From Verrucomicrobiales bacterium (GTDB taxonomy: Bacteria; Verrucomicrobiota; Verrucomicrobiia; Limisphaerales; CAIMTB01): a stretch of DNA of 37,194 nucleotides. The notes under the pieces were generated by a model. That model saw only the letters and a program-made list of their open reading frames with translations. It searched no databases and was not told where the DNA came from. The stretch covers positions 1 to 37,194 of the forward strand of contig JADLFD010000067.1 in assembly GCA_020845805.1 (NCBI GenBank), written 5' to 3'. Positions 1 through 37,194 of this stretch are shown here, piece by piece. How positions within the stretch are numbered: position 1 is the stretch's first letter; each line of letters begins with the position of its first letter. Both the position numbers and the translations under genes were made by a program.

Positions 1-269
1 AGGCCATGAGTTCGGAGTCCAGTCCGATTCCGCAGATCATCGCCGAGTCGGCGGGTGCCTTCGCGCATTTCCATGCCAATGACCGGAACCTGAAGGGACC
101 CGGTTTTGGCGAGATCCAGTTCCAGCCAATCGCGGCGGCGCTGCGCGCGGCGGGTTATCGCGGGTATGTTTCCGTCGAGGTGTTCCGATTCGAGGAAGGC
201 GCGGATCTCATCGCGCGCCAGAGCCTGGAGACCCTCCGCGCCGCGTTCCGGGAGGAGTCCGGTTCCTGA
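1..269 (+). CDS. Sugar phosphate isomerase/epimerase, C-terminal part (5' end cut by window)
   Basis: The reading frame is open from the window edge; the first ATG at base 6 is probably internal. The visible 87 residues match the last strands of the xylose-isomerase-like TIM barrel: the stretch FAHFHANDRN followed by GPGFGEIQF and then YRGYVSVEVF is the usual ending, where the His, Asp and Glu residues help bind the metal and substrate in family members. Such enzymes interconvert keto-sugars or inositol derivatives in the cytoplasm. The exact substrate cannot be told from this fragment. The next gene starts 47 bases downstream on the same strand, but it belongs to an unrelated functional group. 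Confidence 0.75.
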   Translation, partial: AMSSESSPIPQIIAESAGAFAHFHANDRNLKGPGFGEIQFQPIAAALRAAGYRGYVSVEVFRFEEGADLIARQSLETLRAAFREESGS

Positions 270-316
270 CTTCGCCTTCTCGCCGACGCCACGCCGTCCC
301 TTGTCCGAACTCCAAC

Positions 317-1237
317 ATGGCCGAACCCCAACCCGACGATCTGCTGGATTCCCAGGCGCTGGCGCAAGCCGAGGTGCTGGGTCTCCACGCGCGGCAGGTG
401 GTCGAGGGCTATCTCGCGGGGGAGCATCGGTCGCCCTTTTTCGGTTTCGCCACGGAGTTCGCGCAGCATCGCGAATATTCGCAAGGGGATGACCTGCGGC
501 ATCTGGACTGGAAGGTGCTGGGCCGCACGGATCGGTATTACGTGAAGCAGTATGAGCAGGAGACGAACTTCGTCGCGCAGATCCTGCTCGATGGCAGCGA
601 GTCTATGCGTTACGGCTCCGGCCGGATCTCGAAGCTGCACTATGGCAAGCAGCTGGCCGCGTGTCTGACCTACCTGATCCTGCTGCAGCGCGACGCGGTG
701 GCGGTGGGGTTGTTCGATTCCGGGTTGCGCCGGTATCTGCCGCGCAGCAACAGCCGGTCCAACATCCATGTGGTGATGAGCCAGTTGGCGGCGTTCGAAC
801 CCGGAGCGGGCACGCAGATCGGCGCGGTCCTGCACGAGATGGCCCAGCAGGCACCTCGGCGTGGCATGGTGTTGCTGATCAGCGATCTCTTCGATGACGA
901 GGACCGCATCCTGGAAGGAATCCAGCACCTGCGTTTCATCGGGCACGAAGTGGTGGTGTTCCATGTGCTCGACCCCGCGGAACTGGAGTTTCCATTTTCC
1001 GGCAACGTCGAGTTCGTGGGTCTGGAGGGCCTGCCGGCGCAGTTGACTCGCGCGCACGAGATCCGGAAGAGCTACCTGACCGAGTTGGAGGCGTTCCGCC
1101 GGCGCTTGCGCGAGGGATGCGAGCGGAATCAGTCGCACCTGGTGTCGGTGAACACTGCGGATTCGCTGAAGGAGACGCTGGGCGGCTATCTGGCGTTCCG
1201 GAAGAAGACGGCGCGCGCGAGGCGCGGGACGCGATAG
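317..1237 (+). CDS. DUF58 domain protein (MoxR-associated)
   Basis: A 306-residue protein with the DUF58 signature: GDDLRHLDW at residues 57-65 followed by the YYVKQYEQE segment, then a von Willebrand A-like core with a MIDAS-type DGSES at 92-96. There is no obvious membrane segment, so it is probably cytoplasmic or peripheral. In the family these proteins usually sit beside a MoxR AAA+ ATPase and BatA-type VWA proteins and are thought to act in assembly of envelope or metal-dependent complexes; the biochemical role is not settled. Here it starts the block DUF58, BatA-like, VWA/GATase-like. No moxR gene is in the window, since the gene before it encodes a sugar isomerase. It is followed after 12 bases by the BatA-like gene, suggesting one transcript. 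Confidence 0.9.
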   Translation: MAEPQPDDLLDSQALAQAEVLGLHARQVVEGYLAGEHRSPFFGFATEFAQHREYSQGDDLRHLDWKVLGRTDRYYVKQYEQETNFVAQILLDGSESMRYGSGRISKLHYGKQLAACLTYLILLQRDAVAVGLFDSGLRRYLPRSNSRSNIHVVMSQLAAFEPGAGTQIGAVLHEMAQQAPRRGMVLLISDLFDDEDRILEGIQHLRFIGHEVVVFHVLDPAELEFPFSGNVEFVGLEGLPAQLTRAHEIRKSYLTELEAFRRRLREGCERNQSHLVSVNTADSLKETLGGYLAFRKKTARARRGTR

Positions 1238-1249
1238 GGCACGCACGGC

Positions 1250-3457
1250 ATGTCTTTCCTCAATCCAGGCCTGCTTGCCCTTGCCGCCGCGGTGGCGATT
1301 CCGGTGCTCATTCATCTGCTGAACCGGCGTCGGTTCAAGCGGGTGACCTGGGCGGCGATGCGGTTCGTGCGCGCCAGCGTCGAGAAGAACCGGCGTCGCA
1401 TGGAGCTGGAGGATTTGCTGCTCCTGCTGCTCCGCTGCCTGATCGTGGCGCTGTTCGCGGTCGCTCTGGCGCGTCCAGCCCTGCGCTCGGCAGCGGCCTT
1501 CCTGGGCACCGGCCGCGTGGCCGCCGTGATCGTGCTGGATCATTCGGCGAGCCTCGCCGCGGATGAGGGCGGCATGACGCGCATGGACGAGGCACGTGCT
1601 GCGGCGGAGGCGGTGGTGGATGCGTATCCCAGCGGCTCTTCCCTCGCGGTGTTGTTGTCCGGAGACCGTGTCACGGAGGAGTTGCCGGAGCCCACGCGGG
1701 ATCCTCTGGCCGTGCGCCGCGCGTTGCGCGAGGCGCCCCTCAGCGATCTGGCGTCGGATCACGCGCCGGCCCTGGCGCGGGCGGCGGAGATTTTGCGGGA
1801 GACCAAAGCGCTTGGCAAAGAGGTGGTGCTGATCACCGACCGCCAGGCCCTGGGCTGGCGCCGGGTTTCGGAGGTCGGCGCGGCGCTGGGTGCCGCGGGA
1901 GCCGATGCCCGCCTGCGTGTGGTGCTGGTGGGAGGCGCCCTGGATGCCAACCTCGCTGTCAGCGCCCTGACGCTCTCCCCGGGTTTTGTGTCGTCCAGGG
2001 ACCCGATCCGGCTGCATGCCGAGATCGCCAACCGCGGAACCGAGCCCATGCGCGATGTGCGCGCGACGGTGCACGTGGACCGTGGTCCGGCGGTGGACGA
2101 GGCGGTGCTCTCGACGCTGGGAGCAGGGGAGACGCGACGGGTGACCTTCTTCGCCAAGCTCCCCTCGGCGGGATTTCATGCGATCACCGTCAAGCTGCCC
2201 ACGGACCGATTCCCGGCGGATGACGAACGCTCCGTGGTCGTTCGGGCTGTCGACCGCGTGCAGGTGATGGTGGTGGATGGCGACCCGGAATCGAACTCCG
2301 CCTTCTTCCTGCGGAACGCACTCCAACCGGTGCCCGAGGCGGAGGCGGCCGCCTATTATCTTCAACCCCGGGTCGTGCCGCCCGGACAGGTGGCGCTGGC
2401 GCGGTTGTCGGATTTCGATGCGGTGGTGCTGGCGGACATTCCGGCGCTGGCTGCGCCCGCGGTGGATGCGCTCACCCGTTACGTCGCCGAGGGGGGCGTG
2501 GTGCTGGTCTTTCCCGGGCCCCGCGCGCAAGCGGCCTTCTACAACGACGAACTGCTGAAACGTGCGGGATGGCTGCCCGCCGCACTGGGAACGCTGCGCG
2601 GGCAGCCCGAGGCTGGTCCGGACGAGCCGGGCTTCGCCTTGCAGGGCCCGCCTTACGATCATCCGGTGTTTTCGCTCTGGAACGAGCCCGGGTCCGGGTT
2701 GCTCACCGCGGCGCGGTTTCGCGCGGCCTGGCAATTGACCCCGGCGACCGCGCCCGCCATCCACGTCGCCGCCCAGGCCAACGCGACTTTGAGTCCGGGA
2801 TCGATCACGAATCAGAGTTCGGCCGGCCGGGTCATGATTCGCTACAGCGACGGCGCTCCGGCGGTGGTGGAGCGTGAACTGGGCCTGGGCCGGGTGCTGA
2901 TGTTTTCCAGCACCGCCGGCACGGCGTGGAACGATTTCGCCGTGCGGCCGGCGTTCCTCCCCTTGCTGCACCGGTCGGTGGCCAGCACCGCGGGTCGCCG
3001 CGACGTCCGGTACAACCTCGCCGTGGGCGACACCGCGTCGTTGCGCCTGGCGGCGGAATGGACCGGACGCGACGTGGGCGTGCTGGCGCCGGGCGAGCCG
3101 GAACGGCGTTTGACCCGCACGCTGCGCGCAGGGGTGTCGGGCGCGCTGCTGGAATTCGACGAGACTTCCCGCGCCGGTGTGTACCGCGTCGACGCCCCGG
3201 GAGAGGCGGCCGCGCTGCTGGCCTTCGCGACGCAACTCGACCCCGCGGAATCGGACCTGACGGAGTTGAGCGCCGAGCGCCTGGCAGAACTCGGTCGCTC
3301 CTGTCAGGTGGTCACGTGGAGTTCGGGAATGGACCTACGCGCCGCGTTTGATCGCGAGCGCGTCGGGGTGGAGCTCTGGCTGCCGCTCGCCCTGGCCGTG
3401 CTCCTGTTGGGCATCACCGAAACCTGGCTGGCCCAGACTTTCAGCCGGTCGAAGTGA
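1250..3457 (+). CDS. BatA-like membrane protein with VWA domain
   Basis: 735 residues. The N-terminus is the typical BatA (aerotolerance regulator N-terminal) segment: a first membrane helix at about 5-24, a basic stretch LNRRRFKRVTWAAMRF at 24-39, and a second membrane helix at about 54-75. A VWA-like domain follows, with the MIDAS motif DHSAS at 97-101. The middle region resembles a CARDB-like or Ig-like exported domain, and a last membrane helix lies near the C-terminus (LWLPLALAVLLLGI). Most of the protein should face the periplasm or envelope. It sits 12 bases after the DUF58 gene and 19 bases before another VWA gene, so the three are likely co-transcribed and may form one membrane complex. 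The exact job is unknown for this family outside model cases. Confidence 0.88.
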   Translation: MSFLNPGLLALAAAVAIPVLIHLLNRRRFKRVTWAAMRFVRASVEKNRRRMELEDLLLLLLRCLIVALFAVALARPALRSAAAFLGTGRVAAVIVLDHSASLAADEGGMTRMDEARAAAEAVVDAYPSGSSLAVLLSGDRVTEELPEPTRDPLAVRRALREAPLSDLASDHAPALARAAEILRETKALGKEVVLITDRQALGWRRVSEVGAALGAAGADARLRVVLVGGALDANLAVSALTLSPGFVSSRDPIRLHAEIANRGTEPMRDVRATVHVDRGPAVDEAVLSTLGAGETRRVTFFAKLPSAGFHAITVKLPTDRFPADDERSVVVRAVDRVQVMVVDGDPESNSAFFLRNALQPVPEAEAAAYYLQPRVVPPGQVALARLSDFDAVVLADIPALAAPAVDALTRYVAEGGVVLVFPGPRAQAAFYNDELLKRAGWLPAALGTLRGQPEAGPDEPGFALQGPPYDHPVFSLWNEPGSGLLTAARFRAAWQLTPATAPAIHVAAQANATLSPGSITNQSSAGRVMIRYSDGAPAVVERELGLGRVLMFSSTAGTAWNDFAVRPAFLPLLHRSVASTAGRRDVRYNLAVGDTASLRLAAEWTGRDVGVLAPGEPERRLTRTLRAGVSGALLEFDETSRAGVYRVDAPGEAAALLAFATQLDPAESDLTELSAERLAELGRSCQVVTWSSGMDLRAAFDRERVGVELWLPLALAVLLLGITETWLAQTFSRSK

Positions 3458-3476
3458 GGACGCGCACCCGCACGCC

Positions 3477-5960
3477 ATGAACCACTTCTTGCTCCAGCTG
3501 CTGGGTGTACGCACGGACGGTGCGGGGACCGTCGTGGGGGTCGGGTTTGAGTTCCAACCCGCCTTGGCCTGGGGTTGGGTGCTCCTGCTCCTGGCGATGG
3601 CGGTGGCCGCCGCGGTGCTCGCCTATCGACGCCGGGATGTCGTCCTCACGCCGCGGCGCCGGGCGGTGTTGCTCGGACTGCGTCTCCTCGCGCTCACCGG
3701 GTTGTGTCTGGTGTTTCTGCGGCCGGGACTGGTGCTCACCGTGGAGGGGTTGGTGCGACAGGCCCTGGTGCTGCTGTTCGATCAGAGTGCCAGCACCACC
3801 CTGCGCGATCCGCGCACGGAGGCGCCGGACCGGGTCCGCGCGGCGATTGCCGCGGGGCAGGTTTCCGCCTCGGGCGGGCTGAACCAACGCGTGCCCGAAT
3901 CGACTGGCGCGCCGCTGGCCACGCGCCAGGAGGTTCTGCGGCACGCGCTGACCAATCGCGAATTGGCCTTGGTCGACCGGTTGCAGCGCGACTTCGACCT
4001 GCGGGTGGCGGGGTTCGCGGAGGGGCTCAGCCCGATGGCACTGGGACCCAGCGCCGCCCCGGCGGTCAGCGCGACCCGTGGGGGGACGAGCAACCGGGAG
4101 CCCGCTTCCGCTCCAGGTCTGCGTTGGTCTGCTTCCGCCATCTCCGAGGCGCTGCGCGCTGAGGGGCGTGAGTCCGCGCCGGGCTCGGCTTTGCGTGAGT
4201 TGGCGGATCGCGTTCGCGGGCGGTCCGTCTCCAGCGTGGTGCTGTTCACCGATGGCATCCGGAATGCCGGGTCGGAACCCCTGGAGGCCGCCGCCCGTCT
4301 GAAGGAAAGCGGCATGATGTTGCACGTGGTCGGGATGGGTACCGGCGCCCCGCGCGATCTGCTGGTGGCCGACGTGGTGGTGCCGGACGCGGTGTTTGTG
4401 CGCGACGAGGTGCCGGTGCGGGTCCGGTTTCTGGCACGCGGTCTCACGGGCCAGACGGTGAAGTTGTCCCTGAAGCTCGACGGGCAGGAGGTGACGTCGT
4501 CGGAAGTGGCGATTGCCGAAGACGGCGAGCGCGAGGTTTTCCTGAAGCTCACGCCCGAGCAGACGGGGGACTTCGAGATCACCGCCGAGTTGCCGGTGCG
4601 AGCGGACGAGATCCTTGCTGAGAACAACCGGCTGTCGCGCCGTTTGCGCGTGGTGGACGACAAGGTGAGGGTGCTGTTCCTGGAGCAATCGCCGCGCTGG
4701 GAGTTCCGGTATCTCCAGGCCCTGCTGTTGCGCGACCGTCGGGTGGATCTCAAATGCGTGCTGTTCGATGGCGATCCCGCCATCGCGCGCGGTCCAGGCA
4801 CGCCTTATCTCGAGACGGTGCCGACGCGACGCGAGGACTTGTTTGCGTATGACCTGATTTTGTTCGGGGACATCGACCCCAAGAACTTCACGCCCGCGCA
4901 GCTCGATCTCTTCGGCGAATTTGTCGCCCGCTCCGGGGGATCCTTTTTGATGATCGCCGGGCGCCGGTTCAGTCCCTGGAGCTACCAGGACACGGCGCTG
5001 GAGCGGATCCTGCCGGTGGAGTTTGATCGCAGTGCGGCGGCGTCCGCGGCCACCGCGTTGTTCGACCGGCCCACCAAGCTGGAGCTCACCGCGAAGGGCA
5101 AGGCGAGCATCCTGCTGCGGATGTCCGAGGATGCGGCGGAGAATCAGCAGAAATGGGAGGCGTTGCCGCCGCTGTTCTGGACCGCGCCCGTGCGTCGCGC
5201 GAAACCGGCCGCGGAAGTGCTGGTGCAGGATCTGGGACGCGGGGAGGCCACCCCGCCGCTTCCGCTGGTGGCGCTGCAGCAGTATGGCGTGGGGCAGACC
5301 ATGTTCGTGGGCAGCGACAACACCTGGCGCTGGCGTCGCAACCGGGGGGAGGAATTCTACGCCTCGTTCTGGGGCCGATCGATTCAGCGCCTGGCGCTGC
5401 AACACCTGCTGAGCGGCGGGCGCCGCACGCAACTGATGCTGGACCGCATGGTCGCCATGCCGGGCGAACGCGTGTCGGTCAGTGCGCGGTTGTTCGACTC
5501 GGCGTTCGAACCCCTGACCGATCCGCTGACGCGCGTGCTGGTGGATTTGGAGTCGGGTGGAGGGACGAAAAGCGCGACCGCCGAGTTGCTTCTGCGCCTG
5601 GTGCCCGACCAGCCCGGTCTGTTCCAGGGCGACTGGGTGGGCACCGTGCCCGGGCGCTATCGCTTTCGCGCGGGCGACACGGCGGTGGCCACCGCGGACC
5701 TCACGGTGCAGGACCGGTTGGTGGAGGTGGGCGAGACCGCGATGCAGGAGGGCGCGATGAGGTCCTGGGCGGCGGCGGGCGGGGGGGAGTTCTTTCGCGA
5801 GGAGGACCTGCACCGGTTGCCCGACGCGGTGAGTCGTCAGGCGCGTCGTGTCACTTCCCGCGTGGGCGTGGATCTCTGGTCGTCGCCGGCGTACTACCTG
5901 GTGGTCGTGCTGTTGTTCGGCCTGGAGTGGCTGATGCGCAAGATCTGGCAGTTGAAGTAA
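3477..5960 (+). CDS. VWA / glutamine-amidotransferase-like membrane protein
   Basis: 827 residues from the ATG at 3477; an in-frame start at 3348 would lie inside the preceding gene and is rejected. Two N-terminal membrane helices (about 31-50 and 63-85) are followed by a VWA-like region with DQSAS at 102-106 and a later VVLFTDG strand. A region with VLFLEQSPRWEFRYL and YDLILFGDIDP resembles the class I glutamine-amidotransferase-like fold found in this family, but no catalytic Cys-His-Glu triad is evident, so enzyme activity is unlikely. A C-terminal membrane helix (YYLVVVLLFGLEWLM) ends the protein. Similar large proteins follow DUF58 and BatA genes in Planctomycetota and Verrucomicrobiota. 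Role inferred: an envelope scaffold working with the two genes before it. Confidence 0.82.
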   Translation: MNHFLLQLLGVRTDGAGTVVGVGFEFQPALAWGWVLLLLAMAVAAAVLAYRRRDVVLTPRRRAVLLGLRLLALTGLCLVFLRPGLVLTVEGLVRQALVLLFDQSASTTLRDPRTEAPDRVRAAIAAGQVSASGGLNQRVPESTGAPLATRQEVLRHALTNRELALVDRLQRDFDLRVAGFAEGLSPMALGPSAAPAVSATRGGTSNREPASAPGLRWSASAISEALRAEGRESAPGSALRELADRVRGRSVSSVVLFTDGIRNAGSEPLEAAARLKESGMMLHVVGMGTGAPRDLLVADVVVPDAVFVRDEVPVRVRFLARGLTGQTVKLSLKLDGQEVTSSEVAIAEDGEREVFLKLTPEQTGDFEITAELPVRADEILAENNRLSRRLRVVDDKVRVLFLEQSPRWEFRYLQALLLRDRRVDLKCVLFDGDPAIARGPGTPYLETVPTRREDLFAYDLILFGDIDPKNFTPAQLDLFGEFVARSGGSFLMIAGRRFSPWSYQDTALERILPVEFDRSAAASAATALFDRPTKLELTAKGKASILLRMSEDAAENQQKWEALPPLFWTAPVRRAKPAAEVLVQDLGRGEATPPLPLVALQQYGVGQTMFVGSDNTWRWRRNRGEEFYASFWGRSIQRLALQHLLSGGRRTQLMLDRMVAMPGERVSVSARLFDSAFEPLTDPLTRVLVDLESGGGTKSATAELLLRLVPDQPGLFQGDWVGTVPGRYRFRAGDTAVATADLTVQDRLVEVGETAMQEGAMRSWAAAGGGEFFREEDLHRLPDAVSRQARRVTSRVGVDLWSSPAYYLVVVLLFGLEWLMRKIWQLK

Positions 5961-5995
5961 GAACGCCTGGTGCCGGTGGGTCCGGGACGTCCGCC

Positions 5996-6024
5996 TTGGC
6001 CGCCGGCGGGCTTCCGGTTAGGTT
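5996..6024 (+). promoter_or_regulatory. Possible promoter with leaderless start for the Tudor-like gene
   Basis: TTGGCC (5996-6001), a 17-base spacer, then TAGGTT (6019-6024). A start of transcription about seven bases later would coincide with the ATG at 6032, giving a leaderless message. No Shine-Dalgarno precedes this ATG, which fits. The hexamers are imperfect, so this is a prediction. Confidence 0.35.
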
Positions 6025-6031
6025 TTGCGCG

Positions 6032-6583
6032 ATGAACATCACGGCCATCCATGTGGGCATGCGCGTGCGGCACCCGAACTACGGGCCGGGCACGGTGAAG
6101 GCGGTCGACGAACAGGCGGCGACGGTTCAGTTCGACGACGGGATCCGGCGGCAGGTGTCACCCGAAGCAAGCGGCCTCCAGCCGGCCGAGGCCCAGGTCG
6201 CGGTCGGCGGCCTCGAGATCCCCCTGGCGCAGTTCATCGAACAAACCGTCCGCGCCGTGGCGGATCGCATCGGACTCGAGCAACCCGACGCCGTGCGCGA
6301 TGAACTGGCGGGTCGCTGGGGCGGCGGGCGCATGGTCCTGCATCCCACCGACCCCACCCTGGCCACCAAGGAAGTCCCCCTGGACACGTTCTTCCACAAG
6401 ATCGTCATGATGCGGAACAATCTCCGCACCCTCGAGCAGCGCGTGAACTCGAGCGAGCGGTTGTCCGAGGCGGAGAAGTTTGACCTGCAGGGCTACATCA
6501 CGCGCTGCTATGGCTCGATGACCACCTTCAACGTGCTCTTCCGGAGCAAGGAAGATCAGTTCAATTCGAAGGGCGAATCGTGA
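6032..6583 (+). CDS. Hypothetical protein with N-terminal Tudor/SH3-like motif
   Basis: 183 residues from the ATG at 6032; the longer open frame beginning at 5153 runs antiparallel in phase through a known gene and is ignored. The N-terminus contains VGMRVRHPNYGPGTVKAV, the small beta-barrel motif seen at the end of UvrD/PcrA helicases and in CarD-like and related nucleic-acid or polymerase-binding proteins. The rest (about 60-183) is not recognised; it contains DTFFHKIVMMRNNLRTLEQ and a LSEAEKFDLQGYITRCYGSMTTF segment predicted to be helical. It overlaps the next gene by four bases (GTGA), implying translational coupling. A cytoplasmic protein-binding or nucleic-acid-binding role is possible but only suggested by the N-terminal motif. 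Confidence 0.7.
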   Translation: MNITAIHVGMRVRHPNYGPGTVKAVDEQAATVQFDDGIRRQVSPEASGLQPAEAQVAVGGLEIPLAQFIEQTVRAVADRIGLEQPDAVRDELAGRWGGGRMVLHPTDPTLATKEVPLDTFFHKIVMMRNNLRTLEQRVNSSERLSEAEKFDLQGYITRCYGSMTTFNVLFRSKEDQFNSKGES

Positions 6584-7233
6584 GTGAACGGCGCGTCATC
6601 GTGTTTCTCAAGTCGCCCCGGGCCGGCGAAGTGAAGACGCGGCTCGCGGTGGGGACCGATGCGCCGGCCGCCGCGGCGATCTATCGCGTGCTGCTCTCGC
6701 GGTCACTGGCGGCAGTCCGCCAGTTTCCCGGGGTGGAACTGCGGTTCACCCCGGACGATGCGGAGGCAGAAGTGCGCGCCCTGGGTGGCATCCAGGCGAC
6801 CTGGCTGCTGCACGCGCAGGGACCCGGTGATCTTGGCGCACGCCTCGAGCGCGCGGTGGAGCAGGCCTTCGACGCGGGCCTTGAGGAGATCCTCGTGGTG
6901 GGGGCGGATTGTCCAGACATGGGGCCGGCGGATCTGGAGGCCGGATTCCGCGCGCTGGCGGCGCATTCGATGGTGGTGGGACCAGCCCGCGACGGCGGGT
7001 ATTGGCTCATCGGGTTTCGCCGCGATGCACGACCTGTCCGCCGCTGGCTCGAGGGCGTGCCGTGGAGTACGGACGGTGTCCTGCGTGAGACGGAGCGACG
7101 TTGCGAAGCAGAGGGCGTATCCCTGGCACGGCTGCGCGAACTGCAGGACGTCGATACCCTGGACGACTGGCGCGAGTGGCTGCGGCGCGAAGCGGAGGAA
7201 CGTTCGGGCGGGCCCGCGGCGAGGTGGGACTGA
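6580..7233 (+). CDS. TIGR04282-family glycosyltransferase (DUF2064)
   Basis: 217 residues starting at a GTG that overlaps the TGA of the preceding gene by four bases. The N-terminus VIVFLKSPRAGEVKTRLA and the later VVGADCPDMGPADL plus GPARDGGYWLIG are the hallmarks of the TIGR04282/DUF2064 GT-A fold, some members of which are named for arsenosugar biosynthesis. GPARDGGYWLIG corresponds to the nucleotide-sugar-binding end of the fold. No radical-SAM arsenosugar gene (ArsS-type) is in the window, so the arsenosugar role is not supported by context. Located in an apparent operon between the Tudor-like gene and a PlsC-type acyltransferase, it may act in lipid or surface sugar modification; substrate unknown. 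Confidence 0.85.
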   Translation: MSERRVIVFLKSPRAGEVKTRLAVGTDAPAAAAIYRVLLSRSLAAVRQFPGVELRFTPDDAEAEVRALGGIQATWLLHAQGPGDLGARLERAVEQAFDAGLEEILVVGADCPDMGPADLEAGFRALAAHSMVVGPARDGGYWLIGFRRDARPVRRWLEGVPWSTDGVLRETERRCEAEGVSLARLRELQDVDTLDDWREWLRREAEERSGGPAARWD

Positions 7234-7243
7234 ACGAAGTGGG

Positions 7244-8023
7244 ATGAAGAGCGCCTTGCGTCATCCGTTCCGCGTAGCCTGGCGGTTGCCCGCGTTTCTC
7301 GCGGTCACCACCGCCGGCCTCCTGGACCATCGTTGGCGCTTGGCCCGTGCGGGGCGGGGGCAGGGGAACGATCCGCGCGCCGCCGCCGCGTGGATGACAC
7401 GGTGGGCGCGCAACACCATGGGTTCCATCGGCGTGCGCCATGCGCACGAAGGCCCGGTGCCGAAGGAGGGTCTGATCGTGTGCAATCACCTGGGCTATCT
7501 CGACATCCCCGTGCTCGCCGCCAGCGGGAACATGGTGTTCGTCTCCAAGGCCGACGTGGAAAACTGGCCGCTGTTGGGCGCCCTGGCGCGTTGTGGCGGG
7601 ACCCTCTTTCTCAAGCGCGAGCAGCGCTCCCACGTGGCGGCAGTCGCGGATGCGCTCGCGCCCATTGTGGAGTCCGGGACCGTCGTGGCCCTGTTTCCCG
7701 AGGGCACGAGCTCCGGGGGCGACGACATCCTGCCGTTCCGGTCCTCGCTGCTCGAGCCCGCCGCCTCGCGCGGGTGGCCCGTGACGCCCGCCTGGGTGCA
7801 CTACGAATTGGAGGACGGCGTCGTGTCGGAGGATGTCGCGTACTGGCGCGAAATGACGTTCTTCCCGCACTTCCTCAACCTGCTGGCCAAGCGTTCCGTG
7901 CTGGGCCGGGTGCGATACGGCGCCCCCATCCGAGGGGTGAGCGACCGCAAGGAGCTCACCCGCCGGTTGCACGGCGAGGTCTCACGGATGATGCACGAGG
8001 GGCGCGCGCGACGCGCGAGGTGA
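7244..8023 (+). CDS. 1-acyl-glycerol-3-phosphate acyltransferase-like (PlsC family)
   Basis: 259 residues from the ATG at 7244, ten bases after the preceding gene; earlier in-frame starts lie within that gene. It carries the PlsC/LPLAT catalytic motif NHLGYLD (His82 and Asp87) and the acceptor-binding motif FPEGTSS (151-157). A moderately hydrophobic segment near residues 11-27 may anchor it to the inner face of the membrane. Family enzymes transfer a fatty acyl chain to lysophosphatidate or related acceptors in phospholipid synthesis; others acylate ornithine lipids or other polar lipids. A single such gene next to a glycosyltransferase could also serve a glycolipid. Assignment to the superfamily is firm, to the acceptor is not. 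Confidence 0.9.
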   Translation: MKSALRHPFRVAWRLPAFLAVTTAGLLDHRWRLARAGRGQGNDPRAAAAWMTRWARNTMGSIGVRHAHEGPVPKEGLIVCNHLGYLDIPVLAASGNMVFVSKADVENWPLLGALARCGGTLFLKREQRSHVAAVADALAPIVESGTVVALFPEGTSSGGDDILPFRSSLLEPAASRGWPVTPAWVHYELEDGVVSEDVAYWREMTFFPHFLNLLAKRSVLGRVRYGAPIRGVSDRKELTRRLHGEVSRMMHEGRARRAR

Positions 8024-8083
8024 TCAGGTCCATTCGTCTGAAGACTCGGCGGGGATCCCATTCGCTTTTGAGGCGTTCCTCTC

Positions 8084-8824
8084 TCAGGCCACACGCACGT
8101 GGAAGCGCGTCGCCTGCCATGACCCGAGTTGTTGCAGGGCGCCTTTGAGCTGTGCGTGCAGCGTGCGCGCCGGGGGCAGGGCCCGCGACGCCATCACGAT
8201 GCGGTTCTCAAAATCATCGAGTGCGATCACCCGCACCTCGGGAAAGCGCTGCGCCACGCAGGCGACGGCCCGGCTCCAGGAGACACCCCGCGGGCGCAGC
8301 AGGTTGAACAGCGCGATTCCGTTCCTATGGAGGTGCCGCGGAACCAGGGAGGGAAGTCGGTCCCAGGTGAGGTCCGGCTTGATGACCTCGGCGTCGCGGG
8401 CGACGGAGAGATCGTCGAGGATCACATCAAACCGAGCCTGCACCTCGAGCCAGGTTCCCGCCTCCGCTTGCTGCCAACGCAGAGGCTCCAACCAGGCGCA
8501 GCGATGGCGCCTGAGAATGCGGTGCCCGGTGGGATCGAGATCGACGGCGTGAATCGTGGCGCCGCTGTCCAGCGCGCGCAGGGCGGCAATGGTACCGCCG
8601 CCGCCGAAGCCCAGCACCGCGACGTCGGCCGCGGCCGCGTGCATCAGTGTGGCTGCGGCGAGCACATCGAACACACTGTGGGTCGGACCAGGCCGCGCCA
8701 GCATCTCGCTCAGCACGGTGCCATGCTGGAGCAGGCGCCAGCCGCGCGTCGTCCGGCGCAATTGCAGACCCGCGGCGGAGGATACCCGCGCCAAGGCGAC
8801 GGAGGATCGACGGCGTTTCTTCAT
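8084..8824 (-). CDS. Spermidine-synthase-like SAM-binding protein
   Basis: 246 residues if the start is the ATG at 8824; the open frame extends upstream to 8980, but that part overlaps the divergent gene and looks non-coding. The Rossmann glycine loop VLGFGGGGTIAAL (about 70-82), the acidic residue in IHAVDLDP (about 91-98) and VILDDLS (134-140) match the spermidine synthase/SAM methyltransferase fold. In true aminopropyltransferases the second acidic motif is typically DAYD-like or DGSD-like; here it is DDLS, so the substrate could differ, and many related bacterial proteins are of unknown function. It is transcribed divergently from the beta-propeller lipoprotein gene and ends 60 bases from the convergent acyltransferase gene. 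Confidence 0.75.
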   Translation of the reverse strand: MKKRRRSSVALARVSSAAGLQLRRTTRGWRLLQHGTVLSEMLARPGPTHSVFDVLAAATLMHAAAADVAVLGFGGGGTIAALRALDSGATIHAVDLDPTGHRILRRHRCAWLEPLRWQQAEAGTWLEVQARFDVILDDLSVARDAEVIKPDLTWDRLPSLVPRHLHRNGIALFNLLRPRGVSWSRAVACVAQRFPEVRVIALDDFENRIVMASRALPPARTLHAQLKGALQQLGSWQATRFHVRVA

Positions 8825-8922
8825 GGCGGCTGGAGCCGTGACGCTACGCGGGGCGCGCCTTGCGGCCACGCATATTCCGGATCGACCTGGCGCGGGGCAG
8901 GTCGTGGAATCGGGCCATCGCC

Positions 8923-10179
8923 ATGCCTCATCCCACACCTTGGTCACGCCGTCGCTTCGCCGGGACGATGGCCCTGTCACTCGCCGCCACCGCGGGCGGA
9001 TGTCGTGGACCCTCCCCCGTGCGTGGCTCTTCGGACGCGGCGCGCACGGTGCTGTTCGTGACCGATGGACGCAGCGCGATGATCCGCGACGACGGCTCGG
9101 GGTATGCCGAGTTCCGGTTCGAGGTGCCCAACCAGGTGACCTGGCAGCCGGCCGGGGTGTTCCCCGATGGCCGCCGGTTGCTGTTCCTCAGCATGGAAGC
9201 GCGTCGGGACGGACCCGGCCGACCGTTCGAGGAGTACTACACTCAGACGCCGACGCATTTGTGGAGTTACGACCCCGCGCGACGGGAGCTGAAGGAGTTG
9301 GTCACGCGCGACCGCCTGGCGGTCTTTTGTACGCCCCAGCTGATCCTCTCGAACGACCGACTGCTGGTGCAGGTGGTGAAAGATCGGGTGGGCCTGGTTT
9401 ACAGCATGAATACGGACGGCTCGGACGCACGCCCCTTCACGCGCCCGGGTGAGGGGTTGCCCTATGGGATGGACCTGAGTCCGGACGGCCGCCGCGTGGC
9501 GTTTCATCTGGCCAGCCCGGAGGGATACCAGATTTGGACCTGTGACACGTCCGGGGGCGATCGCCGGAAACTGGCGGGGAGTTCCGGGCACTTGTACTTC
9601 GGTCCGGTCTGGTCCCGGGATGGGGCGTGGATCGCCTACCTCGATTGCGAGGACGGCCGCGATCCCGGGCACGATTGGGCTGATGCCTGGGTATGCCGCC
9701 CGGATGGCCGCGAGGCGCGTCGGTGCACGGAAGGTCAGGCGCTGTGGTTCGCCGCAACCTACGGGAGTCCGGCGCGACGCGGTGGGGGTTCCAACGTGCT
9801 CTCGTGGACACCCGACGGACATCTCCTCGTGGCGCGGCGGGAGCCAGGGACGCGCGTGCCGTGGGAGTACCAGGCGGGGCGGCCCGACACCGACCACTTC
9901 AACCGCGAGTTCAAACCGGAATCGGCGAAGGGCGGGACGCGCATCGCCCGGCTGGATCCGCGCACGGGCACGATGGCAGACCTCACCCCGGGCGGGGAAG
10001 GAGTCTGGGAGTGCCGCCCGACGGCTTCTGCCGAAGGCAGCCGAATCGTGTTCTGCCGTGCGCTCACCGGCGGGCAGCCGGAGCTATGGGTGATGCGTGG
10101 TGATGGGCGTGGGGAGCGCCAGCTCACCGCCGGATACGAGGGCCGCGGAGCCGATCACCCGCGGTGGATGGTAAAGTGA
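8923..10179 (+). CDS. Exported TolB-like beta-propeller lipoprotein, possible Tat substrate
   Basis: 418 residues from the ATG at 8923. The N-terminus has SRRRFAG at about 8-14, a hydrophobic stretch and Cys27 in ATAGGC, which fits a Tat-type or lipoprotein leader, though the lipobox is imperfect. The mature part contains repeated blades of the PD40/TolB kind: SPDGRRVAFHL, WSRDGAWIAYLD, WTPDGHLLVARR and ELWVMRGDGRGERQLT. This indicates a six-bladed beta-propeller, usually used to bind peptides or oligomeric partners in the periplasm. The lack of a Pal/TolA neighbour argues against the Tol system. Its coding end is 10 bases from the convergent pseudopilin gene. The function of this variant is not known. 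Confidence 0.8.
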   Translation: MPHPTPWSRRRFAGTMALSLAATAGGCRGPSPVRGSSDAARTVLFVTDGRSAMIRDDGSGYAEFRFEVPNQVTWQPAGVFPDGRRLLFLSMEARRDGPGRPFEEYYTQTPTHLWSYDPARRELKELVTRDRLAVFCTPQLILSNDRLLVQVVKDRVGLVYSMNTDGSDARPFTRPGEGLPYGMDLSPDGRRVAFHLASPEGYQIWTCDTSGGDRRKLAGSSGHLYFGPVWSRDGAWIAYLDCEDGRDPGHDWADAWVCRPDGREARRCTEGQALWFAATYGSPARRGGGSNVLSWTPDGHLLVARREPGTRVPWEYQAGRPDTDHFNREFKPESAKGGTRIARLDPRTGTMADLTPGGEGVWECRPTASAEGSRIVFCRALTGGQPELWVMRGDGRGERQLTAGYEGRGADHPRWMVK

Positions 10180-10189
10180 GCGCGGCCGA

Positions 10190-11002
10190 TTAGAACGCGT
10201 TGGTACGCGACTGGGAACCGCGCGCGTTGATCCACGGGACATCGCGCGGCCCGATGCGCGAGCCCGACGTCCCGGGGCGGAGCGTGTCGGGATCGAGCCA
10301 TCGTTTCACCTCGGCGTGCCCATCGGCAAACGAGAGGCCGCTCGCGCCATTGTGATAGACCGCCGGCAGATTGCCCCAGACATCGGTGCGGTTCACGAAC
10401 ACCAGGAAGTAGCCGTCATCCAGGCTTTCCTCGCGTTCGTCGATGAACACGAACTGTGAGGACGCGCGCGAGATCTCCGTGATCTTGCGATAGGTCCACC
10501 AGGCTTTCTCGGTCTCGACCGTGTGCCACGAGTTGCCATTCATGAACCCGTTCATCGAGATGGACCGGGTCCGCGGATACCGGCTGCCCCCGATTTTCAC
10601 CATGAACCGGTCGGCGGGGCATTTGTAGATTTCGACCGCGGAATTGTACGGGTAGAGGAGGCCGTTCGGGGGTTTGAGCAGGTTGACGTTGGTGCAGTCG
10701 GAGAGGTTCACCGGCGCCGCGGTGGTGCTGATCCAGCCGCCCACCCAGCCCCCGCGCGCGGTACCGTCCACGTTGGGGGGCAGGCGCTCGGCGTTGTCAT
10801 CCGCGTACATGATCCACGACAGGCTGAGTTGCTTGCCGTTGTTGATGCACTTGATGCCCTGCGCCTTCGTCTTGGCCTTGGACAGGGCCGGCAGGAGCAT
10901 GCTCGCGAGGATGGCGATGATGGCGATCACCACCAGCAGCTCGATGAGCGTGAAACCGCGCGGACGTGGGGTGCCGGTATCCATGGGATTCTCGCGAGTC
11001 AC
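10190..11002 (-). CDS. H-X9-DG pseudopilin (type II secretion-like prepilin)
   Basis: 270 residues from a GTG at 11002, which overlaps the TGA of the upstream gene by four bases; the ATG at 10984 is an alternative that leaves a 10-residue leader. The type IV prepilin peptidase site is [15 protein letters not shown], with Gly16, Phe17 and Glu21, followed by a single hydrophobic helix. The C-terminal part has [18 protein letters not shown] and, later, His then nine residues then DG in [10 protein letters not shown], the signature of the pre-pil_HX9DG family (TIGR04294). These proteins are abundant in Planctomycetota, Verrucomicrobiota and Lentisphaerota; their role is not defined. No secretion ATPase or secretin gene lies nearby. 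It is likely co-translated with the DUF1080 gene. Confidence 0.9.
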
Positions 11003-12075
11003 GGTTGCCGTTTCCCGCGGCGATCCTCGCCACCGATGCGGAAGATCACTTCGTCCGCGGTTCCGTCCGGTCGCCGTTGGAACGTGAGCTGCCCATCGAA
11101 GCTGCGGATGAAGAACGCGTCCTTGGAGCGGGCGTGCAGTGGGAAGCTCATCGACTTGCCCGGGTAGGCGATGGCGGCGTGGAGCAGGGCGCCGGGGCGC
11201 GTGATGGTGAGCGAAGCGCCGCCGCCGGCGTCATAGCGGCCGACGAGCGGGTCGAGGTCCTGCGTGCGCAAGGTGATCTCCTGGTCCTGTGCGTCGCGGC
11301 CGAGTTCCCGGATCCAGAGGTTGCGATAGCGAACCGGGTTGCCGTGGTCCTGGAGGGAGAGCGGGAGCTTGTTCTCGTGGGCGCGGTAGGGCGCGCGTTC
11401 GAGCCAGCCGGTGGGTCCGACGAGTTCCGACTCGTGCTGCACGAGGACGCCGTTGTGCAGGACGGTCACGCGAGCGGGGGAGAGGAGTTGGCCCTGCTCG
11501 TCGAAGCGCGGGCGCGTGAACACGATGTCGTAGGTCTGCCACTGACCGGGCGGGCGGGAGGCGTTGACCAGCGGCGGGTGCTGACCGTAAAGGGCGGCGG
11601 CTTGTCCGTCGGCGTAGGTGCGGTTCTCGTGGGAGTCGAGCACCTGCACCTCGTACAGGCCCATGAGAAAGACGCCGCTGTTGCCGCGACCCTGGCTGGT
11701 GCCCTCGGGCGGGGTGGGGGCAGCCCACTCGACATGGAGTTGGCAGTCGCCGAAGGCCTGCACGGTGCGGATGTAACCGCTGCCCTTGGCGCATTCGAGT
11801 ACGCCATCGCGGATCACCCATTTGGGTTCTCCTCCGTCCAGGCTGACCCAACCGGCCAGCGAGGAACCGTCGAACAGGACCACGGCATCGGAGGGCGCCT
11901 TGCCTGGCTTGTCGGGTGTGCTGGAGGTTCCGGGATCGATGGCCTTCGGGCGCGGGCGCTCCCAATCGTGCTGGCGCCAGTCGAAAACCGAGGCGGCGCG
12001 GACACTAGGGAGGAGGACGATGAGAAGCGACAGGGTCGCGACCAAACGGGGAAGGCAAGGGCGTGCAGCGTGCAT
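10999..12075 (-). CDS. Secreted DUF1080 protein (3-keto-disaccharide hydrolase fold)
   Basis: 358 residues from the ATG at 12075; the open frame extends to 12246 but the upstream part lacks protein character. A signal peptide covers about 1-27 (ending SVRA|ASVF). The DUF1080 jelly-roll core starts near [14 protein letters not shown], with [20 protein letters not shown] and [13 protein letters not shown] as its conserved strands. This family includes the 3-keto-glycoside hydrolases of Verrucomicrobiota, Planctomycetota and Bacteroidota, generally periplasmic. An additional C-terminal region (about 280-358) with [16 protein letters not shown] is specific to this protein. Its TGA overlaps the GTG of the downstream pseudopilin gene. 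Catalytic residues are not assigned. Confidence 0.9.
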
Positions 12076-12281
12076 GGTGAGACCGTGGGATGCGGCACGT
12101 TGGCGGGAAACGGTTCGGGAGGCGAGCGCGGAACGACGGACGTCCAAGGCCCGGGCGTACGGGTCGGGCGCACGACCCTGGGGTGGCCGGGTGGAGTTCG
12201 GAAAGCGTCCACCGGGGGACGGATGGGCTGAGGAACGAAGCGACATTGCAGTCGCCCACGGAAAGCGGTTTGCATGGCGCC

Positions 12282-13763
12282 ATGCGGCGATGGACTCGAC
12301 GAATGGCGTGGGCCCTGGGGGGAGTGTTGAGCCTGCTGCTGCTGGCAGCGGCGACGGTGCTGGCGCCGGTGGATCGACGTGACTTCACCGCGCTGCCCTG
12401 CGCCGCGGAAGCGCGGCAGGCGCTGGCTCAAGCCCGATCCGTGCACTTGCCCTGGGCGTCGCAACCCGTGCGCGTGGGCGTCGGCCGCGCCCCGTTGACG
12501 CCCACTCTCGGCACGGCCACCAACGCCCCGGAGCGTGGCGAATTTGTCGCGCTCCCGCTGGCAGGATACGGCGATCGCCAAGGGCGTCCCGCGGAGGGCG
12601 TGGCCGACCCGCTGTGGGTCAAGGCCGTGGCCTTCATTTCGGCCGGGCAAACCGGAGTCGTGATCGCGGCGGATTCGCTCATCATTCCGCGGGAAGTGGC
12701 CGAAGACGCGGCGCGACGAGTGCACGCCGCCTGCGGTCTTGACCGGGCGCAGTTGTATTTCGGCGCCACCCACACGCATTCCGGGCTGGGCGGATGGGGC
12801 GAAGGCCTGGTGGCGGAGGCGTTCGCGGGTGGTTTCCAGCCCGGGGTTCGAATCTGGATGGCGCAGCAGTTGGCGACGGCCGCCTGCGCGGCGGTGTCCG
12901 ATGTGCGGCCTGCCCGGGTGGCGGTGACTTCCTTCGAAGCACCCGAGTGGGTCCGGAACCGGTTGGTCGGGGAACGCGGGCGGGTGGACACGCGTTTCAG
13001 CCTGGTCGCGGTGGAACGCGAAGGTTCCACCCCGGTTGTAATGGGAGCTTACGCCGCGCATGCCACCGTCCAGTCGGGTTCGGTGATGCGTTTCGGCGGC
13101 GATTACCCGGGGCATTGGCAACGTGCGGTGGAACAGCGGCGAGGCGGGACGGCCGTCTTCCTGGCCGGTGCGGTGGGCAGCCATGCGCCGCGTCCACCGA
13201 AGGGAGGGGCTGAGGGAGCCGCGGCGATGGGCGAGGCACTCGCCGCCCGGACCCTGGAGGCCCTGGCCCAGGCCCGGCCGGCGGCGGCCCTGGAGTTCGG
13301 TTGCCTCAGTGTGGAGATTCCGCTGCCGCCGCTTCAGCCCCGGGTGGCCGACGACTGGAAGGTGCGATCCTGGTTGTCCCGTCACTTGCTCCCGGTCGGC
13401 GACCGGACGTGGATCCAGGGGATCCGACTCGGAGACGCCGTGTGGCTGTCGACTCCCTGTGACTACAGCGGGGAGTTGGCACTCGATCTGCGCGAACGGA
13501 TTCGAGGTCGCGGCGCCGAGGCGGTGGTGACGAGTTTCAATGGCGACTATCTCGGCTACGTCGTTCCCTCGGCGTACTACGGCATGAACACTTACGAGAC
13601 ACGGACCATGGCCTTCTTTGGGCCTCAGCTGCCGGGGTACCTGGGGTCCGTGCTCGACGGCGTGGCCGAGACCTTGACCGGGCCGCCGCGAGCAACCGAG
13701 GGGGCGGCTCAGGGCACCACCCGCGACGGCGGCGCCTTCACGAACGTCGTCGCACGCAGATAG
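12282..13763 (+). CDS. Neutral/alkaline ceramidase-like membrane-anchored protein
   Basis: 493 residues from the ATG at 12282; an in-frame ATG at 12303 (second Met) is a possible alternative. Residues 8-28 form an uncleaved signal anchor or signal peptide. The body matches the neutral/alkaline non-lysosomal ceramidase N-terminal domain: LPLAGYGDR near 91-99, a metal-binding HTHSG at 164-168 and GAVGSHAP further on. Characterised ceramidases use zinc and a catalytic serine in a GxxSPN-like loop; here the loop reads GSHAP, so the serine may remain but its surroundings differ. The C-terminal domain of full-length ceramidases seems absent, and many bacterial relatives are not ceramidases. Its last 55 bases overlap the 3' end of tsaB on the other strand. 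Confidence 0.82.
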   Translation: MRRWTRRMAWALGGVLSLLLLAAATVLAPVDRRDFTALPCAAEARQALAQARSVHLPWASQPVRVGVGRAPLTPTLGTATNAPERGEFVALPLAGYGDRQGRPAEGVADPLWVKAVAFISAGQTGVVIAADSLIIPREVAEDAARRVHAACGLDRAQLYFGATHTHSGLGGWGEGLVAEAFAGGFQPGVRIWMAQQLATAACAAVSDVRPARVAVTSFEAPEWVRNRLVGERGRVDTRFSLVAVEREGSTPVVMGAYAAHATVQSGSVMRFGGDYPGHWQRAVEQRRGGTAVFLAGAVGSHAPRPPKGGAEGAAAMGEALAARTLEALAQARPAAALEFGCLSVEIPLPPLQPRVADDWKVRSWLSRHLLPVGDRTWIQGIRLGDAVWLSTPCDYSGELALDLRERIRGRGAEAVVTSFNGDYLGYVVPSAYYGMNTYETRTMAFFGPQLPGYLGSVLDGVAETLTGPPRATEGAAQGTTRDGGAFTNVVARR

Positions 13764-14368
13764 ATGGGTTCGAGGTGGGGACGGTTGGTGGCGACGGGCC
13801 CGTGGAGGTGGGCGAGTTTGGCCAGCGCCGACGCGGCCGGAGGAAGGGTTGTCCCGCCGAAGGAACGCGCCGCGTCGTCCGGCCCTGCGCAATGCACCGC
13901 CGAGGTGAGGACGGCTTCCACCTCGACACGCGAGGCTATGCGCAGCGGTTGGAGTGGCTGAGGGACAGGGTGTCGGCCAGGGTCGAGATCGAACTCCGAC
14001 ACATAGTACTCGCCGCGCTGCGCATCGATCAGCAGAACCAGGCGCCCTCGCCAACCCGTTTCCAGTGCCGTGAGAGCGCAAGCTTCCGCGGTACCGAAGC
14101 CGATCACGTCGGTTCCCCGGGCCAGTTGCCATCCCTGGGCCACCGCCAGCGTGCCGCGAATGCCCGTGTAGGAGCCCGGACCCAGCGTCACGGCTAGACG
14201 CTGAATCGCGGTGCGCTCAAGACCGGCCTGCTGCAGAAGTTCATCGATGGAACGGAACCAGGGAGTGCTGCGACCGCCGGCGAGAATGGTCGAGGCGAGC
14301 ACCTCCCCGCCGCGGGCCAAGGCCACGGTTCGGACCGCCGCCGAGCCGTCAAGAGTGAGGGTCATCAT
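13709..14368 (-). CDS. tsaB: TsaB, tRNA threonylcarbamoyladenosine biosynthesis subunit
   Basis: 219 residues from one of two adjacent ATGs (14368 or 14365). The ASKHA-fold N-terminus LTLDGSAAVRTVAL, the LAVTLGPGSYTGIRGTLA loop and VLLIDAQRGEYYVSEF identify TsaB. It forms a complex with TsaD and TsaE that transfers threonylcarbamoyl to A37 of ANN-decoding tRNAs. The start overlaps the end of tsaE by 20 bases, and the stop lies inside the convergent ceramidase-like gene. The C-terminus LEPIYLRATTF is the usual end of the protein, so the tail overlapping the opposite gene is real. tsaD is not in the window. Confidence 0.92.
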   Translation of the reverse strand: MMTLTLDGSAAVRTVALARGGEVLASTILAGGRSTPWFRSIDELLQQAGLERTAIQRLAVTLGPGSYTGIRGTLAVAQGWQLARGTDVIGFGTAEACALTALETGWRGRLVLLIDAQRGEYYVSEFDLDPGRHPVPQPLQPLRIASRVEVEAVLTSAVHCAGPDDAARSFGGTTLPPAASALAKLAHLHGPVATNRPHLEPIYLRATTFVKAPPSRVVP

Positions 14369-14777
14369 GTTCGATGTGGCGTTCGTCGCCCCCCAACGAG
14401 GTGAAGCGGACTCGGATTAAATCGGTTGGACGCGAGCCGTTCCAGCGCTCGAACCATTCCACGATCGAGACACCGTCCCCGGGGGAAAGGTACTCGTCGA
14501 GGCCGGCGCCGAGAATCTGTTCGGTGGACTCCAGTCGGTAGAGATCGAGGTGCGCCAGCGGCAGGCGGCCTTGGCGATACTCGTGCACCAAACCGAAGGA
14601 GGGTGACTGGATCCGACCCGGGATCCCCAGAGCACGGGCAAAGCCGCGCACCCAACGCGTCTTCCCGGTGCCAAGGTCCCCGGTCAGTCCGTACACCGTC
14701 CCGGCGCGCGCGCGGCGTCCGAACTCCTCCCCCAGGCGCTCCGTTTCCGCGGCACTACGCGAAATGAGAATACCCAT
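14349..14777 (-). CDS. tsaE: TsaE, tRNA t6A biosynthesis ATPase
   Basis: 142 residues. The Walker A motif GDLGTGKT (33-40), the WVRGFARALGI helix, and VQSPSF-type strand SPSFGLVHEY followed by HLDLYRLES are typical of the TsaE (YjeE) P-loop ATPase that turns over the TsaB-TsaD complex in t6A synthesis. Later, IVEWFERW provides the conserved tryptophan-bearing strand. It overlaps thiL by 23 bases upstream and tsaB by 20 bases downstream, so all three are surely one transcript. Length is normal for the family. Confidence 0.95.
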   Translation of the reverse strand: MGILISRSAAETERLGEEFGRRARAGTVYGLTGDLGTGKTRWVRGFARALGIPGRIQSPSFGLVHEYRQGRLPLAHLDLYRLESTEQILGAGLDEYLSPGDGVSIVEWFERWNGSRPTDLIRVRFTSLGGDERHIEHDDPHS

Positions 14778-15687
14778 GGTCGGAGACCGGCCTCAGGCCG
14801 TGACGATCGCGGATGTGGAGGCCTGGTTTCTCGGTGATCCGCCCCACGCAGCTGAGCCGGACCCCGGGGAATTGGGATTTCCACCCATCGAGGATCGGCA
14901 CGGCGTCCGCGGACGCCGCGGCGAACAGGAGTTCAAAGTCTTCGCCATCCGTGAGCGCGGCAATGAGCGGAGGTTTGGCACCGTCGCCGGCCTTGCTGCG
15001 CAACCGTGCCTCACGGCTGATGGGCACCGCTTCCTGCAGGATTTCTGCGCCCACTTTGCTGGCGTCGAGCACGTGACGAAGGTCGGAAGCCAGGCCGTCG
15101 CTCAGGTCGATCATGGCGTGGACCTGGAAATGCTCGGCCAACCAGCGCGCTTCCTTCAACCGAGGTGTGAACGTGAGATGCCTCCCGGCCAGGGAGCCGC
15201 CGAGTTCACCACTCACGAACAGGGCGTCCCCGGGACGGGCGCCGGTCCGACGCACGCTCTGATGTCTGGCCACCGTCCCGATCGCCGAGATGGAGATCAG
15301 ACGGCGTTCGGGATTGGTGGTGGTTTCGCCTCCGACGATGGCCACCTGCCAATGATCCGCGAGCGCACGGAGGCCGTGATACAGGCGTTCGACCCAGGCC
15401 ACCTCGTAGTTTCGCGGCAGACCCAGGGTGATGACCGCCGCCACCGGCTCCGCCGCGGCCGCGGCGAAATCGCTGAGCACGCGTCCCAACGCCTTGTGAC
15501 CCACCGCTTCAGGCGCCGTGTCGGCCAGGAAATGAATCCCTTCCACCACGGCATCCGTCTTGAACACCGCCCATTTTTCGGGAATCCCCAGATCCAGCAG
15601 CGCGCAGTCGTCGCCCGGACCGGCCACCACCGCGGGGTGTGCCGGCAATCCTTGGGTCAGTCGTGAAATGAGTTCGAATTCCTTCAT
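14755..15687 (-). CDS. thiL: ThiL, thiamine-monophosphate kinase
   Basis: 310 residues. The AIR-synthase-like fold is seen in AGPGDDCALL (about 22-31), FKTDAVVEGIHF with the aspartate that binds magnesium-ATP, IVGGETTT, and DLSDGLASDL in the C-terminal half. ThiL phosphorylates thiamine monophosphate to thiamine pyrophosphate with ATP in the cytoplasm. Its ATG shares one base with the stop of the CPBP gene upstream (TGATG), and its 3' end overlaps tsaE. The pairing with t6A genes is a known genome arrangement without evident metabolic logic. Confidence 0.95.
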   Translation of the reverse strand: MKEFELISRLTQGLPAHPAVVAGPGDDCALLDLGIPEKWAVFKTDAVVEGIHFLADTAPEAVGHKALGRVLSDFAAAAAEPVAAVITLGLPRNYEVAWVERLYHGLRALADHWQVAIVGGETTTNPERRLISISAIGTVARHQSVRRTGARPGDALFVSGELGGSLAGRHLTFTPRLKEARWLAEHFQVHAMIDLSDGLASDLRHVLDASKVGAEILQEAVPISREARLRSKAGDGAKPPLIAALTDGEDFELLFAAASADAVPILDGWKSQFPGVRLSCVGRITEKPGLHIRDRHGLRPVSDHGYSHFA

Positions 15688-16412
15688 CAGGCGGGAGCAC
15701 TTTCCATCGTCATGAGCAGCCAGACGAAATTGGTGAGATTGAACAGAGCATGACTGACCATGGTGGTGGTCAGGTCACCCGTCCGTTCATAGAGCCAGAT
15801 CCAGAACAGGCCAAGAAACACCAGGGACGCCAGAGCCGGCAGGCTGCCGTGAATGATGCCGAAGAGCACGGCCACCCCCAGACTGCCCGAGAGCCGCAGA
15901 CCGCGATCGCGCAGAAAGGGCCACAGCACGCCTCGGAAGATGAACTCCTCCACGATGGGTGCCGTGATCACGGCGAAGAGAAAGAGTAACGCGCGCTCCC
16001 AGGTGTGCGCCGCGTTTCGCACCGCCTCCACGGCAGCCTGACTGGACTGGGGCATCCCCAACTGATCCAGCGCCCAAGTGCTGATCTGGAGAAGTCCCCA
16101 CGCCACCAGAGTCGCCGGCACGGTGGCCGCCAGGGCCTTGGCCCAGGACCTCGGCCAGCCCGGCGCCAACAACCCGAAAGCCTCGCGCCAGCTGAACTGA
16201 TGCGCCCGTACGAGATACGCCACGAGCGCCATGGCACAGACGTGGACCACTCCCGTCCCGGTCACCATCAACCATGCCGGACGATGCGAAGGCGGGACGC
16301 CCGCCCCACGCCGCGCGACCTCGATGAGAAGCCCGCTCAGGGCCACCGCGAGCGGCAGGAGCGCGAGGAATCGAAAGGTGGATTCAAGCGACCAGGGTCG
16401 CGCGGGACGCAC
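15687..16412 (-). CDS. CPBP-family intramembrane metalloprotease (Abi/CAAX-like)
   Basis: 241 residues from a GTG at 16412; a stop lies four codons upstream in frame, so no earlier start is possible. About six hydrophobic segments are present. The CPBP/ABI motifs are APIVEEFIFRG (EExxxR), FGIIHG and MVSHALFNLTNF (HxxxN). Family members include CAAX prenyl endopeptidase Rce1 and bacterial proteins involved in peptide self-immunity or envelope protein processing. It is the first gene of the operon leading into thiL, tsaE and tsaB. Its start lies about where transcription would begin from the predicted promoter, suggesting a leaderless message. Confidence 0.9.
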   Translation of the reverse strand: MRPARPWSLESTFRFLALLPLAVALSGLLIEVARRGAGVPPSHRPAWLMVTGTGVVHVCAMALVAYLVRAHQFSWREAFGLLAPGWPRSWAKALAATVPATLVAWGLLQISTWALDQLGMPQSSQAAVEAVRNAAHTWERALLFLFAVITAPIVEEFIFRGVLWPFLRDRGLRLSGSLGVAVLFGIIHGSLPALASLVFLGLFWIWLYERTGDLTTTMVSHALFNLTNFVWLLMTMESAPA

Positions 16413-16418
16413 GCCAAC

Positions 16419-16446
16419 ACCCTATCGGGGCGCCGAAGGCGAGCAA
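16419..16446 (-). promoter_or_regulatory. Possible promoter of the CPBP-thiL-tsaE-tsaB operon
   Basis: On the minus strand TTGCTC (16446-16441), a 16-base spacer and TAGGGT (16424-16419). Transcription would begin at about the GTG of the CPBP gene at 16412. Hexamers match the consensus only partly (three of six each), but the position and the shared TAG..T form with other sites in the window support it. Confidence 0.3.
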
Positions 16447-16510
16447 AGCTCGATGCCAGACCTCGTCCCGGCGCTTGGCGCACACCGCCAGGGTGCGGCA
16501 CCCTCGCCGT

Positions 16511-18097
16511 ATGGAAGTGCAAGGCGGCGAGTCTCCGGCGCCCGCGATTCAGGGGCAGGAGCCCGTGACCCGCTGGAACCGCCGTTTCTGGGTGATGGTC
16601 GGCACGGTCCTGGTCTTGCGCGTGCTCTACGCGTGGGTGTTTCCCCTCGATCTGGCCCCGGACGAATCCTACTACTGGGATTGGGGGCGGCGGCTGGACA
16701 TCGGGTACTACAGCAAGCCTCCGATGGTCGGCTGGCTGATGGGGCTGGCAGGGTTTCTGGGCGGCAATACGCAGTTCGGCGTGAAGGTGTTCCCGGCCGT
16801 GCTCGCGACGGCGGCGCTGGTCTTTGTTTATCTGCTGGGCCGATCCATGTTCGGCGCGCGCGCCGGTTTCTGGGCGGCGGCGCTGATGGTCGCTTCTCCG
16901 GCCGCGGTGGCGCTTGGAGCCTTCTTCACCATCGACGCCCCACTCATGCTGTTCTGGAGCGCCAGCCTCTACTTCGCCTGGCGATGCCTCCAGGAAGGTG
17001 CGAACCACTCGTGGCGCAACACACTCCTCCTCGTGGCGTGCCTGGGGCTTGGCTTCCTCACCAAGCAGATCCACTGCCTGTTTCCGCTCCTGTACCTGCT
17101 CGCCCTGGCGGCCACCGCCGGCTTGCGACCCGCCGCGCAGCCGGTCCGCGTCGCGGCGGTGGTCGGGCTGCCGTTTTTGTTCCTCCTGCCCCCGGTCCTT
17201 TGGAATTGGCGCCACGACTGGATCACCTTTCGCCATACCGTGGAGGAGTTGGAGGATCGGCCTTGGCAACTTTCCCGCAGCCTCAAATTCGTGGGCGAGT
17301 TCCTGGGAGGCCAGGCGGGATTGGGCGGCGGGATCACTTGGATCTTGATGATGCTGGCACTGGCCATCGCGGTGCGCGGTTGGCGAACGCGGAATCCCCA
17401 AGGGCGGTTCCTCCTCGCGTTCAGTTTACCCGGGGTCCTCGCCTTCCTCGGTTTGTCCGTGTTCCAGCGGGTGGAGCAGAACTGGCCCATGGTTTTTTAT
17501 GTGGCCGCGGCGGTGCTCGCCGCCGGCTGGCTCGCGCGGGAAGAGGCTCCGCCGCGTGCCGGGGCAAGCGCCCTGAAATGGGCGGTGCGGCTGGGGGGAT
17601 TCCTGGGCGTCGCCCTGATGCTGGTGCCCTTCGTGCTGCCGTGGTCTCCCTGGGCCGGGTCAAAAAGCGATCCCACCGCGCGCGTCCGTGGCTGGAGGGA
17701 GCTGGCGACCGCCGTGGAACCCGTGCGGCGTGCGGTGCCGCGCCCGGAGCGAACCTTGGTGCTCGCTCCCGATGACCGATATGCCGCGAGTGCCCTCGCT
17801 TTTTACCTGCCGGACCAGCCGCGAACCTTCTGTTGGGAGTCGAAGGATCGCCTGGAATCCCAATATGGAATCTGGGGACGACCCGGAGCCGAATGGGCCG
17901 GCTGGGATGCCTTGGTGATCGCTCGGAACCCCTTGGATGCGAAGCTCAAGGACGTTGCCCAACGGTTCGATAAGTGGGAGAGTCGCGGCACGATAACCCT
18001 CTCCCTGGGACGGCAGAAAGCGCGGGACCGGCGCTATGTTGTTTTTGTGGGGCAGGGGTATCGACCGCCGGAAACCGTTGGAACTGGTGGGAAATAA
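16511..18097 (+). CDS. GT39-type membrane glycosyltransferase (ArnT/PMT-like)
   Basis: 528 residues from the ATG at 16511. After a first membrane helix, the catalytic Asp-Glu pair occurs in LAPDESYYWDWGRRLD (D51, E52), followed by SKPPMVGWLM, a pattern characteristic of bacterial GT39/GT83-like transferases that use polyprenyl-phosphate sugars. About ten further hydrophobic helices follow, and a soluble C-terminal domain of about 130 residues (RTLVLAPDDRYAASALAFYL) lies outside the membrane. It should act at the outer face of the inner membrane, transferring a lipid-linked sugar to lipid A, another glycolipid or proteins. The acceptor is unknown. It is divergent from the CPBP gene and is followed by an independent FecR gene. 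Confidence 0.88.
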   Translation: MEVQGGESPAPAIQGQEPVTRWNRRFWVMVGTVLVLRVLYAWVFPLDLAPDESYYWDWGRRLDIGYYSKPPMVGWLMGLAGFLGGNTQFGVKVFPAVLATAALVFVYLLGRSMFGARAGFWAAALMVASPAAVALGAFFTIDAPLMLFWSASLYFAWRCLQEGANHSWRNTLLLVACLGLGFLTKQIHCLFPLLYLLALAATAGLRPAAQPVRVAAVVGLPFLFLLPPVLWNWRHDWITFRHTVEELEDRPWQLSRSLKFVGEFLGGQAGLGGGITWILMMLALAIAVRGWRTRNPQGRFLLAFSLPGVLAFLGLSVFQRVEQNWPMVFYVAAAVLAAGWLAREEAPPRAGASALKWAVRLGGFLGVALMLVPFVLPWSPWAGSKSDPTARVRGWRELATAVEPVRRAVPRPERTLVLAPDDRYAASALAFYLPDQPRTFCWESKDRLESQYGIWGRPGAEWAGWDALVIARNPLDAKLKDVAQRFDKWESRGTITLSLGRQKARDRRYVVFVGQGYRPPETVGTGGK

Positions 18098-18153
18098 GGC
18101 GAAATCGCCTTCCACGAAGCTCCAGCGATTCCAGGGGACACCGAACAATCGCA

Positions 18154-18181
18154 TTGACAGAAAGATGCAGGTTTTTAGATT
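18154..18181 (+). promoter_or_regulatory. Sigma70-like promoter of the FecR gene
   Basis: A perfect TTGACA (18154-18159), a 16-base spacer and TAGATT (18176-18181). Transcription is expected near 18188, giving a leader of roughly 37 bases before the ATG at 18225. This is the best promoter seen in the window. Confidence 0.6.
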
Positions 18182-18212
18182 GGCCCGCGCTGGATCACGA
18201 ATCGCACACTCT

Positions 18213-18217
18213 AGGAG
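18213..18217 (+). promoter_or_regulatory. Shine-Dalgarno of the FecR gene
   Basis: AGGAG seven bases before the ATG at 18225. It decides the start against the upstream in-frame starts of the same open frame, since most other genes here have weak or no such site. Confidence 0.7.
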
Positions 18218-18224
18218 CACCGCT

Positions 18225-19025
18225 ATGAATTCTTTTCGCACGATGGGTGGGTCGCTCGCACGCCTGACACTGGGTGCGGCACTGCTTGCACTGGCTACCG
18301 CCGCTCAGGCCGCGGTGGAAAAAGGAACCGCTCGCGTGGTTTCCGTCCACGGCACGGCCGAGGTTTCCTTGGACGGCTCGACTTGGGCGCCCTTGAAGAA
18401 GGGTGAGAATCTCCGGGAAGGCGCCTTCGTGCGTACTTCCGGGTCGGCGGCCGCCGATCTCGACCTGGGCCGCAACGGCGCCGCGCTGCGCGTGATGCCC
18501 AACTCGACGGTCTCGTTCTCAGCGCTGAGCTTTGAAGAGACGGGTGTGGAGACGATCGTCAACACCCAGATCGACCTGCGTCAGGGCCGCGTGCTCGGGC
18601 ACGTGCAGAAGCTCTCCTCCGCCTCCAAGTACGAGGTCAAGGCGCCCAAGGCCTCGGCGACCGTCCGTGGCACTCGCTACGACATGAGCGCGGAAGGCAA
18701 GTTGGTGGTGGCCGAAGGCTCGGTGGTCGTCGTCGCGGTTCGCGAAGACGGCTCCGCGATCACCCGCGTGGTGAACGCCAGCGAGACCTTCTCCCCGGTT
18801 TCCGGCCTGGTCACCCCCGCGACCGAGAGCGACCTCGCCGACATCGGCGGCTCGGCCTCGTCCGTTTCCGGGATCGTCGCGCTGCCTCCCCTGCAGAGCC
18901 CCGTGCATGACTCGGCGACGTTGATCGATCGCGTGATTCTCCCCACGGATGTGTACATCTCCCGCAGCCAGCCGATTGATGCGGCTGCCGGCGCCGGCGG
19001 CGGCACCACGACCGGCGAGGAATAA
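18225..19025 (+). CDS. Secreted FecR-domain protein
   Basis: 266 residues. A clear signal peptide (about 1-29, ending AAQA|AVEKG) is followed by the FecR domain: GTARVVSVHGTAEVS, a LREGAFVRTSGSAAADLDL strand, VSFSALSF, and KYEVKAPKASATVRGTRYDM, the last being the hallmark strand of the domain. The C-terminal tail is Gly-Ala rich. Unlike regulatory FecR proteins it has no cytoplasmic N-terminal tail and no sigma factor or TonB receptor nearby, so it is probably a periplasmic or surface structural protein. It has its own promoter, a strong ribosome-binding site and is followed by a strong terminator, suggesting a single-gene, highly expressed unit. Confidence 0.9.
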   Translation: MNSFRTMGGSLARLTLGAALLALATAAQAAVEKGTARVVSVHGTAEVSLDGSTWAPLKKGENLREGAFVRTSGSAAADLDLGRNGAALRVMPNSTVSFSALSFEETGVETIVNTQIDLRQGRVLGHVQKLSSASKYEVKAPKASATVRGTRYDMSAEGKLVVAEGSVVVVAVREDGSAITRVVNASETFSPVSGLVTPATESDLADIGGSASSVSGIVALPPLQSPVHDSATLIDRVILPTDVYISRSQPIDAAAGAGGGTTTGEE

Positions 19026-19162
19026 TTCCCATCCCCGCGACCGGTTTCCATCGACTCGCGGGGAACGACAGCTCAGGCCCACCGTCCCAGCTGACGCAGA
19101 TCGGTTGGTCCATCGCTCCCAGAGAGCGTCCCTGTTGAAGGTGGCCTGTTCAGGTCTTTGAG

Positions 19163-19197
19163 AAATCCCGGGGCTTCGGCCCCGGGATTTTGTTTTG
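19163..19197 (+). terminator. Rho-independent terminator after the FecR gene
   Basis: A perfect 12-base-pair stem, AAATCCCGGGGC (19163-19174) with GCCCCGGGATTT (19179-19190), closed by a TTCG tetraloop and followed by TGTTTTG. It lies 137 bases after the FecR stop and before coaD. Because the stem ends in A and T runs, it may work in both directions. Confidence 0.9.
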
Positions 19198-19270
19198 GCA
19201 GTGCTCCAGTCCGATGACACTTTGCGCGCCGGCCGGACACTGCGTCGTGCCAACGCCACACCTCAACCCG

Positions 19271-19759
19271 ATGCGAATCGCCATCTGCCCAGGGACCTTC
19301 GACCCGATCACCAACGGGCATCTGGATGTCATCCAGCGGGCGGCGCGTCTGTTTGACCGGGTGATTGTCGCCGTGGCGGCGAGCGAGCCCAAGGCGCCGC
19401 TGTTCACCCTCGACGAGCGCCTTTCCCAGGTCCAGCAGGCCGTGCGCGCGTTTCCGAACGTGGGGGCGGAGGTCTTCTCCGGACTGCTGGTCGAATACGT
19501 GCGACAACGCGCGGCGCATGTGATCGTTCGCGGTTTGCGCGCGGTCTCCGACTTTGAGTTCGAGTTCCAGTTGGCGTTGATGAACCGCAAACTCAATGAG
19601 CAGGTCGAAACACTGTTCATGATGCCGCGTGAGACCTACACCTTTCTGAGCTCGCGGTTGGTCAAGGAAATCGCGATGCTGGGCGGTGACGTGGCCGAGT
19701 TCGTTCCCCCGCATGTGGTGGAGGCGCTACGGTCCAAGATGACGAACACAACCCTCTAG
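19271..19759 (+). CDS. coaD: Phosphopantetheine adenylyltransferase
   Basis: 162 residues, start at the ATG at 19271 before RIAICPGTFDPITNGHLDV. The TNGHLD motif is the nucleotidyltransferase HxGH-like site, and LSSRLVKEIA near the C-terminus corresponds to the ISSxxVR motif. The enzyme makes dephospho-CoA from 4'-phosphopantetheine and ATP, the fourth step of CoA synthesis, in the cytoplasm. Length is standard. It is followed five bases later by the YceD gene and leads the operon with rpmF, plsX and fabH, which use CoA-derived acyl carriers. Confidence 0.97.
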   Translation: MRIAICPGTFDPITNGHLDVIQRAARLFDRVIVAVAASEPKAPLFTLDERLSQVQQAVRAFPNVGAEVFSGLLVEYVRQRAAHVIVRGLRAVSDFEFEFQLALMNRKLNEQVETLFMMPRETYTFLSSRLVKEIAMLGGDVAEFVPPHVVEALRSKMTNTTL

Positions 19760-19764
19760 GCACC

Positions 19765-20259
19765 ATGGCTCTCTACGTTCCTCTGGCCGCCCTGGACAAA
19801 GGGGTGGTGCGTCTCTCGGGCGAAATCAGTCCGGGGGAGCTGGGCATTGAACTGGCCAACGACCCGTGCCTGCGCATCGAGCGCACATTCGCCTATGACG
19901 TCAGCGTCGAGAAGACGGGCAACGAACTGTTTCTGGAGGGCGTGATCGAGACCACCGTGGATTGCCGGTGTGTCCGTTGCCTGGAGCCGTTCGAACTGGC
20001 ACTCCGACTGGATCCTTGGACCTGCGTGCTGCCCCTTGAAGGGGAGGAGGCGCCTCCGATTTCCCACGAGTCGGTGGACTTGACGCCCCGGATTCGCGAA
20101 GATAGTTTGCTCGCGCTTCCGCAGCACCCGCTGTGCAGGCCTGACTGTCAGGGGGTCTCCCTGCAGAAATCGGATTCGAAGACGCCGCAGGACCTGTCGG
20201 ATGAAAAGTCGCGGTCCGTCTCGGCGTGGAGCGTTCTCGATCAGCTCAATCTCGAATAG
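19765..20259 (+). CDS. yceD: YceD/DUF177 family protein
   Basis: 164 residues. The central CRCVRCLEPFEL segment and the beta-rich flanks match DUF177, whose genes usually precede rpmF; in plants and bacteria the family is linked to 23S rRNA accumulation. Typical members end the core with a second pair of cysteines in a CxxCxGLCPxCG-like string. Here the string is HPLCRPDCQG followed by VSLQKSD, so the second CxxC pair is missing. The acidic tail (SDSKTPQDLSDEKS) replaces it. The gene is 12 bases before rpmF. Confidence 0.88.
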   Translation: MALYVPLAALDKGVVRLSGEISPGELGIELANDPCLRIERTFAYDVSVEKTGNELFLEGVIETTVDCRCVRCLEPFELALRLDPWTCVLPLEGEEAPPISHESVDLTPRIREDSLLALPQHPLCRPDCQGVSLQKSDSKTPQDLSDEKSRSVSAWSVLDQLNLE

Positions 20260-20271
20260 ACATTTGATTTT

Positions 20272-20460
20272 ATGGGTGTTCCCAAGCGCAAACCTTCCCG
20301 GAGCCGTCAGCGCATGCGGCGGGCGTACAACAGTGTTCTGAAGCTCCCGCAGCTGAGCACCTGCCCGCAATGCAGTGCGCCCTATGTGTCTCATCGCGTC
20401 TGCCCTGCCTGCGGTTACTACAAAGGTCGTCAGGTGGTGACCGTCCAGGCGTACGCTTGA
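20272..20460 (+). CDS. rpmF: 50S ribosomal protein L32
   Basis: 62 residues. The N-terminus MGVPKRKPSRSRQRMRRAYN and the two CxxC pairs in CPQCSAPYVSHRVCPACGYY identify the zinc-binding L32. It is a late-assembling large-subunit protein. The zinc-binding cysteines are all present, so this is the C+ form. Placed between yceD and plsX as in most bacteria. Confidence 0.97.
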   Translation: MGVPKRKPSRSRQRMRRAYNSVLKLPQLSTCPQCSAPYVSHRVCPACGYYKGRQVVTVQAYA

Positions 20461-20516
20461 TTCTTCTTCGCGGGTAGGCGCGGACGTCTTTCCAGTCGAT
20501 CCGCGCTTTCCGTTTT

Positions 20517-21548
20517 ATGCGCTTGGCTGTGGACGTCATGGGCGGTGACCACGGTCCCGGCGTGGTCGTCCGCGGCGCGCTGAAAGCCTTCGGATCCGTC
20601 AAGGGCCTCGACGAACTCATCCTCGTCGGAGCTCAACGCGATCTTGAGGGGCTTCCGGCTGTCGATCTCTCGCGCCCGGGCGTCCGGGTGCGCAACGCCT
20701 CCGAGGTCGTGACCATGGAGGACGGACCCATGGACGTCCTTCGGCGTAAAAAGGACTCCTCGATGGCGAGGGCGGTCGAACTGGTCGCGGCGGGGGAGGC
20801 GGACGCCGTGCTCTCTTGCGGCAACACGGGGTGTTTGCTCGCTGCCTCGACGATCAAGCTGCGCCGTCTGCCGGGCATTGATCGCGCCGGCATCGCGACC
20901 GTCATTCCTACGCCCGAGAACGAATTCGTGTTGTTGGACGCGGGGGCCAACACCGAATGCACCCCGCTGCACCTGGCACACTACGCGATCATGGGATCGG
21001 TTTATTCGTCGGAGGTGCTTGGGTATGCCAAGCCCCGGGTCGGGCTGCTCTGCAATGGCACCGAGGATTCCAAAGGCATCCCCCTGACCCAAGCCGCCTT
21101 CCAACTCTGCCAGCGGCTGGACCTCAATTTCATCGGCAACGTGGAAGGTCACGATCTGTTTGCTGGCAAGGTGGACGTGGTGGTCTGCGACGGGTTTGTC
21201 GGGAACATCACCCTCAAGACCTCCGAGAGTCTCGCCACGGGAATGTTTCGGTTTCTCAAGCGGGAGCTCACCCGGAATCCCTTGCGTAAGTTGGGCGCCT
21301 TCCTCGCTCGCGGGGCCTTCAAGGCCGTACGCAAGCGCATGGACCCGGACATGTACGGCAGCGCCCCGCTCCTGGGTCTGAATGGCGTGGTGTTCAAGTC
21401 GCACGCCGGCGCCAGCGAACGCGCCATCACGAACGGGATCAAAGTGATGACCGATACCTTCGAGCATCGCGTGAACGAACGGATCTCCCAAAAGGTTGCC
21501 GCCGCCGCTTCCGTCCTCGGGGAAGGCGCGCCGGCTGTGCCCGCATGA
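20517..21548 (+). CDS. plsX: Phosphate acyltransferase PlsX
   Basis: 343 residues. The start RLAVDVMGGDHGPGVVVRGAL is diagnostic, followed by SCGNTGCLLAASTIKLRRLPGI and ALLDAGAN-type strand LLDAGANTECTP, and VCDGFVGNITLKTSES near the C-terminus. PlsX makes acyl-phosphate from acyl-ACP at the cytoplasmic membrane, feeding PlsY in phospholipid synthesis. Its last four bases overlap fabH (ATGA), so the two genes are translationally coupled. Confidence 0.97.
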   Translation: MRLAVDVMGGDHGPGVVVRGALKAFGSVKGLDELILVGAQRDLEGLPAVDLSRPGVRVRNASEVVTMEDGPMDVLRRKKDSSMARAVELVAAGEADAVLSCGNTGCLLAASTIKLRRLPGIDRAGIATVIPTPENEFVLLDAGANTECTPLHLAHYAIMGSVYSSEVLGYAKPRVGLLCNGTEDSKGIPLTQAAFQLCQRLDLNFIGNVEGHDLFAGKVDVVVCDGFVGNITLKTSESLATGMFRFLKRELTRNPLRKLGAFLARGAFKAVRKRMDPDMYGSAPLLGLNGVVFKSHAGASERAITNGIKVMTDTFEHRVNERISQKVAAAASVLGEGAPAVPA

Positions 21549-22582
21549 GCGAGCTTCCTCCAGCCGCATTCCAGAACCCGCGTGCGCGCCATGGGTTCCG
21601 CGCCCGGACCTGCTCCATCGTGGGGGTCGGCGCCTACGTGCCCGAACGCGTCCTTTCCAATGCGGACTTGGAACGGATGGTGGAAACCACCGACGAGTGG
21701 ATCACCAGCCGCACCGGCATCAAGGAACGACGCATCGCCGCCCCGGACGAGGCGACCTCCGATCTGGCCGCCAAGGCCGCCCTGCGCGCGTTGGAGTCGG
21801 CCGGACTGAAGCCCGACGACATTGACCTCATCATTGTCGCGACCATCACGCCCGACATGCTGTTCCCTTCGGTGGCGTGTCTGGTTCAGGCCAAGATCGG
21901 GGCCAAACGGGCCGCCGCCTTCGATGTCGGCGCCGCCTGCTCAGGATTCATTTATGCACTGGAAGTGGGGCAGCAGTTCATCATGTCCCACACCCACGAC
22001 ACGGTCCTCGTGATCGGTGCGGAAAAGCTGTCGTCGATCATTGATTGGAGTGATCGCAACACCTGCGTGCTCTTTGGGGATGGCGCGGGCGCGGTGGTGC
22101 TGCAAAACCGTCCTCGTGCGCACGGTTTGCTGACCGCGTGCCTGGGCGCGGACGGGTCCAAGGCGTCCCTGCTGTGCATGCCCGGCGGTGGATCCAAGAT
22201 CCCGGCCACGCCGGACTCGGTGGCCTCCCGCCTGCACTTCCTGCGCATGGACGGCCGGGAGACTTTCAAGAACGCGGTGATCGCCATGGGGCAGGCGGCC
22301 CACGAGGCGCTGGGCCGGTGTGGCCTCACCGTGGGGCAGATGGCCCTGATCATTCCACACCAGGCCAATCGACGGATTATCGAGGCGGTGGGAGAACGGC
22401 TGGAGGCCCCGCCCGAAAAAGTGTTCATGAACGTCGATCGGTTCGGCAATACCTCCGCCGCCTCGGTGGCGATAGCGCTCGACGAGGCGGTCCGGGGCGG
22501 ACGGATTCAGCGCGGGGACCTGCTCCTGCTGCTCGTTTTCGGGGCCGGTCTCACCTGGGGTGCCGCCGTGATCGAGTGGTGA
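21545..22582 (+). CDS. fabH: Beta-ketoacyl-ACP synthase III
   Basis: 345 residues from the ATG overlapping the plsX stop. The first 20 or so residues are an extension relative to the family. ETTDEWITSRTGIKERRI is the typical N-terminal signature, Cys132 in AACSGF is the acyl-enzyme nucleophile, and IPHQANRRI with RFGNTSAAS supplies the His and Asn of the catalytic triad. FabH condenses an acyl-CoA primer with malonyl-ACP to start fatty acid synthesis. Substrate specificity (acetyl or branched) is not readable from sequence alone. Confidence 0.97.
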   Translation: MSELPPAAFQNPRARHGFRARTCSIVGVGAYVPERVLSNADLERMVETTDEWITSRTGIKERRIAAPDEATSDLAAKAALRALESAGLKPDDIDLIIVATITPDMLFPSVACLVQAKIGAKRAAAFDVGAACSGFIYALEVGQQFIMSHTHDTVLVIGAEKLSSIIDWSDRNTCVLFGDGAGAVVLQNRPRAHGLLTACLGADGSKASLLCMPGGGSKIPATPDSVASRLHFLRMDGRETFKNAVIAMGQAAHEALGRCGLTVGQMALIIPHQANRRIIEAVGERLEAPPEKVFMNVDRFGNTSAASVAIALDEAVRGGRIQRGDLLLLLVFGAGLTWGAAVIEW

Positions 22583-22693
22583 TCGCGCCCGGGGCATTGG
22601 GGCAAAGTTGCGGTTTCCGAGGGGGTTGTGCCTTTCCGTGTCAGCTCGGGATCCGGCGGGCGTGGATTTCTCCGTCCCGGAGGCCCCGGTACG

Positions 22694-22721
22694 TTGACGC
22701 AGGGGGTTCGTGTGGTAGCGT
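22694..22721 (+). promoter_or_regulatory. Possible promoter of the PilZ-like gene
   Basis: TTGACG (22694-22699), a 16-base spacer and TAGCGT (22716-22721). Transcription would begin near 22728, only about six bases before the ATG at 22734, leaving no room for a Shine-Dalgarno. Confidence 0.42.
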
Positions 22722-22733
22722 GGCCGCGGAATT

Positions 22734-23063
22734 ATGAGCGCAGGCCGAGCCGATCGAATCTCCCCCACCCCGTCCCTCCGCGCCGAACCCTCTGATGATT
22801 CCGCCCTGAGCCTGCCCGCCAGCGCGGTCACCATTCGAAAGAACGGCATCGAGTTCGTCTCGAAGCAGCCGCTCGCGCAGTGGACGGAAGTCACCCTCTC
22901 CATCGAGTCCTCCGTGGAACGCAAGCGCGTCAACTGCCGTGGTGTGGTGGTGGCGTGCGACGGGAACCGTCACAAGGGCTACCAGGTCTCGCTGCTTTTC
23001 CTGGGGCTCACACCGCAGATCCAGGAGCGGCTCGAATCACTCGCCCTCTCGCATCTGCGCTAG
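22734..23063 (+). CDS. PilZ-like domain protein, degenerate
   Basis: 109 residues. The C-terminal two thirds looks like a PilZ beta-barrel: EVTLSIES, NCRGVVVACDGNRHKGYQVSLLFLGL and a closing helix IQERLESLALSHL. The canonical c-di-GMP-binding motifs (RxxxR and DxSxxG) are not seen: the position of the second reads TIRKNG. It could therefore bind a protein partner instead. It lies 79 bases before the PilT gene on the same strand, consistent with a role in pilus function. Identity with the PilZ fold is probable, not certain. Confidence 0.55.
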   Translation: MSAGRADRISPTPSLRAEPSDDSALSLPASAVTIRKNGIEFVSKQPLAQWTEVTLSIESSVERKRVNCRGVVVACDGNRHKGYQVSLLFLGLTPQIQERLESLALSHLR

Positions 23064-23142
23064 AGGCCGGCTCGCATCCCCTATTCCCCTGCGCGTCGTG
23101 CCACCGGCCGCCGCGTCGTCACGCCTTCCCCCGATCTGTCCC

Positions 23143-24231
23143 ATGGAACTCTTTCACAAGATCCTCAAGACCGCCGTCGAAGGCGGTGCCTCCGACGTCC
23201 ATCTCAAGAGCGCGTCGCCGGTGGTGTTCCGCATCAACCGCCAGCTTGTCCCCATCGAGTGCCCTGAACCCACGGAGGAATGGGTGGCCAGCATTGTCGA
23301 ACAGATCGTGCCGCGGCATGGCAAGGAGCAGATGGCCGAGACGCGCGAGGTCGACTTCTCCTATTTTGTTCCCGGCATCGGCCGGTTTCGAACCAACGTC
23401 TTCCAGCAGCGCGGCATGCTCTGTCTCGCCATGCGATATGTGAAGGCGAACATCCCGGAGTTCGAAGCCTTGGGCCTGCTCCCGATCGTGCGGAAGATCG
23501 CCAGCGCACCGCGCGGCATCGTCCTGGTCGCCGGCGCCACCGGCAGCGGCAAGTCGACCACCCTGGCCGCCATGATGCAGCACATCAATCGCACGTCGCG
23601 GAAACACGTCATCACCCTCGAGGATCCCATCGAGTACGTGTTCGACGACGACCAGTCGGTCATCGAGCAGCGCGAGATCGGGTTGGACACGCCGTCCTAT
23701 CCCATGGGTCTCAAGTACGTGCTGCGCCAGGACCCCGATATCATCATGATCGGGGAGATGCGCGACGCCATCAGCTTCCAGGCGGCGATCGGCGCGGCCG
23801 ATACGGGACACCTGGTCCTTTCCACGCTGCATACCACCACCGCCGCGCAGTCCGTCACCCGCATTCTTGATTTCTTCAAGGCCGACGAGCGCGAGCAGGT
23901 GCGCCGTCAGTTGGTGGGCACGCTCCAGGCGGTGATCTGCCAGCGCATGGTCCAAACCGTCGATGCCGGGGTGACGGTCGCGCTCGAAATCCTCATCAGC
24001 AACAGCACGGTCCGGAAGCTCATCGAGGAAAACCGGCTGGACAAGCTTCCGGCCGCCATCGAGGTCGGTACCGACGACGGCATGCAGACGTTCAATCAGG
24101 CGCTCTTCGATTTGGTGAAGGCGCGCCGGGTCACCGAGAAGGAAGCGCTGGCGAAGGCCTCGAACGCCCAGGCGCTCGAGATGAACTTCAAAGGCATCTT
24201 CCTCGACGAGGGCCGGCGCATCCTCGGCTAA
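23143..24231 (+). CDS. pilT: PilT-family twitching motility ATPase
   Basis: 362 residues from the ATG at 23143; the open frame starting earlier overlaps the PilZ-like gene. The N-terminal segment GGASDVHLKSASPVVFRIN is the PilT/PilU N-domain, followed by Walker A GATGSGKST (131-139), Asp box LEDPIEYVF, Walker B DIIMIGEMRD (199-208) and His box STLHTTTAAQSV. This is a hexameric retraction ATPase acting at the base of type IV pili. The usual C-terminal AIRNLIRE motif is replaced by TVRKLIEE, so it may be a PilT paralogue such as PilU or a Verrucomicrobia-specific form. No other pilus machinery genes are nearby. Confidence 0.88.
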   Translation: MELFHKILKTAVEGGASDVHLKSASPVVFRINRQLVPIECPEPTEEWVASIVEQIVPRHGKEQMAETREVDFSYFVPGIGRFRTNVFQQRGMLCLAMRYVKANIPEFEALGLLPIVRKIASAPRGIVLVAGATGSGKSTTLAAMMQHINRTSRKHVITLEDPIEYVFDDDQSVIEQREIGLDTPSYPMGLKYVLRQDPDIIMIGEMRDAISFQAAIGAADTGHLVLSTLHTTTAAQSVTRILDFFKADEREQVRRQLVGTLQAVICQRMVQTVDAGVTVALEILISNSTVRKLIEENRLDKLPAAIEVGTDDGMQTFNQALFDLVKARRVTEKEALAKASNAQALEMNFKGIFLDEGRRILG

Positions 24232-24232
24232 G

Positions 24233-25459
24233 ATGGCTGCCAGCGCATCGGCCAACCCTGAATCCCCGGGAGCGCCGCGACTTCCGGCACACTGGGCTTT
24301 CGGCCCGGCCGACTGCCAGCTGCGCACGCGCATCGTCTTTGGCTGTGGCACCGTGCGTCGCCTGGGCGAACTGGCCGCCGAGTGGGCCCGCTCGCGCGTC
24401 CTGCTGGTCACCGACCCCGGCATCGTTCAGGCCGGCCACGCGGCGCGCGTCTCCGCCATCCTCGAAGAAGGCGGGCGAAAGGTCACGGTCTTCGACCAAG
24501 TCAGGGAGAATCCGGACACGGAATGTGTGGAGGCCTGCCTGGCCGTGGCCCGCGCGATCGATCCGGAACTGATCGTGGGCCTCGGTGGCGGAAGTTCGAT
24601 GGACACCGCCAAGGGGTGCAATTTTCTCCACACCAACGGCGGGCGGATGCGCGACTACTGGGGCGTGGGCAAGGCCACCCGGCCCATGCTGCCCTTCATC
24701 GCGATTCCCACCACGGCTGGGACCGGGAGCGAATGCCAGTCGGCCGCGCTCATCGCGGATGCGCAAAGCCACGCGAAGATGGCCTGCCTCGATCCCAAGG
24801 CGGCCGCGCGCATCGCCCTGCTGGATCCCGAACTCACGGTGACCCAGCCGCCCCGGGTGACCGCGTGCACCGGAATTGATGCCGTGGCCCACGCCGTCGA
24901 GACCGCCGTGACGGCCAAGCGCACCCCCCTGTCCTCGATGTTCTCGCGCGAAGCCTTCCGACTTCTCGCTCCCACGCTTCCCGTGGTGCTGAAGTCGCCG
25001 ACGGACCTCGACGCTCGCGGGCGAATGCTTCTGGGGGCGGCGCTCGCCGGGACCGCCATCGAGCTCAGCATGCTTGGCGCTGCTCACGCCGCGGCCAACC
25101 CGCTCACTGCCCATTTCAACGTGGTCCATGGTCTGGCGGTCGGTCTCATGCTCCCCCACGTGGTGCGTTTCAACGCGCGCGACGCGCGGGTGGCGGACGC
25201 CTACGCTGAGTTGATGCGTGGCACGGGCTGGGCGGAAGCGGCCAACGATGCCGGAGAGTTGTCCGAGTTGCTCGCCGCGCGGTTGAGCCAGCTCGTGCTC
25301 GGCTGCGGTCTCACTCCGAACCTCGAAGCCGCTGGAGTGCGCGCTGAAGCTCTCCCCACCCTGGCGGCCGAAGCCGCTGGGCAGTGGACGGCGGGCTTCA
25401 ACCCGCGTCCGATTGCGGCACCGGAGTTTGAGCAGCTCTATCGCCAGGCGATGGTCTGA
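24233..25459 (+). CDS. Iron-containing alcohol dehydrogenase
   Basis: 408 residues, starting one base after the pilT stop. NAD-binding GGGSSMDTAK at 118-127 and AIPTTAGTGSE identify the group III family. The metal ligands are visible: Asp216 and His220 in GIDAVAHAVE, His285 in GAAHAAAN and His299 in NVVHGLA. The family uses iron or zinc to oxidise alcohols or reduce aldehydes. A first stretch of about 20 residues extends beyond the family start. Close spacing to pilT suggests co-transcription without an obvious functional link. The substrate is not known. Confidence 0.92.
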   Translation: MAASASANPESPGAPRLPAHWAFGPADCQLRTRIVFGCGTVRRLGELAAEWARSRVLLVTDPGIVQAGHAARVSAILEEGGRKVTVFDQVRENPDTECVEACLAVARAIDPELIVGLGGGSSMDTAKGCNFLHTNGGRMRDYWGVGKATRPMLPFIAIPTTAGTGSECQSAALIADAQSHAKMACLDPKAAARIALLDPELTVTQPPRVTACTGIDAVAHAVETAVTAKRTPLSSMFSREAFRLLAPTLPVVLKSPTDLDARGRMLLGAALAGTAIELSMLGAAHAAANPLTAHFNVVHGLAVGLMLPHVVRFNARDARVADAYAELMRGTGWAEAANDAGELSELLAARLSQLVLGCGLTPNLEAAGVRAEALPTLAAEAAGQWTAGFNPRPIAAPEFEQLYRQAMV

Positions 25460-25537
25460 ACGGAGAGCCGCCGGAAGGTGAGTGGGTGAGCAATCGCCCC
25501 GGCACTCGGCCCCCCTGGAAAGCGTCAGCGCCGTGGA

Positions 25538-26509
25538 TTATCGCCAGGGCAACCGATGCGCACGCACCGCGCACGAATCCGCCGGGGTCCGTCCCAGATC
25601 GAGTTGGAGATACCCTCCGTCCTTGAGTAGCTGGATTCCCGCCGGGGAGGGACAGAGCACCACTCGAAACGGCTTCCACCTTCGCGCCTTGCTGAGAGCA
25701 CCGCTGAGCCTTTTGACGGTCTGACCCAGGAACCCGAGGGTGGGCATGCCAGCCAGGAACCGACTGGTGCGCAGAATCAGGCGGGTGTGCAAATGGCCGA
25801 TGATCGTGCACTCCAACTGAGGTAGCCGGGCCTGCACTTCCTCGATCTCCGCCAGATACCCCAGCGCCGTCGGGTCATGGCAGAACAAGATGAACTTCCG
25901 GTCCCGCGGGAGATCGCGGAACAGGACACGGAGCTGATCCACGTAGGATGTCCGCAGTGCCGACCAGGCATCGCGCTCCGAGTCGATGAGTTCACGCTGG
26001 AACGACGGCAACGCGATCACGCTCGAGGTCACGCCCACCAGGACGTGGCTCGCCGTGTCATGTCTCCAGAGGGGCTGAAAGCCGAGGTCATGAACGCAAC
26101 GCTCCCAGCTGGCCCAGCGCGGACCCCCCACCCCGCCGAAGAGACTCATCTTGCCCAATTCATGGTCGCCCAGCGTGGCCAGTAGGCGTGTGCCGAAAGC
26201 AGCCCGGAGTTTTCCCAGGCACTCGCGCGCGCTCGCGAATGCCGCATCGTCGGCCAGGCCGATGAACGCGCTGTCGCAGGAGTAATCCCCGTTCGCAATC
26301 ACCAGGTCGGGAGCAGTGTTCCCGGCAGCACTCAGAAAGGCATCGAGCTGGTGGTTGTGCGCTGTCGGATCGGCCAGCCAGAACCAGCGACGGTATAATC
26401 CGGCAAACTCACGCAGCAGCGGATTGCGAATGACGCGCCGTTCCCAGCCGAAGCGGGCACGCTCGGCATCGCCGGCAAGGTGGATGTCACTGACGACGAG
26501 AAGTCGCAT
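25538..26509 (-). CDS. Calcineurin-like metallophosphoesterase
   Basis: 323 residues from the ATG at 26509; the open frame reaches 26599, but the extra 30 residues look non-coding. All five metallophosphoesterase motifs are present: SDIHLAG (Asp8, His10), ANGDYSCD, LATLGDHELG, FCHDPTALG and GHLHTR. It is a binuclear-metal phosphoesterase, probably cytoplasmic as there is no signal peptide. An 80-residue C-terminal extension beyond GHLHTR contains FLAGMPTLGFLGQTVKRL. Substrate unknown; no neighbour suggests it. It is convergent with the alcohol dehydrogenase gene and divergent from the unusual cluster downstream. Confidence 0.88.
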   Translation of the reverse strand: MRLLVVSDIHLAGDAERARFGWERRVIRNPLLREFAGLYRRWFWLADPTAHNHQLDAFLSAAGNTAPDLVIANGDYSCDSAFIGLADDAAFASARECLGKLRAAFGTRLLATLGDHELGKMSLFGGVGGPRWASWERCVHDLGFQPLWRHDTASHVLVGVTSSVIALPSFQRELIDSERDAWSALRTSYVDQLRVLFRDLPRDRKFILFCHDPTALGYLAEIEEVQARLPQLECTIIGHLHTRLILRTSRFLAGMPTLGFLGQTVKRLSGALSKARRWKPFRVVLCPSPAGIQLLKDGGYLQLDLGRTPADSCAVRAHRLPWR

Positions 26510-26598
26510 GGAACCCTGGCGTAAGCGCCGTCTGCCGCCGTGATGCTGTGAATCCTCTGGCGCGCCGCGGCGCGGCGCAGGACGCGCGCCCGTACCCA

Positions 26599-26628
26599 AT
26601 CATATCGGCTCACAAAGTCTGCAATAAA
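26599..26628 (-). promoter_or_regulatory. Possible promoter of the metallophosphoesterase gene
   Basis: On the minus strand TTTATT (26628-26623), an 18-base spacer and TATGAT (26604-26599), the latter five of six to consensus. It lies in the only AT-rich island of the 154-base divergent region, about 90 bases before the start at 26509. The minus-35 element is weak. Confidence 0.3.
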
Positions 26629-26663
26629 CCCGTCTCTTCTCGCGTTATCCGGGCAAAGGTCCC

Positions 26664-28037
26664 ATGCGAGATGCTGAACATGACGGATGGTGCGGGGGCG
26701 CCCTGCCTGCGAGTGAACGCTGCTTCGCGCGGCCGGATCTGCTTCCCAGGGGGAGGGGTTCCCGCCGGCATCCTCCCACCGTCGCGACGGGCGCGGAGCG
26801 TTTCCAGAATCACCGGGGCTTCCTTCGCCGTACGCGATGTCCTTCCGCCAAGGCGCCCTCCGCGCGTGCCCAGTGCCTCGCGGCACGCGAGCTGTTCGGG
26901 AGGAGGAGGATCCCTCGGAGTTGGCCAAGCCGTCATCTGCTTTGGCTGCGGCGGCTCGCTGCTTTCGTTCTCGGGTGGGGGTTGCTGATTTGCGTTGTGC
27001 GAGCGGAGCTTCCGCCGCTGCGGAGGTTTCTTGAGTCGCCTCCCCGATTCGACGCTCTGCTCCTGCGTCGATCGTTGAGTGTGTCCCCCGTGGCCTTCCG
27101 CAATCGGCGTGAGGCGGATGAGTTCGTGCGCCGCGCGCGTGCGGGGGAGATCAAACCGGTTGGGCAGGAGGCATTGTACGAGATCCGTTATCAGGCCGAG
27201 CCCCCTGCATTCTTCCTGCGGCTGCTCCTGGATTCCGCCGAGTTCGAAACCCCGGCCGGGGTGCGAGGCACTCCTTTCGCGGGAAGGTTTGGCAACCAGT
27301 GGTGGTCGATCCTTCCCGTCCGACCCGCCCAGATCCAGATCCTCGAGTCGGAGGATGGCGTGGACGTGGATCCCCGCGGCCAGACCAACACCTTCCACCA
27401 GGGAAACGAACGGTGGGCCACCGAGTACTTCCGGCTCGGACTGGTGGACGTGTTGGCCTCGAGTGTGCGCTGGATTGAGGACGACCGGCGTTTCGAGGCA
27501 CGAACCGAGGCGGGGGTGATGTGCGACGGTCGAGTGGAACCAGGTCTGGATCCGGCCTCCGTACGCATCGCCGTCGTTTATCGAGGACTGAATGCCGGCC
27601 GAGCCATTGATTTGCGCGGTACGAATGACGGGGCGGCCTGGCTGCCGCTCACTCTCAATCTCACCGACTGGAATGGCCAGCCGTCGAATACCAATCAATA
27701 CGCGCATTACGACGTCTTGGAATACCGGCTCTCCTCGTCGCCTCTGCCGCGCGAGCGTTTCTCCCCCGAGCCCTATCTCACCACCAACGATCTGTGGGTG
27801 GAACTCAAGCACGGGGATCACTTTGTCCTCCGCACGGAAGGCACCAATGTGATCCGCACCCTCGCGGCAGCCGAACCCGCTCGGCTGGATCTGCGACCGT
27901 TCGCCAAGGTTTTGCTCCTCATCGTTCTGGCGACGATGGCGGTGTCGACGATCCTCGCCGGCATCGGTTGGCGTTGGCGAAACGGTCGGTCGCCACGCCA
28001 GCGGGAGCAGTCGATCCCGACCGAACCAAGGAGGTAG
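26664..28037 (+). CDS. Exported membrane-anchored protein of unknown family (start uncertain)
   Basis: I do not recognise this family. The maximal frame from the ATG at 26664 gives 457 residues, but the first 90 or so look non-coding and no internal Met occurs before the signal peptide. The real protein probably begins near 26900-26946, where a signal peptide reads LRRLAAFVLGWGLLICVVRA. A strong purine tract (aggaggagga, 26901-26910) lies before it, but no ATG or GTG in this frame follows at the right distance. The mature part is about 310 residues, probably beta-rich, with RTEAGVMCDGRVEPGLD and DGAAWLPLTLNLTDWNGQP, and ends with a membrane helix (KVLLLIVLATMAVSTILAGI) and a basic tail. So the protein should be held in the membrane facing the periplasm. 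It leads a cluster of six co-directional genes and abuts the ten-cysteine protein gene. Confidence 0.65.
   Translation: MRDAEHDGWCGGALPASERCFARPDLLPRGRGSRRHPPTVATGAERFQNHRGFLRRTRCPSAKAPSARAQCLAARELFGRRRIPRSWPSRHLLWLRRLAAFVLGWGLLICVVRAELPPLRRFLESPPRFDALLLRRSLSVSPVAFRNRREADEFVRRARAGEIKPVGQEALYEIRYQAEPPAFFLRLLLDSAEFETPAGVRGTPFAGRFGNQWWSILPVRPAQIQILESEDGVDVDPRGQTNTFHQGNERWATEYFRLGLVDVLASSVRWIEDDRRFEARTEAGVMCDGRVEPGLDPASVRIAVVYRGLNAGRAIDLRGTNDGAAWLPLTLNLTDWNGQPSNTNQYAHYDVLEYRLSSSPLPRERFSPEPYLTTNDLWVELKHGDHFVLRTEGTNVIRTLAAAEPARLDLRPFAKVLLLIVLATMAVSTILAGIGWRWRNGRSPRQREQSIPTEPRR
28028..28034 (+). promoter_or_regulatory. Strong Shine-Dalgarno of the ten-cysteine protein
   Basis: AAGGAGG, five bases before the ATG at 28040, overlapping the end of the preceding gene. 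It is the closest match to the anti-Shine-Dalgarno seen in the window and suggests high translation of the small exported protein. Confidence 0.75.
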
Positions 28038-28039
28038 TT

Positions 28040-28468
28040 ATGTTCAGAGTGGTCAAGAACCGTTGGGTGCGACTCATTGCGGCGCTCGGAGCGCTGGTCG
28101 TCGTCCCCATCTCGTCGCCCGCCCAATCCCTATCCTGCTTCGCCGCCATGGAGCGGACGGTCTGCAAGTGCACCTCGTGCACCTATATGGTCCTCTGCAA
28201 ATTCCAGCTGGGGGTCCCTTCCACGTATCTCGGATACGACTTCTGCACCGGGAACAATCCCGGTTTTGTGGTGATGTCCGCCGGACCCGCCAACTCCGGC
28301 CGCACGAGCCAGAGCGCGACTTACGGAATCGGGTGTGGAACCGCCACACTGGTGGGCGCTTGCTGTGGAGGCACGCGAGCAGCCGCCACGGACGCGAGCG
28401 TTTACACCATCATGAGCCCCTCCGGTACCGTGTGCGGCGCGGCGGGTACCGCCGGTACGGGCGTCTGA
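28040..28468 (+). CDS. Small exported ten-cysteine protein, unknown family
   Basis: 142 residues. A signal peptide covers about 1-28 (basic RNRW-like start, hydrophobic LIAALGALVVVPIS, then PAQS). The mature part of about 113 residues has ten cysteines at 33, 42, 44, 47, 53, 69, 99, 108, 109 and 132. Four of them lie in VCKCTSCTYMVLCKF; a CC pair lies in GACCGG. The remainder is Gly, Ala, Ser and Thr rich and ends GTAGTGV. An even number of cysteines suits disulfide bonding or metal binding outside the cytoplasm. It has the best ribosome-binding site in the window and is followed by a hairpin, then a MauE/DoxX-like gene. I know no family that matches; it could be a surface subunit, a disulfide-stabilised peptide or a metal-binding carrier. 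Confidence 0.82.
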   Translation: MFRVVKNRWVRLIAALGALVVVPISSPAQSLSCFAAMERTVCKCTSCTYMVLCKFQLGVPSTYLGYDFCTGNNPGFVVMSAGPANSGRTSQSATYGIGCGTATLVGACCGGTRAAATDASVYTIMSPSGTVCGAAGTAGTGV

Positions 28469-28479
28469 TCCGGCTCACG

Positions 28480-28506
28480 GGCCGGCGTGGACTCCGGCCT
28501 GTTTCT
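28480..28506 (+). terminator. Possible terminator or attenuator after the ten-cysteine gene
   Basis: GGCCGG (28480-28485) pairs with CCGGCC (28494-28499) around an 8-base loop, followed by TGTTTCT. It starts 12 bases after the stop codon at 28468. A partial terminator here would give more message for the small exported protein than for the four genes after it. Confidence 0.4.
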
Positions 28507-28591
28507 CACTAGCACAACGGCTCCCCGTGGCGACGGGCTTCTGGTCCGACCGCGCGGGGCGCCGTCCTCGAATCCCCTTCGCTTGGAAAGG

Positions 28592-29086
28592 ATGTCTCTT
28601 GTGCGTACTCAATGGACCAACTTGGAAAGAACCTGGCTCTGGATGTCAGTCGGCCTCTTTCTCACCACCGGCCTGGCGAAACTCCACGCGGGCTTGGTGC
28701 ATCCCGAATCCCTACCGGGGGCGGAACGGGTCTTCGGGGTTCCTCTCATCGGGTGGTCGCTCGGACTGGGGACCTTGGAGACCTCTCTAGCCGTGGTGTT
28801 GCTCGGGATCCCTCGGTTTGATCTGGCCTGCCGATGTCTCCGTCTCGTCTTCACGGGAATTCTCGGCTACCGCGTGCTGCTGGAGTGGGAGGGCGGGGGC
28901 CCTTGCGCCTGCCTGGGTCAGTTGCTCGCCCGAACGCCACTGCAGGAACGGGAGGGTCTTTTGCTCTGGAGCGTGGCCATTGCCGCGGCGCTCGCCAACG
29001 AGTGTGCCCTGTACCTGCATCATCGGCGCCTCCGTCGGGCCATCACCGTCCCCACTCCACCCGCTGCGTCGCATGCCAGGACCTGA
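28592..29086 (+). CDS. MauE/DoxX-like membrane protein
   Basis: 164 residues from the ATG at 28592; a GTG at 28601 gives a better spacing from GGAAAGG (28585-28591). Four hydrophobic helices are visible: LWMSVGLFLTTGLAKL, SLGLGTLETSLAVVLLG, LVFTGILGYRVLLEW and LLLWSVAIAAALANECAL. The AKL end of the first helix and the short CACLGQ motif between helices three and four resemble the CxCFG motif of the MauE/DoxX redox-associated family. MauE is required for disulfide-rich methylamine dehydrogenase small-subunit maturation. Here its neighbour encodes a ten-cysteine exported protein, which fits a thiol-redox role. It overlaps the GT39-like gene by 14 bases. Family assignment is moderately sure. Confidence 0.72.
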   Translation: MSLVRTQWTNLERTWLWMSVGLFLTTGLAKLHAGLVHPESLPGAERVFGVPLIGWSLGLGTLETSLAVVLLGIPRFDLACRCLRLVFTGILGYRVLLEWEGGGPCACLGQLLARTPLQEREGLLLWSVAIAAALANECALYLHHRRLRRAITVPTPPAASHART

Positions 29087-30647
29087 TCTGGATTCTCTGC
29101 CACCGGCAATCCCGGCCGCCCCTCGCCCTTTGGCCTCTCCGGTCTGGTGCAACCCGGTGCCGGCCTGGCTGATGTTCGCCGTTCTGTGGCCTTGTGTCGT
29201 GGGAGCTCTGGTCGCGCTGGGGACGGTCGAGCGAGTCGGGGGTGATGAGGGCCTCGAACTCGGAAAGGCGGCCCATCTCCTGCGGACTGGGGAATTTTCC
29301 GCGTCGATCTGGAACGACCAACCCATGACGCACACCCGACTGTTCGCACGGATGCTCGCCCTGCATGGAGGCCCGTTGCTTCCGCGTTCGTGGTCCCTGG
29401 TTCACTACGGTGTGCTGCTCGCCAGCGTAGGCTGGAGTGCGTGGTCCCTGTTCCACTCGCGAAGGGCTGCCATCGCTGCCGTCGCGACGGTGGCCCTCTC
29501 CCCTGCCTGCCTGGATCTGTCGCTTTCCGCCATGCAGGAAATGCCGATGACTGCGTGGGGCATGCTGGCGGTGGCGTTCGCGCTGGCTTCCCGCCACGCG
29601 CCGCACCCGGGTTATCTGCTCGCCTCCGGGGCCTGCGCGGTCGTCTCCCTGCTCCTCAAGCTGACCGGCGGCGTCTTCGTGGCGGCCTGCGTTTTGATCC
29701 TGCTCGCGGGAGAGGGAACGGTGAGCCGGCCGACTCAGGGCCATCGCCTGAGGCGCGCCCTCGGGTATTCGGCGGCGGTGGCCACGTTGTGTGGGTTGGG
29801 GCTGGCGATCGTGGACGGCAGACCTCTCAGCACACTCCTGGGGAGTCATTGGACCTCGCGAGTGCGGGCCGCCGGGTCGGGAGGCCAAACCCTGGTTCAA
29901 ACTGGACTCGGACTCTGGGCGCACGCCTGGCCGGTACTGATCGCCGCCGTCCTTGCGGCTTGGCCTGGCGCAAGGAGGCCCCCGGGATGCGGCTCCTCGC
30001 TCGCGCTCCAGGCCGCCGTCCTGCTGCCAGTGGTCCTGTTCCATCTCCTTATCCGACCGTGGTGGGGCTATTACTCGGTCTCTGCCATCGCTGTTCTGGC
30101 GCCGGCTGCGGGGTATGCGGTGGTCCGCGGGAGGGAGGACTTGCGCCTTGCCTGGCAGACGGGAGTGCCCAGCCGGACTTTCCTGACCGCCACGTTGCGC
30201 ATGATCGTGTTGGCGCTGGCGGCCGGAGCTGCCGGGCTGGGATGGGTGGAACGGATCCGGCTCTGGAACTCGGCTCCCCGTGTCGAGGCTTCCCCTATCC
30301 TGCGCGCGATCGAAGCGTACCAGGCGGATGGCCCAGCGGGGTGCATGTACTCTGCGGATGCCATGGATGCGTTCTGGGCTGGGATCCCCGTGCCTCCTGA
30401 ACTGCTGGTGATCTCTGAGAAGCGGTTCCTCAGTGGCAGCCTCCCCGAGGACGGAGTGCCGAGGGTGCTCGAGCGATCGGGCTGTGACTTCATCGTGCTG
30501 CCGGAAGGTTCCGCTCCCACCCGGGGCGAGACCTGGAATGCGCTGCTTTCCCGCGACTACGTCCGCACGACCGTGGGAGCGGGAAAGGAACTCTTCGTAC
30601 ACCGCGAACTCGATCCTAGGCCGCATGAATCCCATGTTCGCTGGTGA
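29073..30647 (+). CDS. GT39-like polytopic membrane transferase
   Basis: 524 residues from the ATG at 29073. After the first membrane helix (AWLMFAVLWPCVVGALVAL) comes ERVGGDEGLELGKA with an Asp-Glu pair (58-59), the position of the catalytic acid pair in GT39/PMT_2 enzymes. About nine more hydrophobic helices follow, then a soluble C-terminal domain of about 130 residues. It should act on the outer face of the inner membrane with a polyprenyl-phosphate sugar donor. The sequence is more diverged than the GT39 gene at 16511. It overlaps both neighbours, by 14 bases with the MauE-like gene and by 23 with the pseudopilin gene, so translation is coupled across all three. Confidence 0.75.
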   Translation: MPGPDLDSLPPAIPAAPRPLASPVWCNPVPAWLMFAVLWPCVVGALVALGTVERVGGDEGLELGKAAHLLRTGEFSASIWNDQPMTHTRLFARMLALHGGPLLPRSWSLVHYGVLLASVGWSAWSLFHSRRAAIAAVATVALSPACLDLSLSAMQEMPMTAWGMLAVAFALASRHAPHPGYLLASGACAVVSLLLKLTGGVFVAACVLILLAGEGTVSRPTQGHRLRRALGYSAAVATLCGLGLAIVDGRPLSTLLGSHWTSRVRAAGSGGQTLVQTGLGLWAHAWPVLIAAVLAAWPGARRPPGCGSSLALQAAVLLPVVLFHLLIRPWWGYYSVSAIAVLAPAAGYAVVRGREDLRLAWQTGVPSRTFLTATLRMIVLALAAGAAGLGWVERIRLWNSAPRVEASPILRAIEAYQADGPAGCMYSADAMDAFWAGIPVPPELLVISEKRFLSGSLPEDGVPRVLERSGCDFIVLPEGSAPTRGETWNALLSRDYVRTTVGAGKELFVHRELDPRPHESHVRW

Positions 30648-31545
30648 GTCCGCCAGGCCCCGGCCAGGGGGAACGCGGGTCCGCCGGCTGCCCGTGCGGA
30701 CACCTCACTCCGCTCCTGGCTGGAACGCGGGGTGGACTTCCTGGCAGCGCGGTCGGAGTGCGTATTGGCCCGGGTTCACCTTGATCGAGTTGATGGTCGT
30801 GATCGGGATCCTGGGGCTTCTCGCCGCGCTCCTGGCCCCAGCGTTGAGTTCGGCACAGCGCCGGGTGGGAGCTGAGGTTTGCGCTTCCAATCTGCGACAA
30901 TGGCAGCAGGCCTGGCTCATGTACGCGGATGAGGCCGCGGGCCGCCTGGTTCCCAATCAGGCGCGGTCGGTGGCCATGGACTGGCGCGGCACCCCCGAAT
31001 CGTGGGCCGGGACCCACCATGCGCGATTGGATGCCGGGCCTGACGCACTCAACCAGGGCGTCCTCTGGCGGTACCTGGGCTTGGGCCGATCCGCGGTGGC
31101 GCGATGTCCAGCGGATCGCAGCCGGGTTGAATCGGGGCAGGCTGCCCGCCTGCGATCCTATTCGCTCAATGGGAACTGCCATGGGCGCACGAACGAGCAG
31201 CAGGGGGTGGCCTTCACGCTCCAGGATCTGCCCAGCCCGGCCTCGGTGTTCACGTTCATTGACGAGCATCCGGACAGCATCGATGACGGTCATTTTCTGG
31301 TTTGGAGTCCGCCCGAGACCCGTTGGGTCAATCTCCCGGCGGATCGGCATGGGCGGATGGGTATTTGGGCCGCGGCGGACGGGCATGTGGTGCGCCAACG
31401 TTGGAAGGCTCCCAAACATTGGATTCGTCATGGAACGTACTGGATGGAGAGCCGTTCCCCCGAAGACCGCGCCGACCTGAGCACGCTTCAGGAGTGGATT
31501 CTGGAGTTTCCTGTTCCCGTCCCCGTCCCCGACCCGCCTCCATGA
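30625..31545 (+). CDS. H-X9-DG pseudopilin with unusually long leader
   Basis: 306 residues from the ATG at 30625 (an ATG at 30634 is possible). The prepilin peptidase site is WPG|FTLIELMVVIGILGLL, with Gly50, Phe51 and Glu55, so the leader is about 50 residues, compared with the usual 6 to 25. Later, FTFIDEHPDSIDDGHFLVW and His-X9-DG (HGRMGIWAAADG) match the pre-pil_HX9DG family; the same block is seen in the pseudopilin at 10190. The C-terminus is a Pro-Val run (FPVPVPVPDPPP). Its start overlaps the preceding GT39-like gene by 23 bases and its stop overlaps the GT2 gene by four, which is unusual for a structural subunit gene and supports a functional link to the glycosyltransferases. Confidence 0.88.
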   Translation: MNPMFAGESARPRPGGTRVRRLPVRTPHSAPGWNAGWTSWQRGRSAYWPGFTLIELMVVIGILGLLAALLAPALSSAQRRVGAEVCASNLRQWQQAWLMYADEAAGRLVPNQARSVAMDWRGTPESWAGTHHARLDAGPDALNQGVLWRYLGLGRSAVARCPADRSRVESGQAARLRSYSLNGNCHGRTNEQQGVAFTLQDLPSPASVFTFIDEHPDSIDDGHFLVWSPPETRWVNLPADRHGRMGIWAAADGHVVRQRWKAPKHWIRHGTYWMESRSPEDRADLSTLQEWILEFPVPVPVPDPPP

Positions 31546-32264
31546 GAACGACCCGTGTCACGCTCGTCATCCCGGTGCTGAACGAGGAACGCCAATTGCC
31601 GTGGAGCATCTGGCGGCTGCGCGAATCCCTGCGACGCATCGATGGTTATGACTGGGATTTGGTGGTGGTGGACAACGGATCGACGGATCGAACCTGGGAA
31701 GTGGCGGAGTCGCTCCAGGCGCGGGGCGAGGCGCGCGCCCTTTCCATCGGTCGGCGAGGTCGGGGTGGCGCTTTGCGGGAAGCGTGGAGCATGGCCACGG
31801 GGGAGATTCTTGCGTACATGGACGTCGATCTCTCCACGGATCTGGTTCATGTGCGGGACCTCGTGCAACCCCTGCGCGCCGGAACCGCCGATGTGGTGGC
31901 GGGCTCGAGACTATCGCCCGGTTCGCGCGTGGTGCGTGGGTGGCGGCGGGAATGCCTGTCCCGCGTCTTCAACCAAATGGCGCGCGTGCTGACCGGATCA
32001 CGCGTGCGGGATCATCAGTGTGGGTTCAAGGCCCTGACGCGCTTGGCCTGGCTGGATCTGGCGCCTTGCATCGAGGATCGCGCCTGGTTTTTCGATACCG
32101 AATTGCTCGTTCACGCCCAGCGTCGCGGCTGGAGGATTCTGGAAATGCCGGTCCACTGGGTGGACGATCCGGACTCCCGGGTACGGATTTTCTCGACCGC
32201 CTGGCAGGAGTTCCGCGGATTGTGGCGCCTGCGGGCACGACCGGCGCGCAGGATTTTCACTTGA
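31542..32264 (+). CDS. GT2 glycosyltransferase, polyprenyl-phosphate sugar synthase-like
   Basis: 240 residues from an ATG overlapping the pseudopilin stop (ATGA). The GT-A signatures of the DPM1-like group are present: TLVIPVLNEERQL, VVVDNGSTDRT, the DVDLSTD metal-binding DxD (Asp94, Asp96), and HQCGFKALTR. Such enzymes make polyprenyl-phosphate mannose or glucose at the cytoplasmic face of the inner membrane. No membrane helix is obvious, so it is of the soluble/peripheral type. It closes the cluster. With the GT39-like gene it would form a donor-plus-transferase pair, as in bacterial protein O-mannosylation or arabinose addition to lipid A. The sugar is not identified. Confidence 0.88.
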   Translation: MRTTRVTLVIPVLNEERQLPWSIWRLRESLRRIDGYDWDLVVVDNGSTDRTWEVAESLQARGEARALSIGRRGRGGALREAWSMATGEILAYMDVDLSTDLVHVRDLVQPLRAGTADVVAGSRLSPGSRVVRGWRRECLSRVFNQMARVLTGSRVRDHQCGFKALTRLAWLDLAPCIEDRAWFFDTELLVHAQRRGWRILEMPVHWVDDPDSRVRIFSTAWQEFRGLWRLRARPARRIFT

Positions 32265-32290
32265 GTGCGTCGACGCATCATTCCTACGTT
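32261..32290 (+). promoter_or_regulatory. Possible promoter with palindrome before the GST-PhoH pair
   Basis: TTGAGT (32261-32266), an 18-base spacer and TACGTT (32285-32290). The spacer begins with the perfect palindrome GCGTCGACGC (32267-32276). The hexamers are weak and the first overlaps the GT2 stop codon, so this is a tentative call. Confidence 0.25.
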
Positions 32291-32385
32291 GCCCACCTCG
32301 AAGTCGTGGGCCGATACCGCCGCCATTCCGGACCAGGGACACATGACGCTGGGGCAACTGCTCGGCGTGGGACGCCCGCCTGCTC

Positions 32386-33051
32386 ATGATCGTCCTCTAC
32401 CAGTTCCCGTGGAGCCCCTACTGCCTGGTCCAGCGACGGATCCTGGAAGCCTCACGAGCGAAGTTTCGGATCGTCAATGTTCCCCAGGACGACCGGTCGG
32501 TTCTCTGGCGGCTCACGCGGGAGCGGTACTACCAGGTTCCGGTGGTCAAGGACGGCCGCCAGGTGGTGTTCGAAACCGAAGGCGACTCGCAGGTGGTCGC
32601 CAAGTATCTCGATTCCCGGCTCAAGCTCGGCCTGTTTCCGCGCGAGGGCGAGGGCGTCCAGGATCTGTTGTGGCGGTACTTCGAGAACGAGGTCGAGGGC
32701 GTTGGATTCCGGCTCAATGACATCCACTGGCGCGAATTTGTGCCGGCTGCTGAGCGCTGCGGCTTTGTGCGCCACAAGGAACGCCGGTTCGGGCGCGGGT
32801 GTCTTGATCAGTGGCGGGCCGAGGAAACGGGGTTGCTCACGAAGCTGGAGTCCCTCCTGCTCCCCGCGGAGCAGATGTTGGTGACGCGCCCGTTCCTGTT
32901 GGAGTCACGACCTCTCTTCGTGGATTTCTGCCTCTGGGGCATGCTCGCCAACGTCCGATTCTCCGGCCATTACGAGCTTCCCGCCGCGCATGCCCGCCTG
33001 GGCGAGTGGTATGCCCGGATGACCCGGTGGCGCGTTCCCATCTCGGCGTGA
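32386..33051 (+). CDS. Glutathione S-transferase-like protein
   Basis: 221 residues. The N-terminus VLYQFPWSPYCLVQRRILE is a thioredoxin-fold strand and helix with the SPYC catalytic site of omega/beta-like GSTs, followed by YQVPVVKDG (cis-Pro) and ETEGDSQVVAKYLD. The all-alpha C-terminal domain ends with DFCLWGMLANVRFSG. Family proteins conjugate or exchange glutathione or similar thiols; with a Cys in the active site it may be a thiol-transferase. It overlaps the PhoH gene by four bases (GTGA), suggesting coupled translation. Confidence 0.88.
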   Translation: MIVLYQFPWSPYCLVQRRILEASRAKFRIVNVPQDDRSVLWRLTRERYYQVPVVKDGRQVVFETEGDSQVVAKYLDSRLKLGLFPREGEGVQDLLWRYFENEVEGVGFRLNDIHWREFVPAAERCGFVRHKERRFGRGCLDQWRAEETGLLTKLESLLLPAEQMLVTRPFLLESRPLFVDFCLWGMLANVRFSGHYELPAAHARLGEWYARMTRWRVPISA

Positions 33052-34364
33052 AAAAAAACTATCTCCTCGATACCAACGTCCTGCTCCACGACCCCAACGC
33101 GCTCGTGAGCTTTCAGGACAACAACGTCCTGATCCCCATCGAGGTCATCGAGGAGATCGACCGGTTCAAACGCGAATCCAGCGAGCTGGGGCGAAACGCA
33201 CGTGCCGTCTCGCGCATGCTCGATGCCTGGCGCGCGCAGGGCAAACTAAGCGCCGGAATCCGTCTTCCGGGTGGGGGTTCCCTTCGTATCGTCTTCGAGA
33301 AGCCTGAGCCGCCGGCCGTCTCGGCCGGGAACGGGTTCTCCCGGAGCGTCGACAACCGCATCCTTGCGCGCGCCCTTTCCGTGCGCGAGTCGGAGCCGAG
33401 CCTGCCTCTGGTGGTCGTCACCAAGGACATCAACCTCCGCCTGAAAGCCGACACGCTCGGGCTGCCGGCCGAGGACTACGAGACCGACCGCATCCAGCTC
33501 TCGGAGCTTTACAGTGGCATGCTGGAGCGCCCCGTCAGCGCCGAGGCCCTGGCGGAGTTCAAGGCGCATAACGCACTCGCGCTTCCCGAAGGCACCCGCT
33601 ACGACCCCAACGCCTACTGCACGCTGGTGGATGAAACCAATCCCAAGCGCAGCCTGCTCTCCAAGGTCGATTCCTCCGGGACCAAGCTCGTCCCCATCCA
33701 GGACGTTCGCGAAGGCGTCTGGGGGATCCGCCCCCGCAATCGTGAGCAACACTTCGCCCTCGATGCGTTGCTGGACGACCGTGTCAAGCTGGTCACCCTG
33801 ATGGGCAAAGCGGGTACGGGAAAGACCCTCATGGCCATGGCCGCCGGACTTCGCCGCACCGTGGTGGACCGCGAGTTCCGTCGCGTGTTGGTGGCGCGCC
33901 CCACGATATCCATGGGCAAGGAAATCGGTTTCCTACCCGGTTCGCTCGAGGAAAAGCTCGCTCCCTGGATGCAACCCATCCACGACGCCTTGGAGCTCCT
34001 GACCGACCTCAACATGGGGCAGGAAAGCCGGCGTTCCGCTGATCTGATGCGCAACGGCAGCATCGTGGTGGAGGCCTTGTCCTACATCCGCGGCCGCAGC
34101 ATCCCGCACCAGTTCATGATCATCGACGAGGCGCAAAACCTGACGCCGCTCGAGGTGAAGACCATCGTGACGCGTGTGGGGCAGGGCACCAAGATCGTGT
34201 TCACCGGGGACCCCTGGCAGATCGACAATCCCTACGTGGATTCCAGCTCCAACGGGTTTGTTCATCTCATCGACCGCTTCCGGGGCCAGCCTCTTTCGGC
34301 GCACGTGCACCTCGAGAAGGGGGAACGCTCGGAGCTCGCCGAGATTGCCGCCAATCTTCTGTGA
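33048..34364 (+). CDS. PIN-PhoH protein (PhoH2-type)
   Basis: 438 residues from a GTG at 33048 overlapping the GST stop; the frame could be extended upstream only through the GST gene. An N-terminal PIN ribonuclease domain begins KKNYLLDTNVLLHD (Asp8) with IPIEVIEEIDRFKRE and SVDNRILARAL supplying further acidic residues. A PhoH P-loop domain follows: GKAGTGKT (253-260) and FMIIDEAQN (356-364). PhoH2 proteins are ATP-dependent RNA helicase/nucleases acting in the cytoplasm. All key motifs are present, so it is probably active. No antitoxin-like gene precedes it, only the GST-like gene. Confidence 0.94.
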   Translation: MKKNYLLDTNVLLHDPNALVSFQDNNVLIPIEVIEEIDRFKRESSELGRNARAVSRMLDAWRAQGKLSAGIRLPGGGSLRIVFEKPEPPAVSAGNGFSRSVDNRILARALSVRESEPSLPLVVVTKDINLRLKADTLGLPAEDYETDRIQLSELYSGMLERPVSAEALAEFKAHNALALPEGTRYDPNAYCTLVDETNPKRSLLSKVDSSGTKLVPIQDVREGVWGIRPRNREQHFALDALLDDRVKLVTLMGKAGTGKTLMAMAAGLRRTVVDREFRRVLVARPTISMGKEIGFLPGSLEEKLAPWMQPIHDALELLTDLNMGQESRRSADLMRNGSIVVEALSYIRGRSIPHQFMIIDEAQNLTPLEVKTIVTRVGQGTKIVFTGDPWQIDNPYVDSSSNGFVHLIDRFRGQPLSAHVHLEKGERSELAEIAANLL

Positions 34365-34371
34365 ACCGGGC

Positions 34372-34878
34372 TCAGCGCTGGGCCGCCGGCGCTTCCACCG
34401 GGTTTCCTTTGTCGAAGACGATGCGCCAGGTGCCGGGGCCCTCGCGCCGCCAGACCGAGGTGAAGGTGGCGACCTGACGGCCCTCCGGGTTGAACACGGG
34501 GCCCGAAGTGAGAGCCAGCGTTCCGGAATCGAGCACCTCGACCTGACCGGGTTTCCATGAGAACGGTGCCTGCGCACCTTCGAAAAAGGGCTGCCAGCCT
34601 TCCAGCACCGCGGCTCGCCCACGCAAGGGCTCCGGGCCCGAGAAGAACACCGCCTCGGCAGAGACAAACCCGCCGAACGCCGTGAAATCGCGGTCCTGCA
34701 TGGTCTTCGCGAAGGCCGCTTCGGTCTGACGGACTTCGTCGGTCAGATCCTCATGCTGGATGCGGGAATCGTTGGCCTGGTGCTCCTTGGAGGTCGCGCA
34801 GGAGACGCAAACGCCTGCCGTGAGCAGGGCCGCACCAAGCAGCGCCAGCGAGCGCGCCAGAGGTCGGGGGTCGCGCAT
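34372..34878 (-). CDS. DUF4440/SnoaL-like lipoprotein
   Basis: 168 residues. I chose the ATG at 34878 because GGAG lies six bases upstream; the in-frame ATG at 34890 has no ribosome-binding site. A hydrophobic leader LALLGAALLTAGVCVSC ends at a Cys that could be lipidated, although the lipobox is imperfect. The mature part starts with a polar helix (LTDEVRQTEAAFAKTMQDRD) and continues with an NTF2-like core: AVFFSGPEPLRGRAAVLEGWQPFFEG and ATFTSVWRREGPGTWRIVFDKGNP, typical of DUF4440. The family is a small-ligand-binding or isomerase fold; a role here is unknown. It is convergent with the PhoH gene at seven bases. Confidence 0.8.
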   Translation of the reverse strand: MRDPRPLARSLALLGAALLTAGVCVSCATSKEHQANDSRIQHEDLTDEVRQTEAAFAKTMQDRDFTAFGGFVSAEAVFFSGPEPLRGRAAVLEGWQPFFEGAQAPFSWKPGQVEVLDSGTLALTSGPVFNPEGRQVATFTSVWRREGPGTWRIVFDKGNPVEAPAAQR

Positions 34879-34896
34879 AGTCAGCTCCATGAGGTG

Positions 34897-34925
34897 ATTG
34901 GAGGCCAAAACGGGCGCTCGATCAA
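34897..34925 (-). promoter_or_regulatory. Possible promoter of the DUF4440-like lipoprotein gene
   Basis: On the minus strand TTGATC (34925-34920), a 17-base spacer and TCCAAT (34902-34897). Each hexamer matches four of six consensus bases. A transcript starting near 34890 would include only the GGAG site before the ATG at 34878. This separates the gene from dprA upstream. Confidence 0.4.
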
Positions 34926-34945
34926 CGCCCCGGTGGGGAGGCGCA

Positions 34946-36076
34946 TCACCGTGCCGCGGCCCGGCTGAAGCGTTTGCCCGGGCTTTGGCGCACCACGCGC
35001 TTGATCTCCAAGCCCAGCAACGTCGAGGCCACCGCGCCCGGCGGCAGTCCCGTGCGGCGGATGACGTCGTCCATCGCCACCTCGTCCTGGCCCAGGACCT
35101 CCAGGATGCGTCGTTCCTGGCCGGAGAAAGGCAACGCCAGCGAGGGCGTGGGGGGCGTCTGGGCGGGCAGTAGGGAGGGGGACGCGGGAGGGACCGCCTG
35201 CAGGTACTCAAATTCGCTGAGCACGTCCTCCGGTCCTTCACAGAGTTTGGCGCCCTTCTTGATCAGGTCGTGGCAACCTCGGCTGCGTGGCGAATCGACA
35301 CGACCAGGGACCGCAAAAACCTGCCGGTTGTACTCGCTGGCGAACTGCGCCGTGATCAGGGCGCCGCTCTCGAGGTTGGCTTCCACGACCACGCTGCCGA
35401 GGGTCATTCCTGCCACGATGCGGTTCCGGATGGGAAAGGTCTGTCGATCCGGAGCGCGGTTGAAGGGGAACTGGGTGAGCACCATGCCCTCGGCGGCGAT
35501 CCGCTCGTAGAGCGCCGCGTTCTCGGGCGGGAACACGAGGTTGATTCCTGTGCCGAGGACACAAATTGTGCGGCCCTTGGCCGCCAGGGCGCCATGATGC
35601 GCGGCCGTGTCGATGCCTCGCGCCCCGCCGCTCACCACGGTCATGCCGAGGTGCGCGAGTTGGAACCCCAAGCGGCGCGCGGTGTCGAGTCCGTAGGACG
35701 TCGAGAGCCGAGATCCGATGATCGCGATGGCATGGCGATCGAGGGGCGAAGGCGTCCCGCGCGCATAGAGCACGATAGGCGGGTCGTTGATCTCGCGAAG
35801 CAGGGCCGGGTATTCCGGATCATCGCGGATCAGGATTCGGCAGCCGAAGGCGGCGGCGCGTTGGAGTTCGGCCGCCAGGTCGACGTTGGTTTCCCAGTGT
35901 GCGATCGCATGGGCGGTGCTGGCCCCGACGCCTTCCACGCGCAGGAGTTCGGATTCCTGGGCGGCGAGGATGGCCCGGGGATCTCCAAAGCGTTCCATCA
36001 GCTTCTGCAGGCGGATGGGACCGACATGATCGACCAGGTTGAGCGCGACCAGCGCTTCGCGAACCTCCATACCCAT
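34946..36076 (-). CDS. dprA: DprA, DNA-processing protein (recombination mediator)
   Basis: 376 residues from the ATG at 36076 (or the ATG at 36070). The longer open frame reaching 36589 runs antisense through tRNA-Phe and is rejected. An N-terminal helix-hairpin-helix region (LLRVEGVGASTAHAI) is followed by the Rossmann-like DprA core: IAIIGSRLSTSYG, MTVVSGGARGIDTAAHHGAL, VLGTGINLVFPPEN, FPIRNRIVAGMTLGSVVVEA, SGALITAQFA and RGCHDLIKKGA. A winged-helix domain ends the protein (EVAMDDVIRRTGLPPGAVASTLLGLEI). DprA loads RecA on incoming single-stranded DNA in natural transformation. No other competence gene is next to it. Confidence 0.95.
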   Translation of the reverse strand: MGMEVREALVALNLVDHVGPIRLQKLMERFGDPRAILAAQESELLRVEGVGASTAHAIAHWETNVDLAAELQRAAAFGCRILIRDDPEYPALLREINDPPIVLYARGTPSPLDRHAIAIIGSRLSTSYGLDTARRLGFQLAHLGMTVVSGGARGIDTAAHHGALAAKGRTICVLGTGINLVFPPENAALYERIAAEGMVLTQFPFNRAPDRQTFPIRNRIVAGMTLGSVVVEANLESGALITAQFASEYNRQVFAVPGRVDSPRSRGCHDLIKKGAKLCEGPEDVLSEFEYLQAVPPASPSLLPAQTPPTPSLALPFSGQERRILEVLGQDEVAMDDVIRRTGLPPGAVASTLLGLEIKRVVRQSPGKRFSRAAAR

Positions 36077-36146
36077 CGTTACTGGGTGGCGATCCTCCCT
36101 CGCAAACGCAAACCCGGTTCGGGCAGGTCTGTCCCCGAAATACCGC

Positions 36147-36175
36147 TTGCCATACGGGAAGCGGCCGGGCTCAAT
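36147..36175 (+). promoter_or_regulatory. Possible promoter of tRNA-Phe
   Basis: TTGCCA (36147-36152), a 17-base spacer and CTCAAT (36170-36175), placing the transcript start about nine bases before the tRNA. An overlapping hairpin-capable repeat (CCGCTTGCC with GGGAAGCGG, 36143-36164, one mismatch) covers the minus-35 region. Confidence 0.3.
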
Positions 36176-36190
36176 CGCCGTCCCGCTTTG

Positions 36191-36266
36191 GGCTGGGTAG
36201 CTCAGTTGGTAGAGCAGGGGACTGAAAATCCCCGTGTCGGCGGTTCGATTCCGTCCCCAGCCACCA
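36191..36266 (+). tRNA. trnF: tRNA-Phe (anticodon GAA)
   Basis: A 76-base cloverleaf. The acceptor stem is GGCTGGG with CCCAGCC, the D stem is GCTC with GAGC, the anticodon stem is GGGGA with TCCCC around the loop CTGAAAA, and the T stem is GGCGG with CCGTC around TTCGATT. The anticodon is GAA. The discriminator base A and the CCA end are encoded. No mismatch is present except one G-U pair in the T stem. Confidence 0.98.
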
Positions 36267-36397
36267 TTCCGTTCCCCCACCGCCTGCCTCGGCGTCCTTT
36301 CCTCCGGTGGGTTCTGAGCTCCGGCGAAAACTCCAACGGCCGCCCGGTTCCCCGCTCCTTCTCTCTTCCTCCGGGCGGCGCCGCGTTCGGCTCGCCT

Positions 36398-36421
36398 CAG
36401 GACAGGCGGTGTCCTGTTCTT
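36398..36421 (+). terminator. Weak possible terminator downstream of tRNA-Phe
   Basis: CAGGACA (36398-36404) and TGTCCTG (36410-36416) form a perfect 7-base-pair stem with a 5-base loop, followed by TTCTT. It is 131 bases after the tRNA within the 288-base intergenic stretch 36267-36554, in which I see no other feature. Confidence 0.35.
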
Positions 36422-36554
36422 CCCGATCATCCGGTGGTTTCCGCCTCCAGCAGCAGAATCGTCGTGACCCTCATGGAGCGCGTGCACCTCTCGTCGCTTG
36501 CGATCTCCCCATGCCATGGGACACTGCGCCCAATCCCGTTCCCCGACACAGACA

Positions 36555-37052
36555 ATGGTGATTCGAGACACACTCCCTGAGGACGCCAAGGCGGTGGCGG
36601 CGCTGGTGGACGCGGTGGCCCGAGAGCGCCGTTATCTCGCGGCTACGATGGGTTTCTCACCAGAGTCCACCGAAGCGTTCATCAGGTCCGTGAGGGCTGC
36701 CAAGGGAGTCCACTTGGTGGCGCTTTTGGACAATGCCATCAGCGGCTGGTGCGATATCACTCCGGCAGCCTTCGAGGGGATGACGCATGTCGGCAGGCTG
36801 GGGATGGGAGTGAAGGCAGGTTTCCGTGGGCAGGGGATGGGCAAGGCGCTGCTGAAGGCGGCGCTGACTCGGGCGTTCGCGCTTGGACTGGAGCGGGTCG
36901 AGTTGGAGGTGTTTCGCTCGAATGCTGCGGCGGTGCACCTTTACGAAGCACACGGGTTTCTCCGCGAAGGAGTGAAGGTCAGCGCGCGAAAGCTCGACGG
37001 GCTGACGGATGACATCCTTCTTTTCGCCGTGTTCCAAAGCTGCAATCACTAG
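36555..37052 (+). CDS. GNAT-family N-acetyltransferase
   Basis: 165 residues from the ATG at 36555; an in-frame start at 36498 adds 19 residues of unlikely character, and neither has a clear ribosome-binding site. The acetyl-CoA-binding motif V is seen in LGMGVKAGFRGQGMGKALLKAAL (RGQGMG at 91-96), and the C-terminal part has VELEVFRSNAAAVHLYEAHGF, the standard RimI/PhnO-like end. Such enzymes acetylate small amines or protein N-termini; the substrate is not known. It stands alone after the tRNA. Confidence 0.9.
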   Translation: MVIRDTLPEDAKAVAALVDAVARERRYLAATMGFSPESTEAFIRSVRAAKGVHLVALLDNAISGWCDITPAAFEGMTHVGRLGMGVKAGFRGQGMGKALLKAALTRAFALGLERVELEVFRSNAAAVHLYEAHGFLREGVKVSARKLDGLTDDILLFAVFQSCNH

Positions 37053-37111
37053 CCTATGCCTGACCCACTTTCCTGTCCTGGGATGATGGGCGTCGGAAAG
37101 GTGACATCCGC

Positions 37112-37194
37112 ATGAGAACGATCACAACCTTGGCTCTCTGCACGGCCTTCCTGTGGGTGGGGTGCTCGGCTTCGCGCCTGGCAAGGGAGGGCGA
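37112..37194 (+). CDS. Start of a lipoprotein gene (cut by window end)
   Basis: An open frame from the ATG at 37112 to the window end (27 codons). Its first residues MRTITTLALCTAFLWVGC then SASR look like a lipoprotein leader with a Cys at 18, although the residue at -3 is not typical. GGAAAGG lies about ten bases upstream, a good ribosome-binding site. Nothing further can be said from the fragment. Confidence 0.6.
   Translation, partial: MRTITTLALCTAFLWVGCSASRLAREG

Follow-up and report, generated by a model that had tools for sequence, protein, structure and literature searches.

A modular envelope locus combining LolA-like, cysteine-rich and MauE-family proteins in one order of Verrucomicrobiota

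Do six neighbouring genes that encode a LolA-like protein, a ten-cysteine exported protein, a MauE-family protein, two glycosyltransferases and a pseudopilin belong together, and what might they do as a unit? The question is raised by a locus in the window, the whole stretch of 37,194 nucleotides analysed here, which the original prediction had read as an envelope module rather than a chance adjacency.

The six-gene locus and its conservation

On the + strand, all six reading frames are open where first proposed (Table 1), and the four junctions described as close or overlapping are exact: 28037/28040, where only 2 nt separate the stop of gene 1 from gene 2, 29073 before 29086, 30625 before 30647, and 31542 before 31545. 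Because gene 3 likely starts at ATG 28592, which has ggaaagg upstream, rather than at GTG 28487, the gap from 28468 to 28592 is the sole loose junction of the set. The start codon of gene 1 is uncertain. Position 26664 is doubtful though it is the only upstream ATG, and coding before about 26.9 kb is not supported in the frame opened by it; a signal-peptide-like stretch starts near 26.92 kb, and in frame there is only CTG until TTG 26982. Scans of the locus gave nothing beyond chance for promoters and a few weak terminator-like sites.

Table 1. Features of the six-gene locus in the window
Feature	Position	Strand	Product and features
Gene 1 (P1 family)	26898..28037	+	Exported; predicted LolA-like periplasmic domain, one C-terminal transmembrane helix, basic tail
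Gene 2	28040..28468	+	Sec-exported ten-cysteine protein, 142 aa
Gene 3	28592..29086	+	MauE-family membrane protein, CxC-L-G motif; ORF readable from GTG 28487
Gene 4	29073..30647	+	GT39/PMT_2-like polytopic GT-C glycosyltransferase; GGDEG and WNDQP motifs, first loop
Gene 5	30625..31545	+	Prepilin-type (pseudopilin) protein, GFTLIELMVVIGILGLLAALLAPAL
Gene 6	31542..32264	+	GT2 of polyprenyl/dolichyl-phosphate sugar synthase type, no membrane domain

In another species of the same genus (G003), the same six genes occur in identical order on contig G003:C261, with identities to the window of 46, 43, 46, 33, 47 and 59% for genes 1 to 6, and both loci share metallophosphatase and PhoH flanks. The kept order and flanks support a module, and the scattering of the genes among relatives that would have spoken for chance adjacency is not seen in G003. 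The idea of a fixed six-gene set as the conserved unit did not survive, as the exact set was found only in G000 and G003 within the order sample; what is conserved is therefore a modular core. The original interpretation thus stands for the module, for the pairing of MauE with disulfide-rich proteins and for the glycosyltransferases, which are enriched beside MauE, but not for the fixed set, and the six genes form a genuine and conserved unit within a gene system that is widely reused in one Verrucomicrobiota order. A related-locus search returned 16 Verrucomicrobiota/Limisphaerales contigs, largely from the same genomes as the order sample. Comparison with three further species of the genus (G001, G002 and G004) revealed no empty site; in G001 the flanking genes fall on separate contigs, and G002 and G004 lack the best match to at least one flank.

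The LolA-like, cysteine-rich and MauE-family core

Gene 1 was absent from the title of the original prediction though it is the most informative gene of the six. Its family, P1, was found in 60 of 293 genomes and 42 of 118 genera of the order and in 0 of 288 genomes outside it, and has no Pfam model. An AlphaFold2 model of P1 with moderate scores (pLDDT 67, pTM 0.59) matched LolA (4ki3, E=1.3e-4, prob 1.00), LolB (9tpm) and MucB (6in9) in the PDB, and the fold of the gene 1 product is predicted to be LolA/LolB/MucB-like. At other loci the place of gene 1 is taken by a second family, C2, whose model (pLDDT 82) matched LolA3 (9tp6, 3.6e-6) and 3buu (1.6e-5). Homology between P1 and C2 was rejected by profile comparison (hhalign prob 0.4%); the two agree in fold only, both matching LolA structures despite unrelated sequences, and the models assign the LolA fold to both. 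A long C-terminal helix follows the domain in both models, in P1 with a basic tail after it. Both families occur almost exclusively in the order, and neither is described in Pfam or NCBIfam models or in the papers found.

A cysteine-rich ORF lies directly downstream of 63 of 106 LolA-like genes and upstream of 5 (p=6e-19), and many of these pairs overlap by 4 nt. Such pairs number 78, in 51 genomes and 21 families; MauE stands beside the pair in 46 of the 51 genomes, and 41 have both MauE and a glycosyltransferase inside the search distances. The type of LolA-like protein predicts the first cysteine spacing of its partner (23/32 vs 3/43, Fisher p=4e-9), and the pairs are therefore cognate; one P1 gene is naturally fused with a cysteine-rich sequence in a single ORF.

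The mature part of the gene 2 product contains exactly ten cysteines, as had been proposed, and its homologues directly follow the gene 1 homologue in G003 and G032 (43% and 28%). Across the loci the partners vary in cysteine number (5-16) and in spacing. A universal six-cysteine scaffold was not established, because MAFFT aligns cysteine columns in shuffled sequences too (6 columns in the real sequences vs up to 5 in shuffled ones), and a test of partner-specific spacing took its place. The idea that the LolA-like protein carries lipoproteins was rejected: a lipobox-like match occurs in only 9 of 84 cysteine-rich partners, which are thus mostly not lipoproteins, and the LolA-like protein would therefore not carry ordinary Lol cargo.

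For gene 3, the MauE-like name holds at the level of the family. The window's protein alone (P0003) matches no Pfam model, but 39 of 46 homologues match PF07291 at E<=1, the first member above the cut-off. In the family alignment (A4), E, Y, C, C and G are invariant, including the cysteine pair of CxC, and CxCxG is present in 111 of 127 MauE-family ORFs. The proposed recurrent pairing of MauE with disulfide-rich exported proteins was borne out, with a LolA-like gene beside 86 of the 127 MauE genes, a cysteine-rich ORF beside 76 and both beside 67, against 7% (LolA-like) and 10% (cysteine-rich) at positions away from MauE within the same loci. Neither partner was detected within 2.5 kb of 32 of the 127, partly owing to short contigs and a crude cysteine-rich detector. 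When loci were chosen away from MauE matches, 17 of 22 P1 loci and 18 of 24 C2 loci were without MauE, and MauE is therefore not obligatory. Natural fusions join MauE to C2 (9), P1 (2) and pseudopilins (2), and there is modest co-divergence with MauE (p=0.003 and 0.008). At the level of sequence, the architecture and the pairing are well supported, and the core is a LolA-like gene 1, a cysteine-rich protein directly after it and MauE with its CxC, the pseudopilin lying outside the core.

Glycosyltransferases and pseudopilin beside the core

The GT39 identity of gene 4 was borderline for the window's protein alone (P0004), which falls just short of the PMT_2 cut-off (22.4 vs 26.1 bits, E=1.5e-4), but the G003 orthologue exceeds it (28.1 bits), and the acidic GGDE motif of the first periplasmic loop is kept in G003 and G012. 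Gene 6 matches PF00535 (3e-24) and, below that model's cut-off, the AglJ model TIGR04182 (5.6e-18); its relation to the characterised enzymes dolichol-P-mannose synthase (5mlz, 5.6e-13) and ArnC (9hwj, 1.7e-12) places it with the DPM1/ArnC-like polyprenyl-phosphate sugar synthases, with a putative lipid substrate. Gene 5 has the prepilin cleavage/methylation motif (PF07963, 25.1 bits; TIGR02532 above its cut-off) and scores 39 bits against the 88.85 of the GspG equivalog. The Verru_Chthon models TIGR02596 and TIGR02599 also describe pseudopilin-bearing cassettes of Verrucomicrobiota, but gene 5 falls far below both (18.4 vs 70 and 10.7 vs 256.5 bits).

Might the core be real, and genes 4-6 do no more than share its operon while serving a surface-glycan or pilin function of their own? 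We consider this less likely than not. The glycosyltransferase types beside the core are exchangeable and unrelated (PMT_2, PIG-V, GT87, Wzy_C and GtrA), and the core also occurs with O-antigen-ligase-like proteins, GtrA or GT2 proteins and sometimes a pseudopilin, while many core loci have neither glycosyltransferase nor pseudopilin. Pseudopilins are moreover very abundant, the genome having about 80 prepilin-type genes with gene 5 among them, and the pseudopilin is the weakest member of the module (4.8-fold enrichment). Against a separate function stands the strong enrichment of lipid-linked-sugar enzyme types beside MauE (85 of 127 MauE genes vs 12% of background positions), together with the exact gene order kept in G003. 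Both fusions of MauE with a pseudopilin, together with the G003 synteny, also argue that the pseudopilin is not randomly placed.

Proposed role and its alternatives

We propose, at about even probability, that the locus is a unit for the oxidative folding and delivery of varied disulfide-rich envelope proteins, to which glycosylation is coupled. The cysteine-rich protein would be the product and cross by Sec; its own LolA-fold partner, tethered to the inner membrane by the C-terminal helix, would hold it while MauE supplied or shuffled its disulfides via CxC, and it would then be handed on in the direction of the cell surface. A linked GT-C enzyme may, in some versions, glycosylate the product with a polyprenyl-phosphate sugar that GT2 synthesises or GtrA flips, and the pseudopilin could be an optional part for delivery or display. 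We infer this biochemistry from the gene content, and the parts played by glycosylation and the pseudopilin purely from the neighbourhood. The loci that do without MauE speak against the proposal, as does the failure to see a thioredoxin-like MauD close by. More tentatively, and at somewhat below even probability, the loci may form an order-specific class: a hypervariable exported repertoire of disulfide-rich proteins, each matured by a dedicated tethered LolA-fold partner and MauE, with exchangeable glycosyltransferases decorating the product.

Hypervariable small disulfide-rich products, cognate pairing, the adjacency of the small gene to a membrane-anchored partner gene and a patchy distribution, with as many as 11 MauE loci in one genome, would also fit a polymorphic repertoire of secreted bacteriocin-like antagonists, in which the tethered LolA-like protein is the cognate immunity protein or holdase. 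We regard this as unlikely, since the small gene normally comes second, after the LolA-like gene, whereas immunity genes usually follow, since no toxin or defence model, PADLOC included, gave a match, and since toxin-immunity pairs are not usually tied so constantly to MauE and glycosyltransferases. Quite improbable is an envelope sensor, with the tethered LolA-like protein resembling RseB/MucB and the cysteine-rich protein as ligand or signal. MucB is among the P1 structure matches, the periplasmic LolA-like domain is common to both, and LuxR-type response regulator or AraC-type genes lie directly upstream of some P1 genes; but these regulators are absent from most loci and from the window, RseB itself is soluble without a tethering helix of its own, and the LolA-like protein here pairs with a cysteine-rich protein, with no RseA or sigma factor neighbour recognised. 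A Mau-like maturation, in which MauE matures the small cysteine-rich subunit of a periplasmic redox enzyme such as methylamine dehydrogenase, is very improbable: the MauE family membership suits it, and the mau system needs MauE with a cysteine-rich small subunit (PMC7794033), but no MauA, MauB, MauD or MauG counterpart was identified near MauE (a motif search within 4 kb of it gave no convincing CxxC protein of thioredoxin type, and no mau enzyme genes were recognised at the window locus), and the cysteines vary, unlike those of a conserved catalytic subunit.

The folding and delivery unit that we propose would be built of known folds, and the system itself appears in no profile library or paper found. 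A role in forming the disulfides of the beta subunit of methylamine dehydrogenase has been suggested for MauE (PMC7794033); the likeness lies in a MauE-family membrane protein with a small exported cysteine-rich protein, to which the module adds a tethered LolA-like partner, glycosyltransferases and a hypervariable product. If the proposal is right, MauE extends past methylamine metabolism and assists the folding of exported disulfide-rich proteins in general. P1 and C2 share their predicted fold with LolA and LolB, and the specialised paralogues LolA2/LolB2 of flexirubin operons are a precedent for dedication to a gene cluster (PMC11885536); but LolA and LolB are free carriers of lipoproteins, whereas P1 and C2 proteins have one C-terminal membrane anchor, their cargo candidates are not lipoproteins and neither family has a detectable sequence match to any Pfam family. 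On the proposed reading, two unnamed LolA-like families would gain a shared role, and each LolA-fold protein could be dedicated to a single cargo that is not a lipoprotein. The link between the type of LolA-like protein and the cysteine pattern of its partner makes the pairing hypothesis amenable to a direct test in E. coli.

Conservation of the six-gene unit within the genus

Genes were called by a simple ORF and codon-position method. The six ORFs and four tight junctions lie exactly where the original prediction had put them; its count of ten cysteines in the gene 2 protein was also correct. Gene 1 has a signal-peptide-like stretch without a good start codon at its beginning; for gene 3, ATG 28592 is the probable start. 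The genome containing the contig (6.5 Mb, 840 contigs) holds an 80-member pseudopilin set that includes gene 5. Gene 4 encodes a PMT_2-type GT-C enzyme (orthologue scores over the cut-off), and its place is taken at other loci by PIG-V, GT87, O-antigen-ligase, or GtrA genes, which are unrelated families. Most of these families act with lipid-linked sugars. Gene 6 is related to dolichol-phosphate-mannose synthase and ArnC.

That the six genes form a module rather than a chance adjacency was borne out by G003, a species of the same genus, in which the same genes lie in the same order at 33 to 59% identity (46, 43, 46, 33, 47, and 59% for genes 1-6). Shared flanks are an opposite-strand metallophosphatase and a downstream PhoH-like gene, 65 and 82% identical, respectively. 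Gene order retained at such divergence argues for selection on the six-gene unit. When the window proteins themselves served as queries, three other genomes of the genus initially gave no match; profiles of the families subsequently detected different, diverged members in G001 and G004, so the unit is either mobile or frequently lost.

A recurrent core around MauE

Profiles of gene 1 (family P1) and gene 3 (MauE-like) were searched against 293 genomes of the order, and 100 loci were taken around the matches; C2 (a second LolA-like family), cysteine-rich, pseudopilin, and glycosyltransferase genes played no part in this choice. Three things recur near MauE: a LolA-like gene (P1 or C2), a small Sec-exported cysteine-rich protein, and glycosyltransferases. 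Within set search distances of 127 MauE genes, we found a LolA-like gene for 86 (background 7%), a cysteine-rich gene for 76 (10%), both for 67, a glycosyltransferase for 85 (12%), and a pseudopilin for 52 (11%), the background being drawn from the same loci, so that the enrichments are conservative and not random-genome controls. The density of cysteine-rich proteins near MauE was 1.51 versus 0.17 per 10 kb. C2, an exported family with a C-terminal anchor, was 52-fold enriched near MauE, and P1 10.7-fold, a figure biased by the picking of loci through P1 and MauE matches.

Forty more loci were taken around P1 or C2 matches distant from listed MauE places. Here, where many contigs stop at the P1 or C2 gene, MauE was in reach of 5/22 P1 and 6/24 C2 genes, and a cysteine-rich gene was found for 7/22 and 13/24, respectively. 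Fusions of MauE comprise nine ORFs with C2, two with P1, and two with a pseudopilin; together with the single fusion of P1 to a cysteine-rich domain in the table, they connect every module part except the glycosyltransferases.

Features of the window and of fetched loci (L numbers)
Feature	Position (strand)	Remark
PilT-like type II/IV secretion ATPase	window 22939-24231 (+); L005:2498-3586	upstream of module; then Fe-ADH, in the window genome and G003 alike
Further PMT_2 (GT39-type) glycosyltransferase	window 16475-18097 (+)	~9 kb upstream of module; well over cut-off
Second prepilin-type gene adjoining 3-keto-disaccharide hydrolase-domain gene	window 10190-11002 (-) and 10999-12246 (-)	
P1 ORF continuing into cysteine-rich domain	L140:8619-10067	one case
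MauE-like domain without CxC, zinc-ribbon-like CxxC/CxxC stretch, then pseudopilin	L006:17236-18597; L161:6881-8242	fusion
MauE-like domain fused to putative monofunctional peptidoglycan transglycosylase	L127:8669-9871	
Beta-propeller/hydrolase-like protein	L087:4752-6566; L161:5102-6877; relatives	recurrent near MauE; resembles prolyl oligopeptidase; no Pfam match for the single member tested
LuxR-type response regulator or AraC-type gene	L080:6867-7574, L151, L099; L168:47-424, L081, L082	just upstream of P1 in these loci
Third small exported family (C24), C-terminal anchor	L006:10610-11901; L084; L161	ahead of short cysteine-rich protein, same arrangement

LolA-like families and their cysteine-rich partners

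The best PDB matches of the gene 1 AlphaFold2 model (window protein plus nine homologues; pLDDT 67, pTM 0.59) were LolA, LolB, and MucB (E 1.3e-4, prob 1.00), while the C2 model (pLDDT 82, pTM 0.78) best matched Porphyromonas LolA3 (3.6e-6), then other LolA-superfamily proteins. TM-scores were modest (0.3-0.5), so the claim is limited to fold similarity, not function: judged from its predicted model, gene 1 is LolA-like by fold. P1 and C2 showed no profile similarity to each other (hhalign probability 0.4%), and no convincing match was obtained for either in Pfam or for C2 in NCBIfam; novelty of the families and system is judged only against profile libraries and open-access literature.

A cysteine-rich ORF lies directly downstream of 63/106 LolA-like genes and upstream of only 5 (p=6e-19), many pairs overlapping by 4 nt. 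The detector, a hydropathy and cysteine-density rule, missed the window gene 2 protein, whose ORF extends upstream and which was added by hand. The 78 pairs span 51 genomes and 21 families; MauE is in reach in 46 of these genomes, and MauE with a glycosyltransferase in 41. Most cysteine-rich proteins following P1 begin with the spacing C-x7/8-C, and an aromatic residue frequently comes right after the first cysteine. This start occurs in 23/32 proteins after P1 versus 3/43 after C2 (p=4e-9), indicating that the LolA-like type predicts the partner scaffold. MauE and LolA-like distances show a weak, significant correlation (r about 0.2, p 0.003 and 0.008), to which shared species history may contribute.

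Distribution and proposed roles

By profile search, P1 is present in 42 and MauE in 50 of the 118 genera of the order, with up to 11 MauE copies per genome among the matches listed. In a phylum sample outside the order, P1 was found in 0/288 genomes and C2 in 1/288, an absence that is approximate since the search scores few candidates per genome. Named contigs related to the locus are from Verrucomicrobiota, several from Limisphaerales. The module is very probably real and order-wide.

LolA paralogues with specialised roles exist (PMC11885536). Drawing on LolA biology (PMC11885536) and MauE biology (PMC7794033), we infer that the cysteine-rich protein would be the product of the system, its LolA-like neighbor a tethered carrier or holdase for it, and MauE its oxidant, with glycosylation and pilin display as optional add-ons. 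What the analysis shows is composition, order, pairing, fold predictions, and CxC conservation; we give this reading of the roles an even chance. Ser+Thr content is 18% in the cysteine-rich proteins (22% in the window protein), 14% in LolA-like proteins, and 12% in pseudopilins; the richness of the cysteine-rich proteins is compatible with putative O-glycosylation.
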